Notes under the pieces: generated by a model
Databases searched by the model: none
What the model was told of the DNA's origin: nothing
The model's input: the letters and a program-made list of their open reading frames with translations, nothing else
Part shown: in pieces, positions 1 to 64,000 of the stretch
Numbering within the stretch: the first letter of the stretch is position 1
Layout: each line of letters begins with the position of its first letter
Made by a program: the position numbers and the translations under genes
DNA from: Capsulimonadaceae bacterium
Lineage (GTDB): Bacteria; Armatimonadota; Armatimonadia; Armatimonadales; Capsulimonadaceae
Assembly (NCBI GenBank): GCA_031292625.1
Contig: JARLGU010000052.1
Span: 1-64,000, forward strand
DNA length: 64,000 nucleotides
Direction: 5' to 3'

Positions 1-46
1 ACAGGCTCAGGACTCCGAGCGAGGCCGAGGAGCCGAAGCGGGAGGA
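1..46 (-). repeat. Inverted copy of the 46-bp repeat at 3195-3240
   Basis: The reverse complement of 1-46 matches 3195-3240 at 44 of 46 positions by direct reading. The pair sits in opposite orientation on either side of the mutarotase/GHL6 gene pair. The match ends at the window edge on one side and stops at base 46 on the other. Confidence 0.85.
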
Positions 47-262
47 GCTTAGGAGCGCTTGGCAATGCGGCCAACAGTCTCTCCGTTTCGGAGAGAAGGG
101 GACCCCATTCCGATGGGGTAGAGAGGTCTCCGAACGCGCGACCCACGCTCAAATTGAGCTATATATTTCCTAAGATTGCACTAAGCCCCTCGCAGCCCCT
201 TAATCGCCAATTGCCTTGCGCGGCATTGGAGCGGCTGGAACCTAAATCTTTAACCTGCATTG
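1..262. other. Intergenic region with repeat end and hairpins
   Basis: No gene is supported here. Bases 1-46 are the inverse of 3195-3240 with two mismatches and run off the window edge. Two good hairpins follow. One at 78-92 has arms TCTCCG/CGGAGA, and one at 102-119 has arms ACCCCAT/ATGGGGT around TCCG. The region lies downstream of the minus-strand gene that ends at 263, so the hairpins could help termination, but there is no clear T-run. A 62-codon open frame at 154-342 has no SD and no recognisable product. Confidence 0.5.
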
Positions 263-742
263 CTAAGATTGAAGCCGTGCTTGTAGTCGCTGCTCGGCAT
301 CAGCGTTCCAGTAGCCGCATTCGAGCCGGACGAAGACCGTAGTGTAGGGGAGGGTTAGAGGGGTTTTGATAACGAGTATCCGAAACGTCGAGCCAGCGGC
401 ATCGAGTTCCCGAATGATCTCCTCGTGCGGGAGCGATCGGGTCTCCCTGCCCGCAAATAGCGCCGAGAAGCCTGCTCGCAATGCCGCGCAGCCCGGGGCG
501 TCTGCGTCGTCAAGAGCGTCGAGTTCATTGTCGATGAGAACGGTCGCCCGAACGTGCGCGGCCGCGTCGACGGCGCGCAGGACCTCGGCGACGACTGAGA
601 GATGATCGTCTTGAGCGATCAGCGTTTCGATCCCGCCTGCGACCTGATCGGGGTAAGCGGAGTCAGCGATGACGATCCAGTTCCGGTGACCGAGACGCGG
701 CAAATACTCCGCGAGGCTCTGCCGCCATGAGTTTGATTGCAT
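263..742 (-). CDS. RbsD/FucU-like sugar mutarotase
   Basis: The predicted protein has 159 residues. RbsD/FucU proteins interconvert sugar anomers (pyranose/furanose or alpha/beta) so that a freshly released sugar can be used at once. The N-terminus carries the family-like LGHRNWIVIAD stretch, with the His and Asp expected near the active site, and the C-terminus has a PYTTVFVRLECGYW stretch like the closing strand of the family. The open frame extends upstream to 937, but an ATG at 742 preceded by AGGA about eight bases away is the sensible start, and it removes the overlap with the upstream gene. It lies 124 bases downstream of the GHL6 glycosidase on the same strand, so co-transcription is likely. 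With a GH29 fucosidase nearby, L-fucose is the favoured substrate. That is inference, and ribose or another sugar is possible. Confidence 0.7.
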   Translation of the reverse strand: MQSNSWRQSLAEYLPRLGHRNWIVIADSAYPDQVAGGIETLIAQDDHLSVVAEVLRAVDAAAHVRATVLIDNELDALDDADAPGCAALRAGFSALFAGRETRSLPHEEIIRELDAAGSTFRILVIKTPLTLPYTTVFVRLECGYWNADAEQRLQARLQS

Positions 743-866
743 TGTGAATCCTCGTTTCTGATTTAGGAGACCGGCAAACTTTCTTCGGCCGCAAAGTGAA
801 TCGGCGCTTTGCGGAAACATTGATCTTCCCTCTGCGCCATTTTCGATAGGCATGGCGATCTGTCGC

Positions 867-2885
867 CTATGATTGCCAAAACCGTGGAACGCGCAGCAGT
901 AGGCGTCCGCTGGACATCGGAAGCTCGAACGCGCCATCCGATATTCGCTTTAGCGCTTCGCCGGTCGCGGCATTTTGAATAATCTTGGCGGCGGCGGGAA
1001 GGCGAAGCGTGAGGCCGGCAAAGCTCATCCGCTCTTCGATCACATCGATTTCGAGCGCTTTGCGCGTGGGGACGTAGTGCAGCAGCGTCAGCAGCAAGTC
1101 ATCGCCTTGTCTGCGCGGCACACACTGAACGGTTGTCGGCAACCCTGCGCCAAAGGGCGGCAGGCCGATCGCGAGTTCCATCGCTCGCCTCCAGCCGTCA
1201 CGAATCGCGAGGTTACCGGTCTGGCGATACTCGCGAAAGATCGGGTCCGCGAAATACACGAAACGCTCGCCGCCGATGACCGCCGGGAATGCGTCCACAT
1301 TTGATTGCGGCGGCGTCTGGAAATGCGAGCTGAACTTTAGATCCGTGCGCTTGAAGTACGGAAGTACGCGATCGACAAGAACGCGGGCGCCATCGCCTCC
1401 CGTGACATTTAGCCCTTTGGAGTATATCACTCGGTCGCTAACGGACAGCTCCGGCGCGAAGTCGGCGCGGGCTCGCCAATAGTTGGGGTAGAGATCCACC
1501 TCTCCTTGATGCGTCAAGGGGAGGAAATCGAGCGCCCATGCTCCAGCGGCATCGTGCCCCGACTTGTAAGACACAATCAGGTTGCCGCCTTGCGCATAGT
1601 AGGATTTCAGGGTTTCGCGCAGCGCCGTCGTGATCACGGTGGTGTCCGGGAGGATGACCACATCGACCCCGGCGAGCTTGCTGGCATCGTCCAGCACGAT
1701 CGAATCGTAATGCGCTTCGTCGCACATCATGACCGCCGCCTCCATGCTCTTGGATGCCTCCAGGTAATCGTTGCCTGGGTGGCTGGCGAGGAGAATGCCG
1801 ACCTGCGGGAGCGGCGTCGAACCCGCGTAAAAGGGCTCCGCGGCCTCGCACTGCTCGTACACCGAGCCAATGAGTGCGTACGCGGCGGCATCCAACGTGC
1901 CGCGCGGAGGCAATTGGTCGCCAATGCCAAGGTTTCCTCCGAGCATCTGTGTGCGAAAACACTCATACTCGAGGGCGGCCTGCGGCTTGATGCCGCCAAA
2001 ATCACCCCACATGCGTTGAAAACGGCCGGTCTGCCCGATCCACGGTTTTTGCCAGCTGCTCACCTGGCGGGCGAGTTTGGGAAAATGGTGGTAGCCCCAG
2101 AAGCCGGACGGAAGCGATTCGACTTCAAAGTGCGTCATCTCTTCCGCGAGCTTGCGGATCCCGACCTGACTGTCGATCGATGTAAAATTGGTTTGATTGT
2201 AGAAAATGCTCGCTTGCGGTCGAGCGCCGTGCAACAATGCGGTAAACCGCCGCGCGAACGCCTCTTGAGCGGCGCTCTCGAAGCGGCGTTGCGTGGACGG
2301 ATCGTCGTCCATGAATCCGTGCGCCTCCCGGAACCGTATGCTTGACTCGCTCCAGCACGCGCTTGGGTCAAAGAAGACGATGTCGAAGAAAAGGCCGTCA
2401 ACGTCATAGCGCGCGAGGAGTTCGCGAACGTGCGCCTCAATATAATCCAGGTAATCGGGATGGAGAAAGTTGAGGAATTTCCATGCCCCAGGGTGCGGAT
2501 GCTGCGGATCGGCCACGGAACCGCAGAAGAGGCCGCCCTTGGTCATCTGCCGCCACTCCGGGCGCCGCTGCGCCGCATCTTCTTCCCACGCGACCGTTGT
2601 GTAAATCGGACAGCAGATCCCCTCACGGTGCAGCGCCTCGATTTGTTCGCCCAACAAATCGCGTCCGGCCAGTGCTGGATGCTGCGTGCCCACGGTTGTC
2701 GGATAGTAACTCATGCCGTGATGACACTTCGCGAAAACGGTGACGGCGTTGACGTGTGCGCGCTTAAATGTTCGAGCGAATTCTCGCGCATCGAACTCTG
2801 AGGCGACATCGGGAATATAAGGGGACGTGTGGAAGTCCAGATGCACCAGCCGTTTGTGGCTGACTAGCGATGGCTCGGTTGACAT
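867..2885 (-). CDS. GHL6-type glycoside hydrolase with GH42-like trimerisation domain
   Basis: This 672-residue protein resembles the family called hypothetical glycosyl hydrolase 6 (GHL6), followed by a beta-galactosidase trimerisation-like domain. Residues 14-62 hold the typical HLDFHTS and VFAKCHHGMSYYPT blocks. DGLFFDIVFFD near residues 163-173 carries acidic residues (D168 is a good nucleophile candidate) at the end of a TIM-barrel strand. Residues of about 365-560 (PQVGILLAS, DVVILPDTTVIT) look like the flavodoxin-like trimerisation domain of GH42 enzymes. No signal peptide is visible, so it is probably cytoplasmic. The mutarotase gene follows on the same strand and a GH29 fucosidase operon lies upstream, which points to deoxysugar glycosides. 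The exact substrate is unknown, and the SD before the ATG is weak. Confidence 0.75.
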   Translation of the reverse strand: MSTEPSLVSHKRLVHLDFHTSPYIPDVASEFDAREFARTFKRAHVNAVTVFAKCHHGMSYYPTTVGTQHPALAGRDLLGEQIEALHREGICCPIYTTVAWEEDAAQRRPEWRQMTKGGLFCGSVADPQHPHPGAWKFLNFLHPDYLDYIEAHVRELLARYDVDGLFFDIVFFDPSACWSESSIRFREAHGFMDDDPSTQRRFESAAQEAFARRFTALLHGARPQASIFYNQTNFTSIDSQVGIRKLAEEMTHFEVESLPSGFWGYHHFPKLARQVSSWQKPWIGQTGRFQRMWGDFGGIKPQAALEYECFRTQMLGGNLGIGDQLPPRGTLDAAAYALIGSVYEQCEAAEPFYAGSTPLPQVGILLASHPGNDYLEASKSMEAAVMMCDEAHYDSIVLDDASKLAGVDVVILPDTTVITTALRETLKSYYAQGGNLIVSYKSGHDAAGAWALDFLPLTHQGEVDLYPNYWRARADFAPELSVSDRVIYSKGLNVTGGDGARVLVDRVLPYFKRTDLKFSSHFQTPPQSNVDAFPAVIGGERFVYFADPIFREYRQTGNLAIRDGWRRAMELAIGLPPFGAGLPTTVQCVPRRQGDDLLLTLLHYVPTRKALEIDVIEERMSFAGLTLRLPAAAKIIQNAATGEALKRISDGAFELPMSSGRLLLRVPRFWQS

Positions 2886-2941
2886 GGGATAGGCTCTCTT
2901 AAAGTGTGAGTAATAAACGGGCGTACTGTGAGAAAGATTCA

Positions 2942-3119
2942 GGACGGCTCGTGCCGCCGGGGCAATTTCTTGCCCGCGCTCCGTTCACGGCGGTGATCGT
3001 CAAGGCCTCGTCAACACGCGTACGGCCTTTTGCCGCTATCGTCCGATCCCAGCGCGCATCGTGAAACCGCCGCGTCGGCCCTTTTTCAAATATTTCCTCG
3101 GCGGTAACGAAGCCGTCTT
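2942..3119 (+). repeat. Dispersed inverted-end element, copy A
   Basis: This non-coding segment closely matches 50948-51133 in the same orientation. Exact shared runs include 2943-2964 (22 bases, = 50949-50970), 2982-2997 (16 bases) and 3014-3036 (23 bases, = 51020-51042). Both ends, read inward, start GACGGC and continue similarly (GACGGCTCGTGCCGCCGG on the left, GACGGCTTCGTTACCGCCGA on the right), so it has imperfect terminal inverted repeats. Inside is a hairpin (GGGCAA/TTGCCC near 2960-2975). It has no open frame and resembles a miniature inverted-repeat element. A structured RNA is the alternative. Confidence 0.75.
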
Positions 3120-3130
3120 ACAAACCATTT

Positions 3131-3323
3131 CGATGTTAGTACGATCCTAGCTCATTTTGAGCGTGGTTCGCCAGTGGAGAACCACGCTTCTTTCTCCTCC
3201 CGTTTCGGCTCCTCGGCCTCGCTCGGAGGCCTGAGCCTGTCGAAGGAGAGGAAGGGGCCTGCCGTCCTCGGCGGGAAGGTGGGTTCCGCGCGAAGCGCGC
3301 CGAGGCGAAGCCGATGTTAGTAC
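3131..3323. repeat. 12-bp direct repeat flanking a 169-bp segment
   Basis: CGATGTTAGTAC occurs at 3131-3142 and again at 3312-3323. The 169 bases between them differ from element copy B, which is not followed by such a segment. The arrangement looks like an insertion with target duplication or slippage. The enclosed segment carries the 46-bp repeat (3195-3240) and a perfect 9-bp stem hairpin near 3169-3188 (GCGTGGTTC/GAACCACGC). Confidence 0.65.
3195..3240 (+). repeat. 46-bp repeat copy (inverse of 1-46)
   Basis: It is the partner of bases 1-46, in opposite orientation, with two mismatches. It ends in CTGAGCCTGT and continues with CGAAGG. Motifs like this are commonly scattered through bacterial genomes, so it need not be specific to this locus. 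Confidence 0.85.
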
Positions 3324-3341
3324 ACGCTCTCCTAAAGGGAA

Positions 3342-3365
3342 GGGCGCCAGAATAAGGCGCCCCTT
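3342..3365 (-). terminator. Terminator-like hairpin after the fucosidase/dehydrogenase operon
   Basis: On the minus strand, just past the stop codon at 3389, the arms GGGCGCC and GGCGCCC enclose a seven-base loop and are followed by TTCCCTTT. The stem is strong but the T-run is weak, so intrinsic termination is plausible and not certain. Confidence 0.5.
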
Positions 3366-3388
3366 GGCTTCACATATCGCTGTTCGGA

Positions 3389-4453
3389 TTAATCCGATAC
3401 GATCACGACCTTGCCGCTCTGACCGGCATCCGCGATCTTGTAGGCGTCCGCTGCTTGAGCCAGCGTGAGGCGGTGCGTGACCGTGCGCTCAGGATGCAGA
3501 TTCCAGCGGCTCAGACGCTCGGCGAGCTCCGACATATGGTCGAGGCTGGTGACCCAGGATCCGTAGAGCGTGATCTGCGGGTGGATCAGCATCGGCGAGA
3601 CGTCGAACTGCACGTCATTGCCTTCGCCGACAAAGGCGCAACGCCCCCATTGACGGGTGCCCTGAAGGGCGAGACGCCGGGCGGGGGGAGCGCCGGAGCA
3701 GTCGATGCTGGCTTCGCATCCCTTGCCGCCGGTTGCGTCCTTGATCTTGTCCAACGCGTTCGCGTCGCTCACGAGCGGGATGTCGACGAGCCCGAGCTTG
3801 ACGGCAAGATCGATTCGGTTCTGGCTGGTGTCCGCGCCGATGACCGTGTGCGCTCCCAGCGCTTTGCCAAGCATTGCGGCCGCCAATCCGACCGGGCCGA
3901 GCCCCGTGACGAGCAGCGTATCGCGGCCGTTGACTCCGATGCGGGTGAGAGCCTCCCACGCAGTGCCGAAGCCGCATGCGATCAGCGCGCCGTCAACGTA
4001 CGTAAGGTTGTCCGGAAGCGCGACGCATGTGTTCTCTTCGGCAAGCAGATACTCGGCATGGCCGCCGTCGCGTTGCCAGCCGTACGCCGCGCGTGTTTTC
4101 GAGTGGCACGAGATCATGTAGCCGTGCTTGCAGTCGTCGCAAACGCCGCAGCCGCTGATGTGGTAGAGAATCACACGGTCGCCAGCCTTGTACTGGACGC
4201 AGCCGGGACCGGTTTCGACGATCTGGCCGCAAGGTTCGTGGCCGGCGATGACGCCGCGATAGGCTTCGTCGCCGACTCCGAGGTGCTCGCGGTAGATCGC
4301 GCGGATGTCCGATCCGCAGATCGACGACGCCTTCATCTTGACGAGAACCTGGCGATAACCGGGTGTCGGAACGGCGAATTCGCGAAACTCGACGGTGCTG
4401 TTGCCGGGTAGGACGACGCCTTTCATGGTCTTCTGTTCAGGGTGGTTGCTCAT
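3389..4453 (-). CDS. Zinc-dependent medium-chain alcohol/sugar dehydrogenase
   Basis: This 354-residue protein is of the MDR alcohol dehydrogenase superfamily, which oxidises an alcohol or sugar hydroxyl using NAD(P). C46 and the GHE motif at 71-73 fit the catalytic zinc site. C102, C105, C108 and C116 form the structural zinc site. A Rossmann glycine motif ([10 protein letters not shown]) lies near residue 185. Its ATG is only three bases beyond the GH29 stop region, with GGAG six bases upstream inside the fucosidase gene's end, so the two genes are translationally linked. The pairing suggests oxidation of the sugar released by the fucosidase (L-fucose to fuconolactone is one option), but the substrate cannot be read from sequence. 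It ends just before a terminator-like hairpin. Confidence 0.85.
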
Positions 4454-4456
4454 TGA

Positions 4457-5905
4457 TTACTCCAGTGTGATTGCAATGCCGATTGGCGCAACCGGAAGGC
4501 TGGCCTGCGGCATGGTGACGACTAGGCCGTCGGCGTTCTGCGTGTAGACTGCCTTGCCTGCTCCGAGAACGCGCACGCCTGCAACGCGGCGCGCCTTTGC
4601 CGAGCCCAGGGAACGGATGACAACGGTCTCGGTGATGGGAGGGCGCATTTCAAACGCGTAGACGGTGTTCGCCTTCGACGTGAACCGGAAATCCTCCGGC
4701 GTCCATGCGACGGCGTCTTCCTTGAATGCGCCGGTCGGCGACGTGGAGGGTCCTTCGCCCGAGACGGTCCATGGGCGCGTGCCGTAAATCCCATCGCCGT
4801 TCACGGCGATCCATTTGGCGATTTCACGCAGCAGGAATGTGCACTCGTCGTCCAATGTTCCGTCGGGACGCTGCGGGATATTGAGCAGCAGGTTGCCGTT
4901 CTTGCTCACGATGTCCACGAGGCTTTCGGTGACGTGCGACGGGGTTTTGTACGTGTCGCGGACGTTGTAGAACCAGTCGCCGACGCTCGTGTCCGTTTGC
5001 CACGGATGCTCGGCGATGTCCTGTCGCTGGCCGCGCTCGATATCGAGGATGCCGAACGTATAGACATGCGGATCGGTGTTCTTCTGGTTGTAGACCGCCC
5101 GGTTCTCGCCGTGAAGCGCGATGCTCGTGTTGTAGAGGTGCGCGATGATGCTACGGCCCCAATGCTCGAACGGCACGCCGCCATCCGAGTAGAGAAGGTC
5201 CGGCTGGTACTTGTCGATGACGTCCTTGATCCGGTTGAACCAATGCTGATGAAAGGCCTCGTTGGGCGTGTACCAGGTTTGATCGATTCCGTATCCGCCG
5301 TTGTCGTAGTAGAAGTCGCGCGCCGCGGGATCGTTGCCGTCGTACGGTACGCCAGCGTAAGGCCCGGTCTTGTCAGCGCCTTTGTTGGGAGCCCACCAAT
5401 TGAAGCTCGCCCCAAGATGCTCGGTCAGGCCAAACGGCAGGCCGCGCTTGGCCGCCGCGGCTTTCCATAGCCCGACAATGTCCTTCTTAGGCCCCATGTT
5501 CACCGAGTTCCACCGGTTATGCGCCGAATCGAAGTTGTCGAAATTGTCGTGGTGCATCGCTTGCCCGACGAAGTACTTCCCGCCTGCTTCGACGAAAAGG
5601 CTCATGAGCGCGTCGGGATCGAACCGTTCTGCTTTCCATAGAGGAACGATGTCCTTCCAGCCTGTCTTCGACGGATGACCGTACACGCGCAAGTGATGGC
5701 GGTACTGGTCGTGTCCTTCGACATAGAGATGCCGGGCATACCAATCGCCGTACATGGGGACGCTTTGCGGTCCCCAGTGCGACCAGTAGCCTAGCTTGGC
5801 GTCGCGAAACCACTCCGGGCAGCGGAACGCGCGCAACGAATCGGGCGCTTGTGTAAACGGCCCGGTTGCAATCTCGGGTAACGCGATAGAGTTTGGTGAT
5901 GTCAT
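4457..5905 (-). CDS. GH29 alpha-L-fucosidase
   Basis: This 482-residue enzyme hydrolyses alpha-L-fucosides with retention. The N-terminal barrel has the family's features: WFRDAKLGYWSHWGPQSVP near 32-50, a substrate-pocket MHHDNFD near 118-124, and LLYSDGG near 238-243 in which D241 is the likely nucleophile. A C-terminal beta domain follows from about residue 370. No signal peptide is seen, so it probably acts on imported oligosaccharides. The ATG at 5905 has AAGGA eight bases upstream. It is the first gene of a two-gene unit with the zinc dehydrogenase. The 284-base gap upstream separates it from the aldo/keto reductase on the same strand and contains element C. The family assignment is firm; the natural glycan is unknown. 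Confidence 0.92.
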   Translation of the reverse strand: MTSPNSIALPEIATGPFTQAPDSLRAFRCPEWFRDAKLGYWSHWGPQSVPMYGDWYARHLYVEGHDQYRHHLRVYGHPSKTGWKDIVPLWKAERFDPDALMSLFVEAGGKYFVGQAMHHDNFDNFDSAHNRWNSVNMGPKKDIVGLWKAAAAKRGLPFGLTEHLGASFNWWAPNKGADKTGPYAGVPYDGNDPAARDFYYDNGGYGIDQTWYTPNEAFHQHWFNRIKDVIDKYQPDLLYSDGGVPFEHWGRSIIAHLYNTSIALHGENRAVYNQKNTDPHVYTFGILDIERGQRQDIAEHPWQTDTSVGDWFYNVRDTYKTPSHVTESLVDIVSKNGNLLLNIPQRPDGTLDDECTFLLREIAKWIAVNGDGIYGTRPWTVSGEGPSTSPTGAFKEDAVAWTPEDFRFTSKANTVYAFEMRPPITETVVIRSLGSAKARRVAGVRVLGAGKAVYTQNADGLVVTMPQASLPVAPIGIAITLE

Positions 5906-6189
5906 GCTGTAAATCCTTAGTTGAGTCGAAATCGTTTTCTATGCGGGTGTGTTATATATCAAATTGCCTCGTACTACGGCTCCTCCATGCAATAGAGCCG
6001 AGCAATACGAATAAAGAATTCGGAGCCCTCTCTGTCCGTCGTGCCTCACTTTTCGTGTGCCGGAGACGGCGATTTTGTCGCAAGCAGCTGGCCGTGATTA
6101 ACCTGGAGCGAAGCGACCAAGAAAAAATGCCCCGGCGGCATGAGCCGTCTTGAAATCTCTTAGCACCATGCAGAGTTATTACATACGCT
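5906..6189. other. Intergenic region upstream of the fucosidase
   Basis: It has no gene. An AT-rich stretch near 5950-5965 (TATATAAC read on the minus strand) could be part of the fucosidase promoter, but the -35 is unclear. A six-bp-stem hairpin (GGCTCC/GAGCC) lies at about 5978-5999. Element copy C occupies 6064-6151. Confidence 0.45.
6064..6151 (-). repeat. Short diverged inverted-end element, copy C
   Basis: On the minus strand, 6149 down to 6128 matches the first 22 bases of copies A and B with one change. The other end, at 6065-6070, is GACGGC on the plus strand, so the segment also has GACGGC...GCCGTC ends. The interior is shorter (88 bp in total) and mostly unlike A and B. It may be a deletion derivative or only an end fragment. 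Confidence 0.5.
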
Positions 6190-7230
6190 CTATGCGGGAG
6201 TTATTATCCCGTCCGTGTCCCAGAGTGCCTCCCAGGTCTGTCCGGACTTCCACAAAAAGACGTGGCCCTTGATCAGGCGATTGTTCTTGTCGATCCCCGC
6301 GATCTGCCGCATCTCATCTTCGGTAAGCGGATCGGCGACGACGGCTTTCAGGGTGGTCAAAAATTGGGAGCGCTTGACGGAGAACGGGATCGGAATCTGC
6401 CCATGCTGCACCGCCCACTTGACGCATACGACGGCAGGATGAACACCCAGGCGTGAGGCGATCCGTTGGATAACCGGGTCCTCAATGTCTACGGTGTCGT
6501 CAGGCGTACGGTCGCGCTCGGGGCGTGACGGCGAGCCAATTGGACTATAGCCGACGGGGATGATCCCGTGCGAGAGCACGTAGTCGAATAGCGCCGGCTG
6601 CTGGAAGTGCGGATGCATTTCCATTTCGTTGACCGCCGGCTTGATCCGTGCATCGCGTAGCACCAGTTCCAGTTTCGGGATCGTCATGTTCGACGTTCCG
6701 ATCGCCCGCACAAGGCCATCGTCGACAAGTTGCTCCATTTGCGCCCACGTTGCCATATAGGCGTCGTGGATGTAAGGTTTGGCGTTGTGGTCGCGAGAGT
6801 CGACCGTGACTCCGGCGGCATGGTGGTTCGGGAAAGGCCAGTGGACCAGGAAGAGGTCGAGGTAGTCCAGGCGCAGATCGGAGAGCGATTTCTTGCACGA
6901 TTCGATCACCTTGCCCGCGCCGTGCATATCGTTCCAAACCTTGGATGTAACCCAAATCTCGTCGCGCTTGACTCCATTGGTCGTGATCGCCTGGAGAGCC
7001 TCTCCGATGAGGGCCTCGTTGCCGTAGACCGATGCGCAATCGAAATGACGGTAGCCGACGCAAGCGGCTTCGATCACGGCGCTTGCGACCTGCTCCGGCG
7101 AGTATGTATCGGAGCCGAACGTCCCGAGGCCGATGGCGGGGATCCGCGCTCCGGTCGGGAGAGTTTTGTAGGGAACGAGCGCCGGATCGACGCCATCTTC
7201 GGCAATGCGAAACTGTTTAAAGCTTGTCAT
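6190..7230 (-). CDS. Aldo/keto reductase
   Basis: This 346-residue NADPH-type aldo/keto reductase has a TIM-barrel fold. Family blocks include GARIPAIGLGTFG (about 27-39), the GYRHFDCASVYGNE block with catalytic D64 and Y69, a Lys in VTSKVWND and a His in LVHWPFP. These complete the Asp/Tyr/Lys/His tetrad. The C-terminal SVKRSQF is a cofactor-binding motif. The frame is open to 7278, but homology begins well inside. The ATG at 7230 is preferred although neither start has a strong SD. It diverges from an AraC regulator and is followed on the same strand by the fucosidase pair, so it probably reduces or oxidises a sugar in that pathway. The substrate is inferred only from context. Confidence 0.85.
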   Translation of the reverse strand: MTSFKQFRIAEDGVDPALVPYKTLPTGARIPAIGLGTFGSDTYSPEQVASAVIEAACVGYRHFDCASVYGNEALIGEALQAITTNGVKRDEIWVTSKVWNDMHGAGKVIESCKKSLSDLRLDYLDLFLVHWPFPNHHAAGVTVDSRDHNAKPYIHDAYMATWAQMEQLVDDGLVRAIGTSNMTIPKLELVLRDARIKPAVNEMEMHPHFQQPALFDYVLSHGIIPVGYSPIGSPSRPERDRTPDDTVDIEDPVIQRIASRLGVHPAVVCVKWAVQHGQIPIPFSVKRSQFLTTLKAVVADPLTEDEMRQIAGIDKNNRLIKGHVFLWKSGQTWEALWDTDGIITPA

Positions 7231-7372
7231 AGGGTGGTTTCCATATAGGTCCGCCGCTGGGCGGCTGGTCTGGTTCATTATATGCGGATACGTCCGTGAT
7301 AGCTATGCAGAAATCTGCCCGAAGTATGGATATTTCCGCGAATGTCGATTCTATCGCGGGTACCATGATGAT

Positions 7373-8251
7373 ATGCAAAATAGAACTGCCCGTCCTGCGA
7401 GCAGCCGCCTTGAAGCGAGTGGCGTGCCGCTCGATCATGTGGACGTGCGTGTTTTGCACGTCGGTCGCGACGTGCTGGGCGCTGGCGGTTGGGATCATTC
7501 CCAGCTTGCCGGCGGACACTGGAGGCTTTACCATAACGATTCGCCGGGGGCAACCCTATTTATGGCTGGCGAGGCGATTGCGCTTGAACCGGGCGCGATA
7601 TACATTATTCCGCCGTCCTCGCGTATGGCGAGCCGCAACGAGAATCCGTTCGTGCAGGTATTCGTGCACTTCGACGTCGTATGCGCTCTCCCGATCTTGC
7701 TGGAAGAAGCCATTCTTGGGCCGACGGTGGTACCGGAAATTGGCGGATACTCAGAAGCGGTGGTTGAACTCGGTTTGCGGGTCGAGCAATCCCACTATCC
7801 GAACATCGGCGTCGAATGCATGGCGAAGGCGATTGTCTACCAGGCCTTCGCGCAGTGCTTGAACGCGTTGTCCACGGACCGCGTACGAAGCCTTTGGATG
7901 CGCCTCGACTCGCTGCGCCCGGTTATGCCAGCGCTTCTGCATATCGAGCAGCACTTCGGCGGCGAGATCCGCAATCCGTTCCTCGCCGAACTGTGCCGGA
8001 TGAGCGAGGACCACTTTATCCGGCGCTTTCGCGAAGCCGTCGGCGTCCCGCCCGTGCAGTACGTTCTCAAGCGCCGCGTCGCGGTTGCCGCGCAACGTTT
8101 GCTGTTCACTGCCGATACGATCGACGAAATCGCCGAAGCGACCGGCTTTACGGACCGATTCTATTTCTCGCGCATGTTCGCCCGGGAAATGGGCAGGCCG
8201 CCTGCCGCCTACCGCAGCGGCTTGCGAACGCAGCGCCCTGATGGGCTGTAG
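7373..8251 (+). CDS. AraC-family transcriptional regulator
   Basis: This 292-residue regulator has an N-terminal cupin-like sensor. Residues of about 30-100 include GGHWRLYHND and an ALEPGAIYIIPP turn, typical of sugar-sensing arms. The C-terminal double helix-turn-helix contains FIRRFREAVGVPPVQYVLKRR, followed by AERLL-like helices and EIAEATGFTDRFYFSRMFARE. The frame opens at 7205, but the stretch before the ATG at 7373 is unlike the family. It is divergent from the aldo/keto reductase, the usual layout for a regulator and its target, so it likely controls the deoxysugar genes. The 142-base gap between the starts should hold the operators. The SD is weak, so the start is uncertain by a few codons. 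Confidence 0.85.
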   Translation: MQNRTARPASSRLEASGVPLDHVDVRVLHVGRDVLGAGGWDHSQLAGGHWRLYHNDSPGATLFMAGEAIALEPGAIYIIPPSSRMASRNENPFVQVFVHFDVVCALPILLEEAILGPTVVPEIGGYSEAVVELGLRVEQSHYPNIGVECMAKAIVYQAFAQCLNALSTDRVRSLWMRLDSLRPVMPALLHIEQHFGGEIRNPFLAELCRMSEDHFIRRFREAVGVPPVQYVLKRRVAVAAQRLLFTADTIDEIAEATGFTDRFYFSRMFAREMGRPPAAYRSGLRTQRPDGL

Positions 8252-8422
8252 ACGCGCTGGCGTACTCTTCTCTCGCGCGTTGCGGAGTTGAGGAGAGGAC
8301 GCCTCGCCGGCGGTGCAGCGCCCGGCCGCACCTTTTGCGCGCTTCCGCGCGGGAGGTTCATTCCGGACTGAGCGCGAACATTACCGTGGATAATCTATAA
8401 CCAAGCGGCTAGGGCCGCTCAT

Positions 8423-8437
8423 AGGAGATTCGTTTTG
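8423..8437 (+). promoter_or_regulatory. SD and TTG start of the esterase
   Basis: AGGAG at 8423-8427 stands seven bases before TTG (8435-8437). No ATG in frame lies nearby upstream, so this non-AUG start is well supported. Confidence 0.7.
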
Positions 8438-9244
8438 ACTAGTGATCAATCCCACGATGTTGTTTTTCATGCAGATGTTCCGTACCGAGGCGGTTCCGCG
8501 CTCGACGATTATGCTCGGGAGCGCTGTGCGCTAGACCTCTATATACCCTTGGACGCGGCCGCGTTTCCAACGCTTGTTTGGCTGCACGGCGGAGGCATCA
8601 AGGAAGGTGCGCGGGACGGGGATTTTGAGAAACGCCTTGGGCGCTGGCTCGCGGGGCAGGGGATTGCTCTCGCGAGCGCTGGCTATCGGCTTTCGCCGCA
8701 CGCGCGGTACCCAGAATATGTGGACGATGCCGCTGCCGCGGCGCAATGGGTGCTCACGAACATCTCGAAATATGGAGGCAGTACGGAGCACGTCTTCGTT
8801 GGGGGGCACTCCGCGGGCGCTTATCTGGCGGCCCTGCTCGCGATGCGGCCGTCGTTCCTGGAGGCGCACGGCGTCAGCGTGTCCCAGTTTGCCGGTTTCA
8901 TACCGGTGAGCGCGCAGATGTTCACGCACTGGACCGTTCGCGAAGAGCGCGGGATCGAGCGCCCCGAAACCACGCCAGTTATCGACGATGCCGCACCGTG
9001 CTATTATGTTCGGCCCGATGCCCCGGATCTACTCGTTCTGTGGGCGGACGGCGACATCCCCGCGCGCCCCGAAGAGAACGAATATTTCCTGGCCATCCTC
9101 AAGCACGCCGGCCATTCGCGCGCCCAGGGGGCAAGAATTGGCGGCAGGGATCATAGTACGATCGCGGAGAAAATGGTCGAGCCCAACGACCCGGCGGGAT
9201 GCCTTCTTGTAGACTTCATCCGGAGCCGCGCCGCGCAGGGATGA
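8435..9244 (+). CDS. Alpha/beta-hydrolase, acetylesterase/lipase-like
   Basis: This 269-residue hydrolase has an HGGG oxyanion motif (WLHGGGIKEG near 49-58) and the nucleophile elbow GGHSAGAYL (near 122-130, catalytic Ser in GHSAG). An acidic residue (LWADGD) and a late His (GRDHSTI) complete the triad. It resembles the BD-FAE/carboxylesterase group that deacetylates small esters or polysaccharide side chains. Translation starts at TTG (8435), seven bases after AGGAG. No signal peptide is visible. It follows the AraC gene by about 180 bases and may be a separate unit. The substrate is unknown. Confidence 0.85.
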   Translation: MTSDQSHDVVFHADVPYRGGSALDDYARERCALDLYIPLDAAAFPTLVWLHGGGIKEGARDGDFEKRLGRWLAGQGIALASAGYRLSPHARYPEYVDDAAAAAQWVLTNISKYGGSTEHVFVGGHSAGAYLAALLAMRPSFLEAHGVSVSQFAGFIPVSAQMFTHWTVREERGIERPETTPVIDDAAPCYYVRPDAPDLLVLWADGDIPARPEENEYFLAILKHAGHSRAQGARIGGRDHSTIAEKMVEPNDPAGCLLVDFIRSRAAQG

Positions 9245-9582
9245 TTCGTATTTCTGGCATCGATTCGCCGCTAGATATTTCTTCCCGGGTCTCCTTGTTT
9301 AGGGAGTGTGGGTCCTAGAAATCTTTATTTCTTTGTTGAGAAATATTCTTATATGGCGATATGTCTTTTGTATACTTTGATTTTCTTACTTTTTACTGTT
9401 ACTTTGCGATTCGTTGATCTTGACAACTGCTTGCTACCCCTGGGTAAAATACGCCAAAGAGGGGATCTGAGGGGAGTTCGGCGACTGACAGAATACGACA
9501 TCAACTGGTCGTGTTTCCGTGTTGTTGCCAGCGGCCGATTTCTCCGGAGGCCCGTACCCTAGACAGGTTCGAGACACAATCA
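9245..9582. other. AT-rich intergenic region before the respiratory operon
   Basis: Bases of about 9315-9420 are strikingly AT-rich compared with the surroundings. An 84-codon open frame at 9308-9562 has a hydrophobic start but then becomes arginine-rich nonsense and lacks an SD, so it is not called. A possible promoter lies at 9420-9450. Confidence 0.5.
9420..9450 (+). promoter_or_regulatory. Possible promoter of the respiratory operon
   Basis: TTGACA at 9420-9425 and TAAAAT at 9445-9450 are separated by 19 bases, slightly longer than ideal. They lie about 130 bases before the first gene of the Rieske/cytochrome b operon. Confidence 0.4.
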
Positions 9583-10695
9583 ATGCACTTTCCATATGTC
9601 GACCCGATTCCCGTTCCGGCCCCAATACTGCTGATGAAAGCGCTTGGGATCCTGACCCTTGCGATGCACTTCGTAGCCGTCCAGCTTCTCGTTGGCAGTC
9701 TCGTTGCCGTCTGTTGGTTCAGCTTACGCGGCAAGCAGCTTGGGACGTCTCAGCACAAGACGGCAGCGCACGTTCTGGCGAGGCGCGTGCCGATCATCAT
9801 GACGTACGTGATCAATCTCGGCATTCCGCCGCTGTTGTTCGCACAGGTCATTTACGGTCGCGCGCTCTATACGAGCAGCGTGCTCATCGGAGCGCTGTGG
9901 ATTAGCGTCATTCCGTTGCTGATGCTTTGCTACTGGCTGCTATACCGCATGGCGGACAAGACGGCAGCGGGCAAGCCCGCCGCGCACGTGGCGTTCATTG
10001 CGTTGATTATCGCAGGCTGCGTGGGACGCATATTGTCTTACAATATGACGCTCATGCTGCGGCCCGAGGTCTGGCAAAAGATGTATGCGGGGACGGCTAC
10101 CGGTCTCCATCTTCCGCCTTCGGAGCCTACATCCATTTATCGCTGGGCGTTCATTGTCATTGGTTCTTTGTTGCTTACTGGGCTGTGGACGGTTCTGAAT
10201 TCCGGGCTGCCGACGATTGACGGCGAGACGAAAGCGCTTATGCGCAAAACAGGCGGCGTTCTCGCTCTTCTCGGCGGCATCATCCAAATCGCTATCGGTT
10301 ATCTTGTGTTCGTGCATCAGCCCGTTAGCGTTCAGGATGGCCTGCAGCAGCTTGCGTTCTACAAGATATCGGGCATCGTCTGGTTCGTGGCGGCGGCGCT
10401 TGCGACGCTGCTTGGGGCGACGCAGATTATCGCGAAGAGCACCAGCCTGCCGTTGAACATCGCCGCCTGCACGTCCGGCTTCGTTGGTCTGGTCGGCGCC
10501 GTGTGTGTTCGCGATGGCATTCGAGACGTGACGCTTAACGGGAAAGGCTTCGACGTTTTCCATCGTCTGGTCTATTCCAACTGGTGGGTGCTTGGCCTGT
10601 TCTTCGCTCTGTTCGCGATTTCGTTGGTCGCGATGGGCTGGCTTCTATGGGTCATGAAGCAGGCGAAGCCGGTGTCGGAGCAGGTCGCGTCCTGA
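9583..10695 (+). CDS. Multi-pass membrane protein, CydA-like, of a respiratory complex
   Basis: This 370-residue protein has about eight to nine hydrophobic segments. Its N-terminal helix (ILTLAMHFVAVQLLVGSLVA) has a His (H29) in the place of the first heme-ligand His of cytochrome bd subunit I (CydA). The helix order also resembles CydA, but the acidic pair expected in helix 3 is absent (SVLIGALWISVIPLLML), so it is unlikely to hold a complete oxygen site. It has no CXXCH. It heads an operon with Rieske, cytochrome b and a second CydA-like protein, so it is probably a structural or heme-b-binding partner, taking the place that CydB has in ordinary bd oxidases. The ATG at 9583 was chosen over the longer frame from 9511 because the helix starts there. 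The SD is poor. Confidence 0.6.
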   Translation: MHFPYVDPIPVPAPILLMKALGILTLAMHFVAVQLLVGSLVAVCWFSLRGKQLGTSQHKTAAHVLARRVPIIMTYVINLGIPPLLFAQVIYGRALYTSSVLIGALWISVIPLLMLCYWLLYRMADKTAAGKPAAHVAFIALIIAGCVGRILSYNMTLMLRPEVWQKMYAGTATGLHLPPSEPTSIYRWAFIVIGSLLLTGLWTVLNSGLPTIDGETKALMRKTGGVLALLGGIIQIAIGYLVFVHQPVSVQDGLQQLAFYKISGIVWFVAAALATLLGATQIIAKSTSLPLNIAACTSGFVGLVGAVCVRDGIRDVTLNGKGFDVFHRLVYSNWWVLGLFFALFAISLVAMGWLLWVMKQAKPVSEQVAS

Positions 10696-10793
10696 GCGGT
10701 CGCGTCTTTCCTTTGGTGGCGGCGAGGGAGTGCGGTCGTCCTCGCGGCGTCAAACTCAGGCCGTTCGTTGCTTTTGATCGAATAGGTGGACTC

Positions 10794-11282
10794 ATGAGCG
10801 AAGCGATAGTCGAAGACAATGAGCAGTTGCAGCCGGACGAAGAGGGATTTACTCGTCGCGGTTTTGTGAAGGTGGCGATCGGCGGCATGGGCGTCGTCTA
10901 TGCCGGGGCGATCGGCTACCCAATCTACCGTTATTTGGAAACTCCGGTAGAGAAGGAAGCTTCCGAGGCGGCCGTGAAGGCGGTGGATCTCAAGGACGCC
11001 GATAAGTTGCCGGCGGGAAGCACGCTCATGTTCATGTTCGGATCTAAGCCCGCAATGCTGATCCATTTTGCGACGGGCGAATGGGTGTCTCTCAGCGCGG
11101 TGTGCCAGCACTTGGGGTGCATTCTGCACTACCAGCCGCCGGCGCCGCGCATCGTATGCGCCTGCCACGGCGGCCAATACGACCCGCACACGGGGGAGAA
11201 TGTCGCTGGCCCGCCGCCGCGTCCGCTGAGGAAATATATCGTCAAGGTATTGCCGGGACATGTTACGGTGTCGAAGGCTTAG
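10794..11282 (+). CDS. Rieske iron-sulfur protein
   Basis: This 162-residue protein carries a 2Fe-2S cluster of the cytochrome bc/b6f type. It begins with a twin-arginine-like anchor (FTRRGFVKVAIGGMG, residues 19-33). Box 1 is CQHLGC (C104, H106, C109) and box 2 is CACHGGQYD (C122, C124, H125). C104/H106/C122/H125 should bind the cluster, and C109-C124 would form the stabilising disulfide. An SD (AGGTGG) precedes the ATG at 10794; the longer open frame from 10584 only overlaps the previous gene. It lies between the CydA-like gene and cytochrome b in one operon and should move electrons from the quinol site to the cytochrome c domain encoded downstream. Confidence 0.95.
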   Translation: MSEAIVEDNEQLQPDEEGFTRRGFVKVAIGGMGVVYAGAIGYPIYRYLETPVEKEASEAAVKAVDLKDADKLPAGSTLMFMFGSKPAMLIHFATGEWVSLSAVCQHLGCILHYQPPAPRIVCACHGGQYDPHTGENVAGPPPRPLRKYIVKVLPGHVTVSKA

Positions 11283-11371
11283 ATAATGTGAAGCGCCGCG
11301 CCGCCGAGCGATCGCGAGTAGGGCGCGCGCCCGATTTTGTGTTTTCATAGGATCGCACCAAGGAGCAATTG

Positions 11372-12439
11372 ATGGACAAGATTCGAGCTTATCTGGACGA
11401 GCGGCTCGGGCTTGAAGGCCTGTTGGAGTTCATGTCGCACAAGAAGGTGCCGATACACCGGCACTCCTTCTGGTACTACTGGGGCGGGATCACCTTGATC
11501 TGCTTCATCGTGCAGATCCTGACAGGCATTCTGCTGCTCGTTTACTATCGTCCCGGACAGGGAGCGTACGAGTCGGTTCGATCGATCACCTACGATATTA
11601 ACTTCGGTTGGCTGATCCGGTCGGCGCACAACTGGTCGGCGTCGCTATTCCTGTTCTCGGCGTTCACGCACATGTTCTCGGTGTACTTCATGAAGGCCTA
11701 TCGTGCGCCGCGTGAACTGGGCTGGTGGTCAGGCATGATCTTGCTTGCCCTCGGCATGCTTTTCGGGTTCAGCGGCTATCTGCTGCCAATGGATGACCTG
11801 GCGGCCTCGGCGACCAAGGTCGGCATGGCGATGCTCGACATCTTGCCGAAGGTCGGCCCCTGGGCCGCGGACCTGATGCGCGGCGGCGTAACAGTCGGCG
11901 ATCCGACGGTGCAGCGGTTTTTTGCCCTTCATGTGGTCGTGCTGCCGATGATCTTCATGCCGCTGCTTGGCTTCCACCTGTGGCTTGTTCAGAAGCACGG
12001 CAATGCGGTGCCCCCGAGTGAGTACGATACGCCGGTCGAGGAGCGCAAATCCGTTCCGTTCTTTCCGAATTTCATGATCAAGGATCTCGCCATGTGGTTG
12101 ATTGCGCTGAACGTGATCGCCATGCTGGCATCCTTGTTCCCGTTCCAACTCGGCGAGCAGGCGGATCCGCTCAAGCCCGCGCCTCCTGGTATCCATCCTG
12201 AGTGGTACTTCATGAGCGCCTTCCAGGTCCTCAAAATCGTCGGCAAAATCATTCCGGGAACGCCGGGCGAGGTTGTCGGCATGGGGGGCTTTACCCTTGG
12301 CTTGATCCTCTGGGTGCTGATCCCGCTCTATGACGGCAAGACGGAGAGCGGCGTCAAGGCAAGAAATGCGCACTATTTCGGCCTGCTGGCGCTCGGAGTT
12401 TTAATTATCACCACGATCTGGGGATACGCGGCCCTTTAG
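11372..12439 (+). CDS. Cytochrome b (b6 plus subunit IV fused) of a bc-type complex
   Basis: This 355-residue quinol-oxidising subunit has paired His ligands in SAHNWSASLFLFSAFTH and in FFALHVVVLPMIFMPLLGFHLW, which bind two b hemes. HPEWYF (the PEWY motif of the Qo site) lies near residue 271. The C-terminal half corresponds to subunit IV, so this is a full-length cytochrome b, slightly shorter than mitochondrial types. An ATG at 11372 with AGGAG upstream is preferred to the TTG one codon earlier. The next gene starts 14 bases after the stop. Together with the Rieske protein it forms the quinol oxidation core. No cytochrome c1 gene is present; the fused cytochrome c of the next gene may take that role. 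Confidence 0.95.
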   Translation: MDKIRAYLDERLGLEGLLEFMSHKKVPIHRHSFWYYWGGITLICFIVQILTGILLLVYYRPGQGAYESVRSITYDINFGWLIRSAHNWSASLFLFSAFTHMFSVYFMKAYRAPRELGWWSGMILLALGMLFGFSGYLLPMDDLAASATKVGMAMLDILPKVGPWAADLMRGGVTVGDPTVQRFFALHVVVLPMIFMPLLGFHLWLVQKHGNAVPPSEYDTPVEERKSVPFFPNFMIKDLAMWLIALNVIAMLASLFPFQLGEQADPLKPAPPGIHPEWYFMSAFQVLKIVGKIIPGTPGEVVGMGGFTLGLILWVLIPLYDGKTESGVKARNAHYFGLLALGVLIITTIWGYAAL

Positions 12440-12453
12440 CAAGGAGAGCTTGA

Positions 12454-13869
12454 ATGAATTATCCAGTCTGGGAAGTTCCGGGCATCGGTACCCCATGGGT
12501 GATCGGTTGTATCGCGATTTTCCACGTCATGATTTCTCACTTCGCCGTTGGCGGCGGGTGCTACCTCGCGATAGCGATGCGCAAGGCGCTCAAGGAGAAC
12601 CGGCGTGATTGGCTCCCGCTTTTGCACAGCCACTCGAAGTTCTTCTTGCTTATCACCGGCGTATTTGGCACCGTCAGCGGAGTGGGGATCTGGTTTGCGA
12701 TAGGACTCGTCAACCCCGGCGCGACGAGCGCATTGATCCACAACTTCGTCTTCGGCTGGGCCATCGAATGGCTTTTCTTCCTCGTGGAAGTCTCGTCGAT
12801 CGTCGTGTTCTATTATGCTTGGGGCCGGATCTCGGATAAGCTGCATTTGCAGGTCGCGTATCTGTATGCGGTTTCGTCGATCCTTACCCTCGTCATCATC
12901 AACGGCATTTTGACATTCATGCTTACGCCGGGACACACCTGGTTGGAGCATGCGTCCGATCGTAACCTGCCTGCTTATTTCTGGTATGCGTTCTTTAATC
13001 CGACATACTTCCCGAGCCTGTTCATGCGAATGCTTGCGATGATGTCGCTGGCAGGCGTATGGGCGCTGGTTTCGTACTCGAGGCTCGAGCAGAGCGCGAC
13101 GCGCGATCAGCTCATTCGCTGGAGCGTCACCTGGCTGATCCCGGCGTTCCTCCTCATGCCGGTCGTCTTCTTCTGGTATCAGCACCAGATCCCCGCGTCG
13201 AACTGGCACTTGACGCAACTCGGTATGGCGACGATCGGTGCAGGGACGTTCACGCAGATTACGCGCATTGCGCTCCTCTCGATCATGGCGACATCGACGA
13301 TTGCTGCCATCGCCTACTTCTTTGCGTACAAATCGCCAAAGGATTTTACGACCGGGCACGCGCTGTCGCTTCTGTTCATCGCCTTGATGGCCACGGCGTC
13401 CACTGAATATGCTCGCGAGGCAATTCGCAAGCCGTTCGTCATCGGTTCCTATATGTACTCGAACGGGGTGCGCGTCAAGGATGTCGCGGCTTACCGGACG
13501 GACGGTTATATCGCGCATTCGGCGTGGGCGCCGAGCGTATCGAGCAAGGGCGTCAAGTATGAGGAGGGCCGTTTCTTATTCCGCGGCGAGTGTATGAGCT
13601 GCCATACGATTAACGGCTACCGGTCGATGAAGCATTTGCTAGGCGATCGCGACGACAAGGCGATCGGGAACATCCTGACGATGCTCAAGGAAAATAAGCC
13701 GGATTCGCCATACCATGCGTTTATGCCGCCGCTGGCGACAAGCGACGAAGAAACCGACGCGCTCAAGTACTACTTGCTGTCGCTTAACCACAAGCTGCCA
13801 AAGAACCCCAACGCCCCGATTCCAACGCCAGAAACCGCCAAGTCCGCGGTCAAAGTGGCGCACAGCTAA
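12454..13869 (+). CDS. Divergent CydA-like oxidase subunit fused to cytochrome c
   Basis: This 471-residue protein has a membrane part (about 1-350) that aligns by eye with cytochrome bd subunit I. It has His in the first helix (H24/H29), AIEWLFFLVE with E105 and E112 matching the conserved acidic pair of CydA helix 3, INGILTFML like the ANGWMQ block, and REAIRKPFVIG in the place of GRQPWAIG. The His and Met that hold heme b558 in CydA appear replaced (FMRML, RIALL). A single C-terminal cytochrome c domain has CMSCH at 380-384 and a likely Met ligand (M424). It shares an operon with Rieske and cytochrome b, and no CydB is present. Electrons probably pass from the bc part through the fused heme c to this subunit. 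Oxygen as the acceptor is inference. Confidence 0.75.
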   Translation: MNYPVWEVPGIGTPWVIGCIAIFHVMISHFAVGGGCYLAIAMRKALKENRRDWLPLLHSHSKFFLLITGVFGTVSGVGIWFAIGLVNPGATSALIHNFVFGWAIEWLFFLVEVSSIVVFYYAWGRISDKLHLQVAYLYAVSSILTLVIINGILTFMLTPGHTWLEHASDRNLPAYFWYAFFNPTYFPSLFMRMLAMMSLAGVWALVSYSRLEQSATRDQLIRWSVTWLIPAFLLMPVVFFWYQHQIPASNWHLTQLGMATIGAGTFTQITRIALLSIMATSTIAAIAYFFAYKSPKDFTTGHALSLLFIALMATASTEYAREAIRKPFVIGSYMYSNGVRVKDVAAYRTDGYIAHSAWAPSVSSKGVKYEEGRFLFRGECMSCHTINGYRSMKHLLGDRDDKAIGNILTMLKENKPDSPYHAFMPPLATSDEETDALKYYLLSLNHKLPKNPNAPIPTPETAKSAVKVAHS

Positions 13870-13884
13870 TCGGAACGAAGACAA

Positions 13885-13936
13885 GGCCTCCTGCTCGTCG
13901 AGACGCATCGTCTCGCGGGCTAGGGGGCCATTTCTT
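13885..13936 (+). terminator. Likely terminator of the respiratory operon
   Basis: A perfect 7-bp stem (CGAGACG/CGTCTCG, 13899-13915) is nested in an outer stem pairing GGCCTCC with GGGGGCC, followed by ATTTCTTTT. The position, just after the last gene of the operon, fits an intrinsic terminator. Confidence 0.6.
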
Positions 13937-13979
13937 TTCGACGGCAAGCAGGTGGATTGGGATGATGACCGGTCAGCGG

Positions 13980-14606
13980 TTATGGCGTATTGAACGTTCC
14001 CTCGTATCCGCCGCCCTGCAATTGCCCTTCCTTCAGCCAATCCTTCGCGGTGTAGCCTGGGTAATTGTAGAGAAGGCGAACGCGGTAAGCGCCGCGGACG
14101 CGCTTCGGCAGGGTGACGTTTACCATGAAGTTCAGGGGATTGGGCTCCAGGAGCGGACCGTTGCCGAGCCTGACCGTATCCGGGTAGCCGGTCAACTTCA
14201 CGCCTCTGAACTCGGATGACGGAGGTTCTTCGGAGCTGGCGACGACCGTCTCTGATTGGTCGATAATCTGCCAGAACGAAAGCGGCGGGGCGCCCACGCC
14301 AAACTTGAACTGGAATGTCCCCGTCGGAAAAAGCGCCACGGCATACGAGTTCATATTCTGCCGTTGTCCGGCCAGCCACCAGCGCTCGACGATAACGCCG
14401 GGTTCGCGTGACAGGGTATGGGCCGTAACGCCCGGCGGAGGATCCGGCAGCTTCGGCGGCAAGACCGCCGCTTGCACGACCTGGTCCTTGGAGGCCGTAA
14501 CCGGAGCGGGGCGGCGGCCAAAAGAGCTGAGCACATGAGCCGCAAGAAAGAGCGAGCCCACGATCGCCATAAACACGTATGGATGATCAGCCTGGTTAGA
14601 ATTCAA
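13980..14606 (-). CDS. Membrane-anchored protein of unknown function
   Basis: This 208-residue protein is not recognised. It has one N-terminal membrane helix (about 12-28, VFMAIVGSLFLAAHVLSSF), then a proline-rich linker (LPPKLPDPPPG) and an extracytoplasmic domain rich in beta-type sequence. Start choice: TTG at 14606 is preceded by GGAG (14614-14617) with seven bases between. The upstream part of the longer frame is arginine-rich and unlike a leader. It is transcribed in the same direction as the prepilin-type gene upstream (gap 141 bases) and converges on the respiratory operon. A role in pseudopilus or envelope function is only a guess from the neighbour. Confidence 0.6.
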   Translation of the reverse strand: MNSNQADHPYVFMAIVGSLFLAAHVLSSFGRRPAPVTASKDQVVQAAVLPPKLPDPPPGVTAHTLSREPGVIVERWWLAGQRQNMNSYAVALFPTGTFQFKFGVGAPPLSFWQIIDQSETVVASSEEPPSSEFRGVKLTGYPDTVRLGNGPLLEPNPLNFMVNVTLPKRVRGAYRVRLLYNYPGYTAKDWLKEGQLQGGGYEGTFNTP

Positions 14607-14617
14607 AATAGGTCTCC
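14604..14617 (-). promoter_or_regulatory. SD and TTG start deciding the 5' end of the anchored protein
   Basis: On the minus strand GGAG (14617-14614) stands seven bases before TTG (14606-14604). The start places a short polar stretch before the membrane helix, as expected. Confidence 0.5.
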
Positions 14618-14747
14618 GACGAAGCTGTGTATCGCCGCGATAATCGGCGAAGGTCGTCCGGCTTGTTGCGCAACATAAGGCCCGTCTTCTTTCGGCCACT
14701 CCCTTGCGGATGATTGTCCGCTGACCTTCCGGCGTGCAACGCATTGG

Positions 14748-15629
14748 CTAAATTGGGCTGTACGTCATCGTCCAGTTCTCCGGCGAGTGAGTGCCTGCCG
14801 CCTGAAAAACGCTAAGGTGGTCTTGAGCCGTCGTTGGCTTGATTTGCGGGACGAATGCGCCGATTGACACGGACTCCGCGCGCAACCACTTCACGTGACC
14901 GTCGCAGGCAAGATAGTTGGCTCCTCCCTGGTGGCGTCCATACCTTCCCGTAAATGTCACCGGTCCATAATCGAAATGGCGCTGACTGTTGCGGACGAAG
15001 CCGGTGGCCTGCCGGAGGTTAGAGTAGGAATTGTCGGCGAAGAATCCGGTCCCTTTTGCCGAGTAGCAACTGTCGTAACCGTTCGGAGCGCCGCCTGCCT
15101 CATTGGGCGTCGAGAGGTCCGCGACATTAAAGTCGCTTGCCGACAACCCGGCGTGGAATGAACCTGTAATCTCGTATAGGAGGACAGTCCGGGTGGGATC
15201 CGTCATGTGTGACACGGAGCTTCCATGTCCCCAAAAGCGGCAGAGCGGGTACGATAGAGCCCAGTTCATTGCATATGAGACTGGCTTTAAAACGTAGTTG
15301 ACGTCGTCGACCGTTCGCAACTGCGGGCCTGTCGGATCGTCCGGACACTGAAATGCGCCGTCACTCTTGGCGTACGGATAGACGGATCCCGCCCAGCCGT
15401 TGCCCGTTCCACTTGCGCCGGATGGCCAATTGCCGTCGAAGTCCTGTGCATACTGGATAAACGCCATCGCAAGTTGCCTCTCGTTGCTCTGGCAGCTTGA
15501 GCGTCGCGACGATTCATGGGCCGCGCTGGCAAAGGGGCGCGTAACGACGACTAGAACAGCAACAATGCCGATCACAACAGTTAATTCAATTAGGGTAAAT
15601 CCTGATCGATTGCAACGAACACTGGTCAT
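14748..15629 (-). CDS. DUF1559-type prepilin-like secreted protein
   Basis: This 293-residue protein has a type IV prepilin (class III) leader: a short basic start, then SGFTLIELTVVIGIVAVLVVV, with cleavage expected between G10 and F11. The C-terminal domain ends in the H-X9-DG motif (HQGGANYLACDG) typical of the DUF1559 proteins that are abundant in Planctomycetes and Armatimonadota. Prepilin peptidase would process it, and it is probably exposed at the cell surface or in a pseudopilus. An SD (GAGGA) precedes the ATG at 15629. The next gene on this strand encodes a membrane-anchored unknown. A second member lies at 29778. Function within the family is not established. Confidence 0.88.
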   Translation of the reverse strand: MTSVRCNRSGFTLIELTVVIGIVAVLVVVTRPFASAAHESSRRSSCQSNERQLAMAFIQYAQDFDGNWPSGASGTGNGWAGSVYPYAKSDGAFQCPDDPTGPQLRTVDDVNYVLKPVSYAMNWALSYPLCRFWGHGSSVSHMTDPTRTVLLYEITGSFHAGLSASDFNVADLSTPNEAGGAPNGYDSCYSAKGTGFFADNSYSNLRQATGFVRNSQRHFDYGPVTFTGRYGRHQGGANYLACDGHVKWLRAESVSIGAFVPQIKPTTAQDHLSVFQAAGTHSPENWTMTYSPI

Positions 15630-16041
15630 ATCGATTCCTCGTATTCCAGAGGGAGGATGAGGCTTGCGAAAGAGACAATATCGCCTGTAGGGCGATCGAA
15701 CAATACTCGTCGTTCTCTTGCAAAATGAAGTTTACCCTATACAATCATGCACGTACGTACCTATAGATAAATCCTTTGAGTAATATTTTTCACGGCTCAC
15801 CTACCGTATGGATGGGTTTGCTGTCACGTTTGATGGGGTTTGTGTGCGACGAAAACGTGTTCGTAACGATCAAGCGTTTTATTCTTGCCGGCTCTGTCGT
15901 TCGTTAATTAATTCGTGGCGGCGGCAATCCTATGACGACGCGCTTCCAGGGCGCAAGCGATGGTCTTCGAGTAAAGGCTACTGCGGGTATCATGAACACG
16001 TTACGCAATCGTTGAGATAAGAGCGCGTCAGGGAGTGCGAG
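15630..16041. other. Divergent intergenic region with AT-rich core
   Basis: This 412-base gap lies between the prepilin gene (minus) and the M50 protease (plus). Bases of about 15720-15800 are AT-rich and include ACGTACGTAC. Promoters for both genes are expected here, but no clean -35/-10 pair was recognised. A 70-codon frame at 15808 lacks an SD and family features. Confidence 0.4.
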
Positions 16042-16971
16042 ATGGCTGAAATGGACGGACAGACGGAGATCGAACGCAAGTTGGCGGAGCAGGAAGCTGC
16101 GGAAGCTAGCCGCCGCGAGATCGAGAAGCAAGCTTGGCCGCCGGAACCTGGGGCGCCAATGACGACCGAGCAGGCCCGTATCGTAGAGCCGCCGCGCCGC
16201 CGCTCCTTGCTGGAGCAATGGAAGGATCGAGGCGGCGTCCTCGGCGGACTTGCAGCGGCGGTGATCTTCGTGTTGAAGGTCGTGGCCCCAGTTTTGTCGC
16301 TATTGGTAAAATTCCTGTTTGTCTTCAAGACCGTTCTGATCACTTTTGGTTCGATGGCGCTCTCGATGTGGTTCTATTCGACGCGGTTCGGATGGGCATT
16401 CGCGGTCGGCATTGTTCTTCTCATCTTTGTTCACGAAAGCGGACATGCGACGGCATCCAGGATAAAGGGACTGAAGGTGGGGCCGATGGTTTTCGTTCCC
16501 TTCATGGGGGCGTTCGTTACGAGCAGCGGGGTATCGAGGACCCTGGAGATGGATGCGTTTATCGGGATCATGGGCCCGGTGTTCGGGACCATTGCCGGCA
16601 TCGTGTGCGTCATTCTTGGGTTCGTCACCCACCAGCCCGTGTTTTTCGGACTCGCCTATTTCAACTTTTTTATGAACCTGTTCAACCTGACGCCGGCCGT
16701 GCCTCTGGACGGCGCATGGATTGCTCCTCTTTTTTCGCCAAAGCTATTGGCTTTTGGAGCGGTCCTGATGCTGTTCTTGGGCTTCATGAACCCCTTGATC
16801 TGGATACTGGGATTGCTTAGCCTGCCGCGCGTGATCGCCGGGTGGAAAGCCGATCCCGCGACGCAGCCATACTATCGCGTTTCCAATGCGGCTCGATGGA
16901 AGTATGGTTTTGCGTATCTCGGCCTTATCGCGCTCTTGGCCTTCGGAATGGTGGTGACGCACATCGCGTAG
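16042..16971 (+). CDS. Site-2-protease family (M50) membrane metalloprotease
   Basis: This 309-residue integral membrane zinc protease has an N-terminal 60 residues that are charged and helical (possible coiled coil, rich in Glu/Ala). Helices follow, with HESGH at 131-135 giving the two zinc His and the catalytic Glu. The third ligand is in NLTPAVPLDGAW near residue 222, matching the NPDG-type motif. Such proteases cut transmembrane helices, often of anti-sigma factors or signal-peptide remnants. A target cannot be named, and the sigB system nearby uses no membrane anti-sigma. The ATG at 16042 has a GGGAG-like SD. A SanA-like gene follows within 50 bases and may be co-transcribed. Confidence 0.88.
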   Translation: MAEMDGQTEIERKLAEQEAAEASRREIEKQAWPPEPGAPMTTEQARIVEPPRRRSLLEQWKDRGGVLGGLAAAVIFVLKVVAPVLSLLVKFLFVFKTVLITFGSMALSMWFYSTRFGWAFAVGIVLLIFVHESGHATASRIKGLKVGPMVFVPFMGAFVTSSGVSRTLEMDAFIGIMGPVFGTIAGIVCVILGFVTHQPVFFGLAYFNFFMNLFNLTPAVPLDGAWIAPLFSPKLLAFGAVLMLFLGFMNPLIWILGLLSLPRVIAGWKADPATQPYYRVSNAARWKYGFAYLGLIALLAFGMVVTHIA

Positions 16972-17020
16972 TGGTGCGCCGAATGCCAGTTTTCCGCCGG
17001 TTCGCGGCCATAATAGGGGC

Positions 17021-17716
17021 ATGGCTGATCGACAATCAATCAATCGGCGCCGTTTGCGGGCAATGGCGATCCGCTTGAGCGTCGCCGCCGGATGTTTTTT
17101 ATGCCTTGCTCTTACCGCCTGCGTTGGATCGCGTGTTTGGCTTCTCAGACAGGCGCATGGGCTTATCTACAAGAATGTGCAAGCGGTTCCGTCTGCGCCC
17201 GTGGCGATCGTTTTCGGTGCCCGCGTGCATGAGAACGGCGTCATTTCGATCACCTTGCGGAACCGGATCGACACGGGCGTCAAGCTTTATAAGACAGGGA
17301 AGGTCCGGACGCTCATTCTGACGGGCGACGATGGCTCGCGCCATACCGACGAAGTAGGTGCGATGGCCAAGCGTTGCATCAGCGAGGGGATACCAACGTC
17401 GGCAATTGTACGCGATGAGGCCGGTTTTCGCACTTACGATAGTTGCTACCGGGCGCATCGCGTCTTCGGGGTGGACCGTGCGATTCTCGTAACGCAGGCC
17501 ACGCATTTGCCGCGGGCTCTGTATCTTAGCCAGAGCGCGGGGTTGCATGCCGTGGGGTGTGCGGCGCCGGATTGTCCGAGCGTTGGTTATATGTTGCTCT
17601 TTAATATGCGTGAGGTCCCGGCGTCCGGACTCGCGATCGTCGATACTCATTCGCCCTGGCATCGAGCCGTCGATTTACATACAGGCGCGTTCATCTCAAA
17701 GGCCACACGAGGATGA
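17021..17716 (+). CDS. SanA/YdcF-like DUF218 envelope protein
   Basis: This 231-residue DUF218 family protein has the N-terminal membrane or lipoprotein signal IRLSVAAGCFLCLALTAC (a lipobox-like LTAC near residue 34). The domain then shows PVAIVFGARV, LILTGDDG, an Asp/Glu-containing DEAGFRTYDSCYRA block and VTQATHLPRAL, which match the SanA/ElyC pattern. SanA-type proteins affect envelope barrier function, and related ones take part in envelope polysaccharide metabolism. The start could instead be the internal ATG at 17063, directly before the hydrophobic stretch. It lies just downstream of the M50 protease on the same strand, so the two could form an envelope pair. Confidence 0.82.
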   Translation: MADRQSINRRRLRAMAIRLSVAAGCFLCLALTACVGSRVWLLRQAHGLIYKNVQAVPSAPVAIVFGARVHENGVISITLRNRIDTGVKLYKTGKVRTLILTGDDGSRHTDEVGAMAKRCISEGIPTSAIVRDEAGFRTYDSCYRAHRVFGVDRAILVTQATHLPRALYLSQSAGLHAVGCAAPDCPSVGYMLLFNMREVPASGLAIVDTHSPWHRAVDLHTGAFISKATRG

Positions 17717-17736
17717 CCGGCTGCCGTAGGACCCCA

Positions 17737-17758
17737 TTCATCGGCGAGCGCCGATGAA
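17737..17758. promoter_or_regulatory. 22-bp inverted repeat between SanA-like and GH31 genes
   Basis: Perfect 10-bp arms (TTCATCGGCG and its complement) are separated by AG. It sits 36 bases before the GH31 start. No T-run follows, so an operator or small hairpin is more likely than a terminator. Confidence 0.5.
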
Positions 17759-17793
17759 AGCAAGTAACTCACTCTTAACGATAGGAAGCACTC

Positions 17794-19878
17794 ATGACTG
17801 TTTTGTCCTCTCTTGTCGCCCCTGGCGTATGGAAGCTTCGCCTGGGCGAACCAGAAGCGGCCGTGCCAAGTGCGCTGCGCCAAACCAATCCCAGCCTTGA
17901 TGCGCTTAGCGCACTTGGCGATCCAGGCAGTTGCCCAATTTCGACAGATCAGGTCGGTTTCGACGTAAGCGCAAGAGGCGTGCGCGTCTTTCTGCCGCTG
18001 GGAGACGAGGAGCAGATTTACGGGCTTGGCCTGCAGCTTCGGGGGTTTAACCATCGAGGCGGCAAGCGGACATTGCGCGTCAATAGCGATCCGACCGTAT
18101 TTCTCGGCGATTCCCATGCTCCCGTTCCGTTTTATGTGTCGACTGCGGGATATGGCGTCTTAGTCGACACGGCGCGCTATCTCAGCTACTACTTTGGCGC
18201 AACGCGCCTGGTAAGCGCCGGCACGGACCAGCAGGATGAGAACCGGGCGCTCACCGTAAGCGCTGGGATCCCGGAGTACTTTACTTCGGGGTCGCAATCC
18301 GCCGAGATCGAGGTTCCGGTCGCGCAGGGCGTGGATATCTATGTCTTCAGCGGTCCCACGGCGCTCGATGCGGTTCGCCGGTACAACCTGTACTCGGGAG
18401 GCGGACCGCTCGTTCCGCGCTGGGGGCTTGGCGTGTGGTACCGGGCGCACGGTAAATCCACCCAGGCCGAGGTCGAGGCGCTTGCGTCGGATTTGCGCGA
18501 AACGGGCGTGCCGTGCGACGTGATCGGGCTTGAGCCAGGCTGGCAGACGCGGACATATTCCAATTCGCACGTCTGGAACAAAACGGCATTTCCAAACCCT
18601 AAAGGTCTTGCCGATGGGCTTGCGTCAAGCGGGTTCAGACTCAACAACTGGACTCACGCTTTCACGCATCCCGAAAGCCCGATTTACGAGGACCTTGTTC
18701 CCCTCTCGGGTGATCACGAAGTGTGGCATGGGCTTGTGCCGGACTTTACAATTCAGAAGACGCGCGACATTTATTCCGATTTCCACGCGAAGACGCACGT
18801 GGATGCCGGGGTGTCCGGATATAAGCTCGATGAATGCGATAGCAGCGATTTTCTGAAAGCGTATTGGTCTTTTCCTGAGACTTCCCGTTTCCCAAGCGGC
18901 CTCGACGGCGAGCAGTATCACTCGGTGTTCGGCCTGCTCTATCAGGAAACGATCCATTCGATTTTCCAGAAGCGAGACCAGCGGGCGTACCATCTCGTAC
19001 GCAATTCGCACGCATTCGCCGCTTCGTACCCGTTCGTTCTTTATAGCGATCTATACGATCACGACGAGTTCATTCGAGGCGTGCCCAGCGCTGGCTTCTC
19101 GGGACTGCTGTGGACGCCTGAGCTCCGTCACGCGGTGTCGCGGGAAGATTTGCTGCGGAGGCTGCAATCGATCGTCTTTTCGCCGATGGCGCACGTGAAC
19201 GCCTGGTACATTAAGAATCCGCCCTGGAAGCAGTACAACGTGGACTCTAATAATAGCGGCTCGTTTTCGCCCGAGGCTGAAGAGCTTACTTCCGAGGCCA
19301 GAGATATCCTCGAGTGGAGGATGCGATTCGTTCCGTATCTGTACGCGGCGTTCACAAGGTACCGCCTCGATGGCACGCCGCCGTTCCGGGCGCTCGCGTT
19401 GGACTGGCCTGGCGACGAGCGGACGCATTCGATCGATGACGAGTACATGATGGGGGACCGTCTCCTGGTTGCGCCGATGGTGGCGAGCAGGCCCGAGCGC
19501 GACGTCTACCTTCCAGTGGGCGCGTGGCGCGACTTTTGGACCGGCGATTTGTTCGAGGGCGGGGCGTCCTACCATGTCGCGCCGGACGTTACTCGCATTC
19601 CGCTCTATGTTAAAGAGGGAAGTATTGTGCCGCTCGCGCGGGTGACGCCGCATTCGGGCGATCCCGCGGCGTTGCGCCTGACGGCTCGGGTCTTCGGCGA
19701 CGGTCATCTTGCGGCGGAACTTTGGGAAGATGACGGGCTGACGCTGGCGGCCGGCCAAGGCGACGCGAACCGGGTGACCATCTCGTGGGACGCTACGCGC
19801 GCGGAAGCGGTGCTGGCGCGTGAAGGCGCGCATGCGGGCGACCGGTACGATCTGATCGGGACGGAGCGCGTCGGGTAA
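17794..19878 (+). CDS. GH31 alpha-glycosidase (alpha-glucosidase/alpha-xylosidase type)
   Basis: This 694-residue retaining alpha-glycosidase has an N-terminal beta-sandwich (about 1-195) with YGLGLQLRGFNHRGGKRT, then a TIM barrel containing DVIGLEPGWQ and GYKLDECDSSD, where the Asp near residue 345 is the GH31 nucleophile. Downstream are the barrel ends (HVNAWYIKNPPWKQY), MMGDRLLVAPMV and PLYVKEGSIVPL, and a distal beta domain. No signal peptide is seen, suggesting cytoplasmic action on imported oligosaccharides. The SD (AGGA) is well placed. It stands alone after a 22-bp inverted repeat that may be its operator. Substrate preference (xylose versus glucose linkages) cannot be set from the sequence. 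Confidence 0.92.
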   Translation: MTVLSSLVAPGVWKLRLGEPEAAVPSALRQTNPSLDALSALGDPGSCPISTDQVGFDVSARGVRVFLPLGDEEQIYGLGLQLRGFNHRGGKRTLRVNSDPTVFLGDSHAPVPFYVSTAGYGVLVDTARYLSYYFGATRLVSAGTDQQDENRALTVSAGIPEYFTSGSQSAEIEVPVAQGVDIYVFSGPTALDAVRRYNLYSGGGPLVPRWGLGVWYRAHGKSTQAEVEALASDLRETGVPCDVIGLEPGWQTRTYSNSHVWNKTAFPNPKGLADGLASSGFRLNNWTHAFTHPESPIYEDLVPLSGDHEVWHGLVPDFTIQKTRDIYSDFHAKTHVDAGVSGYKLDECDSSDFLKAYWSFPETSRFPSGLDGEQYHSVFGLLYQETIHSIFQKRDQRAYHLVRNSHAFAASYPFVLYSDLYDHDEFIRGVPSAGFSGLLWTPELRHAVSREDLLRRLQSIVFSPMAHVNAWYIKNPPWKQYNVDSNNSGSFSPEAEELTSEARDILEWRMRFVPYLYAAFTRYRLDGTPPFRALALDWPGDERTHSIDDEYMMGDRLLVAPMVASRPERDVYLPVGAWRDFWTGDLFEGGASYHVAPDVTRIPLYVKEGSIVPLARVTPHSGDPAALRLTARVFGDGHLAAELWEDDGLTLAAGQGDANRVTISWDATRAEAVLAREGAHAGDRYDLIGTERVG

Positions 19879-19978
19879 GGCGCTCCGTACCATCGCGCTT
19901 ACGCTAAAGCCGCAGGGGACTCTAGCCTCACTCGACGCGTTGCCCGATCGAACGCGACTGGAGGGAGGCATCCCTGCG

Positions 19979-20830
19979 CTACACGGGCGCAGAATCGTCC
20001 ATGACAACCGTGGAATCGAACAGCTGAAAGAAGTCGTCGCTGTCTGGATTCCGCTGCTTCGCTGCCGTCCATTCCACAAGGGTCAGATTGTGGTCGAATG
20101 CGAAGTCGGCGAGACCCTGGACCTCGGGAGAGTCGTAGTCATGCGAGCCTATTCCGCCAATCGCGAGCGCTGCGATGACGCCGTCCCGCTCGTAGCCGAT
20201 GTATTGGGTCAGCGACGCTGACGTGAAGGCAAACCCGCCCTCGATGAGCCCTGGAACCCCAAGATATGCGACTCCGTCCATCAGATCGACGTCATCCTCG
20301 AACGTTGCGGTAAACTCGTCGAGCGATATCCGGGCGGTTGCCGCGATCGGAGCATCGAGCCCTGCGCGTATGTGCCGTTTATCGAATCCATCCTCGACGG
20401 CATGGTTCTCAAGGATGTCACGGATCGCCGTCAGGTTCTCGTCGATCACTTTCTGGTTCTCGGTCGAAACGAACTCGACCTGCCGCCAGTGTTCCGGCAA
20501 AAGCTGGTAGCGGCGCACGCCCGCCTTCGAGGATCCTGCGAGAATGGGGGCAAGAGATCCGGCGATCGAGGGCTCCGCGTACAATGCCCCTTCGCCTTCC
20601 GCGATGTTGCGCCGGACAATCAGATCTACCAAGCCCGCCTTGATCGCTTCCGGGGCAAGCAGCGGCTGCGCATCGAGGATCTGCCACTCTTCTCCCAGGG
20701 TGATTAGGGGAACGGTCTCCCACGTCGGCGGTAGATCCGGGGCCTCGACTTGGGTCTTGCCCACGGCCTTGCCAGTCGTTAAGTCAATTAGGCGGACTGT
20801 GACCTTCGCAGGTTTACGGCCAAACAACAT
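19979..20830 (-). CDS. Protein of unknown function downstream of sigB
   Basis: This 283-residue protein is not recognised. It is acidic and soluble, with no signal peptide or membrane segment. It begins with a beta-rich KVTVRLIDLTTGKAVGKTQVEAP stretch (6-28) that could be a small N-terminal domain. Later parts mix helices and strands, and the last 25 residues are very acidic (DSDDFFQLFDSTVVMDDS). It lies 93 bases downstream of sigB on the same strand and could be the last gene of the stress operon. There is no paralogue in the window. Codon use matches the neighbours, so it is very likely a real gene. Confidence 0.65.
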   Translation of the reverse strand: MLFGRKPAKVTVRLIDLTTGKAVGKTQVEAPDLPPTWETVPLITLGEEWQILDAQPLLAPEAIKAGLVDLIVRRNIAEGEGALYAEPSIAGSLAPILAGSSKAGVRRYQLLPEHWRQVEFVSTENQKVIDENLTAIRDILENHAVEDGFDKRHIRAGLDAPIAATARISLDEFTATFEDDVDLMDGVAYLGVPGLIEGGFAFTSASLTQYIGYERDGVIAALAIGGIGSHDYDSPEVQGLADFAFDHNLTLVEWTAAKQRNPDSDDFFQLFDSTVVMDDSAPV

Positions 20831-20923
20831 GATCGGGTATCTCCTCAGTGTGGATGCTTCTCCACGGGCATGGGGAGATCCTGCAAAGGCGGAAAAAGGC
20901 GGATAGTCAGGGAGTGCCGCGAA

Positions 20924-21712
20924 TCAGGTCTGATACTCGTCGACGAGCAGCTTCTTGAGGGTCCTGAGCGCCTGACTTTGCAGACGCGAGACGTGCATCT
21001 GGCTAATATTGAGATTAGCGGCGACATCGGCTTGCGACATGTCTCGAAAGAAGCGATAGACGATAATCATTCGTTCGCGAGGTTCGAGGTGTTCGATTGC
21101 CTGAGTTAGGTCGCCGTAAGCGGCGAGGTTCTGGATTGTCACGTCTTCGGCGCCGACGTACTCCCCGAGCGTCATCGCGGAGGAATCCGGATCGGAACTC
21201 ATCTGAGTGTCCAGGGAAACGGTGTCGTAGGCGTTTCCGAGTTCAATCGCCTCAAGCGTTTCTTCTTCCGTCGCGCCGATTCGTTCCGCAACCTCTCGGA
21301 TTGTCGGGGCCCGTCCCAGCCGCGAGCTGAGGGAGTCTTGCGCCTTGGAGGCAGCAATGTTGAGTTCCTGAAGCCTGCGGGGAACCTTCATGCTCCAGGC
21401 TTTGTCGCGGAAATAGCGACGGATCTCGCCGACGACCGTGGGGGTAGCGTATGTTGAGAACTTGATGCCGCGATCGGGGTCGAACCGGTCGATTGCGTTG
21501 ATCAATCCGATTGTTCCGACCTGAACAAGGTCTTCAAAGGGCTCTCCGCGATTGACGAATTTGCTGGCCAAATAGCGCACGAGGTTCTGGTGCATTTTGA
21601 CAAGCTGATCTCGGAGCCGTTCGTTGTGGCTAGCCGCATAGCGCCGAAACGCCTTCTCGGCATCGCGCTCTATGGGTTCGCCATCGGTTCCAGAGTTATG
21701 CTTCATATTCAT
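20924..21712 (-). CDS. sigB: RNA polymerase sigma factor, SigB/F/G family
   Basis: This 262-residue alternative sigma factor has region 2 with NLVRYLASKFVNRGEPFEDLVQVGTIGLINAIDRFDP and GIKFSTYATPTVVGEIRRYFRD (about 43-105), the hallmark of the general-stress/sporulation group. Region 3 contains RAPTIREVAERIG, and region 4 ends in MSQADVAANLNISQMHVSRLQSQALRTLK, a helix-turn-helix for -35 recognition. It sits downstream of rsbV and rsbW on the same strand with a 197-base gap, so it may have its own promoter. The usual control is sequestration by RsbW and release by dephosphorylated RsbV. The gene name is used by homology, and sigF would be an equal alternative. Confidence 0.92.
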   Translation of the reverse strand: MNMKHNSGTDGEPIERDAEKAFRRYAASHNERLRDQLVKMHQNLVRYLASKFVNRGEPFEDLVQVGTIGLINAIDRFDPDRGIKFSTYATPTVVGEIRRYFRDKAWSMKVPRRLQELNIAASKAQDSLSSRLGRAPTIREVAERIGATEEETLEAIELGNAYDTVSLDTQMSSDPDSSAMTLGEYVGAEDVTIQNLAAYGDLTQAIEHLEPRERMIIVYRFFRDMSQADVAANLNISQMHVSRLQSQALRTLKKLLVDEYQT

Positions 21713-21909
21713 GTCGGACCTGGACGACTTGCGCGAAGCTCTCGCGCAACAATTTAAACTACAATTTGATACAGCGGGTATCCGTCGAAGCCTTTCGTCC
21801 TACATTAATAGCCTGTCTGTCCCGTTCGGTGGATGGCAGCGGATGAAGGGCGAAGCTGGCTAACCCAGCATGACATAAGCGACGGTCCATTAAGACCGGG
21901 AAACTCTGG

Positions 21910-22386
21910 CTACACTCCATGCGCATGCTTGACAAGGCGAACGCACGTGCCGTTCGGCGTCGTGTCGACATCGACCTTATCTACCAAAATCTCCATCAAA
22001 AGCGCCCCCAAGCCCTGGCGATCGATATCGATGCCGACGGGATCCTGAAAGACGCCCTCCGGCGGAAAACCGGTCGGCACATCGTCCTTGATTTCGACCG
22101 TAAGCTCGTTGATTGTCATCGTGCTCACGATTGTAATGGTTCCGTGTCCATCGTTGGTGGGCGCCCGCATGTCCGCAACGACGGATCTTTCTACGGCGTG
22201 CGTGCACGCTTCGCCGACGGCGAGGCGAATGTCTTCGACCTCATCGTATGAGAAGGCCATCCGGCTCGCAATGCCGAGGATCGCGAGACGGGCGATACTC
22301 ACGTATTCGGCGCTGCACGGAAATGTGAGCGTCACCACCGCGAGATCCAGCAGCGCGTCGCTTAATTTTTCCATTTTGTCGGTCAC
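21910..22386 (-). CDS. rsbW: RsbW-like anti-sigma factor / serine kinase
   Basis: This 158-residue HATPase-fold anti-sigma kinase has FSYDEVEDIRLAVGEACTHAVERS with the N-box Glu/Asp pattern, although the usual Asn after EAC is replaced (EACTHAV). The C-terminal half has a G-box-like GLGALLMEILVDKVD. It would bind sigma when unphosphorylated antagonist is absent, and phosphorylate RsbV. Start: GTG at 22386 overlaps the rsbV stop (GTGA), with GGAG about ten bases upstream inside rsbV, so translation is coupled. The ATG four codons later lies too far from the SD. The H in place of N in the N-box is worth noting because Asn usually binds magnesium. Confidence 0.88.
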   Translation of the reverse strand: MTDKMEKLSDALLDLAVVTLTFPCSAEYVSIARLAILGIASRMAFSYDEVEDIRLAVGEACTHAVERSVVADMRAPTNDGHGTITIVSTMTINELTVEIKDDVPTGFPPEGVFQDPVGIDIDRQGLGALLMEILVDKVDVDTTPNGTCVRLVKHAHGV

Positions 22387-22736
22387 AGTTGAAGGTTCTC
22401 CTTCTCCGCGGCTTCCTGTTCGGTGGCGCAAATATCGAATATCTTGTAGAGGCCGGTGATCTCAAAAACCCGGACAATGCGGACGCTTGGACTGACGATA
22501 ACGAGGTTTCCGTTGTGCTCGCGGAGACGCTTCAGAGTGCCAATCAGCAGTCCGAGACCGGTGCTGTCCAGATACTCTACGCTTGAGAGGTTCAGGACGA
22601 TAAAGCGAACTCCCTCGGAGAGAACCTTCGCGATCTCTTGTTTAAGCTGCGCCGATGTATAAATGTCGATCTCGCCCGAAAGCCTGATCAACCGTGTGTT
22701 TGCCGATGGTACAGTAGTTGTGATCGTCAGATTCAA
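22383..22736 (-). CDS. rsbV: RsbV-like anti-sigma factor antagonist (STAS)
   Basis: This 117-residue STAS-domain protein has LSSVEYLDSTGLGLLIGTLKR containing the phosphorylatable Ser in the DSTGL loop (S58-59 region), as in RsbV and SpoIIAA. In its unphosphorylated form it should bind RsbW and free the sigma factor. Translation starts at TTG (22736) behind an unusually strong SD (AGGAGGAGGA at 22750-22741). It overlaps rsbW by three bases. It is the first gene of the rsbV-rsbW-(sigB) unit. No rsbU phosphatase lies here. A candidate is the receiver-PP2C protein at 38960. Confidence 0.92.
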   Translation of the reverse strand: MNLTITTTVPSANTRLIRLSGEIDIYTSAQLKQEIAKVLSEGVRFIVLNLSSVEYLDSTGLGLLIGTLKRLREHNGNLVIVSPSVRIVRVFEITGLYKIFDICATEQEAAEKENLQL

Positions 22737-22750
22737 TGCTTCCTCCTCCT
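22734..22750 (-). promoter_or_regulatory. Strong SD with TTG start of rsbV
   Basis: AGGAGGAGGA (22750-22741) is followed four bases later by TTG (22736-22734). A near-perfect SD with a weak start codon is an unusual pairing and may set RsbV dosage relative to RsbW. Confidence 0.7.
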
Positions 22751-22778
22751 GAACGCCCAGAGGGCGTTGCTCTAAATG

Positions 22779-23918
22779 CTATGCGCATGCATGGACCGGG
22801 CTTGGCTGGCATGTCTTCTGGACGCGATCGCAAGCCTCTTCAGCGACCGCACACCGGATCGTTGCTCCGGCGAGAACAATATCGTCTTCGTATAGCACGA
22901 CGGCCTGCCCAGGAGTGATTGCCCGCTGCGGCTGGTCGAATCGAACGCGCAGGACGCCATCGTCGAGGCGAGCGACTGCGGGAGCGGCAGGCATGTTATA
23001 CCGGATTTTCGCCATTACGCGGTCCGCATCGTCGTCGCTGACCCAGTTAATTCCATCAGCCGTTAACTCCGATGCCTTGAGTTCGTCGTCGCTGCCGACG
23101 GTGACCCGGTTTTCCGCCGCATCGATTTGTACGACGAAAAGCGGTACGGACGATCCGACATTGATCCGCTTGCGCTGACCGATTGTATAGAACGCGATGC
23201 CGTCATGATGCCCGAGGACCTTGCCGGACGTGTCCACAACCTCGCCTGGACTGACGGTCTCCGGCGCGACACGGGCAAGGAAACGAGTGTAAGATTGGCC
23301 GTGCGTAAAGCAGATTTCCTGCGAGTCCGGCTTATCCGCCACTGCTAGACCATAGCGCGCGGCGATCGCTCGCGTCTGCGCCTTGTCCCGCAGGTCGCCA
23401 AGCGGCATTAGCGTACGACTGAGTTGTTCCTGCGTGAAATAGGACAGCGCGTACGTCTGATCCTTGGAGGCGTCCCGCGCACACCGAAGCTGCCATCGTC
23501 CGCGCTTGTCGTCGTATGCAATGCGCGCATAGTGTCCGGTTGCGAGATAATCCGCGCCGAGCTGGCGGGCCTGCGATAGGAGAGCATCGAACTTGACGTA
23601 GCGGTTGCAATTGATGCACGGATTTGGCGTACGTCCGCGTCTATACTCCTCGACAAAGTCGTCGATCACCTTTTCGGCGAAAAAGTCACGGTAGTTGAGG
23701 CAGTAATGGGGGATTCCGATCCGTGCGGCGACGCGTCGAGCGTCTTCGACCGCCCCGAGGGAGCAGCACCCCGCGCCCTTGGTCTGGTCGGGCGAGTCCT
23801 GCCAGATCTGCATCGTTACGCCAATGACGTCATAGCCGTCGTCCTTGAGCAGCGCCGCGGCTACGCTGCTGTCGACGCCGCCGCTCATCGCGACCACAAC
23901 TGTTGCCTTCGATGCCAT
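22779..23918 (-). CDS. mnmA: tRNA-specific 2-thiouridylase MnmA
   Basis: This 379-residue enzyme thiolates U34 of Glu, Gln and Lys tRNAs. The PP-loop SGGVDSSVAA lies at 11-20. The catalytic cysteines are in PNPCINCNRYVKFD (about residue 97) and SQEICFTHG (about residue 194). The C-terminal part carries the two beta-barrel domains, with IGQRKRINVG and VLYEDDIVLAGATI. Length and architecture are normal for the family. It is minus strand, upstream of rsbV by about 40 bases, so read-through into the stress operon is possible. It is followed upstream by the M20 dipeptidase gene. Confidence 0.96.
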   Translation of the reverse strand: MASKATVVVAMSGGVDSSVAAALLKDDGYDVIGVTMQIWQDSPDQTKGAGCCSLGAVEDARRVAARIGIPHYCLNYRDFFAEKVIDDFVEEYRRGRTPNPCINCNRYVKFDALLSQARQLGADYLATGHYARIAYDDKRGRWQLRCARDASKDQTYALSYFTQEQLSRTLMPLGDLRDKAQTRAIAARYGLAVADKPDSQEICFTHGQSYTRFLARVAPETVSPGEVVDTSGKVLGHHDGIAFYTIGQRKRINVGSSVPLFVVQIDAAENRVTVGSDDELKASELTADGINWVSDDDADRVMAKIRYNMPAAPAVARLDDGVLRVRFDQPQRAITPGQAVVLYEDDIVLAGATIRCAVAEEACDRVQKTCQPSPVHACA

Positions 23919-23969
23919 TTGACCTTAATCCTGTATGCCTAACCGGCGCAAAATAACCGCAACGAGCCT

Positions 23970-25376
23970 CTAGGCCATAGCCAGCCGAATCAGCGCTTTA
24001 GCATAGATCCGCGTCGACGTAATCAATTCGTCAATATACCAGAACTCGTCGGCCTTGTGGGCCACATCCGGAAACCCCGGGAAATTGGGTCCGAACGCGA
24101 CTCCCTTGCGTAGAGAGCGCGCATAAGTTCCGCCGCCCATCGTCTTTGGCGGCCCATCGTCGCCCGTCTCCGCGCGGTACACTTCCATCAATGTCTTGAC
24201 GAGCGGATCGTCCTTAGGGACATACAGCGGCGGACTGTCCGTCAAACCAACTAGCTCGAAGCCGCCGGTAACAGTCCGAGCGATCGACGCTTTGATCTGC
24301 TCGCTCTTCCACGTTACGGGATATCGAACACTAAACGTTGCCGTGAGTTCCTCTCCATCGGTTGCAACAACGCCGAGGTTGCTTGTCAGCGGTCCGACGA
24401 TTTCGTCGCGCCCGGCGATGCCCAGCGGCGCACCGGTGTTGTCCACGGCAAATGACCGCAGCGTCGTGAGCCAGTCTTGCAGGCCGGGAACCAAGCCGGA
24501 CCCGATTAGCCATTCGGTCAGCAGCCCGACCGCGTTGATTCCTTCATGAGGATAGCTGGCATGCGCCGATACGCCGTACGCTCGAACGACCAGAGCCTCT
24601 CCCTCAACTGCGGCACGCACGGGGGCCTCGGCGGCCGTCTTTACCGACGAAAACAGCGCCGGATTTCCGGTAAGCTTTGCGACGGCGCGATCCGGCACCA
24701 TATTCGATCGTGCGCCGGCCGAAAACTCGATCAGCTTGATCGCATCGCTCGTCGATGGAATACGCGAACGAAGCACCGGCGTCGCGATTCCCTTCTCTGC
24801 GTAGATCGCTGGAAATGATCCGTCAGGAGTAAAACCGATCTCGGGCATCTCTTCGTGCTTGAAGTAGTAATCGACGCATCGGAAGCCCGTTTCTTCGTCG
24901 GCTCCTAGTATGGCCCGAATGCGACTCTTCAGTTTTACCCCAGCAGCCTGAACGGCAAACATTGCGTACAGCGAAGCGATCCCAGGCCCCTTATCGTCGA
25001 GCGCGCCTCGCCCGTAGAGCTTTCCATCCGCAAGCACCGCGCCGAACGGGGGGTAAGTCCAGTCCTCGCCCGCCGGAACAACGTCGACGTGACTGAGCAC
25101 GCCGATCAGCCTTCCGCTATCGCCAAGCTGCGCGTGCATTGCGTAACCATCGACGATCTTCGTGGTCAATCCGTGGCCGTCGCACAGGTCCCGCACATAT
25201 TCGAGCGCGCGAAGCGGCTCGATGCCAAATGGCGCGCCCGGAGCAGCGGGGCCAAGGACGCTCGGAATGCGGATCAGGTCCTGCGCGCTAACGATAATCT
25301 CGTCCCGCCGCGCGTTGATCCACTCGTCAAGCTGTTTGTCAATCGTCGAAAAATCGGTCACGTTTTCGTTCCTCAC
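23970..25376 (-). CDS. M20-family dipeptidase (PepV/Sapep-like)
   Basis: This 468-residue metallopeptidase has GVLSHVDVVPAGEDW (first metal His/Asp and catalytic Asp), YGRGALDDKGPGIASLYAM (bridging Asp) and LGADEETGFRCVDYYF (catalytic Glu pair). GGGTYARSL and GFPDVAHKADEFW near the C-terminus supply further ligands. This pattern fits the PepV/Sapep dipeptidase group, which cleaves a range of dipeptides in the cytoplasm. There is no signal peptide. The ATG at 25376 lies divergent to the secreted repeat protein, with a 142-base gap holding a small palindrome. The group assignment is confident; substrate range is not. Confidence 0.92.
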   Translation of the reverse strand: MRNENVTDFSTIDKQLDEWINARRDEIIVSAQDLIRIPSVLGPAAPGAPFGIEPLRALEYVRDLCDGHGLTTKIVDGYAMHAQLGDSGRLIGVLSHVDVVPAGEDWTYPPFGAVLADGKLYGRGALDDKGPGIASLYAMFAVQAAGVKLKSRIRAILGADEETGFRCVDYYFKHEEMPEIGFTPDGSFPAIYAEKGIATPVLRSRIPSTSDAIKLIEFSAGARSNMVPDRAVAKLTGNPALFSSVKTAAEAPVRAAVEGEALVVRAYGVSAHASYPHEGINAVGLLTEWLIGSGLVPGLQDWLTTLRSFAVDNTGAPLGIAGRDEIVGPLTSNLGVVATDGEELTATFSVRYPVTWKSEQIKASIARTVTGGFELVGLTDSPPLYVPKDDPLVKTLMEVYRAETGDDGPPKTMGGGTYARSLRKGVAFGPNFPGFPDVAHKADEFWYIDELITSTRIYAKALIRLAMA

Positions 25377-25458
25377 CTTCGCCGATTATCCACATATCCC
25401 GATAGAGCGTCAATGTCCGAGGTGGTTAAACAATAAACGACCAATCGCTATATTATAG

Positions 25459-25475
25459 AAAGTATTGTATACTTT
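25459..25475. promoter_or_regulatory. 17-bp palindrome in the divergent gap
   Basis: Arms AAAGTAT and ATACTTT flank TGT. It lies 43 bases before the start at 25519 and 83 bases from the dipeptidase start. It is a possible operator for either gene, in an AT-rich segment that probably also holds the promoter. Confidence 0.4.
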
Positions 25476-25518
25476 TGTAGAGTTTATGCTTCTAATGCCT
25501 CACGTGGGAGCCAGTCTC

Positions 25519-27279
25519 ATGCTAAAACGCTGCGAGCGTCGATTTTTTCGCCCGTTGATATTTCTTGCGGTTTTTCTTCTTGCAAACGTGCCATGCCTCG
25601 CGGATCCGTCGCCGGTAACCTTCCCGCTCGTGTTCGCCAAGGACGGCATGACTGTCACGGTCAGAGATGCATTTTGGATGGAGACGAAGCAGGGAAAGGG
25701 TTTGCTGGTTCATTACCAGGTCGCCGGAGATGGGACTGTGCCGTTTGCGATAACGGCCGCGAATCTGCAGTGCGCTTTTTACGGACCTAACGGCGAGAAC
25801 ATTGGCTACAACTCGTTTAATGCAACAAGCGCATTCAGCAAATTGGTGGCACCCACATGGCCGAGCGCCCGAATCGTGTTCCACGCCGTTGATCCGGCGG
25901 CGCCACGCGAGGCAACCGAAGGCTGGAGTGAGCAGCGGTTGCAGTGGAGCGGCGTGCCCGTCCCCACGAAGCGCGACTCTCCGGTCGCGATCGGCAGCGC
26001 GCAATCGACATCGCACGGGACGAAGGTGACACTCGAGAAAATCATGGTTCGGTCGGCCAGCCCGAAAACCAAAGAGCTCGTGAGGACGACGCTGGTGTTT
26101 CGCGTCGTCTCGGCGCCTACCATACCGGACATGAGGGCTGATCTGATGCCGTATGTGGGTCTAACGACCAATACCGGTACGATCATCAGCAGTCGCCATG
26201 ACCTGGCTGTTCCGCAAGCCTCGGATACAATTACGGGCGCTCCAGGGTATTTGTCCTACGAATTGCCTGTAGCACTCGACGCAAAGAACGCGGGTAGCGT
26301 GAACGTTGATCTCGACATACACGAGTCGGCGTTGAGCATTAGAGATCCTCGGACATTTCGAGATGTTACCGTGGAGGTCCCACTTGCAGGGCTGCCGGGA
26401 ACGCAGGGAGGTGATAATGGACCCGATCGCGCTATTGCAGTTTCGAGGGTGGGGGGCATCGTTGCGTCTCTTGAAGCGCTGACCTATGACAAGTATAAGC
26501 AGTGGCATGCTCTAATATGGTTGAAGTCGCCCTTAGGGGGACCAGTCTACGAACTGAGGCAATTTGACATAAGGACCGCAGCCGGCGATAGCCTCGCAGG
26601 GTTTTTAGCCGCCTGGCCAATTCCTGGGCGGAATCTATGGAAGGCCAATGGGGATGCGCCAGGTCCTGGAGAGCATCCTATTGACTGCATATTCTCTCTG
26701 AAAGAAGGCGTCCCGGCGGATGCACAGTCTCTAACGATTAGTGTTCAGGCTGTCGCGCAATCTACGCGGAAGCGCCACTTCGTGTTCCCGAATTTGCCGG
26801 TCGTCGCGAAAGGTGCGAGTGCGGACGCCCATGCGACCGCGTCAGAGATTCGCGATGCTTCCGCGCCTTCAGCCGATCCGAAGTACGCTCCCGCGACGAT
26901 GACAATTACTTGGATTAAGTGTGTCCCAAACGTTTGGCATACGAAGCCTTTTCCTACAGAAGATGTCCTGAAATTTTACTTCCAGCTGGATGGCGCCGCA
27001 ACGCAGCCGTTATACAGGGTTGCAACGCCTCGATCGATCACGGACGATCAGGGACGCGGCTTGGATGTCCGCAATACCCAGACAGTCTCGGAAGGCTACG
27101 GTAAGTTTTGGTGCCTCGGTATTCCCGTTCCCGATTCGTCCGTAAAGACGCTAAGCCTGGATCTTGACCTGGTGGACACGGTCCACGAGGCTGATCCTCT
27201 GACCTTCGTCTTTCCAAACCTCCCCGTCTCACTCTTTTCCAGCGCCGCCCCTCAGCCGCCTGACGCATCTCGCGATTGA
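25519..27279 (+). CDS. Secreted protein with three related beta-rich repeats
   Basis: This 586-residue exported protein is of unknown function. A signal peptide (FRPLIFLAVFLLANVPCLA) lies at about 10-28. The remainder appears to contain three related units of roughly 180-190 residues. Each opens with a strand like KDGMTVTVRDAFW, HGTKVTLEKIMV or ASLEALTYDKYKQW and closes with RDVTVEVPLAGLP, RHFVFPNLPV or LTFVFPNLPV. No enzyme motif was recognised, so binding or structural roles are likely. ATG 25519 with GGGAG eight bases upstream is preferred to the more distal ATG at 25465. It is alone in its direction up to the aldolase 77 bases downstream. Confidence 0.7.
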   Translation: MLKRCERRFFRPLIFLAVFLLANVPCLADPSPVTFPLVFAKDGMTVTVRDAFWMETKQGKGLLVHYQVAGDGTVPFAITAANLQCAFYGPNGENIGYNSFNATSAFSKLVAPTWPSARIVFHAVDPAAPREATEGWSEQRLQWSGVPVPTKRDSPVAIGSAQSTSHGTKVTLEKIMVRSASPKTKELVRTTLVFRVVSAPTIPDMRADLMPYVGLTTNTGTIISSRHDLAVPQASDTITGAPGYLSYELPVALDAKNAGSVNVDLDIHESALSIRDPRTFRDVTVEVPLAGLPGTQGGDNGPDRAIAVSRVGGIVASLEALTYDKYKQWHALIWLKSPLGGPVYELRQFDIRTAAGDSLAGFLAAWPIPGRNLWKANGDAPGPGEHPIDCIFSLKEGVPADAQSLTISVQAVAQSTRKRHFVFPNLPVVAKGASADAHATASEIRDASAPSADPKYAPATMTITWIKCVPNVWHTKPFPTEDVLKFYFQLDGAATQPLYRVATPRSITDDQGRGLDVRNTQTVSEGYGKFWCLGIPVPDSSVKTLSLDLDLVDTVHEADPLTFVFPNLPVSLFSSAAPQPPDASRD

Positions 27280-27355
27280 CAAACGGACGCTCACGGGCCA
27301 CAATAATGGTAGCTTGCCAGACCGGCAACCACGCATTCCCCACGAGGAGAGAGAG

Positions 27356-28360
27356 ATGCCCCAGACAGAACAATCAGAATTGACCCCCAAGGGGACGTGG
27401 CTGTCGTACCGCCCGGAGATTAAGATCCTGGACTGCACGATTCGCGATGGCGGTTTGATCAACGACCATCAGTTCGAAGACGGCTTCGTGAAGGCCGTTT
27501 ACAATACGTGCGTCGCGTCCGGCGTCGATACGATGGAGATCGGCTACAAGACCGACCGCAAGATCGTCGCGCCATCGCAGTTTGGCGACTGGAAATTCTG
27601 CGACGAAGACGCCCTCCGCCGGATCCTGGACGACAATCCGACCGACCTCAAGATCTCAATCATGGCGGATGCCGAGCGTACCGATTACAAGAACGACATT
27701 TTGCCCAAGGACAAGAGCGTTATCGATATCGTCCGCGTCGCGACGTATATCCACCAGATCCCGACCGCCCTCGACATGGTCAAGGATGCTCATGACAAGG
27801 GGTATAAAGTCGGCATCAACCTGATGGCCGTGACGACGGTTCAGGAGCGCGAACTCGACGAAGCCTTGCAGCTTTTCGCGAAGGCCCCCGTCTACGGCGT
27901 CTTCATCGTCGACAGCTTCGGCGCATACTATTCGGAACAGATCCATGCGGTCACGAAGAAGTATCTCGCGGCCGTGAAAGGCACCGGGATCGAAGTGGGC
28001 ATCCACGCGCACAACAACCAGATGCTCGCCTATGCCAACACGCTCGAAGCGCTGATCACCGGCGCGAACCACCTGGACGCCACGATCAACGGCATGGGAC
28101 GCGGGGCAGGGAACTGCCCGTTGGAACTGCTGCTTGGTTTCCTGAAGAATCCGAAGTTCAACCTTCGCCCGGTTCTCGAATGCATCCGCGACTACTTCGT
28201 TCCGCTGGAAAAGCAGGGCGACATGGAATGGGGGTACCGCATTCCGTACATGATCACCGGCCAGCTCAACCAGCATCCTCGCTCGGCGATCAAAGCCCGC
28301 GCGTCGGAGAACCCCGACGACTACGTCGCGTTCTACGATCACATGATCGGCGCAGAGTGA
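27356..28360 (+). CDS. DmpG/HMG-lyase-like aldolase
   Basis: This 334-residue protein is of the DRE-TIM metallolyase family (HMGL-like barrel), related to 4-hydroxy-2-oxovalerate aldolases. ILDCTIRDGGLINDH (about 24-38) contains the metal-binding Asp and the Arg of the family's DxTIRDG signature. GIHAHNNQMLAYANT (about 211-225) supplies the HxH metal ligands, and NGMGRGAGNCPLELLL is the family loop. The ATG at 27356 follows GAGGAGAGAG, a good SD; the longer frame from 27314 lacks one. No dehydrogenase partner (DmpF) is adjacent, so the substrate may not be 4-hydroxy-2-oxovalerate. A stem-loop at 28395-28431 follows the stop. Confidence 0.88.
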   Translation: MPQTEQSELTPKGTWLSYRPEIKILDCTIRDGGLINDHQFEDGFVKAVYNTCVASGVDTMEIGYKTDRKIVAPSQFGDWKFCDEDALRRILDDNPTDLKISIMADAERTDYKNDILPKDKSVIDIVRVATYIHQIPTALDMVKDAHDKGYKVGINLMAVTTVQERELDEALQLFAKAPVYGVFIVDSFGAYYSEQIHAVTKKYLAAVKGTGIEVGIHAHNNQMLAYANTLEALITGANHLDATINGMGRGAGNCPLELLLGFLKNPKFNLRPVLECIRDYFVPLEKQGDMEWGYRIPYMITGQLNQHPRSAIKARASENPDDYVAFYDHMIGAE

Positions 28361-28394
28361 CCGGCGAATTGATGACTGGCGGCGGATTTGGACA

Positions 28395-28431
28395 TTGCCC
28401 TGGCGAAGATATGATTTCTTTGCCAGGGCAA
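28395..28431 (+). terminator. Stem-loop after the aldolase gene
   Basis: Perfect 10-bp arms TTGCCCTGGC and GCCAGGGCAA enclose a 17-base loop. What follows is AAACGTCTTT, a poor T-run, so termination is only likely. It may also separate this gene from the next operon's promoter. Confidence 0.55.
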
Positions 28432-28497
28432 AAACGTCTTTAAGGATACGGCCTCCATTGTTCATATAATTGGCACAATGATTCTTGTGGAAAACTA

Positions 28498-28526
28498 TTG
28501 ACACTGAGCTCCATTAAGCTTACAAT
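28498..28526 (+). promoter_or_regulatory. Sigma-70-type promoter of the GntR/prepilin/GH71 operon
   Basis: TTGACA (28498-28503) and TACAAT (28521-28526) are separated by 17 bases, near ideal. Transcription would start about ten bases before the GTG at 28557, leaving a short leader. Confidence 0.75.
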
Positions 28527-28540
28527 TGAACTATCGTTCA
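28527..28540. promoter_or_regulatory. Operator-like inverted repeat overlapping the start region
   Basis: TGAAC-TATC-GTTCA (arms of five, spacing four) lies immediately after the -10 box. GntR-type dimers bind short inverted repeats, so autoregulation by the product of the first gene is a reasonable guess. Confidence 0.45.
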
Positions 28541-28556
28541 CTCGAAAGGTACGATT

Positions 28557-29759
28557 GTGTCAGTAAGCAGCCTACAGGTGCGGCAACTCAAATCTATCCC
28601 GGTCAGTATGCAAGTCGCGGACGAGTTGCGACGCCGCGTTAGATCTGGTCAACTTCGTAACGGGGCGTCTTTGCCAAGTAGACGGGCGCTCGCTAGCGAG
28701 TTCGGCGTAGCGGTCGGCACTATACAGCAGGCGGTCGGGCAGTTAATCGACGAAGGACTGCTTCTCGCCAAGAGTACGTCGCGCACCGAGGTCGTGGGGA
28801 TGGGGGAGGCGTTGGCGACGGCGACGGATGCAAAGCCAAGCGCTCCGCGAGACAACCACTCGTCGCCGGTCGTTGCGATTACGTGCGATCTAAAGCCGCT
28901 TTCCGCGCCAGGTGCGAATATCTGGATACACACGGTTGTTTCGTCAATCGAACGCGACTTGACATTGCGCAATTGCCAAACGCGGTTTATCAATCAGTAC
29001 AATCCCGGCAATCCGTGGCTAAACAGCGCGGAGACGGTTGAGCAAGCCATCAATGGGCACGCGGACGCGGTCATCGTCGTGTTTCCCGACGCCTCGTATA
29101 GCGAGTCGGCGCTGATTCGAAGCGCACATGACGGATTGGGGCGCACCGAAAGAATCGTGGTCGTCTCCAACAGAACCTATCCGCGGCCGTTGTATAGCGC
29201 GTTTTGCGATGACAGTCTCATCGGCCTTGAGGCGGCGGCGCACCTCATTGATGCTGGATGCCGCGACTTGCTGTTCTTCGCCGCGTTCTCCAGCCGGTGG
29301 GTTGCTTCGCGCAAGGATGGAGCGCAAGAGGCGGCCAATCTCATCGGAGGTTCAGGTATCACTTTTACGAGCGAAGTCTCGGACGAACCGCCAAGCGACG
29401 CTGCGGCGTTCGCCGGGCAAGTGGAAATGCCTTACCTGTGTGCCCAGAGGCTTTTGTCACAAGGCCTGAAACATACCGGCATTATCGCCGCAAACGACGC
29501 CTGCGCACTTGGATGGATGAAGGCCGCATCTGAGCGCGGCCTCAAAGCGGGCGTGGACTATGCCATAACGGGGGCCGACGATCGGCCGGAAGCCCGTGAC
29601 TGGGATTTGACCACCTTTCGCATGCCGCTTGAGGCTCTTGCGACAGCGGCGGTTCGGTTGGCTATCGGCCCGAACTCGTCGAACGAACCGGCTGCAAGCC
29701 TCTGTTTCTATCCAGAACTCATTGTTCGCCGGTCGTCGAGAATTATTTCTTTGCAATAA
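28557..29759 (+). CDS. GntR-type regulator with LacI-type sensor domain
   Basis: This 400-residue transcription factor has an N-terminal GntR winged helix (about 10-75): VADELRRRVRSGQLRNGASLPSRRALASEFGVAVGTIQQAVGQLIDEGLL. From about residue 100 onward a periplasmic-binding-type sensor of the LacI/GalR kind follows (HADAVIVVFPDAS, GLEAAAHLIDAGCRDLLFFA, TGIIAANDACALGWMKAA, DYAITGADDRPEARDWDLTTFRMP). Such hybrids respond to sugars. It starts with GTG, with AAGG upstream. A consensus promoter and an inverted repeat lie directly in front. The prepilin gene begins 18 bases after its stop, so it very likely controls its own operon including the GH71 enzyme. Confidence 0.88.
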   Translation: MSVSSLQVRQLKSIPVSMQVADELRRRVRSGQLRNGASLPSRRALASEFGVAVGTIQQAVGQLIDEGLLLAKSTSRTEVVGMGEALATATDAKPSAPRDNHSSPVVAITCDLKPLSAPGANIWIHTVVSSIERDLTLRNCQTRFINQYNPGNPWLNSAETVEQAINGHADAVIVVFPDASYSESALIRSAHDGLGRTERIVVVSNRTYPRPLYSAFCDDSLIGLEAAAHLIDAGCRDLLFFAAFSSRWVASRKDGAQEAANLIGGSGITFTSEVSDEPPSDAAAFAGQVEMPYLCAQRLLSQGLKHTGIIAANDACALGWMKAASERGLKAGVDYAITGADDRPEARDWDLTTFRMPLEALATAAVRLAIGPNSSNEPAASLCFYPELIVRRSSRIISLQ

Positions 29760-29777
29760 ATCGCTAAGGAGGCGATC

Positions 29778-30707
29778 ATGAAAACCAGTAGATTGCGACG
29801 TAACCTAGGCTTTACACTTATCGAGCTATTAGTTGTTATAGCTATAATAGCAATATTAGCTGCTATTCTTTTTCCCGTGTTTGCAACGGCGCGAGAGAAG
29901 GCGCGTCAAACGGCTTGTGCCAGCAACCTAAAGCAGATCGGCCTAGCGATCGTTCAATATGAGCAGGACGCAGACGAATTCCCGCCAAACGGCTGCTCTA
30001 GGGCCGGGGGCGCCGAGGGGTGGGCAGGCCAAATATTCCCGTATGTTAAATCAAAAGCCGTCTACGTCTGCCCCGACGATCAGTCAACAGCTGCAAGCGT
30101 TTCGTATTGCTACAACCAGAATTTCGTCAATACCTGGATGAACAGCGCTTACACGTATACATATAGTAAGACGAGTGCGCCCACCTATCCCTTAGCTCAA
30201 TTCACGAGCGTATCGAATACGGTGATGCTGGCCGAAGTGACTGGCAGCGGAGGCTATGACGTATCCGACTTGAACCCGTCGGACCCGCTGAGCGATCTGC
30301 ACTGCAGCGGCGATCCGACCGGTGTATGCTCCTATTCACCCGTTGGACAAGGCGGCGTACAAGCGTCAGGCGTTAACGATCCGGTTACCGTAAATCCGGC
30401 CAATCTGACGACTGATGTGAATTGTGGCGCGCAGACCGCGTCAGGCTGTCCCAATGCGGGTTTTACGGTCAAGTATGCTACAGGATACCAAGTGGGAAAT
30501 CCTTACATTCTGACATTCACGGGCCCTAGCGGACTTCACTCGGGCGGTTCGAACTACTGCATGGCAGATGGGCACGTAAAGTGGCTACCAATAAACAAGG
30601 TTTCGGGGGGGTACTCGAACAACACGTCCCCCACGAATTGCGGCGGCGGCGTCAGGGCTGCTGGAAGTCAGTGCTCGCAGTACGCTGTGACATGGAGCTA
30701 TTATTAG
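29778..30707 (+). CDS. DUF1559-type prepilin-like protein (operon with GH71)
   Basis: This 309-residue protein has a strong prepilin leader, [24 protein letters not shown], with expected cleavage before F12. The ends carry the H-X9-DG motif ([12 protein letters not shown]). The body has many Cys and a Tyr/Gly-rich C-terminus. The SD (AAGGAGG) is excellent. The codons for the hydrophobic helix (29820-29880) are AT-rich, with ATA used four times and TTA twice, unlike the rest of the gene or its neighbours. It sits between the GntR-LacI regulator and a GH71 enzyme with gaps of 18 and 20 bases, which implies a joint function, for example a surface device for glycan capture or enzyme export. That is inference. 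Confidence 0.88.
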
Positions 30708-30727
30708 CTGTGAGAGAGATTAAATAG

Positions 30728-32281
30728 ATGACAAACCCCACCAGCCATTTTCCGATACTGCACCTGTTTACGATCGTGCTTCTGTTGGCGCACTGCACCG
30801 CCGTTTGCGAATGCGCATCATCCAGCCCTGAACGCCCGATCGTCTATGCGCACTACATGCACTGCTACGTCCTCGGCGGCATGGCCGACCGCGTAGCGAA
30901 TGATGAGCCGCCGTACCGCGATGTCGCCGTTGCCCCGGATTTGTGGCCGGAGGCGGAGGACAAGGACCGGACGTGGTGGTCGGCGAGGTTAGCGCCGCTA
31001 GCCAAAGGCGGCTTGCCGGCCGTTCGCGAGGATTTTGAACTTGGCGAAAGAGCCGGTCTCGATGCATTTGGGTTTCTGATGGGCGCAAGGTCGTTTATTG
31101 ACCAATTCAGCCCCGGCCTTCGACTGGCCGCGCAAGTTGCGCAGACGAGTAAGGTCAAGCTGCTGCCCGACATGTGGACCGACTTTGCCGGCCTCGACGA
31201 TAACGGCGAGCGAGATCTTGGCGTCCAGGTCAAAGCGTTCATGGACAAGTATCCAGGCGCATTTTTGCAGCGCGACGGCCGTTATGTCATAAGCCTTGGA
31301 TGCCCGATGGGATATGGACGAACGCACGGTAACTTTGTAGAATGGGACCGCGTGAAGCCGTTCTTCGATGCATGGAAAGGCCCCCAAGGCGTCTACATTA
31401 TCCTTAATACAACATGGAACTCGGACGACCTTGCGACCGGTTGGGGAAATGCGCCGAACGCGTTTGGTCTATGGACGGCGCCGCATGGATGGCACGAAAC
31501 GCACGGGAGTCCTGACCTTCTGATTAGTTATGCCGCGCGGTACGGCAAGGAGATCTCGTGGCCGGTTCACAGCACGTATTACGGTGGGCGGAAAGGCTGC
31601 GAGAGCATGGCGGAAGACTTGGGCGTGTCAGGCTTTTGTGACCTTTGGCGGGGCGCAATCGCACATCACGCGGCAATGGCCGAAGTGCAAACATGGAATG
31701 ACTTCAGCGAGGATCACGCGATAACAGAAACGAACTACCGCGGAGATACAATGATCACGCTGAACCGCTATTTTTCCGATTGGTATCACAACGGCGCACC
31801 GCCGGCAATCACCGTGGAGCGCGTTTTTCTCTTCCACCACCGCCAACTCGTTAACGCTCGCCTGACGCAAGCGACTATCCTTGCGCACAACGACCAATGG
31901 CACAACACACCCACGGTCGACTACCTCAACGTGGTTACGATGCTACGCCATCCTGCCGACGTAAGTCTGACCGATGGCGAGCACACATGGACGTCAAAGG
32001 CGCCTGCCGGGCTGCATGAGTGGCTGGTGTATGTTCCGTCTGTGCGCACACGGGCGGCGCCGGATTGCGTTGCGTACGATCACGGCGATGGGGCAGCATA
32101 TCCTCGTAACAATTCGGCGCGCACAGTGACCGTTGCCTCGGCTCTATCCGCGGGTATACCGTCGGCGACCGTTTCGCGCGGCGGTCATCAGGTCGCGTCG
32201 GTGCGAAGCCGTCTGCCGCTATCAGAAGATGCCAGGTGGCAGGATCTGGCCATGGTTGGCGATATGGCCCCTGATAAATAA
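30728..32281 (+). CDS. GH71-like secreted alpha-1,3-glucanase
   Basis: This 517-residue protein resembles GH71 endo-alpha-1,3-glucanases (mutanases). It has an N-terminal signal peptide (LHLFTIVLLLAHCTAVCECASS), then RPIVYAHYMHCYVLGG (strand 1), LDAFGFLMGAR, KLLPDMWTDF, VISLGCPMGYG and EVQTWNDFSEDHAI, the last matching the family WND-x2-E-x-H signature with a candidate acidic catalyst. The C-terminal 130 residues look like a beta domain. It would degrade extracellular alpha-1,3-glucan, perhaps of fungal or plant-surface origin. The start lies 20 bases after the prepilin stop, so it is translated from the same mRNA. Family call by motif reading; activity is not certain. Confidence 0.8.
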   Translation: MTNPTSHFPILHLFTIVLLLAHCTAVCECASSSPERPIVYAHYMHCYVLGGMADRVANDEPPYRDVAVAPDLWPEAEDKDRTWWSARLAPLAKGGLPAVREDFELGERAGLDAFGFLMGARSFIDQFSPGLRLAAQVAQTSKVKLLPDMWTDFAGLDDNGERDLGVQVKAFMDKYPGAFLQRDGRYVISLGCPMGYGRTHGNFVEWDRVKPFFDAWKGPQGVYIILNTTWNSDDLATGWGNAPNAFGLWTAPHGWHETHGSPDLLISYAARYGKEISWPVHSTYYGGRKGCESMAEDLGVSGFCDLWRGAIAHHAAMAEVQTWNDFSEDHAITETNYRGDTMITLNRYFSDWYHNGAPPAITVERVFLFHHRQLVNARLTQATILAHNDQWHNTPTVDYLNVVTMLRHPADVSLTDGEHTWTSKAPAGLHEWLVYVPSVRTRAAPDCVAYDHGDGAAYPRNNSARTVTVASALSAGIPSATVSRGGHQVASVRSRLPLSEDARWQDLAMVGDMAPDK

Positions 32282-32374
32282 GGGGCGCTTGCGATATCTG
32301 AGATTGGTTGCGCGCAGTCTGACGTGCCCGAGCGGCCAATGGATTCCTGTGTCGGCGCCGCTTCGGTCGCACGG

Positions 32375-33526
32375 CTACAGGCGGTCGTACAGCGCTTCCA
32401 GCGCGTCTACCTGCGCGGCCATCGCGAGCTTCTCGCGGACGGCCGATCCGCCGCGCCGCGTGTAATCGGCTCGCAGCGCAGCGCCCGCGGCCGGGTCCAG
32501 GAACGCGGCGACTGCATTGATTGCGGCGGGGATGTCGCCCAGGGGTACCGCGATGCCCCCGCCGGTCATATCGAGCACTTCACGGCAGCCGTCGATGTCG
32601 CTGGCGACTACCGGCAGGCCGGCCGCCATTGCTTCGACAAGCGCCAAGCCGAACGCTTCGTCGCTTGGTAGGTGCAGCAGCAGATCGAGCATCGGGAGCG
32701 CCGCCGGGACATCGTCCACCAAGCCCATCACCACCACTCGCTCGGCCACGCCCGCGGCATGCGCCGCTTCACGATAATCCCTGCCGCCTTTGTCCGCTGT
32801 TTCCTTGCCCATCAACGCGAGCCAGGCCTCAGGGACGACATTCAGCACGTCGCGGAAGCGCTCGATCACCGCGAGCTGTCCCTTGGCGTCATGACGTCCC
32901 ACCATGCCGATCACGGGCGCACCAACGGGAATGCCCCAGCGCGCGCGTGCGGAGGCTCGCGCTGCGTCGTAGGCGGTTGTGCCGGGCGCCAGGTAGGCGT
33001 CGCAGTCGATGCCGTTGTACACGGTTTCAACATACTCCGGGCGAAGGTGGTGCGCATCAACGACGTAATCCCGAACCGTCTTTGAAACGGCGATCGCGCG
33101 GGTCGTCCAGTTCTGAAAGAAGAGGCCGGCCAGACGTGGAGGCTTTCCCATGACGTGCCGCAGGTGTAAGTGCAGGACAACCTTGGGCGGCGACGCCAGC
33201 CCGATGCCGCCGATGCGCACGCCGACGGCGACGGGGACGTAATCGCGGCGCGAGTGGATGTGAACGATGTCGGGCTGATACTTGCGGACGAGGCGGGCGA
33301 CCGTTCCAACCGCGCCGAGGTCGCCGCTGTTCTTGGGAAGCAGCGTTTCGACCGGAACGCCGTCGCTGATGCAGTGCTCCCGGATCGCGCCGGTTGGGGC
33401 CGTCGCGTAGATCACCTGATTGCCGCGCTTAAGCAACTCGCTGGCGAACCGCGTGGAAGCGCGCGCGATCCCGCCGGCCGTGATCGTGGTCGCTACGTAG
33501 AGCACCTTTCGGGGACGGGATGACAT
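32375..33526 (-). CDS. GT4-family glycosyltransferase
   Basis: This 383-residue GT-B fold transferase of the GT4 family has an N-terminal half with KVLYVATTITAGGIARASTRFASELLKRG (sugar-acceptor domain glycine loop). The C-terminal donor domain has VIGMVGRHDAKGQ and LLHLPSDEAFGLALVEAMAAGLPVVASDIDG, containing the E-x7-E motif that binds the nucleotide sugar. It probably adds a hexose to a cell-surface polysaccharide or lipid. It is a single gene on this strand after the ribosomal-protein operon. A structured segment separates it from rplA. The acceptor and donor are unknown. Confidence 0.88.
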   Translation of the reverse strand: MSSRPRKVLYVATTITAGGIARASTRFASELLKRGNQVIYATAPTGAIREHCISDGVPVETLLPKNSGDLGAVGTVARLVRKYQPDIVHIHSRRDYVPVAVGVRIGGIGLASPPKVVLHLHLRHVMGKPPRLAGLFFQNWTTRAIAVSKTVRDYVVDAHHLRPEYVETVYNGIDCDAYLAPGTTAYDAARASARARWGIPVGAPVIGMVGRHDAKGQLAVIERFRDVLNVVPEAWLALMGKETADKGGRDYREAAHAAGVAERVVVMGLVDDVPAALPMLDLLLHLPSDEAFGLALVEAMAAGLPVVASDIDGCREVLDMTGGGIAVPLGDIPAAINAVAAFLDPAAGAALRADYTRRGGSAVREKLAMAAQVDALEALYDRL

Positions 33527-33565
33527 TGTCGGGTGGCCTGTGGATCAATACTTATAGGCTGGTAC

Positions 33566-33633
33566 GGCCTTTCCAGCGAAGAAACCTTTCTCGCCAGCAA
33601 AGCTGGGAGGGCTAGGTTCCTTGCGGAAAGGCC
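33566..33633. other. Long imperfect hairpin between rplA and the GT4 gene
   Basis: Outer arms GGCCTTTCC/GGAAAGGCC (33566-33574 and 33625-33633) are followed inward by GAAACC/GGTTCC and a core hairpin CCAGC-AAA-GCTGG. No T-run follows on the minus strand. It could be a processing or termination structure, or an RNA site. Confidence 0.5.
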
Positions 33634-33655
33634 GCGAACATACTTTCGAGACGAG

Positions 33656-34384
33656 CTACTTGACGACCGCGCGGATCGCGAGCAACGGATCGATCTTGAC
33701 GCCTGGGCTCATCGTCGTCGAAAGGGTTACTTTCTTGATGTAGCGTCCCTTGGCGGATGACGGCTTGGCTTTAACGAGCGCCGCGACCAGGGCATGGTAG
33801 TTCTCAGCGATCTGCTCGCTGGTGAACGATGCCTTGCCGATCGGGGCATGGACGATGCCGGCCTTGTCAACGCGGTACTCCACGCGAGCGGCCTTCTTGA
33901 CATCGGCGACTGCCTGAGCGATGTTCGGGGTAACCGTCTGCGCTTTGGGGTTCGGCATCTTCTGCTTGAAGATCGCACCGAGGCGGCCGACCTGGCCCAT
34001 CATATCCGGGGTTGCCATGATCAGGTCGTACTGCTTCCAGTCGAGCGACCCGTTCTGCACCTGGGGGATGAGATCGTCAGCGCCTACCAAATCGGCGCCG
34101 GCGGCTTCGGCTTCCTTAGCCTTGTCGCCTTTGGCGAAAACGAGGACCTTGCGCGATTTGCCAGTACCGAACGGCAGGGTGGTCGTTCCGCGGACCATCT
34201 GGTCGCCGTGCCTGGGATCCACGCCGAGGTTGATCGCGACATCGACGGTTTCATCGAATTTCGCGCTCGCAAGTCCTTTAACGGCTTCGATGGCGCCCTC
34301 GGGATTAAGGAGCTCCTCGCTGGTCTTCTTGACGAGCGCCTTATAACGCGCAGATTCTACGTGCTTTCGATCTTTCGTTCGCAT
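33656..34384 (-). CDS. rplA: Ribosomal protein L1
   Basis: This 242-residue large-subunit protein forms the L1 stalk and usually represses its own operon. Family blocks seen are [35 protein letters not shown] (about 42-76), [10 protein letters not shown] and [29 protein letters not shown]. The longer frame starts at 34405, but ATG 34384 with GGGAG seven bases upstream fits the family N-terminus ([15 protein letters not shown]). It follows rplK by 82 bases. Downstream there is no rplJ/rplL; a hairpin and then the GT4 gene follow instead. Confidence 0.97.
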
Positions 34385-34466
34385 ACTGTTGCTCCCGCGG
34401 TGCAATCGGGGTTCGCCCCTCCCGCGATGGTGTCGTCCGGCTGCATGAGCGCGCGGCCGGGACGGA

Positions 34467-34889
34467 TTAGGCGATGTCGATGCCCATGGAGCGGGCGGTG
34501 CCGGCGATGATCTTCATCGCGGCGTCGACATCGTTGGCGTTCAGGTCGGGCATCTTCTGCTCGGCGATCGCGCGAAGCTGATCCTCGCTGATTTTCGCGA
34601 CCTTCACTTTGTTTGGCTGACCCGAGCCGCTCGGTATGTTGAGCGCCTTCTTGAGAAGGTCGGCGGCGGGCGGCGTTTTGGTGATGAACGTAAAGGAACG
34701 GTCGTCGTAGATGGTGATTTCCACCGGAACGATTGAGCCGATCATCGAGGCGGTTTTTTCGTTGTACCCCTTGATGAATTCCATCATGTTGATGCCGTAA
34801 CCGCCCAGAGCGGGACCGACGGGCGGCGCAGGGGTGGCCTTGCCGGCATTGATTTGGAGCTTTACAACCCCTACTACTTTCTTAGCCAT
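34467..34889 (-). CDS. rplK: Ribosomal protein L11
   Basis: This 140-residue protein binds the GTPase centre of 23S rRNA. Typical sequence: [29 protein letters not shown] at the N-terminus and [10 protein letters not shown] at the C-terminus. Length is normal. It is third in the secE-nusG-rplK-rplA unit and lies 129 bases after nusG. That gap contains a TTCTTC/GAAGAA hairpin that may be part of an L1-responsive leader, although no L1-binding site was confirmed. Confidence 0.98.
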
Positions 34890-35018
34890 AATAACCTCTT
34901 AGTATCGATGTTGCCAGTTCCACGTTCTTCGCATGTGAAGAATGCCTCCGGCGGCCCCATGCGCGGGGAGCGGCAACTGCAAGTTGCATACGTTGTCGAC
35001 GTGACGCTTTTGCGAAGA

Positions 35019-35546
35019 TCAGACGACCTTTTCGATCTGGGTGAACTCGAGCTCCACCGGAGTCTCGCGGCCGAAGATGTTGATCAGAACCTTGACTTTG
35101 TCCTTGGCGGCGTTGATTTCCTGAATGTTGGCGTTGAAATCCGCGAACGGACCGGCCGTAACGCGAACTGCTTGGCCCACTTCCCAGACGGGACGATGGA
35201 TCGGCCGCTCTTCCCGGATGGCGTCCTTGATGTTGCGGATTTCTTCCAGTTTGAGCGGTGTCGGCTTCGGGTCGCCGACGAACTTGATGACGCCGATCGT
35301 GTTGCGCACGAGGTGCCACGTGGTATCGTCGAGAACCATGTCGATGAAGACGTAGCCGGGGTAAACCTTGCGATCGACCTCCGTCTTGCGTCCCGCGCGA
35401 ACCTTGGACTCTTTCTCCGTCGGGAGCAGAACCTCGTGGATCTTTTTGTTCCAGAGGTCCAGAGATTGGGCGCGCTTCTCGATGTTGGTCGCGACCTTCT
35501 TCTCGTGTCCCGAATATGTGTGGATGGTGTACCAGTGTCTCTGCAT
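35019..35546 (-). CDS. nusG: Transcription antitermination factor NusG
   Basis: This 175-residue protein has the NGN domain (HWYTIHTYSGHEKKVATNIEKRA, then RKVYPGYVFIDMVLDDTTWHLVRNT) and a C-terminal KOW domain (GQAVRVTAGPFADFNANIQEINAAKDKVKVLINIFGRETPVELEF). It binds RNA polymerase, assists Rho-dependent termination and couples ribosomes to transcription. It follows secE by nine bases. All blocks expected of the family are present. Confidence 0.98.
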   Translation of the reverse strand: MQRHWYTIHTYSGHEKKVATNIEKRAQSLDLWNKKIHEVLLPTEKESKVRAGRKTEVDRKVYPGYVFIDMVLDDTTWHLVRNTIGVIKFVGDPKPTPLKLEEIRNIKDAIREERPIHRPVWEVGQAVRVTAGPFADFNANIQEINAAKDKVKVLINIFGRETPVELEFTQIEKVV

Positions 35547-35555
35547 GGAACCTAC

Positions 35556-35837
35556 TTAGAATGAGTTGGCGCTAAAAATGTGTTGCCCGACGAGTTGGAG
35601 AGCCGAGTCGAGGAAGCCTTCCCATATGGCAACTGCGAGGATGAAGACCAGGACGACGTAAACGGACTTTTGCAAAACCTGCCGTTCAGGCCAGTGGGTC
35701 TTCTTCAGCTCGATGATGGTCTCGTTAAAGAACGTTCCAACGGCAGCAGGGTTGCTGCCCGGACCGGACTTCGCCAAGCGTTCCGCCCTTTGCCGCGCCT
35801 TGGCGACGCGAGGGTCTTCCTTTTTAATTTCAGGCAT
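35556..35837 (-). CDS. secE: Preprotein translocase subunit SecE
   Basis: This 93-residue single-helix subunit of the SecYEG channel has a charged N-terminus, then FFNETIIELKKTHWPERQVLQKS (the conserved amphipathic helix with the W-P motif) and one membrane helix (VYVVLVFILAVAIWEGFLDSALQ). Length and layout fit the short SecE type. It is the first gene of the operon, with a consensus promoter about 75-100 bases upstream and no tRNA-Trp or rpmG in between, unlike many bacteria. Confidence 0.93.
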   Translation of the reverse strand: MPEIKKEDPRVAKARQRAERLAKSGPGSNPAAVGTFFNETIIELKKTHWPERQVLQKSVYVVLVFILAVAIWEGFLDSALQLVGQHIFSANSF

Positions 35838-35910
35838 AAACCGGCCTTCCTACCTGTGCGTCCGACAAAAAATATGAACAGAAGCCGCGGCTTCTGCCCA
35901 AGTCCATTCC

Positions 35911-35940
35911 ATTATAGTCCCGAACCGTTCAAATTGTCAA
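35911..35940 (-). promoter_or_regulatory. Perfect-hexamer promoter of secE-nusG-rplK-rplA
   Basis: On the minus strand TTGACA (35940-35935) and TATAAT (35916-35911) are both perfect, with an 18-base spacer. This is the strongest promoter seen in the window and sits directly upstream of secE, as expected for a translation operon. Confidence 0.85.
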
Positions 35941-36036
35941 TTGGTCGCGTGAGATATTTGTTCGGAACCGGGAGACATATCCGTAACGGAGCATTTGCTC
36001 CCTCGTCCGGCCGGGATGAGGGAGCAAACAAGCAGC

Positions 36037-38511
36037 CTACTTGATGATCGATTTGGTTTCCCAAATATCGTTGGCGTAATCCTGGATCGTGCGGTCGCTG
36101 GAGAATTTCCCGGCGCGAGCCACGTTGAGGATCGACTTACGCGTCCAAAGATCCCCGTCATTATATTCGTGCGATGCCTGAGCTTGCATGTCGATATAGG
36201 AGGCGAGGTCTCCCAAAAGGAAGTACGGGTCTCCGCCCATAATCGAATCGTGAATGCCGCGGAACAGGCTCGGCTCCTTGGGCGAGAAGCGTCCGCCCGC
36301 GATTGCCGCCATGACGCGCGAGATGCGGCTATCCTCGAGATATGTCCACGGCTGATAGGAGCGATCCCGCTGCATCCGCTGTACCTCGGGGGTTCGCAGG
36401 CCGAAAATGTAGATATTTTCAGGCCCGACCTCCTCTTCGATTTCGACATTGGCTCCGTCAAGCGTTCCCATGGTCAGGGCGCCGTTGAGCTGGAACTTCA
36501 TGTTGCCGGTGCCGGACGCCTCGGTGCCGGCAGTCGAGATCTGTTCGCTGATGTTGGCCGCCGGGATGATCACCTCGGCAAGCGAGACGCGATAATCCGG
36601 CAGGAAGCAAACGCGGAGTTGGTCGCCGACGCGCTTATCGTTGTTGATTGTCGCGCCGACCGAGTTAATCAGCTTGATGATTGCCTTCGCCGCCCAATAT
36701 CCAGGCGCCGCCTTGCCCGCGAACACGAATACGCGCGGCGATTCCAGCGTCGCTCCGTCCTCGACGATGCTCAGATACAAGTGGACAATATGCATCAGGT
36801 TGAGCAACTGCCGCTTATATTCGTGAAAACGCTTCACCTGGATATCGAAGAGCGCGTCGGGAGACACGTTGATTCGTAGTTGGTCGTGAATGCGTTTCGC
36901 CAATCTGTCTTTGTTCGCGCGCTTTGCGGCGGCGAACTCTTGCTGGAATGCAAAATCGTCCAGGTAATCTTCAAGCTGCCTGAGCGCCGAGAGATCCGTC
37001 GTCCATTTGTCGCCGATCGTCTTCGTGATCAGCTTCGCGAGCCACGGGTTGGCGTTGAGCAGCCACCGGCGCTGCGTGACGCCGTTCGTCTTGTTGTTAA
37101 AGCGGTTCGGGAACATTACGACGAAATCGGCCGCGAGCGTGGTCTTGAGAAGGTTGGAGTGCAGCGCGGAGACGCCGTTGACTGAATGGCTTCCCACAAT
37201 TGCCAGGTTCGCCATGCGGACCTTCTTCTCGGGGCCTTCCTCGATCAGCGAGAGGCGAGAGAGGAAACCGGCGTCGCCCGAGCGTACCTTCGTGGCAGCG
37301 TCCATGAATCTGCGGTTGATTTCGAGAATGATCTGCAGGTGTCGCGGCAGAACGTACTCAACAAGAGCCATCGGCCACTTTTCCAGCGCCTCGGGCATCA
37401 ATGTGTGGTTCGTGTAGCCAAGCGCGGCTTGCGTTATCTTCCACGCATCGTCCCAGAACATCTCCTCTTCGTCTATCAAGAAGCGCATCAGTTCCGCGAC
37501 CATGAGGGCGGGGTGGGTGTCGTTGAGCTGGATTGCCACGTGCTGTGCAAAGTCCGCGAAGTCGTCGTGGCTGGACTGGTAGACGCGAATGATGTCGCGA
37601 AGCGCGCACGCGACGAGGAAGTACTCCTGGACGAGACGGAGCTCACGGCCTTGCACCACGGCATCGGATGGATACAGCACTTTGGAGATCGTCTCGGAGG
37701 CGATCTTTTGCTCGACGGCCTTGATGTAGTCGCCCATGTTGAAGATGTTCATGTCGAAATCTTGCGATGAGCGGGCCGAATAGAGGCGAAGGTAATTGAC
37801 GGTCTTGCCGCCGTATCCGACGACCGGCATGTCGGCCGGTACGCCGATCAGGACCTTCCAGTCCATCCACATCGGGTTGTAATGGCCAAGGCGGTCGAGA
37901 CCGTGTTCGATGCGTCCGTATAGCGGAACGATAACCGCTTCGCTAGGCCGTTCGATCTGCCACGGCGTCCCGTAGGCGCGCCAGCTGTCCGGCTTTTCGA
38001 CCTGATATCCGTTGTCGATCTCCTGGCGGAACAAACCATACTCGTAGTTGATGCCGTATCCGAATCCGGGCATGCCAAGCGTCGCGAGGGAGTCAAGGAA
38101 GCACGCGGCTAGTCGTCCGAGACCGCCGTTGCCGAGCGCCGCGTCGCTTTCGGCTTCAAGGGCATCCTCGAGGGTTAAGCCGAACGATTCCACTGCCTCG
38201 CGGCAGATATCCATGAGATTAAGATTATTGAGAGAATTGCTGAGGGAGCGGCCGATCAGGAACTCCATCGAGAGATAATAGAGCCGCTTTGCGTCCTGGG
38301 CGTTGTATTGTTCCTGGGTGGCAAACATGCCATCCACGAGAACGTCGCGGATCGCGAGGGCGATCGCCTGGAAAAGATGGTCCGGGGTAAGGTCGTTGCC
38401 CGACTCGCCCAGCATATAGCGGAGCTTTCGACGGACGAGTTCCTTGAGCCTTTCGGGTGAAACGATGGCATGGCTCCCATTTGCGCCGGACGATGCGATG
38501 ATCTCAGTCAT
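36037..38511 (-). CDS. glgP: Glycogen phosphorylase
   Basis: This 824-residue PLP enzyme releases glucose-1-phosphate from glycogen. Recognisable blocks are YYLSMEFLIGRSLSNSLNNL, NGGLGRLAACFLDSLATL, NDTHPALMVAELMRFL, GVTQRRWLLNANPWLA, FDIQVKRFHEYKRQLLN and EASGTGNMKFQLNGALTMGTLDGAN with the PLP-binding Lys. The open frame extends to 38709, but the ATG at 38511 gives a normal family N-terminus and has GGGAGG some 13 bases upstream. The extra upstream residues overlap the STAS gene. It shares its strand with the partner-switching genes, but a 97-base gap separates them. Regulation by the stress module is possible but not shown. Confidence 0.96.
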   Translation of the reverse strand: MTEIIASSGANGSHAIVSPERLKELVRRKLRYMLGESGNDLTPDHLFQAIALAIRDVLVDGMFATQEQYNAQDAKRLYYLSMEFLIGRSLSNSLNNLNLMDICREAVESFGLTLEDALEAESDAALGNGGLGRLAACFLDSLATLGMPGFGYGINYEYGLFRQEIDNGYQVEKPDSWRAYGTPWQIERPSEAVIVPLYGRIEHGLDRLGHYNPMWMDWKVLIGVPADMPVVGYGGKTVNYLRLYSARSSQDFDMNIFNMGDYIKAVEQKIASETISKVLYPSDAVVQGRELRLVQEYFLVACALRDIIRVYQSSHDDFADFAQHVAIQLNDTHPALMVAELMRFLIDEEEMFWDDAWKITQAALGYTNHTLMPEALEKWPMALVEYVLPRHLQIILEINRRFMDAATKVRSGDAGFLSRLSLIEEGPEKKVRMANLAIVGSHSVNGVSALHSNLLKTTLAADFVVMFPNRFNNKTNGVTQRRWLLNANPWLAKLITKTIGDKWTTDLSALRQLEDYLDDFAFQQEFAAAKRANKDRLAKRIHDQLRINVSPDALFDIQVKRFHEYKRQLLNLMHIVHLYLSIVEDGATLESPRVFVFAGKAAPGYWAAKAIIKLINSVGATINNDKRVGDQLRVCFLPDYRVSLAEVIIPAANISEQISTAGTEASGTGNMKFQLNGALTMGTLDGANVEIEEEVGPENIYIFGLRTPEVQRMQRDRSYQPWTYLEDSRISRVMAAIAGGRFSPKEPSLFRGIHDSIMGGDPYFLLGDLASYIDMQAQASHEYNDGDLWTRKSILNVARAGKFSSDRTIQDYANDIWETKSIIK

Positions 38512-38608
38512 ATGTTTTGTGTGTCCTCCCGTCCAGGTCGAGCCTGGCGCTGCCCATGAGCCCAATAGCGCTGCCGTGGGCTGGCGTCCGCCGTCCAGAG
38601 AATGTTGT

Positions 38609-38947
38609 CTAGCGGCTGAACGCGCGCAAAGCGTCCTCCTCGGTCCCGAGGATATCCATGATGCGGTGCATGCGGGCGATCTCAAAGGATGCCCGAACCG
38701 GTTTCGCAAGGTTGCAGAGTTTGAGATCGCCGCCGTTGCCGCTGACTTTTCGCAAGCACGACAGGATCGCTCCCAGGCCCGCGCTATCTACGAATCTGAG
38801 TTGTCCCATATCAAGCAGAACGAACTGGTGTTCTTCGAGCACTGGCGCCAATTCGCGCTTGAACTCCTCTGAAACACTTGCATCCAGATGGTCGGCTCGA
38901 ACGCTGACGACAGCGACATCTCCCTTTTGCTCGACTGACATATCCAT
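38609..38947 (-). CDS. STAS-domain anti-sigma antagonist (second copy)
   Basis: This 112-residue STAS protein is related to RsbV but different from the one at 22383. FVLLDMGQLRFVDSAGLGAILSCLRKV contains the candidate phosphorylation Ser in DSAGL. It lies 12 bases downstream of the receiver-PP2C-HATPase gene, so the two are made together. The PP2C is the natural phosphatase and the fused HATPase the natural kinase for it. It may act in a partner-switching circuit that does not involve sigB, or feed into it. Confidence 0.9.
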   Translation of the reverse strand: MDMSVEQKGDVAVVSVRADHLDASVSEEFKRELAPVLEEHQFVLLDMGQLRFVDSAGLGAILSCLRKVSGNGGDLKLCNLAKPVRASFEIARMHRIMDILGTEEDALRAFSR

Positions 38948-38959
38948 TACGACTTCTCC

Positions 38960-40588
38960 TTAACGAGTTGACTCCCGCTTTACGAGCCGGATTGTATTCT
39001 TCCCATCCGCCTCACTCAGGTACTGCACTTCATCGACGCATTGCTCGATCATGTAGACGCCAAAGCCTCCCTCGCGCGTCCCATCAAATGATGGGGGCTT
39101 GGCGGTTGCCGGATCAAACGGCTGTCCATGATGTGACAAGCGGATGACAATGCGATCCGTAAACAGGTCTGACGATACAACGATCGTCTCACCGCTACGT
39201 CCTCCATGCGCATGCCGGACGATGTTGCTCGCGGCTTCGTTGACGGCAAGCAGAAGCTGATAGTGCGCCTCGTCATCGAGTTCAGCGCCTTCACCGCGCT
39301 CAACGGCCTCGGAGACGAATGAGCGGATTTTCTGAAGCTGATTGAGCTCGCTCGTTACGATAATCTCCGCGTGAACGAGCGGCGCTCCCCATGGCACCTC
39401 GTCCATCTTGACAGCAACGCACGTCAAATCGTCGGCGAAGGTCTCTGATTGTGTAAACGCGACGACGGCGGCGCGAACGCGTTCGATCAGTTTGTGCGGT
39501 TCAATCAAACCGCCTCGCCGGATGAGCTCTCGCAAACGGTCGACGCCGAACATCTCGCCCGTGCTCGACATCGCTTCCGTTACGCCGTCCGAATAGAAAA
39601 AGAACAGGTCTCCAGGCTCGAACGACTGCTCGATCTGCTTGTACGTCTCGGTCTCGATGAAGCCGAGCGGGACGTTATCTCCCTGCAGCAAACGCGTCGC
39701 ATCTTTGCTTGGCTGCCAGTGGATGGTGGCAGTGTGGCCGCAGTCTACCAGGGTCAACTTCATCTTCGCTCTGTCGAACCGTGCGTAGCACAGGGTCGCG
39801 AACGTTTCGAGCTTGATCAGCTCTTTGGTAACATCTGAGTGGACAACTGCGATGATGTCTTCCGGCTCAGGCAGCGAGCCGCGATCGGAGTAGATGAGCT
39901 GACTCAGCGCGCGCTGAAGATGGCTCTTGACGGCAGCCCCGATTAGCGCACCGGGAATGCCTTTCCCCATGACGTCCCCAACGATGACGTCGAAACAACT
40001 CTCATTATGAACGAAGAAATCGTAAAAGTCGCCGTCGATCATCTGAGATGGCGACGTAATCGCGGCAATTCGCGCGCCGAATAATCCTGGCGGCGGCTGT
40101 CCGAGCAGCAACGTCTGCTGAATTCGTGCGCCGGTTTCGACTTCGCGGACGCGCGCTTGCTCCAGTTCGGCGTCGGCCCGCTTGTAATTTTCGACCGATT
40201 TCATCAACTCGGCCTGCAACTGCAGAATGCGCAGTCCCGCCCGTACGCGCATCTTCAGGCGCGGAGGGTCGAACGGCTTAACCAGATAATCGTCCGCGCC
40301 CGCTTCGGCTCCCTGCGCCAGATCCTGCGACGTGTCGCGCGATGTCAGGACCACGACGTAAACATACGGCCGGCCCGTCTGCGCACGGAGGCGGCGGCAC
40401 ACTTCGACGCCATCCAGCCCTGGCATCTGCCAGTCCAGTATCGCCATTTGCGGCGCATCGTCTCCCTGCAGCGATGCCCACGCTTGATCGCCATCCTCGG
40501 CGACAACGACATCGTATCCCCATCGACGCAGGACGCCTTCCACCATTCGGCGCGTAATTGCGTCGTCGTCGGCGACTAATACTTTCAA
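38960..40588 (-). CDS. Receiver-PP2C phosphatase-HATPase fusion (RsbU/RsbW-like)
   Basis: This 542-residue signalling protein has three domains. Residues 1-125 form a response-regulator receiver (KVLVADDDAITRR, phospho-site D52 in AILDWQMPGLDG, LVKPFDPP). A short coiled coil (about 130-165) is followed by a SpoIIE-type PP2C phosphatase (about 170-385: DGDFYDFF, VGDVMGKGIPGAL, VDCGHTATI, FFYSDGVTEA, FADDLTCVAVK). Residues of about 400-540 are an RsbW-like HATPase with LLLAVNEAASNIVRHAHGG, keeping the N-box Asn. Phosphorylation of the receiver should tune phosphatase activity towards the STAS partner encoded next. Start: TTG at 40588 with GGGAGG six bases upstream; the ATG at 40609 would place the SD inside the gene. 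The opposing kinase and phosphatase in one chain make a compact switch. Confidence 0.92.
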   Translation of the reverse strand: MKVLVADDDAITRRMVEGVLRRWGYDVVVAEDGDQAWASLQGDDAPQMAILDWQMPGLDGVEVCRRLRAQTGRPYVYVVVLTSRDTSQDLAQGAEAGADDYLVKPFDPPRLKMRVRAGLRILQLQAELMKSVENYKRADAELEQARVREVETGARIQQTLLLGQPPPGLFGARIAAITSPSQMIDGDFYDFFVHNESCFDVIVGDVMGKGIPGALIGAAVKSHLQRALSQLIYSDRGSLPEPEDIIAVVHSDVTKELIKLETFATLCYARFDRAKMKLTLVDCGHTATIHWQPSKDATRLLQGDNVPLGFIETETYKQIEQSFEPGDLFFFYSDGVTEAMSSTGEMFGVDRLRELIRRGGLIEPHKLIERVRAAVVAFTQSETFADDLTCVAVKMDEVPWGAPLVHAEIIVTSELNQLQKIRSFVSEAVERGEGAELDDEAHYQLLLAVNEAASNIVRHAHGGRSGETIVVSSDLFTDRIVIRLSHHGQPFDPATAKPPSFDGTREGGFGVYMIEQCVDEVQYLSEADGKNTIRLVKRESTR

Positions 40589-40600
40589 TACGCCCCTCCC
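40586..40600 (-). promoter_or_regulatory. SD and TTG start of the receiver-PP2C fusion
   Basis: GGGAGG (40600-40595) precedes TTG (40588-40586) by six bases. KVLVADDD follows directly, as in other receiver domains. Confidence 0.65.
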
Positions 40601-41102
40601 GCAGCACAACGGGGAGCGCCGCCAATTGTTATTGGAACGATAATTCGGTAATTGGCCGCTTCGGCGCAGAGGCGCGTACGGTCATAATGGCCGCACTGCA
40701 GGCGCGCATCACGGGCAAAGCTATTGTCGGTCTTCACGGCTAATTTTAACATCCCAATTTACTTCGGGCGTCCGAATGAACACGCCGCGAAATACATTAT
40801 CCACAATATCGGCTGTATCTCCCCGTTTTTATACCAGGGCGATCGTCCCTTAGTTGCTGAATCGCATCGTGGATCGATTAGATTACTGCTCTTAAAACAG
40901 GCACTTTTTGCATAATCATACAAATTCTCTACTGTTGTTCATTTTGATGATGGACGATAAATCTCCCTGCTGTCTTCATTACCGTCGGACCTTCATACTT
41001 CATTTTTCCCGTACAGGTCCGATTGACGCAAGTCCGCGACGTTCCTTCCGTCGCGCCCGCGCGGATGCTAACGAGGCAGGAATCGAGAACATGGACGCCT
41101 AA
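40589..41102. other. Divergent intergenic region between switch genes and addB
   Basis: It holds the promoters of both divergent units, but no clear -35/-10 pair was identified. It becomes AT-rich between about 40780 and 40990. Short open frames here lack SDs and family features. No repeat was seen. Confidence 0.4.
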
Positions 41103-43928
41103 TTGAAAGATTATATGCCTATTACACGAGAGTTTCTGGGTTGGGACGGTCCGATCCTTCCGGCGGTTGCCGACTTCATCATCAACCGGTACTCCGACCG
41201 GTCCAGCCTGGACATCGAATCCGTTGTTCTTGCCGTTCCCGGCGCCAGGGCCGGACGCCGGCTTGTCGACATTCTGGCGGACAAGTGCGCCAAAATGTCT
41301 CTGCTTCTCGTGCCTCCCCGAGTTGTCACGATCGGCCAACTGCCCAACGCTCTCGTTGGCGGCGATGTTCGGATCGTTCCCGGCATCGTGAGCGAACTCG
41401 CCTGGATCAAAGCGCTGTCATCGTCCCCGCCCGAAGAGTTTCGCGAGTTTAGCACGTACCGCCCCGGCGACCGCGATATCGCCGGGTGGCAGTCGATTGC
41501 CAGGGACCTATCGGCAGCGCTCGCGGATGTCCACGGGGCGTTCGTGGACATCGCCGCGGTTGCGAGTATTTTCCCAACGCCAGCAGGGCTCGATGAAAGC
41601 GCGCGTTGGCGGCGCATCGACGCGCTATATTCAGGCTATCTGTCGCTGATCGCCGGGCACGGACAGGATAAGTATGCAGCGCAGCGCGCGGCGGTTCGTG
41701 ATGGCGACTTTCAGACGAGGTACGACCTCATCCTGGTCGCGGCATACGATTTGCCCCTGGCAACGGCCGAGGTGTTGCGCCATACCCCCGCGAACGTCAT
41801 TGCTCTAATCGACGCCCCCGAGGAACACGCGGGCGGCTTTGACGACGCCGGCAATCTCGATGTCGACTACTGGGCTCAGGCAAGCATTCCGATTCCCGCC
41901 GGCACCGTCCGCGTTGCCGGGACGCCGCAAGAGCAGGCGTTTGCCGTCGTCGACGAGCTCAATAAAACGAACCGTGGATACGATCAGATCGTCGTCGGCC
42001 TTGGCAACCCTTCGATGACGGGAGTAATCGAGCGAACGATGGAAATGTCGGGCTTGCCCGCTCGACCGGCGGTTTCGCGCCAATTCTCGAAGTTAGGTCC
42101 GGCGACTGCGCTGACGGCCCTTGCCGACCTTCTGGACGATGACCGGGCGGAGAACTTTGCCGCTCTGATCCGCCATCCCGATATCCTCGACTATTTCCGC
42201 CAGACCGAAGAGCTTGGCGAAACCGCGGACGCGCTTCCCGCGCTGCTTGATGATTATATCTCTGAGCATTTGCCCAATCGCATTCGATCCGGCATGGCGC
42301 CCGAACGCAGCGCAAGCGCGCCGATCCGAATTGCGCTCGAGGCGGTAAGCGGACTTGTTAGCGAGTTGAGCGATCGCGTGGAGCCGCTGGGCCAGTGGGG
42401 CGCTGCCATACGCGACCTCCTGGGCAACCTCTACCGTCACCGGAGATTCAATCGCTTCGATCGGACCGACGATGCCGCGGTCGAGTTTCTTGAGGCCCTG
42501 ACGCGCGTTTTGGAGAAGTTGCGAGAAACAGCAAGCGAGGGGCCTCTGGCGCTCGAAACGACCGCATCGGGCGCACTTCGTTTTGCGATGCAGCAGGTTT
42601 CCGATCTCATGATCGGCGGCGACGACGGCGAAAGCCGCGTCGAGCTTCTTGGATGGCTTGAGTTGCTTTGCGACGACGCACCGGTCTTGTTGCTCACCGG
42701 GATGAACGAGGACTTCGTGCCAACGAGCGTGGCCTCTGATGGGCTGTTGCCGGAGTCGGTCCGAACGGCGCTCGGGATTGCCGGCAACCAGCGCCGTTAT
42801 GCGCGCGATGCCTATGCTTTGCAGGCGATGCTGGCATCGAAGGAAAGCTTGAAGATTATCTGCGGTCGCCTGGACAGCGACGGGAATCCGCTCCGGCCGA
42901 GCCGTCTGCTCTTCGCTGGGGCTGAAAGCGCAACCGTCGAGCATGCGCTGGCGTTTTACGGCGACGGAAAGAATGCGGGGGATTTACCTGTCCTTTTGCC
43001 GCACGGGAACCGTGACGAGCTTGCCGACTTGCCGTTGCCGGATCTATCCAGGCCTCCTCTCAGCAAGATATCCGTGACGGCGTTTCGAGATTATCTTGCG
43101 TGTCCCTACCGCTTTTACCTCAAGCATGTGCTAAAGCTTCTTCCCGTGGACGGGGAGTTATTGGAAATGGACGCGCGGCATGTCGGGACGCTGACGCACC
43201 GGATACTGAACGACTTTGCGGCGTCGGACCATAAGGATTCGCAAGATCCCCGGCTCATCGACCAGTTTTTGCAGGAGCGGCTCAACGCGCACGTTGTCTC
43301 CATCTTCGGCGCGGACCCGTCGCCGATGCTTCAGATTCAGTCGAGGCAACTGAGCCGCCGGCTCACGGCGTTTAGTCGCTTTCAGGCCGAGAGCAGCGCA
43401 GGCGGCTGGCGGATAGTCGCGCACGAGCAAGCGGCAAACATGCAGATCCATGTTAGCGGCGGCTCAATTCTAGTCGAGGGCCGCATCGACCGCGTTGACC
43501 GGCATCGCGAGACCGGGCAACATCGCATCCTTGACTACAAGATATCGGATGCGCGGCCGGATCCGGAGAAGCGCCACCGCAAGCGGAAGAACCAGTGGAT
43601 TGACTTGCAACTGCCGCTCTATCGGAGAATGGCGGCGAGCGTCGGCGTCACCGGCGCGACCGAGGTCGGTTTCGTAGGGCGAGGACAGCAGGAGAACGAT
43701 ATTACGCTTATGCTTGCCGCATGGACCGAGGACGATTTCGCGAGCGCGTACGCCTGCGCCGATCAGGTCGCACAGGCAATCCACGATCAGGTATTCTGGC
43801 CGCCTAGCGCAAATCCGCCGCCGTTTGCGGATGGTTTCGAGGCGATTTGCCGCGACCGTAATCCCGAGCGCGCCCGAACGATTGAGGCGCTTTCGCGCGC
43901 ACTTGCAGGCGCGGGAGGATCGCAATGA
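41103..43928 (+). CDS. addB: AddB-like helicase/nuclease subunit
   Basis: This 941-residue protein is of the AddB/RexB type. The N-terminal two thirds are a degenerate helicase fold. The C-terminal PD-(D/E)XK nuclease (about 650-850) has YLACPYRFYLKH, HVGTLTHRILNDF, VEGRIDRVD, RILDYKISD and QLPLYRRM, so the active-site Asp, DYK and Gln are intact. It differs from the best-known AddB proteins in lacking the three closely spaced C-terminal cysteines that hold a 4Fe-4S cluster. Only ICRDRN is present there. The start may be TTG at 41103 or ATG at 41115; neither has a strong SD. It overlaps addA by four bases and would work with it to resect double-strand breaks. Confidence 0.85.
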   Translation: MKDYMPITREFLGWDGPILPAVADFIINRYSDRSSLDIESVVLAVPGARAGRRLVDILADKCAKMSLLLVPPRVVTIGQLPNALVGGDVRIVPGIVSELAWIKALSSSPPEEFREFSTYRPGDRDIAGWQSIARDLSAALADVHGAFVDIAAVASIFPTPAGLDESARWRRIDALYSGYLSLIAGHGQDKYAAQRAAVRDGDFQTRYDLILVAAYDLPLATAEVLRHTPANVIALIDAPEEHAGGFDDAGNLDVDYWAQASIPIPAGTVRVAGTPQEQAFAVVDELNKTNRGYDQIVVGLGNPSMTGVIERTMEMSGLPARPAVSRQFSKLGPATALTALADLLDDDRAENFAALIRHPDILDYFRQTEELGETADALPALLDDYISEHLPNRIRSGMAPERSASAPIRIALEAVSGLVSELSDRVEPLGQWGAAIRDLLGNLYRHRRFNRFDRTDDAAVEFLEALTRVLEKLRETASEGPLALETTASGALRFAMQQVSDLMIGGDDGESRVELLGWLELLCDDAPVLLLTGMNEDFVPTSVASDGLLPESVRTALGIAGNQRRYARDAYALQAMLASKESLKIICGRLDSDGNPLRPSRLLFAGAESATVEHALAFYGDGKNAGDLPVLLPHGNRDELADLPLPDLSRPPLSKISVTAFRDYLACPYRFYLKHVLKLLPVDGELLEMDARHVGTLTHRILNDFAASDHKDSQDPRLIDQFLQERLNAHVVSIFGADPSPMLQIQSRQLSRRLTAFSRFQAESSAGGWRIVAHEQAANMQIHVSGGSILVEGRIDRVDRHRETGQHRILDYKISDARPDPEKRHRKRKNQWIDLQLPLYRRMAASVGVTGATEVGFVGRGQQENDITLMLAAWTEDDFASAYACADQVAQAIHDQVFWPPSANPPPFADGFEAICRDRNPERARTIEALSRALAGAGGSQ

Positions 43929-46900
43929 GCCTTGAAGCGATTCGTGCAAGCGCCGGTTCCGGCAAGACTTACGCGCTCACAACACGCTACCTGCGCACGT
44001 ATCGAGCGGGCGCGTATCCCGAGGAGATCCTTGCGACAACGTTCACGCGCAAGGCGGCGGGCGAGATCCTGGGGCGCATCATGAAGCGCCTCGCGGAAGC
44101 TGCCGCCGATGCGACCGGCGCGTCGGCCGCCGGGCTTAGCAAAGACATTGGCGGCGCGCCTGTGACGACGCTTGAGTGCCGCAATCTTCTGGTTGCAATT
44201 TGCCGCCGCCTGAATCGTGTTTCGGTATCGACGATCGACAGCTTTTTCGCGGCGCTGCTTGGCTCGCTGCGGCTGCACGGCAATATCCCTCCACGCCTTT
44301 CCCCCGTGGCGGGCAGCGATCTGGCGGTGACTCGTGCGCGTCGCGAGGCGTTGCGCGGCGTCGCCGAACGGACGGGCGTCGACTCCCTGATCGAGTTTCT
44401 CGAGCGGCTGGACAAGGGACAGGTGCGCACCGCGATTACGGAAAGGCTGGACGACCTGATCCAAGGCGTGTTCGAGATGTACCGGGACAGCGAGGATGCC
44501 GCCTGGCGCGTGCTTTCACCGCCTCCTGGACGCGATGCCGCGGAGATCGTCGCGGCAATCGAGGCGCTGATCGCTGCCTCGCGGACGGTGAGCGACAAGC
44601 GGTATGTCAAGGCCCTCTGCGCCGACGCGGAAGCCGCCGCGGCGGAACGTTGGCTGGACGTCCTGGATGCGGGGCTCGCCAAGAAGGTTCGCGGCGGCGA
44701 GAGAACATATTACGGCAAGCCGATCTCCGACGATGTGTGCAGGGCATACATGGCGCTTACGGAACACGCGGCCTCTGTCTTGATCGCCCAACTCGCCAGG
44801 CAAACGGAGGCGACCGCGGATTTGCTCGGCGCGTTTGCGGAGGAGTTCGACGCCAAGTGTAAACGCCAGGGCATCATGACCTTCTCGGACATCCCGCGCC
44901 TTTTGGCTGCGATCGTCTTGCGGATGCCTTTCGATGAAGTCGTCGCACGCCTCGATAGCCCGGTCCATCATCTCTTGCTGGATGAGTTTCAGGATACATC
45001 GCCGGTGCAATGGCAGATCGTTAAGCCTTTTGCCGATGCGGTCTGCGCTGGCAAGGACGGCACATTCTTCTGCGTGGGCGACGCAAAGCAGTCGATATAT
45101 GGATGGCGCGGGGCGGTTCCGGAGATCTTCGATAGTCTCGACAAAGACATCGCAGGGCTCACCTGGTCCGATAGCAGCGCGAGCTACCGGTCATCCGAAT
45201 ATGTGCTTGCGGCGGTGAACAAGGTGTTCGGTTCTTTGCAGGGCAATTGGGGGCTTAGCAAATATCCAGACGTTGGCGAACAGTGGGCGCAAAAGTACAA
45301 GCCGCATACTGCCATGAAGGCGCTTCCCGGTTATGTGGAGCTGATCGCGGCGCCGGACGGTTCTGAGGCGGCCGAGCCGGACGACTCCCTCCAGGACGAA
45401 TCTGACTTTGCCAGCTCCTCTCCGTTTGCATATGAGGCGAGGCGGATCGCCGCGATCGCGCGGAATGCGCCGCGCTGCTCGGTCGGCGTGCTGATGCGCA
45501 AGAATAAGGCGGTCGCCGCGATGATTGCCGCGCTTCGATCTCTGGGCCTTGATGCCAGCGAGGAGGGCGGTAATCCGATTGACGGCGAGCCAGCGGTCGA
45601 ACTCGTTCTTTCGGCGATGACGCTTGCCGACCACCCGGGCGACACGGCTTGCGCATACCATGTCCTTAAATCTCCGCTGGCGGCTGCGATTTCGCTGAGC
45701 GGACTCGACGACGCTTCTCGCGAGGCTGCAGCGTCGGAGATACGCGCGCGTCTGATTAACGACGGATACGCGCTTGTGGTCAAGGAGTGGGCGCAGGTAT
45801 TAGCCAGTCGCACCGCGAGGCGCGGGGCGCGGAAGCTGGTTCAGCTTGTCGATTTGGCTGGCGCATTCGAGCGGGACTCCTCGTTGCGTCCATCCGATTT
45901 CGTCTCGTATGTTCGGGCCGCTCAGGTCGATGATGCCGCTGAGACACGTGTCCGCGTGATGAGCGTCCACAAGTCGAAAGGCCTTGAATTCGACATTGTC
46001 TTCCTGCCGGAATTGGGCGGCAAGGTTCCTGCAATCGAACCAGCTTTGCTCGTCGATCGCGCGACTCCGGCCAGCCCGATTCGCGCCGTCTATCGCAATC
46101 CCTCAAAGGTCGTCCGCGAGGCTTGTCCCGCGCTCGAGGCCGCCTACGATAAGCAGATCTCGCAGGATGTGCGCGAGAGCCTATGCTCGCTTTACGTTGC
46201 CATGACGCGTGCTCGTTATGCGCTGCATGTCTTCGTGCCGGGCGGGAAATTATCATTCAACCCAGGCAAACCGCCGGCATTCGTACCGGCGAATATCGTC
46301 AAGGCGGCGCTGGCGGAGGATCCAATCACCCTGAGCGACGGCGGCGAGCTGCTCTACCGGACTGGGGACGAGAATTGGTGCGACGCGCTGCCGGACGAAT
46401 TGAAGCTTCCCGTCGAACAGACGGACGATTCTGACGCCGCGTTGCGGACTCAACCACCGATGAAGACTGCGCCCGTCAGGCGCTTTCTGCCGCGCACGGT
46501 CCCGTCTCGCCTGGAAGACGAGGGAATTGTCACTATTGAGTCGATCCTTCGCCCCGAGAACGATGCGTCGCTGCTCTATGGCCGTGCGATGCATGCATTG
46601 CTCGCGACGGTGGAATGGGGCGGGGGAGCGCTGTTGTCTGATGCTGATCTGGAAAATTGCCTCCGGCACAGCGTGCCGGAACAACCTGCGCCCTGGTATG
46701 CGGAGCAAATCGAGGCGTTCAGGAGGCTGATGACGCAGGCGGCTATTCAGGCCGCGCTGTCGCTTCCAGATTTGGCTGCGGGGGAGCTTGTGAGCCTCTG
46801 GCGCGAGCGGCGGTTTCTGGTTCATATGGGCGACCGGGTGACGGAAGGCGTTTTCGATCGCGTCTTGCTCGTGGATCGCGGCAACAAGATCGTTCGAGCG

Positions 46901-47080
46901 AGCATCATCGACTTTAAGACCGACGATGTGCCGAAGTCGGCGGTCGCGATAAGGGCCGTGGGCTATCGCCCGCAGATGGATGCGTACCGGCAGGCGCTCG
47001 CGAAAATGCTGGACCTTGAAGAAAGTAAGATCTGCGCGACGCTGACGTTTCTTGCGCCCGGCGTCTCCATTTCGCTATAG
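43925..47080 (+). CDS. addA: AddA-like UvrD-family helicase/nuclease
   Basis: This 1051-residue helicase-nuclease is the main motor of AddAB. Walker A is ASAGSGKT (about 9-16), followed by ILATTFTRKAAGEI (motif Ia), HHLLLDEFQDTSPVQW (motif II), FFCVGDAKQSIYGWRGA (motif III), MSVHKSKGLEFDIVFLP (motif V) and SLYVAMTRARYALHVF (motif VI). The C-terminal nuclease shows LLYGRAMHALL, EGVFDRVLL, IIDFKTDD and QMDAYRQAL, all catalytic residues present. ATG overlaps the addB stop (ATGA), giving coupled translation. Together the pair processes broken ends for RecA loading. Confidence 0.93.
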   Translation: MSLEAIRASAGSGKTYALTTRYLRTYRAGAYPEEILATTFTRKAAGEILGRIMKRLAEAAADATGASAAGLSKDIGGAPVTTLECRNLLVAICRRLNRVSVSTIDSFFAALLGSLRLHGNIPPRLSPVAGSDLAVTRARREALRGVAERTGVDSLIEFLERLDKGQVRTAITERLDDLIQGVFEMYRDSEDAAWRVLSPPPGRDAAEIVAAIEALIAASRTVSDKRYVKALCADAEAAAAERWLDVLDAGLAKKVRGGERTYYGKPISDDVCRAYMALTEHAASVLIAQLARQTEATADLLGAFAEEFDAKCKRQGIMTFSDIPRLLAAIVLRMPFDEVVARLDSPVHHLLLDEFQDTSPVQWQIVKPFADAVCAGKDGTFFCVGDAKQSIYGWRGAVPEIFDSLDKDIAGLTWSDSSASYRSSEYVLAAVNKVFGSLQGNWGLSKYPDVGEQWAQKYKPHTAMKALPGYVELIAAPDGSEAAEPDDSLQDESDFASSSPFAYEARRIAAIARNAPRCSVGVLMRKNKAVAAMIAALRSLGLDASEEGGNPIDGEPAVELVLSAMTLADHPGDTACAYHVLKSPLAAAISLSGLDDASREAAASEIRARLINDGYALVVKEWAQVLASRTARRGARKLVQLVDLAGAFERDSSLRPSDFVSYVRAAQVDDAAETRVRVMSVHKSKGLEFDIVFLPELGGKVPAIEPALLVDRATPASPIRAVYRNPSKVVREACPALEAAYDKQISQDVRESLCSLYVAMTRARYALHVFVPGGKLSFNPGKPPAFVPANIVKAALAEDPITLSDGGELLYRTGDENWCDALPDELKLPVEQTDDSDAALRTQPPMKTAPVRRFLPRTVPSRLEDEGIVTIESILRPENDASLLYGRAMHALLATVEWGGGALLSDADLENCLRHSVPEQPAPWYAEQIEAFRRLMTQAAIQAALSLPDLAAGELVSLWRERRFLVHMGDRVTEGVFDRVLLVDRGNKIVRASIIDFKTDDVPKSAVAIRAVGYRPQMDAYRQALAKMLDLEESKICATLTFLAPGVSISL

Positions 47081-47160
47081 GTCCACGGACGCGACGGATT
47101 AGTCCGGAATGCGATTGGGTAATTCTCTCTGGACAGGTTCGTTTCGTTTGTGCGAATTTT

Positions 47161-47182
47161 AATTGTTAATTAATTAACAATT
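47161..47182. promoter_or_regulatory. 22-bp perfect palindrome
   Basis: It reads AATTGTTAATT and its exact inverse without a spacer. It lies about 75 bases upstream of the sdh -35 box and 80 bases after the addA stop. It is a strong candidate for a dimeric repressor or activator site. Its AT content also makes a chance origin possible. Confidence 0.55.
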
Positions 47183-47254
47183 TAGTATTTAATAGATATA
47201 TTCCAAAATAAATCAATATATCTCTATAATCGATCTTGCAAAATCGAATGCCCT

Positions 47255-47283
47255 TTGACATCGCCGTCGATTACCGGGATAAT
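47255..47283 (+). promoter_or_regulatory. Sigma-70-type promoter of sdhCAB
   Basis: TTGACA (47255-47260) and GATAAT (47278-47283) are separated by 17 bases. The position fits transcription of the succinate dehydrogenase operon. Confidence 0.7.
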
Positions 47284-47452
47284 TTTAGTCAACGTGATTT
47301 TGGTCGCGTGTTTGGGAGGTTGGCTGTCATTGCCGCCTTAGCGGGTATGCTTTACATTATTAAGCAAGAACCGCTGGTTGTAAATTAGTGTTGTTGTGTT
47401 GGGCGTGGATGATGGCACTTCCGCGTTCAAAGAAGTCCTGAGGAGGACAAAG

Positions 47453-48271
47453 ATGGCTGAAGTTAGGAACGCCCCTGGTACGCAGCCGCTGACACCGGGT
47501 AAAGCCGGGCTCGGCGTGACTCAGAGGCAAGACCCGTGGTGGGCTGAGTGGTTGGGGACAGTTGTGGGCCTTGGCATTCTTGGCGTCTACGCGTTTGTGG
47601 CCGCTGAGATGGGGAAAGGACAGTGGGGACCGTACTTGTCTCCGTTTTACTCGCCCGAGTTTCTCCAGCTGCCTAAGCTGTTCCACGTGGCGACGCTCCC
47701 CGCCGGCATCCCGATCGCCTTGATCCCTCTCGTCGTGATCCTGGGCTTTCGTGGGACGTGTTACTATTACCGCAAAGCGTATTATCGCGCATTCTTCGCC
47801 GATCCGGCGGGTTGTGCGGTGGGCGAGGCGCGGACGGATTACGCGGGGGAGACCCGCTGGCCGTGGCTGATCCAGAACGCGCACCGGTACTTCATGTACC
47901 TGGCGACGATCGCGTTGATCTTCCTCTGGTTCGACACGGTCGTTGCCTTCTTCCCCGGTGTCGGCGGCCATTCGGAGTTCGGCTCGGTCAACTTTGGTCT
48001 TGGTTCTTTCGTGATGCTCTTGAACGTTATCCTGCTGAGCGGTTATACGTTTGGGTGTCACTCGCTGCGTCACCTGATTGGCGGGAAGAACGACTGTATG
48101 TCGTGCGAGCCCTCTCGTCTGGCAGGGTGGAAGGCCGCGAGCAAGTTTAACGCAAAGCATATGCAGTGGGCGTGGGCCAGTCTGTTCTGGGTCTGCGCGA
48201 CCGACCTCTACATCCGTCTCGGCGGGCTAGGTTATCTGCAGCATGTTGAGAAATGGGGGGGCTGGCACTGA
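47453..48271 (+). CDS. sdhC: Succinate dehydrogenase membrane anchor / cytochrome b subunit
   Basis: This 272-residue membrane subunit has about five helices. FRGTCYYYRKAYYRAFF, AGETRWPWLIQNAHRYFMYLA and CHSLRHLIGGKNDCMSC resemble the long single anchors of actinobacterial-type SdhABC (the Rv0249c kind) and not the short SdhC/SdhD pair. Several His residues in helices (IQNAHRY, GCHSLRHL, KHMQWAW) could bind hemes. The ATG at 47453 is preceded by GAGGAGG; the longer frame begins at 47396. The stop overlaps the sdhA start by one base. It feeds electrons from SdhAB to the quinone pool. Confidence 0.85.
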   Translation: MAEVRNAPGTQPLTPGKAGLGVTQRQDPWWAEWLGTVVGLGILGVYAFVAAEMGKGQWGPYLSPFYSPEFLQLPKLFHVATLPAGIPIALIPLVVILGFRGTCYYYRKAYYRAFFADPAGCAVGEARTDYAGETRWPWLIQNAHRYFMYLATIALIFLWFDTVVAFFPGVGGHSEFGSVNFGLGSFVMLLNVILLSGYTFGCHSLRHLIGGKNDCMSCEPSRLAGWKAASKFNAKHMQWAWASLFWVCATDLYIRLGGLGYLQHVEKWGGWH

Positions 48272-50058
48272 TGGCTACCGTCGATTATGAAACACACGAG
48301 CATGATGTTCTCGTTATCGGATCGGGCGGCGCGGGACTGAGAGCCGCGATCGAGGCGTCCGCGAGCGGGCTGAGCGTCGGTCTCGTTTGCAAATCGCTCC
48401 TTGGGAAAGCGCACACCGTGATGGCTGAGGGCGGCGTCGCCGCCGCGATGGGAACCTGCGACCAGGACGATTCGTGGCAGACGCACTTCTACGACACGAT
48501 GAACGGCGGCAAGATGATGAACAGCTGGCGCATGGCCCAGCTACACGCCCAGCAGGCGGCTGATCGCGTTCGCGAACTCCAGGAGTGGGGCGCGTTGTTC
48601 GACCGGACCCCGAGTGGCGACTTCCTCCAGCGCGACTTCGGCGGTCACCAGTTTCGCCGCTTGTGCCATGTCGGCGATCGCACCGGCCTTGAAATGATCC
48701 GCACGCTGCAGGATAAGGGCGTACACCTCGGGATCGAAGTCTACATGGAGTGCGCGATAACGCGCCTCCTCAAGGACGGCGATCAGATCGCCGGCGCGTT
48801 TGGCTACTTCCGTCCGGACGGACGTTTTATCGTTTTCCGCGCAAAGGCGATCATCCTCGCCTGCGGCGGCATCGGCCGCTCCTATAAGGTGACATCCAAT
48901 AGCTGGGAGTGCACCGGCGACGGTCACGCCCTTGCTTACGAAGCCGGCGCCGAATTGCTCGACATGGAGTTCGTTCAGTTTCACCCGACCGGCATGGTGT
49001 GGCCTCCAGGCGTCGAGGGGCTTCTCGTCACGGAGGCGGTGCGCGGCGAGGGCGGCAAGCTGACGAACAACAAGGGCGAGCGGATTATGTCGAAGTACGA
49101 TCCGGACCGCATGGAGCTTTCCACGCGCGACGTCGTCGCCCGCGCGATCTACACGGAAGTCAAGGAAGGTCGCGGCACGCCGCATGGCGGTTGCTACCTG
49201 GACGTTTCGTACAAGAATCCGGCGACCGTTATTCGCAAGCTGCCCTCGATGTACCATCAGTTCAAAGAGCTCGCGAACGTCGACATCACGAAACAGGCGA
49301 TGGAAGTCGGCCCGACGACGCACTATGTGATGGGCGGGGTCCGGGTCAATCCTGACACGCAGCAGAGCCGGGTTCCAGGGTTGTTCGCGGCAGGGGAATG
49401 CGCGGGCGGCATGCACGGCGGAAATCGGCTCGGCGGCAACTCGCTTTCCGATCTGCTCGTCTTCGGCCGTCTTGCTGGGATCGGCGCCGTGGACTTCGTC
49501 AAGGGTCTTAAAAAGCAACCATCGCTGGATCAGGCTCAAGTCGATGATGCGGTCGTCGAAATGACGGCGCCGTTTGAGCGCGAGGGCGCTGAAACGGCCT
49601 ACGACGTTCACGCGGATCTGCAAGTATCGATGCAGCACAATGTGGGCATCTTCCGGACGGAAGCCGATCTGGCGGTGGGCATCGAGAATATCGGCAAACT
49701 GAACGAGCGGGCGAAAAAGGTGGTCGCCAAGGGTGGACGCGCGTTCAACCCAGGCTGGCATCTCACCCGCGAGTTGAAGAACATGCTGATCGTATCCGAG
49801 TCGATCGCTTTATCGGCGCAGCAGCGCAAGGAAAGCCGGGCGTCGCACAGCCGGCTCGACTATACGGAGTTCGATCCGGAATGGGCCAAGGTTAATTCCG
49901 TGGTCCACAAGGGACCGGATGGCAAAATGGTGATCGAGGCGGTTGCGAAGGACCCGATGCCCGAGGAACTGACGAAGATCCTCGCGGAGCAAAAAGAGCT
50001 GCAGCCGCAACGTGAGTTGAACAAGAAAGAGCGCCTTGCCAAGGCTGCGAAGGAGTAA
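48271..50058 (+). CDS. sdhA: Succinate dehydrogenase flavoprotein
   Basis: This 595-residue FAD subunit oxidises succinate to fumarate. The FAD Rossmann motif is VLVIGSGGAGLRAA (about 13-26). KAHTVMAEGGVAAAMG holds the His that usually carries covalent FAD. HPTG, RGEGGKLTNNKGERIM, STRDVVARAIYTEV and GGNSLSDLLVFGR are the remaining family blocks. The C-terminus is lysine-rich and extended. The ATG overlaps the sdhC stop. Length is normal for the family. It acts on the cytoplasmic side with SdhB. Confidence 0.97.
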   Translation: MATVDYETHEHDVLVIGSGGAGLRAAIEASASGLSVGLVCKSLLGKAHTVMAEGGVAAAMGTCDQDDSWQTHFYDTMNGGKMMNSWRMAQLHAQQAADRVRELQEWGALFDRTPSGDFLQRDFGGHQFRRLCHVGDRTGLEMIRTLQDKGVHLGIEVYMECAITRLLKDGDQIAGAFGYFRPDGRFIVFRAKAIILACGGIGRSYKVTSNSWECTGDGHALAYEAGAELLDMEFVQFHPTGMVWPPGVEGLLVTEAVRGEGGKLTNNKGERIMSKYDPDRMELSTRDVVARAIYTEVKEGRGTPHGGCYLDVSYKNPATVIRKLPSMYHQFKELANVDITKQAMEVGPTTHYVMGGVRVNPDTQQSRVPGLFAAGECAGGMHGGNRLGGNSLSDLLVFGRLAGIGAVDFVKGLKKQPSLDQAQVDDAVVEMTAPFEREGAETAYDVHADLQVSMQHNVGIFRTEADLAVGIENIGKLNERAKKVVAKGGRAFNPGWHLTRELKNMLIVSESIALSAQQRKESRASHSRLDYTEFDPEWAKVNSVVHKGPDGKMVIEAVAKDPMPEELTKILAEQKELQPQRELNKKERLAKAAKE

Positions 50059-50064
50059 TCGCAA

Positions 50065-50799
50065 ATGCCAGAAGTGAATTTTAAAGTCTTTCGCGGCAAC
50101 AGCGAGGGCGGAGAAGAGGTCGACTACAAAGTCGAGGTGACGGAAGGCATGGTCGTTCTCGACGCCATGTTCCAGATCCAGCAAACCAAGGCGCCGGATC
50201 TCGCGATCCGCTGGAACTGCAAGGCGGCTAAGTGCGGCTCGTGTTCGGCGGAAATCAACGGCAAGCCGTCTTTAATGTGCAAGACGCGGCTGGATACGCT
50301 AGACCCGAGCAAGCCGGTTACGGTTCGCCCGATGCGCGCGTTCCCGATCATTAAGGATCTGGTAACCGACGTGTCGTTTAACTATCGCGTCAACAAGACG
50401 ATCCCGCCGTTCAAGCCGAAACCCGGGACCGACTGGAAGATGCTGCAGGAGGACGTGGACAGGGCGCAGGAGTTCCGCAAGTGTATCGAGTGCTTCCTTT
50501 GTCAGGATACGTGCCACGTTCTGCGCGATCACGCCAAGCACGAGCAGTTCGGCGGTCCGCGATGGCTGATCCGGGCGGCGAGCCTGGAGATGCATCCGTT
50601 GGACGTGGAAGACCGCATCCCGATGATCCGGGAGAAACTGGGCATCGGCTTCTGCAACATTACGAAATGCTGCACCGAGGTCTGCCCGGAAGAGATCCAC
50701 ATTACCGACAACGCGATCATCCCATTGAAAGAGCGCGTCGTCGACCGGTACTACGACCCGATCGGCAAGCTGATCCGGATCTTCACGGGAAACAAGTAG
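50065..50799 (+). CDS. sdhB: Succinate dehydrogenase iron-sulfur subunit
   Basis: This 244-residue subunit has a ferredoxin domain with a 2Fe-2S site (C52, C57, C60, C72 in NCKAAKCGSCSAEING and LMCKTRL). It is followed by 4Fe-4S/3Fe-4S motifs in KCIECFLCQDTCHV and NITKCCTEVCPEEIHI. It transfers electrons from the flavoprotein to the membrane anchor. It starts six bases after sdhA, and an intrinsic terminator lies 27 bases beyond its stop. Confidence 0.97.
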   Translation: MPEVNFKVFRGNSEGGEEVDYKVEVTEGMVVLDAMFQIQQTKAPDLAIRWNCKAAKCGSCSAEINGKPSLMCKTRLDTLDPSKPVTVRPMRAFPIIKDLVTDVSFNYRVNKTIPPFKPKPGTDWKMLQEDVDRAQEFRKCIECFLCQDTCHVLRDHAKHEQFGGPRWLIRAASLEMHPLDVEDRIPMIREKLGIGFCNITKCCTEVCPEEIHITDNAIIPLKERVVDRYYDPIGKLIRIFTGNK

Positions 50800-50825
50800 G
50801 CGCGTCCGGGACGCCATGATCGAGT

Positions 50826-50857
50826 GGGGCTCTTCGCAAGAGGAGCCCCTTATTTTT
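50826..50857 (+). terminator. Intrinsic terminator of sdhCAB
   Basis: GGGGCTC pairs with GAGCCCC (50826-50849), followed by TTATTTTT. It is the clearest Rho-independent terminator in the window. Confidence 0.85.
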
Positions 50858-51368
50858 GGACGCAGGGTAATTCATCTGCCTGCTTGCGAGAGTCGTTTCC
50901 TCCCTTGAAGCGTTTGTCATTGATCGAGGCGCCGAGAACATGTTTCCAGACGGCTCGTGCCGCCGGGGCAGTTTATTGCCCGCGCCTCGTTCACGGCGGT
51001 GATTTACGATGCCTCGTCGACACGCGTACGGCCTTTTGCCGCCATCGTCCGATCTCAGCGCACATCGTGAAGCTGTGAAACCGCTGTAATGGCCCTTTTC
51101 AAAAACGGCCACGGCGGCCGCAGAAACCGTCTTACAAGGCGTCTCGATTATTACACCCCCTCTTATTAGCGTTGTGGCTGCTATGCGTATATCATTTCGT
51201 GGAGATAATCGTTATCAACAACGATTGCACCCGCCATTGGAAGTATAATCATTGCCACGAACAGGATTTTCGTGCCGGCAAGATGGAGGGTCATTCCGCA
51301 AATCGCGGCTATTCGACTCCGCACGTCCTCATGCTCTCTGCTCGACCGTCTGCGCTTTGGGGTTAACC
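50858..51368. other. Gap holding element B, upstream of the GT39-like gene
   Basis: It has no gene. Apart from element B (50948-51133), it contains an AT-rich stretch near 51160-51260 that may hold the promoter of the glycosyltransferase. Confidence 0.5.
50948..51133 (+). repeat. Dispersed inverted-end element, copy B
   Basis: It is the partner of 2942-3119, in the same orientation, with the same left end (AGACGGC) and an inverted right end (ACCGTCTT). The internal hairpin is preserved with a compensating change (GGGCAG/TTGCCC versus GGGCAA/TTGCCC). Shared runs of 22, 16 and 23 bases are separated by substitutions and small length changes. It is not followed by the 12-bp direct-repeat segment found after copy A. 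Confidence 0.75.
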
Positions 51369-52847
51369 ATGACGCTCTCACAGGCCGCTCCAATTGAGGA
51401 TTTAGCATCTCGGGAGAAGTGTGGGCTTTCCGAGGACCTTGCGCGCGGTTTTCTGCTCGTACTCCTTGCCTTTGCCGCATCGCTTCCGCTTCTTATGAAG
51501 CTTCCCGCGCCATTCATCGATGAACCTGGTTTCATCGACCCCGTCGTTACGCTTTTACGGCATGGCTACCTGGGAACGGATTTGTACAACGGTTATGCGC
51601 TCGGGATGGAAAAGCACGTCTATTGGCAGCCGCCGCTGTATTTCCTGGCGCTCGCGGCCTGGTTTCGAGTGTTCGGTATCGGTCTCGCGCAAGCTCGCGC
51701 GTTTTCGCTGATCTGCTCGGTGGGAACCGTATTGCTTGTTTACGCGCTTTCGAGGCGCTGGGCGACTGCCAATCAAGCATTTTGTGCGTCCGCTCTCTGC
51801 GTCGTTTCTGTTTGGTTTCAATTCGACGCATCCGTTGCCAGGATGGATTCGCTGTGCATCTTTTTGACGTTTGCCAGCGTATTGGCGTATTTGCGCGCCA
51901 TTGATCGATCGGGGAAAAGATGGTACGGCGTGAGCGGATTGCTGGCCGGATTGGCCGTCCTTACGCATCCGCTTGGCGTCGTTGCGCTGGTGGTTGTAGT
52001 GACGCACTTCTTGTTCGTACGTAGGGATGTCCTCAGGCGCTCGGGAGAATTCGGCGCGTTCGTTGCATGTTTCGCGATATGCGTCGTTGCCTGGACGGTG
52101 TATATTCTGCAGGGTCCGGAGGCGTTCTGGATACAGATGCACGCGCAGTTCCTGCGTAAGGAACATCCGGAAATGCCGTGGTGGTGGCAGCTCTGGCTCC
52201 TGAGAAAGCATCCCGCCACAATATTGCTTGCGCTCGGCGCCTGTCTATGGCTGATCTTCGGCGGGTGGCGCAGAACGAATTGCGCGATTCTAGCGATCGC
52301 GGTCATGGCGGCATTTGTTTGCGCTTTGGGCGGGCGTGAGCAGACGTATCCATTCTATTACTTCTCCTGGGCATGTGTCGCAATCGCGGTACTGCTCAAG
52401 CACTATCAGGGAAGACGGATCGTTCTGATAGGGTGCTTGGCGTTGGCGATTTCAAACGAACTGGCGGGGCTTGGATACAACGTTTGGCGGTGTCGGCATC
52501 GAGACTATTCGGCGCTGTCGCGAACTCTTCGGGCCGCGATTCCGGCAGGCAAGAGCGTTTACATTGGTCTAGCCGATGTTTCGCCCTACTTTGCGTTGCG
52601 CGATAGAAACCCGATGCGCGCCGAAATCCCGGTCCCGCTCTCGAAGCCCAATGCACATGGCGTGGTGGCTTCTCAATGCGACTACATCGTGGACTCGCGG
52701 CCCGAGTTCGAGCGGCCTGACATTGTTGCGCTCATATCGAGCGCCAAGCCAATCGCGCGAGTCGATCAGGGCGATGGCTATCGGATCGTTGTGTTCGATC
52801 GACGCGCTTCTGCCTCGCGGATGAGTGATGCGGGGCAGGAACGATAG
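51369..52847 (+). CDS. GT39-like (PMT/ArnT-type) membrane glycosyltransferase
   Basis: This 492-residue multi-pass protein has an early luminal acidic motif (FIDEPGFID, like the DE motif of GT-C enzymes) after the first helix, and then about ten further helices. EKHVYWQPPLYFLALAAWFRVFG matches the family's second block. It likely transfers a sugar from a polyprenyl-phosphate donor to a lipid or protein outside the membrane. The longer frame begins at 51252, but the ATG at 51369 gives a short cytoplasmic start directly before the first helix. It is a single gene between element B and the convergent mscS gene. Donor and acceptor are unknown. Confidence 0.8.
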   Translation: MTLSQAAPIEDLASREKCGLSEDLARGFLLVLLAFAASLPLLMKLPAPFIDEPGFIDPVVTLLRHGYLGTDLYNGYALGMEKHVYWQPPLYFLALAAWFRVFGIGLAQARAFSLICSVGTVLLVYALSRRWATANQAFCASALCVVSVWFQFDASVARMDSLCIFLTFASVLAYLRAIDRSGKRWYGVSGLLAGLAVLTHPLGVVALVVVVTHFLFVRRDVLRRSGEFGAFVACFAICVVAWTVYILQGPEAFWIQMHAQFLRKEHPEMPWWWQLWLLRKHPATILLALGACLWLIFGGWRRTNCAILAIAVMAAFVCALGGREQTYPFYYFSWACVAIAVLLKHYQGRRIVLIGCLALAISNELAGLGYNVWRCRHRDYSALSRTLRAAIPAGKSVYIGLADVSPYFALRDRNPMRAEIPVPLSKPNAHGVVASQCDYIVDSRPEFERPDIVALISSAKPIARVDQGDGYRIVVFDRRASASRMSDAGQER

Positions 52848-52862
52848 TGTGAGCGGCCACGG

Positions 52863-54446
52863 TCATACTGGCGGCTCCGTTGGCGCCGGCTTGCTCGTGC
52901 CGACGCCTATGGAGGAGAGCGCTTGCTCCGTTTCGTCGCCGTCGCCAGTTTCCTGGGGGAGCATATTATGGTGCACAACGGACTGCGGGAACGGAATCTC
53001 TATGCCGGCGGCGTCGAACGCCTCCTTGAGGCGCAGGCGTAGTTCGCGGCCGATTGCCCACTGATCGCCAGGAGCCGTTCGGATCGCCATTCGCACGGTG
53101 ATGTCGGAATCGTTGTAGGATTCGACGCCGAGCATTTGCGGAGGAGCGAGGATCTGGTGGGGATAATCGTCTTTCAGCTTGTTTGCAACGTCGACCATCA
53201 AGGCCATCGTCGATCGAAGATCGCTGTTGTACGCAATGCCGACGCGGAAATCCACTTGCGCCCACCGCGCCGTATGGTTTGCCACGAGCTCAATGCTCCG
53301 GTTCGGAAACGTAATCAGCCGTCCCTGGCTATCGCGGATTTGCGTAACGCGAAGATTAAGTTTCTCCACCGTGCCGCTATAGGCGCCGACTTCGATAAAG
53401 TCGCCCACTCCGAAGCGATCGTCGATCAGGATGTTGACGCCTGATACAAGATCCTTCATCGTATCCTGCGCCGCAAGGCCAATGATGACGCCGAGTAACC
53501 CCGCGGATGTCAGAAACGCGGAAAGATTGACTCCGATCCAGCTCAGCGCGACGACAACCGCAACGATCCAAATGACGGTGACGCCGGTGATGCGCGCGAC
53601 CGTTCCGAGCGTGGAGCGCCGCTGCAGCGTTCGCTCCGTTCGCTCTTCCGGCGAGAGCGTGTCCGTAACCGGCGGGAAAACGATGTGCAACACAAGGCGT
53701 AGAAACCAGGCGAGTATAGACGCCGCGAGGGCGACGACAACGCAGATGCTGTACGGCCGCAGAACGCCGGATTCGATAATCTCGTGGACGACCTGAGTTT
53801 GCGGAAACATCTGAGTTATCACGTAAAGTGCGATCAACCAGACGAATACCTGCGACACCCAGCTCGGGTGCTCTTTCAGCCGGCGCGTAAGCATCCAGAT
53901 CAGGAGATTCACCAGTAGGGCGACGATGACTACGACCCCGGCTCGCTTAGCCTGATCGCGCACAAATCCGGGGCTGCGCTCGCGACGCGCCCGGTACAGC
54001 GTCTTCGCAATCTGGTCGGACCATTCCGCAGCGACCGCGGGGACGGTCTCGCCGGAGGCGGTGGCATCAAGATCGGTTACGGCAAGCAGGATCTTGCCGT
54101 TTAGGAGGATGCAAACTTCCCTGTCAACAGAACGCGCCGCGATATCCGGAGGCGTTTGAGTCGCGGCAACAACCGGAATCGCCTTCTCCAGCCGCAGGTC
54201 GATAAGCTCGGCTCGATCCTGCGCTTCGGCCTGCGATGCTGCGAAGACGGTGAAGAGAGATCTGCCGTTGACGACGACCGGCGCGCCGTGCGCGGAGGAC
54301 GTCGAAGCTGTGGGCTCGGCCGATCCCGGCAGCCCCGGGATCTGTGCGAATAAAGGAAGCTGTTGAGCGACGACGCCGGATGTCGACGCAAGGAAAATGG
54401 CCGCTGCGAAAACAAATGTTCCTGCCGAAATCTTCCGTATCAACAT
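52863..54446 (-). CDS. MscS-family mechanosensitive channel with extracytoplasmic N-domain
   Basis: This 527-residue channel has a signal peptide (TFVFAAAIFLASTSGVVAQ) that leads into a domain of about 130 residues (VVVNGRSLFTVFAASQAEAQDRAELIDLRLEKAI...). Several helices follow, then the pore helix LTSAGLLGVIIGLAAQDTMKDLVSGVNILIDDRFGVGDFIEV and the beta and alpha/beta cytoplasmic domains (VEKLNLRVTQIRDSQGRLITFPN). It releases solutes during osmotic downshift. The exported domain before the channel is more than the minimal MscS design. It converges with the GT39-like gene. Confidence 0.9.
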   Translation of the reverse strand: MLIRKISAGTFVFAAAIFLASTSGVVAQQLPLFAQIPGLPGSAEPTASTSSAHGAPVVVNGRSLFTVFAASQAEAQDRAELIDLRLEKAIPVVAATQTPPDIAARSVDREVCILLNGKILLAVTDLDATASGETVPAVAAEWSDQIAKTLYRARRERSPGFVRDQAKRAGVVVIVALLVNLLIWMLTRRLKEHPSWVSQVFVWLIALYVITQMFPQTQVVHEIIESGVLRPYSICVVVALAASILAWFLRLVLHIVFPPVTDTLSPEERTERTLQRRSTLGTVARITGVTVIWIVAVVVALSWIGVNLSAFLTSAGLLGVIIGLAAQDTMKDLVSGVNILIDDRFGVGDFIEVGAYSGTVEKLNLRVTQIRDSQGRLITFPNRSIELVANHTARWAQVDFRVGIAYNSDLRSTMALMVDVANKLKDDYPHQILAPPQMLGVESYNDSDITVRMAIRTAPGDQWAIGRELRLRLKEAFDAAGIEIPFPQSVVHHNMLPQETGDGDETEQALSSIGVGTSKPAPTEPPV

Positions 54447-54769
54447 GCGCTCTTGCTTCCCTCACATTAATCAGTTTTTCGTACGACTGGACGGTAAGAG
54501 TATACCTAACAGGGGCGCGACGAACGGGAGGCGCGCGTCCGGACCTGAAAGGGCCGGCCTGTGTTGAGAAAGCCCGTGAACGGGCCTAATCGGTAGACGG
54601 CCAGCATTTTCGTGAGCCGGCAGCCCCATTGATGGGGTTTGACATCTCAGGCCGGTCGTTCACGGCCGGAGACCGCGCCAATATCGGTGACAATCGTTGA
54701 TATGAATAGATGCGATCGCCCCGCATAAGAACGGGATAGGCATTGCGCGCAGGGCGCAATGCCTGAGGC
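54447..54769. other. Intergenic region with several hairpins
   Basis: This 323-base gap between two minus-strand genes has no supported gene. Hairpins seen: GCCCG-TGAA-CGGGC near 54571-54586, CCCCA-TTGA-TGGGG near 54624-54640, GGCCG/CGGCC near 54650-54672, and a perfect 10-bp stem at 54739-54763. Some motifs (AGACGGCC, CGTTCACGG) recall the inverted-end elements, but no real alignment could be made. Confidence 0.5.
54739..54763 (-). terminator. Hairpin after the tandem esterase genes
   Basis: Perfect 10-bp arms GGCATTGCGC and GCGCAATGCC flank a five-base loop, just past the stop at 54770. No T-run follows on the minus strand, so it may be a terminator aided by Rho or an mRNA end stabiliser. 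Confidence 0.5.
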
Positions 54770-55774
54770 TCAGTGCTTGGGGTCGTTACTTGCCGTCACG
54801 ACTGAGTCCGCGGGAGGCAGTGTGTGATCGGCAAGGACCTGGACAGCGTCGACGAGCTCTCTGCGCCATTGATCCCAGGAATGCTTGCCGGGATGTGCGC
54901 GAAGGGTACATGGGACTCCGTATTTTGTTAGGCTTGCCACGAGCTCATCTGCTTCGTTTCGGTAAACGTCTCGTTCGCGTGTCCCGTAGCCGATGTAGAA
55001 GTACGACTTGCGCCATTGCGGATCGGGCTGCAAGTTGACGTACTTCGCGGGGCTTTGCTGCAGGAGTTGCCCCGCGGTGGGATGATAGCCCCATACCGGA
55101 CGCGCGTAGCCGGACGGGTCGGCGCTGTAGTAGCCTGAGAGCGATATCGCCGCGCCGAACTGAAGCGGGTGTTGCAACGCAATGTTCACGGCGCCGTATG
55201 CGCCGGTCGACACGCCGCCGATCCATCGGTGACGGGGTTCGCCGTCGGTAACGTACTTGGCATCGACCCAGTGCGGCAGGTCTTCGGATATGAAGTCCAG
55301 CATTTGCGAGCCGGGGCGGCTGGCCGTAACCGGATTGGTCGCATTAATATACTCGGAATCGCCGAACTCGCCAATTCCCTGTGCATTGGGGAAGACCACG
55401 ATGATCGGCGGAATTTTCTTCTGCACGATGAGTTCGTCGATCTCTTGCGGGGCTCGTCCGTACTTAATCCAGCCCATGTCGCCGAAATCCGGGTAGCCGT
55501 GAAGAAGGTACAGGGTCGGGTACATTCGCGTCGTATTGGCGGGATTGTATCCTGGCGGCGTGTAAACGAAGACCCGCCGGTTTTGCCGCAACGATTCACT
55601 ATAGAATGTGTGCGTTTTAAGGCCGCCGCGCAACGTCCACATACGTCCCGTCGCCTTGAGCAGAAAGATCTCGACGTTCTGTCTGACGTAATCGACGTTA
55701 AAGAAGAGGATCACTGACAGGGCGACAAGCGCGACTACGAAAGAGGCAGCCTTCAGGGGAGAGGATTGCTTCAC
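54770..55774 (-). CDS. Membrane-anchored esterase (feruloyl esterase-like, PF00756 type)
   Basis: This 334-residue alpha/beta hydrolase has an N-terminal membrane helix (ASFVVALVALSVILFFNV) that would anchor it outside the cytoplasm. LYLLHGYPD near 88-96 forms the oxyanion loop, S189 lies in GGVSTGAYG (nucleophile), and the late His is in HPGKHSWDQW. The family includes feruloyl and acetyl-xylan esterases and also mycolyltransferase-like enzymes. Its start overlaps the stop of a paralogue upstream by four bases (ATGA), so both are produced from one mRNA. The substrate is not known; release of plant-wall ester groups would match the glycosidases elsewhere in the window. Confidence 0.85.
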   Translation of the reverse strand: MKQSSPLKAASFVVALVALSVILFFNVDYVRQNVEIFLLKATGRMWTLRGGLKTHTFYSESLRQNRRVFVYTPPGYNPANTTRMYPTLYLLHGYPDFGDMGWIKYGRAPQEIDELIVQKKIPPIIVVFPNAQGIGEFGDSEYINATNPVTASRPGSQMLDFISEDLPHWVDAKYVTDGEPRHRWIGGVSTGAYGAVNIALQHPLQFGAAISLSGYYSADPSGYARPVWGYHPTAGQLLQQSPAKYVNLQPDPQWRKSYFYIGYGTRERDVYRNEADELVASLTKYGVPCTLRAHPGKHSWDQWRRELVDAVQVLADHTLPPADSVVTASNDPKH

Positions 55775-56763
55775 GGAAGAGTCGCCTTTACTTCGTTGGA
55801 TGTCACGCTCATCGGCCCGGTGGCTTTAAGGGACTTGTGGTCGTCGCCATTTTTTGGCAGGAGGGCCATCATGCCGTTGACGTACAGTCGATTCCACAAT
55901 ACCCAGCTGTGCTTGCCTGGGAGGAAATCGGTTTTTTGCGTCACTCCGTGCGCCACGAGCGCGGCCGCCATTTTTCGCGTCTCTTGCAGGTAGTGTGTTT
56001 CGTCGTCGCCGGCGCCAAGGTAGAAATGCATGCCGTTCCAGAGGTCCGAAGCGCGGCTGGTTGTGCCATCGATATAATCAAGAGGGGAGTTCGACCGGAT
56101 GAACGCTTCGTCGTGCCCCATGCAGTGCCGGGCCCATCCTGAACCGTCGTTGGTGTAGTAGCCGCTAATTGCAAGAACCTTGCCGAAAACGTCTGGATGG
56201 TGCAGCGCAATGTTAACCGAGCCATAGCCGCCTTCGGAGACTCCTCCGAGGATTCGCGCTTGCGCAGCCGGGATGGTGCGGAAGCGCTGGTCGGTCCATG
56301 CGACGACCTCGTAGGTTACGAAGTCCTCGAACAGATCCTGGCCGTCGTATGAGTTGACCCACTCCGAGTCGCCGTGCTTCTCGTCGGTTGCGTTGCCGTC
56401 AGGAGCGACCCAAATCACGGGCGATATCTTGTCCAGTTGGATGAGCTGGTCGGTCAACCTGTCGAATTGGCCATATCCGACAAAATTGGTTGGATTGCCG
56501 GGAGCTCCATGCAGCAGGTAAACTACAGGGTAGTGAACCGACGAATTGGCCGGATCATCATAGCCTGGGGGAGTGTACACCAAAATATGGCGGGCGCCCC
56601 AACGTTCAGCTGGCTTGGTAATCTTGGAAACGATCCAGTACATGTGGGTTTCGCCTACAACGGAGGATCCGATCATTCCCTGAGCGCTTGCGATCCCCGT
56701 GCTCGCCATGCAGACGCAGACTAACACCCACAATGATGCTATACTTACACCGAACTTTAGCAA
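55771..56763 (-). CDS. Secreted esterase, paralogue of the following gene
   Basis: This 330-residue protein has the same fold as the gene at 54770, but with a cleavable-looking signal peptide (SLWVLVCVCMASTGIASA) instead of a plain anchor. VYLLHGAPG near 81-89, S176 in GGVSEGGYG and DFLPGKHSWVLW give oxyanion loop, nucleophile and His. It is the first gene of the pair. The tandem arrangement with a 4-base overlap suggests an old duplication and a joint task with one anchored and one free enzyme. The family call is confident; the substrate is open. Confidence 0.85.
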   Translation of the reverse strand: MLKFGVSIASLWVLVCVCMASTGIASAQGMIGSSVVGETHMYWIVSKITKPAERWGARHILVYTPPGYDDPANSSVHYPVVYLLHGAPGNPTNFVGYGQFDRLTDQLIQLDKISPVIWVAPDGNATDEKHGDSEWVNSYDGQDLFEDFVTYEVVAWTDQRFRTIPAAQARILGGVSEGGYGSVNIALHHPDVFGKVLAISGYYTNDGSGWARHCMGHDEAFIRSNSPLDYIDGTTSRASDLWNGMHFYLGAGDDETHYLQETRKMAAALVAHGVTQKTDFLPGKHSWVLWNRLYVNGMMALLPKNGDDHKSLKATGPMSVTSNEVKATLP

Positions 56764-56907
56764 ATAACTGCTCCTCTCATCTATTCTACAACCTGTTTTC
56801 CGTTATGGATCGTTTCATGCCGCCCGAAGTTTACGTCTCGGGCTCGGTTGCGGGCTGATCCGCCCTTTGACGATCTGTGCGCCGCTGACTGTTGCTGACC
56901 GAGCCGG

Positions 56908-59787
56908 ATGCGGCGGATTGATCGATTTTCTTCGATGGCGAACTTTATGAACACGCACCTGAACAACTGGCTTAACCGATTGCGATCCCAGTGGCGGGTG
57001 TGGCTTGTGGTCGCGTGCCTGGGTTGGGTTGTCGTCACCCAGCATCGAGCCATGATTGATGCGTCAGAGGCGCTAACGCATGGCGCGTGGGTGTGGCTTG
57101 TTCCAGCTGCCCTTTTACAGATCCTCTATTATAGCCTTTATGGCGTGCTGTACTGGTCTGCTTTTCGAGTACTTGGCGTAGTCAGCCGTACGAGGGAGCT
57201 TATTAATATCGTTTTGGCGTCCCTCGTCGTCAGCGTTGCTGCTCCAGGCGGTACCGCCATTGGCGCGGCGCTGTTCGTGGACGACGCCGTCCGCCGAGGG
57301 CAGTCCGGCGCTCGCGCCGCGGTTGGCACGGCGATTGTCGTGCTGGCTGAACTGCTTGGCGTCGCGTGCATTTCACTTGCCGGCCTCTATCTTCTTCCGC
57401 ACGGTCCGTCGCTGGGGCATCCGGTGATTGCCGCGATTGCGACGTTGGGGCTCTTCGTCTTGCTGCTCTGCGGATTGATCGGCGCCGCGCTGTCAAGACC
57501 AAGCTGGGTTGGAAAGGCCGTGAGACTCTTTGGAGACGTTGTTGGAGCGACAATGACGCGCATACGCCGTCAGACGCCGCTTACCGAGCGTTGGCTGCAG
57601 ACCACTTCGCGCGGCTTGTTGTCGGCGGTTCGCGCAATGCGCCGTCGGTGGCCCGATCTCATTGCCACGTTCTTAATCTCGCTGGTGATGTTTGCGGTGA
57701 TGCTGGCGACCCTGGCGATGTTGTTTCCGGCATTTGGTCAGCCGCTCAATACTCCGCATGCCTGGTCGATGCTTTGCGCGGGCTTTGTCGTCGGCATGCT
57801 GTTCTGGATCGTCTCGCCGACGCCGCAGGGGATCGGCTTTGTTGAGGCCGGTATCTATTTTACGCTGCATACGATGGGGATGGACAAGCACGTTGCCCTT
57901 TGGATTTCCCTTTCGTTTCGTGCGTTGTCCTTTTGGATCCCCCTTATCGCGGGCATCGGCAGCTTGCGCGTTCTTGGCGCAAAAGGATCTCCGCAACCGA
58001 CGCGGTCGTCGCGGAACGTCCGTATACTGGCCCTGCTGATCGGCGGGATGGGCATCATCAACGTTCTTTCCGCGGTTCACCCGGCTCTTCGCGACCGCTT
58101 TTCCATTATTCTGCAGTACCTGCCGGTCGAGGTCGCCCGCGACAGCCGCCTGGCGTCGACCTTCGCGGGCTTCGTAATGCTCCTGGTCGGCTCAAGCTTA
58201 TGGCGTCGCAAGCGAGCGGCTTGGATGATTGCCGTGGCGGCTCTGGCCATTTCCGTGGTTACGCACCTTATTAAAGGCTTAGACTATGAAGAGGCTTCTC
58301 TCGCGGCCGCCTTGCTAATCTATCTGATCACGCAGCGATCCAAATTTTACGCGTCGTCGGATCCGCCCTCCGTGTCGCAAGGAATGCTTGTTGCGGGGGC
58401 AGCGGCGGTCTTTACGATTGCCTATGCCGTGACGGGGCTGTGGGTTCTCGATTACCACTTCAAGGTCAACTATGGCATGATCGCGGCTTTTAAGCAGGCG
58501 ATGGAAATGTTCACTGGGACCGACGGTCCCGATCTCGTACCGACAACCCGGTTTGGCGTCTATTTTCGCAACTCCGTCTACGGCGTCGCGGCGGGCACTC
58601 TTACCTACGCGTTGCTCATGATCCTTCGTCCCGTCCTTCTGCGCCCGTTGCCCGCTGAAGCCGAGCTTCAACGCGCATCGGATATCGTCGCGCGATATGG
58701 CCGGTCGCCTCTGGCCCGCTTTGCGCTCTTCCGCGACAAGACGCACTATTTCAGCTCCGGCGGCTCGTTGATCGCGTACACGCTGATCGGGCGAACCGCC
58801 ATCGCCCTTGGGGATCCCATCGGACCGGAAGACGATGCTCTGGCGGCGATTCGCGGCTTTGTCGAGCTCTGTCAAACAAATGACTGGCGGCTCGGGTTCT
58901 ACCAGACGCGATCGGACTACCTAGCTCACTATGCGGCGTGCGGGCTGCATTCGTTGTGCATTGGGCACGACGCGGTCGTGGACCTGCGCTGCTTTTCGAC
59001 GGCGGGCGGCTCGAACAAACAGATCCGATGGAGCCTCAATAGGTTCACGAAGCTGGGATACCATGCCGAAGTCTTTGCGCCGCCGCACAGCCCGACCCTT
59101 ATCGCGAAGCTCAGGGAGGTTTCGGACGAGTGGCTTTTGACGATGAGCGGAGCGGAAAAGCGGTTTTCGCTCGGCTGGTTCGATGAGTCCTATCTCCAGT
59201 CGTGCCGGATTATGGTTGTGATTGATCCCGATTTGAGCGTCAGCGCATTTGCGAACATTCTGCCGGCCTACGGCGATAACGAGACGACGGTCGATATGAT
59301 GCGCCGGCGGCGCGAAGCGCTGCCAGGGATTATGGAGTTCTTATTTGTCAGGCTTCTCGAATGGGCGCGCGACGAAGGGTTTAAAACGTTCAATCTTGGT
59401 CTCAGCCCGCTTTCGGGTTTGCGGGCCGGCCCCCAGGACCCGGCTGTCGAGCGAGTTCTGAACTATGTGTACGAGCACATGAACCAGTTCTACAGCTTCA
59501 AAGGCCTGCATACGTTCAAGTCCAAGTACAAGCCGTTCTGGGAGCCGCGTTACCTGATCTATCCGTCCGCGACCTCCTTGCCGCAAGTGGGTCTTGCGAT
59601 CATTCACGCCAATTCGGGCGGCACTTACCTGAAGGCTCTCTTCGCCGCAATTCGCGCCAGCATGAAGGCGAAGAAGCGCGGAGGCGGCGAGCGCGGCCAG
59701 GAACCCGATGCGCCTCTCGATCCTGCGGCTGCCAATGGAGCGGACAAGCTGATTGAAGGCCCGGCGAGCGAGCGCGGAGAATCGTAA
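56908..59787 (+). CDS. MprF-like protein (flippase-like domain plus DUF2156)
   Basis: This 959-residue protein has an N-terminal half of about 14 helices, beginning with an UPF0104/LPG-synthase-like region (APGGTAIGAALFVDDAVRRG, SPTPQGIGFVEAGIYFTLH). The C-terminal half (about 600-920) is a DUF2156 acyltransferase-like domain with GRTAIALGDPIGPEDDALAAI, LGFYQTRSDYLAHYAACG and FNLGLSPLSGL. MprF proteins transfer Lys or Ala from tRNA to phosphatidylglycerol and flip the product, giving resistance to cationic peptides. The amino-acid specificity is not readable. ATGs at 56908, 56935 and 56947 are all possible because no SD is clear. It stands alone, divergent to the esterase pair. Confidence 0.88.
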   Translation: MRRIDRFSSMANFMNTHLNNWLNRLRSQWRVWLVVACLGWVVVTQHRAMIDASEALTHGAWVWLVPAALLQILYYSLYGVLYWSAFRVLGVVSRTRELINIVLASLVVSVAAPGGTAIGAALFVDDAVRRGQSGARAAVGTAIVVLAELLGVACISLAGLYLLPHGPSLGHPVIAAIATLGLFVLLLCGLIGAALSRPSWVGKAVRLFGDVVGATMTRIRRQTPLTERWLQTTSRGLLSAVRAMRRRWPDLIATFLISLVMFAVMLATLAMLFPAFGQPLNTPHAWSMLCAGFVVGMLFWIVSPTPQGIGFVEAGIYFTLHTMGMDKHVALWISLSFRALSFWIPLIAGIGSLRVLGAKGSPQPTRSSRNVRILALLIGGMGIINVLSAVHPALRDRFSIILQYLPVEVARDSRLASTFAGFVMLLVGSSLWRRKRAAWMIAVAALAISVVTHLIKGLDYEEASLAAALLIYLITQRSKFYASSDPPSVSQGMLVAGAAAVFTIAYAVTGLWVLDYHFKVNYGMIAAFKQAMEMFTGTDGPDLVPTTRFGVYFRNSVYGVAAGTLTYALLMILRPVLLRPLPAEAELQRASDIVARYGRSPLARFALFRDKTHYFSSGGSLIAYTLIGRTAIALGDPIGPEDDALAAIRGFVELCQTNDWRLGFYQTRSDYLAHYAACGLHSLCIGHDAVVDLRCFSTAGGSNKQIRWSLNRFTKLGYHAEVFAPPHSPTLIAKLREVSDEWLLTMSGAEKRFSLGWFDESYLQSCRIMVVIDPDLSVSAFANILPAYGDNETTVDMMRRRREALPGIMEFLFVRLLEWARDEGFKTFNLGLSPLSGLRAGPQDPAVERVLNYVYEHMNQFYSFKGLHTFKSKYKPFWEPRYLIYPSATSLPQVGLAIIHANSGGTYLKALFAAIRASMKAKKRGGGERGQEPDAPLDPAAANGADKLIEGPASERGES

Positions 59788-60088
59788 GCGCGAGAATCGG
59801 TACGTATTGGCATCATTCCGGCGAAGCGCCGGTATTCATCTCAAATCTTTGTCGATGTGTGGCACGTTTTAATAGGTGCGCGCTTTCGCCGGGGCGTAGC
59901 CCGGCCGCTTGCGACTTCGCGAATTCGTGAACAAATCGGAGCGCGAAAGCGTCCTAACTACCGTGGGCCTTAAGAAGCATCCACAACGTCCGCGTAAGCT
60001 GTTGGGACCAGCTAAGCAGCCGATCCTGCCAAGCAACGTTCGTCTTCCGGCAACTCGAATCACCGCCGAAGAGCGCGGCAATGGAATA
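59788..60088. other. Gap before the DUF1549 gene
   Basis: A CCGGCG-AAG-CGCCGG hairpin at 59818-59832 is followed by TATTC and may end transcription of the MprF-like gene. The rest (59909-60088) is open in the frame of the next gene but looks non-coding. If the DUF1549 gene starts at 59909, this part would be coding. Confidence 0.4.
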
Positions 60089-61678
60089 ATGGCAACCGTA
60101 TCAACTCCGTCAACTTCTCGTGCGCCGGCGGCGCCTGCAAAGGCTGCCCCAGTTGCATCCGTACTCGCGTCGTCCCCGCCGGATCCGTTCGAGATCCAGA
60201 CTGAGCCCGTATCGCGCGGCCGTATTGACGACCTTGTGTTCGATCGGTTGCGCCGGATGGGGATCAAGCCGGCGCATCCGTGTTCGGATGCCGTGTTCTT
60301 GCGGCGCGCCTATTTGGACGTGATCGGGACGGTTCCGACTGAACTGGAAGTGCAGCGCTTCCAACAAGACCAGAGTTCTGGAAAGCGGGCGGCGCTTATC
60401 GAGGCCCTGCTGGCGCGAGATGAGTTTGCCGACTACTGGGCGCTCAAGTGGAGCGACATCCTGAGGGTCAAGTCCGAGTTTCCGATCAACCTCTGGCCGA
60501 TGGCCGCCCAGGGGTACCATCGCTGGATACGGACCGCCATCAAGGAAAACTGGCCGTACGACCGGTTTGCGCGGGCGCTGCTCACCGCGAGCGGGAGCAA
60601 TTTCCGCGATCCGCAGGTGAATTTCTATCGAGCCCTGTCTAGCAAGAAACCAGATGAAATTAGCCGTTCCGTCGCGCGCATCTTCATGGGCGTCCGGTCC
60701 GAGAACTGGCCGAAGAACCGCCAGGACAATATGGCGCTTTTCTTCTCGCAAATCGCGTACAAGGCGACTGGGGAGTGGAAAGAGGAGATCGTTTGTTTCG
60801 ATCCAGCCAAGGCCGACCTTTCCGCGCCTCCGATCGTCGCGATCACTCCGGATGGAACCCGGGCGGTTCTCAGGCCAGAGGCGGATCCGCGCGTCCATTT
60901 TTGCGATTGGCTTATCTCTCCCCAGAATCAATGGTTTACGCTCAATATCGTCAACCGCGTCTGGTGCTGGTTGATGGGGCGGGGCATCATTCAAGAGCCC
61001 GACGATATTCGTCCCGATAACCCGCCGTCGAATCCGATTCTGTTGGGGCATCTCGAGCACGAACTGGTGGCGTCGCGTTACGATCTCAAGCATATATACC
61101 GGCTCATATTGAATTCGCAGACGTATCAATTAGCGTCGATCGCGCGATCGACGAATCCCGCCGCGGAAGCGAATTTTGCCCAGTACTCGGTGCGGCGGCT
61201 GGATGCCGAGGTGCTGATCGACGCACTGGACCAGATTACGGGCACGACGGAGGCGTACTCCAGCGAGACGCCCGAACCGTTTACCTTTATTCCAGAGGAC
61301 CAGCGTTCGATAGCGCTGGCTGACGGCAGCATTACCAGCTCGTTTTTGCAGCTCTTTGGCCGCCCTGCTCGCGATACCGGCCTCGAATCCGAACGGAACA
61401 ACCGGCTGACATCGAGCCAGCGATTGCATATGCTGAATTCCAGCCACGTACAGAAGAAGATTCAGCGCGGTCCAAGCATGGTCGCAATTTATCAGTCTTC
61501 CAAGAATGCGATCGACTACACGGATCGGCTTTACGTTACGATTTTATCGCGTCTGCCAACCGAGGCGGAACGCGCTTCATCGATAGAATACGCCAAGGCG
61601 GCCGGCAATCTTCGGACAGCCGCAATCGATTTAGCTTGGGCGCTGGTAAACAGCCCCGAATTCCAATGCCGTCACTAA
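60089..61678 (+). CDS. DUF1549/DUF1553 (planctomycete-type) protein
   Basis: This 529-residue protein begins with an Ala/Pro/Ser-rich stretch, followed by the DUF1549 region (DDLVFDRLRRMGIKPAHPCSDAVFLRRAYLDVIGTVPTELEVQRF, about 48-93). DUF1553 lies in the second half (HFCDWLISPQNQWFTLNIVNRVWCWLMGRGIIQEPDDIRPDNPPSN, LKHIYRLILNSQTYQ). In Planctomycetes these domains usually sit in large exported proteins with an N-terminal cytochrome c (PSCyt1). Here that part and any signal peptide are missing. An alternative start at 59909 would add 60 residues but no signal. It lies 16 bases before a DUF1501 gene, its common partner. Function is unknown. Confidence 0.82.
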   Translation: MATVSTPSTSRAPAAPAKAAPVASVLASSPPDPFEIQTEPVSRGRIDDLVFDRLRRMGIKPAHPCSDAVFLRRAYLDVIGTVPTELEVQRFQQDQSSGKRAALIEALLARDEFADYWALKWSDILRVKSEFPINLWPMAAQGYHRWIRTAIKENWPYDRFARALLTASGSNFRDPQVNFYRALSSKKPDEISRSVARIFMGVRSENWPKNRQDNMALFFSQIAYKATGEWKEEIVCFDPAKADLSAPPIVAITPDGTRAVLRPEADPRVHFCDWLISPQNQWFTLNIVNRVWCWLMGRGIIQEPDDIRPDNPPSNPILLGHLEHELVASRYDLKHIYRLILNSQTYQLASIARSTNPAAEANFAQYSVRRLDAEVLIDALDQITGTTEAYSSETPEPFTFIPEDQRSIALADGSITSSFLQLFGRPARDTGLESERNNRLTSSQRLHMLNSSHVQKKIQRGPSMVAIYQSSKNAIDYTDRLYVTILSRLPTEAERASSIEYAKAAGNLRTAAIDLAWALVNSPEFQCRH

Positions 61679-61694
61679 CGAGGGGGTAAATCCC

Positions 61695-63062
61695 ATGAGT
61701 ATCGAACACGATATGAATATGACGATCCGCTTGAGTCGCCGAGAAGCGATCCGGTGCGGACTCTATGGCGCCGCGGGCCTGTTGCTCGCCGACCACTTGA
61801 ACATTCCGGCCTACGCCGAAGCGCCGCAACCAAGCAAGCTCATTAAGCCCCGGGCAAAATCCGTTATCCAACTCTGGATGTGGGGAGGCCCTTCGCACCT
61901 GGACACGTTCGATCCCAAACCCGGCGCGGGCGCCGACTTCTGCGGACCGTTCAACGCGCCCGCCAAAACCAACGTCGATGGCATTTTGATCAACGAACTG
62001 ATGCCCGAGCTTGCGAAGATTGCGAACAAGTACTCGATTATTCGCGGGATGACCCACGGAAATAACGGACACGAGACGGCTGCGTATCTCGTCCAGACCG
62101 GCAACAAGGGCGGCGATGGCCTTGTGCATCCGGGGCTGGGCGCTATCGTTTCGCTTTACAAAGGGTATGACGCTGGATATAAGGGACTGATCCCGCCGTA
62201 CGTCGTAATGACTCAGCTTCTTGGCCGCTTCTCCGAGGCCGGTTTCCTGGGCGCGAAGGCGCAGCCGTTTGCGACCGGGGGAGATCCCAATGCGCAGAGG
62301 TTCCTCGTGGAAGGGGTCATCGCGGACGGAATCACCGACCAGCGCCAGCGTGATCGCCGCGAACTGATGCATAAACTCGACACGCTCGGCGCGCATATGC
62401 CGGGAAGCGCGCAAATGGCGTCGTTCCAGCAATGCGATGAGGCTGCGTACGACCTGATTTTGGGCGACGCCGGAAAGGTGTTCGACCTCTCGACGGAGAA
62501 GCCCGAAGTGCGTGACATGTACGGACACACGACGTTCGGGCAGTCTTGCCTGATGGCTCGCCGGCTAGTCGAGCGCGGCGTGCCGTTCGTATCGATTAAT
62601 CATGGCGGGTGGGATACCCATAAAGAAAACTTCCCGGTCATGCGGCGAAAACTCCCTGAACTCGATAAAGCCATGTCCGCGCTGCTTAAGGATCTTTCCG
62701 ATCGCGGCTTGCTCGACAGCACCGTGGTTTGGTGGGGCGGGGAGTTCGGACGAACGCCGAGAGTCATGATGGAGGAGCCGTGGAACGGCGGCCGCAGCCA
62801 TTGGGGATCGGTCTTCTCTTCCGTTGTCGCGGGCGGAGGGTTCCAAGGCGGTCACCTCGTCGGCGAATCGAATGCGACGGGTGAAGAGGTCAAGAGCCGC
62901 CCCGTCTATCCGAGCGACGTTGTCCGCAGCATCTGTGAGCTCATGGGGATCGATCCGGATGCGACGCTGACGACGCCGCAAGGGCAGGCCGTCGCGATTG
63001 CGCCCTCCACGTGGAGCGATGTGAAGCCAGGCGGGCGACTGTCCGAGATCATGCCGGGGTGA
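61695..63062 (+). CDS. DUF1501 protein with Tat signal
   Basis: This 455-residue sulfatase-like-fold protein has a twin-arginine signal, LSRREAIRCGLYGAAGLLLA (residues 14-33). LWMWGGPSHLDTFDPKPGAG and INHGGWDTHKENFPVM are the family's metal-site-like blocks, and VVWWGGEFGRTPRV and GGRSHWGSVFSSVVAGGGFQGG follow. It is exported folded and found next to DUF1549 proteins in Planctomycetes and allies. A good SD (GAGGGGG) precedes the ATG. It follows the DUF1549 gene directly. Catalytic function has not been established for most members. Confidence 0.9.
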   Translation: MSIEHDMNMTIRLSRREAIRCGLYGAAGLLLADHLNIPAYAEAPQPSKLIKPRAKSVIQLWMWGGPSHLDTFDPKPGAGADFCGPFNAPAKTNVDGILINELMPELAKIANKYSIIRGMTHGNNGHETAAYLVQTGNKGGDGLVHPGLGAIVSLYKGYDAGYKGLIPPYVVMTQLLGRFSEAGFLGAKAQPFATGGDPNAQRFLVEGVIADGITDQRQRDRRELMHKLDTLGAHMPGSAQMASFQQCDEAAYDLILGDAGKVFDLSTEKPEVRDMYGHTTFGQSCLMARRLVERGVPFVSINHGGWDTHKENFPVMRRKLPELDKAMSALLKDLSDRGLLDSTVVWWGGEFGRTPRVMMEEPWNGGRSHWGSVFSSVVAGGGFQGGHLVGESNATGEEVKSRPVYPSDVVRSICELMGIDPDATLTTPQGQAVAIAPSTWSDVKPGGRLSEIMPG

Positions 63063-63085
63063 GATTGCGGGCTCCGAGAAAATTG

Positions 63086-63152
63086 CCTTCCCACCTCATG
63101 GGGTGTGCCCGAACGAGCGGAGCATCGCCTTTCGGGGTGGGAAGGTTTGTTT
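63086..63152 (+). terminator. Hairpin with T-rich tail after the DUF1501 gene
   Basis: Ten-bp arms CCTTCCCACC (63086-63095) and GGTGGGAAGG (63136-63145) flank a 40-base loop, followed by TTTGTTT. The stem is good and the tail weakly T-rich. Expression of the next gene would then need its own promoter or read-through. Confidence 0.55.
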
Positions 63153-63179
63153 CATAGGGGAAAGTTGAGTGCGACGCGT

Positions 63180-64000
63180 ATGAGAAAAGTGAGCTTTAAG
63201 ATTGTCGCGTCGGTGCTGGCGCTTGTCGCGAGCATGACGTTTTCGTGGGCGCAGAATGGCGGCCATATCGGCTACGTCTACCCTGCGGGCGGCCAGCAGG
63301 GCACATCGGTGACCGTGAAGGTTGGAGGCCAGGCGCTCAAGGGTGTTTTTGGCGTCTATATGTCCGGCGATGGCGTTGTCGGAACAGTCAGCGACTACTT
63401 TAGACCGCTCAACAATACGCAGGCGCTCATCCTGACCGACAAGCTCAAGGCTGCGGCGCAGAAGCTGCAGACGACCGATCCCAAGGTGAACCTTCCGAAT
63501 CTCGACGACCCCTCGAAGGCTGCTTTAATCTACAGAATCGCGCAGGAAGCAGGTCTTACGGACAAAGACCTGATGGCGCTTGCTGAATACCGCAACAGCC
63601 GGCGCGATCCCAAGAAGCAGCAAAACCAGCAGATCGAAGAGATCGCTACCGTCGTAGTCAATATAGGTCCTGACGCGCAGCCAGGTTTCCGGGAACTTCG
63701 GCTGCTGACGCCGACCGGGGTTACAAACGCAATTCACTTTGTAGTCAGCCAGGCGACGGAACAGACTGAGGTCAAGCCGAACGATAAGCTGCCCAACGAT
63801 TTGGGCGATAAGTTGCCGGCCGTCGCCAATGGCCAGATCCTACCGGGAGAAGTGGCCAAGTGGACCTTTGCGGCTCACAAAGGGCAGCACCTGATTATCG
63901 ATTGCTGCGCGCGCGAGCTCGTGCCGTATCTTGCGGATGCCGTCCCTGGATGGTTTCAGGCAGCGATCGAATTGTACGATTCCAAAGGGAACCAGATCGA
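63180..64000 (+). CDS. Secreted protein with IPT/TIG-like start (3' truncated by window)
   Basis: The frame stays open from the ATG at 63180 to the end of the window (273 codons), so the gene is partial. A signal peptide (IVASVLALVASMTFSWAQ) is followed by GYVYPAGGQQGTSVTVKVGGQALKGV, a pattern like the IPT/TIG strands that begin many planctomycete surface proteins. Next come a mostly helical, Lys/Gln-rich part (about 85-160) and a second beta region (GPDAQPGFRELRLLTPTGVTNAIHFVVS). The last visible residues (LPGEVAKWTFAAHKGQHLIIDCCARELV) look like the start of a pre-peptidase C-terminal type domain. It follows DUF1549 and DUF1501 on the same strand, a usual trio. Confidence 0.8.
   Translation, partial: MRKVSFKIVASVLALVASMTFSWAQNGGHIGYVYPAGGQQGTSVTVKVGGQALKGVFGVYMSGDGVVGTVSDYFRPLNNTQALILTDKLKAAAQKLQTTDPKVNLPNLDDPSKAALIYRIAQEAGLTDKDLMALAEYRNSRRDPKKQQNQQIEEIATVVVNIGPDAQPGFRELRLLTPTGVTNAIHFVVSQATEQTEVKPNDKLPNDLGDKLPAVANGQILPGEVAKWTFAAHKGQHLIIDCCARELVPYLADAVPGWFQAAIELYDSKGNQI

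Follow-up and report, generated by a model that had tools for sequence, protein, structure and literature searches.

The two repeats and the third element in the window

The window, a stretch of 64,000 nucleotides, comprises positions 1-64000 of contig 19 of a 5.77 Mb assembly in 65 contigs. It carries two intergenic copies, A and B, of one MITE family (family I) and a third MITE (family II) with the same tip type, a shared end module (GACGGCTCATGCCGCCGGGGCA) and a different interior (Table 1). The initial annotation had placed A and B at 2942-3119 and 50948-51133, with common runs of 22, 16 and 23 bases; both copies are present there, the runs (GACGGCTCGTGCCGCCGGGGCA, CGTTCACGGCGGTGAT and ACACGCGTACGGCCTTTTGCCGC, respectively) are exact and their order is identical. 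When the window's own assembly was searched with copy A as the query, B was found with an E value of 1.8e-43 and 81% identity, and the similarity of the two is far above chance.

Alignment with flanks showed that the homology of A and B continues beyond these limits, by about 40 bp at the left end and about 30 bp at the right end. The extents first given, which rest on real repeats, thus cover the inner part only, with ends off by about 30-40 bp per side. GACGGC, formerly taken as the end of the element, forms with GCCGTC a pair of sub-terminal inverted motifs; the true tips lie farther out, and in both A and B the outer tips are eroded. The DNA adjoining copy A on the right (window 3160-3330) is rich in G+C and contains inverted as well as repeated motifs (GTGGTTCGCCAGTGGAGAACCAC; GCGCGAAGCGCGCCGAGGCGAAGCCGATG). 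Copies related to family II are found on contigs 46, 60, 61 and 62, and a family I element on contig 24 sits nested in a copy related to family II.

Table 1. Position of MITE copies and their parts in the window
Feature	Position	Strand	Remarks
Copy A, family I MITE, single-unit form	2902..3147	+	element model match 2-257 of 267; alignments; intergenic, between ORFs 867-2885(-) and 3389-4453(-)
Copy A, 5' target duplication TTA	2899-2901		3' tip of copy A eroded
Copy A, inner (sub-terminal) inverted motif GACGGCTC	2943..2950	+	left end in the initial annotation; within the family's most conserved stretch
Copy A, 5' inward-facing terminator-like hairpin	2952..2971	+	family form TGCC-GCCGG-GGCA, in A TGCCGCCGGGGCA, then ATTTCTT
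Copy A, central unit core, one unit	2972..3045	+
Family II MITE	5943-6190	-	same tip type as family I
Family II MITE, flanks TAT on both sides	5940-5942, 6191-6193
Copy B, family I MITE, single-unit form	50908..51162	+	element model match 4-264 of 267; tips AAGCGTTTGTCA / TTACACCCCCTC; intergenic, between ORFs 50065-50799(+) and 51252-52847(+)
Copy B, flanks TTG and TTA	50905-50907, 51163-51165		imperfect TNA-type duplication
Copy B, central unit core, one unit	50978..51051	+
Copy B, 3' inward-facing terminator-like hairpin	51109..51123	-	then CCGTTTTTGA; listed by terminator scan

Copy number, placement and distribution

The genome search which had been proposed to check the family yielded many more copies, about 220 by extrapolation, and these are not confined to matches in a coding gene. 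Copy A gave at least 44 matches in its own assembly, from the 40 scored of 235 candidates. Thirty copies aligned with flanks defined the extent of the element. A profile of 267 positions detected 147 elements, either complete or partial, within a 2.22 Mb sample of the genome which was partly picked around known matches. On three whole or nearly whole contigs the density is 37.9 per Mb, which extrapolates to about 219 copies per genome; the full element measures about 256 bp, and family I accounts for roughly 1% of the DNA.

Elements are intergenic in 122 of 124 cases, while a position drawn at random has an 82% chance of lying in a predicted gene; genes were called with a simple purpose-written dicodon scorer. 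Between genes in tandem no orientation bias is seen (35 elements in the same direction and 32 opposite). Convergent contexts hold 34 elements and divergent ones 14; convergent genes are over-represented, with 34 of 115 elements compared to 148 of 977 spaces (p about 6e-5).

The 290 further genomes searched in the phylum gave no match to the family; no genome of the same genus is among these relatives, and a separate search of 61 genomes was likewise empty. One exact 25-mer of the family had no match in a genome-contig collection, one exact family pattern had none in viral contigs, and the family was not found in plasmids and phages. It is apparently genome-specific. This undescribed MITE family has clean IS5-type target duplications and makes up about 1% of the DNA of its host, a bacterium whose group has been sampled little.

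Tips, target duplications and empty sites

The terminal inverted repeats of the family are GAGNGTGTGTAA...TTACACACNCTC, as determined from the 30 copies aligned with flanks. A check for target duplications, also proposed in the initial annotation, revealed one of 3 bp with the sequence TNA. Among the 73 elements with both tips located, the flanking 3-mers are identical in 26, where 7.7 are expected and the maximum in 2,000 shuffles was 17; flanking 2-mers and 4-mers match in none of the 73. TNA stands on both sides of 28 elements, in 23 of which N is equal, and the preferred target site is C|TNA|G.

Empty sites are available for two elements. The joined flanks of the contig 24 element (36.7 kb) match paralogous repeats which lack it: at the counterpart on contig 62 the sequence is CTC-TTA-CT, in which TTA stands once, and a further counterpart, in the window at 5945-6030, has GTA at that place. 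For the contig 21 element (43.7 kb), counterparts without an insertion occur on contigs 24 and 61, and each bears TTA only once. A repeat, CTTAATCCTCATCTTCTCTTACAAAGCG, partly related to the 3' half of the MITE, served more than once as insertion target (L056:12764-12920, and the flanks in L026 and L028).

That the element has moved follows from the 3-bp TNA duplications together with the empty paralogous sites bearing a single TTA. The family consists of many short, gene-less, interspersed copies with terminal inverted repeats and a target duplication, which are the marks of a MITE, and we consider A and B to be copies of a MITE family moved by transposition with a probability of about 0.9. 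The non-autonomous mobile element suggested at the outset is thereby borne out by the many further copies, the target duplications and the empty sites. The highest identity between any aligned pair of the 55 single-unit copies is 92.5%; the family looks free of recent jumping, its sampled copies quiet and decaying, and very young identical copies could be missing from the draft assembly.

High copy number, palindromes, intergenic location and occasional clustering are also features of REPIN-type elements mobilised by a RAYT (Y1) transposase. Such an origin is contradicted by the 3-bp TNA duplication, the long terminal inverted repeats and the size of about 256 bp, and we regard it as highly improbable; RAYT/REPIN systems, whose ends are short REP hairpins, are not known to have either a 3-bp target duplication or long terminal inverted repeats.

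The probable transposase partner

TNA duplication together with GAG tips, as in the IS5-family elements of relatives, points to an IS5-family partner. A search of this genome and 20 relatives, 21 in all, found DUF4096 transposase genes of this family in eight, and none in the assembly studied here. Several of the genes in the relatives lie in complete insertion sequences, which are 855-996 bp long and mostly have GAG tips and TAA/TTA duplications; those in L261, L262, L266, L270 and L274 have in common GAG tips, TAA/TTA duplications and DUF4096 transposases. Examples of their tips are GAGACGGTTTGAAAATTC and GAGCGTGTTATGAAC, and the tip of one relative has its first 8 bases in common with the MITE. 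Two of the DUF4096 proteins match NF033580 (the NCBIfam IS5 family transposase) and PF13340, so that related bacteria possess what by sequence appear to be transposases of the right kind. The insertion sequences of DUF4096 / NF033580 type presumably correspond to the IS1031-like group, whose ends are GAG and whose targets are TNA. They resemble the MITE in having GAG tips, in duplicating 3 bp (TNA) and in a target similar to C|TNA|G; unlike them, the MITE has no transposase and measures about 256 bp, and no insertion sequence with exactly the MITE tips was found.

In agreement with the initial annotation, which reported no transposase nearby, PF00872, PF13340, PF13586, PF13359 and PF01609 gave no match on the window's contig. 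In the 2.22 Mb sample we found no autonomous element with the MITE tips and no plausible pair of tips bounding a long transposon, and tip-like sites outside elements are not in excess (64, against 94 in shuffled sequence). These searches are limited by the possible loss of repeated insertion sequence copies from a draft assembly. An autonomous partner with matching ends is the rule for MITEs and no strict requirement. Three candidates were discarded: an IS256 (Mutator) partner, prompted by the GTGTAA tips, as PF00872 has no match in the genome; a DUF4096 match on contig 58, which scores under the cut-off of the family and overlaps an unrelated open reading frame in a different frame; and the DDE_Tnp_1 genes, with six matches in the genome, none flanked by MITE tips.

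Taken together, the tips and target most likely indicate cross-mobilisation by an IS5-family transposase (DUF4096 / NCBIfam IS5_3 type), which, provided in trans, would have recognised the tips and mobilised the element. Mobilisation in trans is what we infer, since the assembly yielded no DUF4096 partner gene and its 2.22 Mb sample no autonomous element bearing the MITE tips; the mobilising transposase may now be absent or unassembled, and the copies are decaying.

Tandem arrays and the palindromic linker

Between the two end modules the central unit is present one to six times in tandem with a period of 93 bp. By length class, the 79 complete copies comprise 55 with one unit, 12 with two, seven with three, three with four, and one each with five and six; about 30% thus have more than one central module in tandem. 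The units are joined by CCGGTCACGGACCGG, a 15-bp palindrome which is perfect in 61 of 64 aligned junctions (0.3% divergence per base), compared to 9-40 of 64 for the 15-base blocks beside it (3.6-12.7%). Genome-wide there are 89 exact sites against 9 with one mismatch, and in the sampled 2.2 Mb no exact site lies outside the elements.

Fresh local duplication was rejected as the source of the arrays, units of the same array being only slightly closer (9.8% divergence) than units of different arrays (11.7-12.4%); for this reason the constancy of the linker is not explained by recent duplication. Candidate explanations are that the palindrome is a focus of conversion or recombination, or that it is a putative protein-binding site. 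Recombination or conversion focused on the palindrome may also have multiplied the units in tandem. It would go further to suppose that CCGGTCACGGACCGG is the site of a dedicated recombinase, nuclease or binding protein, by which the central module is actively multiplied and homogenised into arrays, and we hold this to be unlikely. If the linker is recognised, it would represent a modular amplification system on a non-autonomous element, in place of passive replication slippage. A fixed 15-bp palindrome amid DNA drifting by 4-13% poses a testable question, namely what holds the junction constant.

In eight places (contigs 2, 20, 23, 32, 33 and 56, and twice on contig 53) a contig breaks off no more than about 75 bases from a junction. 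As contigs end inside or beside arrays of the 93-bp unit, these break the assembly, and arrays longer than those assembled probably exist. On contig 58 (L163:2610-3015) there is a separate tandem array, unrelated to the MITE, of a 134-bp unit in 3 copies which are 96% alike.

The period of 93 bp is divisible by three and corresponds to 31 codons, with one frame open over the four units of L051:4275-4816, as would be expected of a short coding gene or a repeat-protein array. The divergence in the three phases (7.6, 12.1 and 12.4%) has no third-position excess, a stop codon follows in frame directly after the last unit and the other strand too has a near-open frame; a coding origin is therefore scarcely conceivable.

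End modules

At the left, going inward, the tip is followed by the conserved inner motif GATTCAGGACGGCTC and the hairpin GTGCCGCCGGGGCA(N)TTTTTT. Next come the central unit and a tail, and motif and hairpin recur in inverted form at the right end. A hairpin followed by a T-run is read inward at 78.7% of 122 5' ends and 76.9% of 130 3' ends, compared to 12-15% in dinucleotide shuffles (14.6% for 5' ends); read outward, it is found at 0.8% of left and 33% of right ends. With short stems, of 4-5 pairs, the end hairpins are terminator-like and at most putative intrinsic terminators; a stricter terminator scan, which demands a 5-bp stem, lists only the right end of B among the four ends in the window. 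Their closing pairs co-change (left T-A in 71 and G-C in 8, right G-C in 90 and T-A in 11), with so few states that few events may be responsible. Host use as exapted terminators was rejected, as hairpin integrity is independent of gene context, being equal (75-82%) in all of them.

The inward hairpins with their T-runs could stop transcription entering from either side, and such a stop may partly explain the tolerance of the copies, with their lack of orientation bias and the excess between convergent genes. The paired terminator-like hairpins hint at how a genome could tolerate hundreds of intergenic copies.

The conserved hairpins had also been thought to allow a structured RNA, riboswitch or attenuator, either co-transcribed with the downstream gene or a discrete small RNA. 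Single-strand folds do beat shuffles (z of -3.6 for A and -2.6 for B), and in some copies stems stay paired through two-sided changes. The compensating change noted earlier in a hairpin is likewise real, yet it belongs to what is essentially a two-state block, CGGCC/GGCCG or TTGCC/GGCAA, with 35 and 11 copies, respectively, at the outer pair. Two-sided changes affect 3 of the 16 pairs of the aligned fold, the end hairpins keep their pairs by two-state changes, and the covariation term contributes only -0.27 of -14.29 kcal/mol. No Rfam family matches in the window at gathering thresholds, and an array gave one sub-threshold match at chance level. The lack of orientation bias to neighbouring genes and the 14 divergent against 34 convergent elements are not the layout of 5' leaders, and neither a variable number of units nor target duplications are expected of an RNA gene. 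We therefore judge an RNA very unlikely.

Decay is uneven along the single-unit copies: divergence is 2.6% in the inner motif TTCAGGACGGCT and 17% in the 5' tip, with a mean of 11.4%, and in the older half of the copies it is about 5% in the inner motif compared to 15%. As transposition alone should protect the tips most, their faster decay is the reverse of what constraint by a transposase only would produce. Either the inner motif is a putative binding site of transposase or host under stronger constraint, or the interior undergoes conversion.

This conservation of the inner motif, the near-invariant linker and the convergent-gene excess would also suit an interspersed repeat maintained by the host in the manner of BIME or ERIC, in which copies, once inserted, would be retained for a use of their inner motif and linker, either as binding sites of a host protein or in stopping transcription. 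The uniform hairpin integrity across gene contexts and the decayed state of the majority of copies speak against it, and the convergent excess can result from promoter avoidance alone; maintenance by the host is a doubtful alternative to a MITE family moved by transposition.

Comparison with known systems

The family is new and of a known kind, as MITEs with an internal minisatellite and with hundreds of copies have precedents; the invariant palindromic linker is its one feature without a match to anything known. In architecture it is like BrickBuilt of Porphyromonas gingivalis, an always intergenic MITE with an internal tandem repeat between a leader and a tail with inverted ends (PMC4596501). 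BrickBuilt numbers 19 copies, and no spacers separate its 23-bp units (PMC4596501); this MITE numbers about 220, and its 93-bp units are joined by a constant 15-bp palindrome. Correia, Chunjie, QMITE and ERIC are similar in size class, intergenic location and tens to hundreds of often decayed copies, and are set apart by their descriptions, which differ in tips and target duplications (PMC10969869); the same review makes no mention of tandem repeats in MITEs. The C|TNA|G duplication by IS5-related transposases is shared with NuwaII, of the PHIS superfamily, a eukaryotic element which is likened to this MITE by its target only (PMC4482050).
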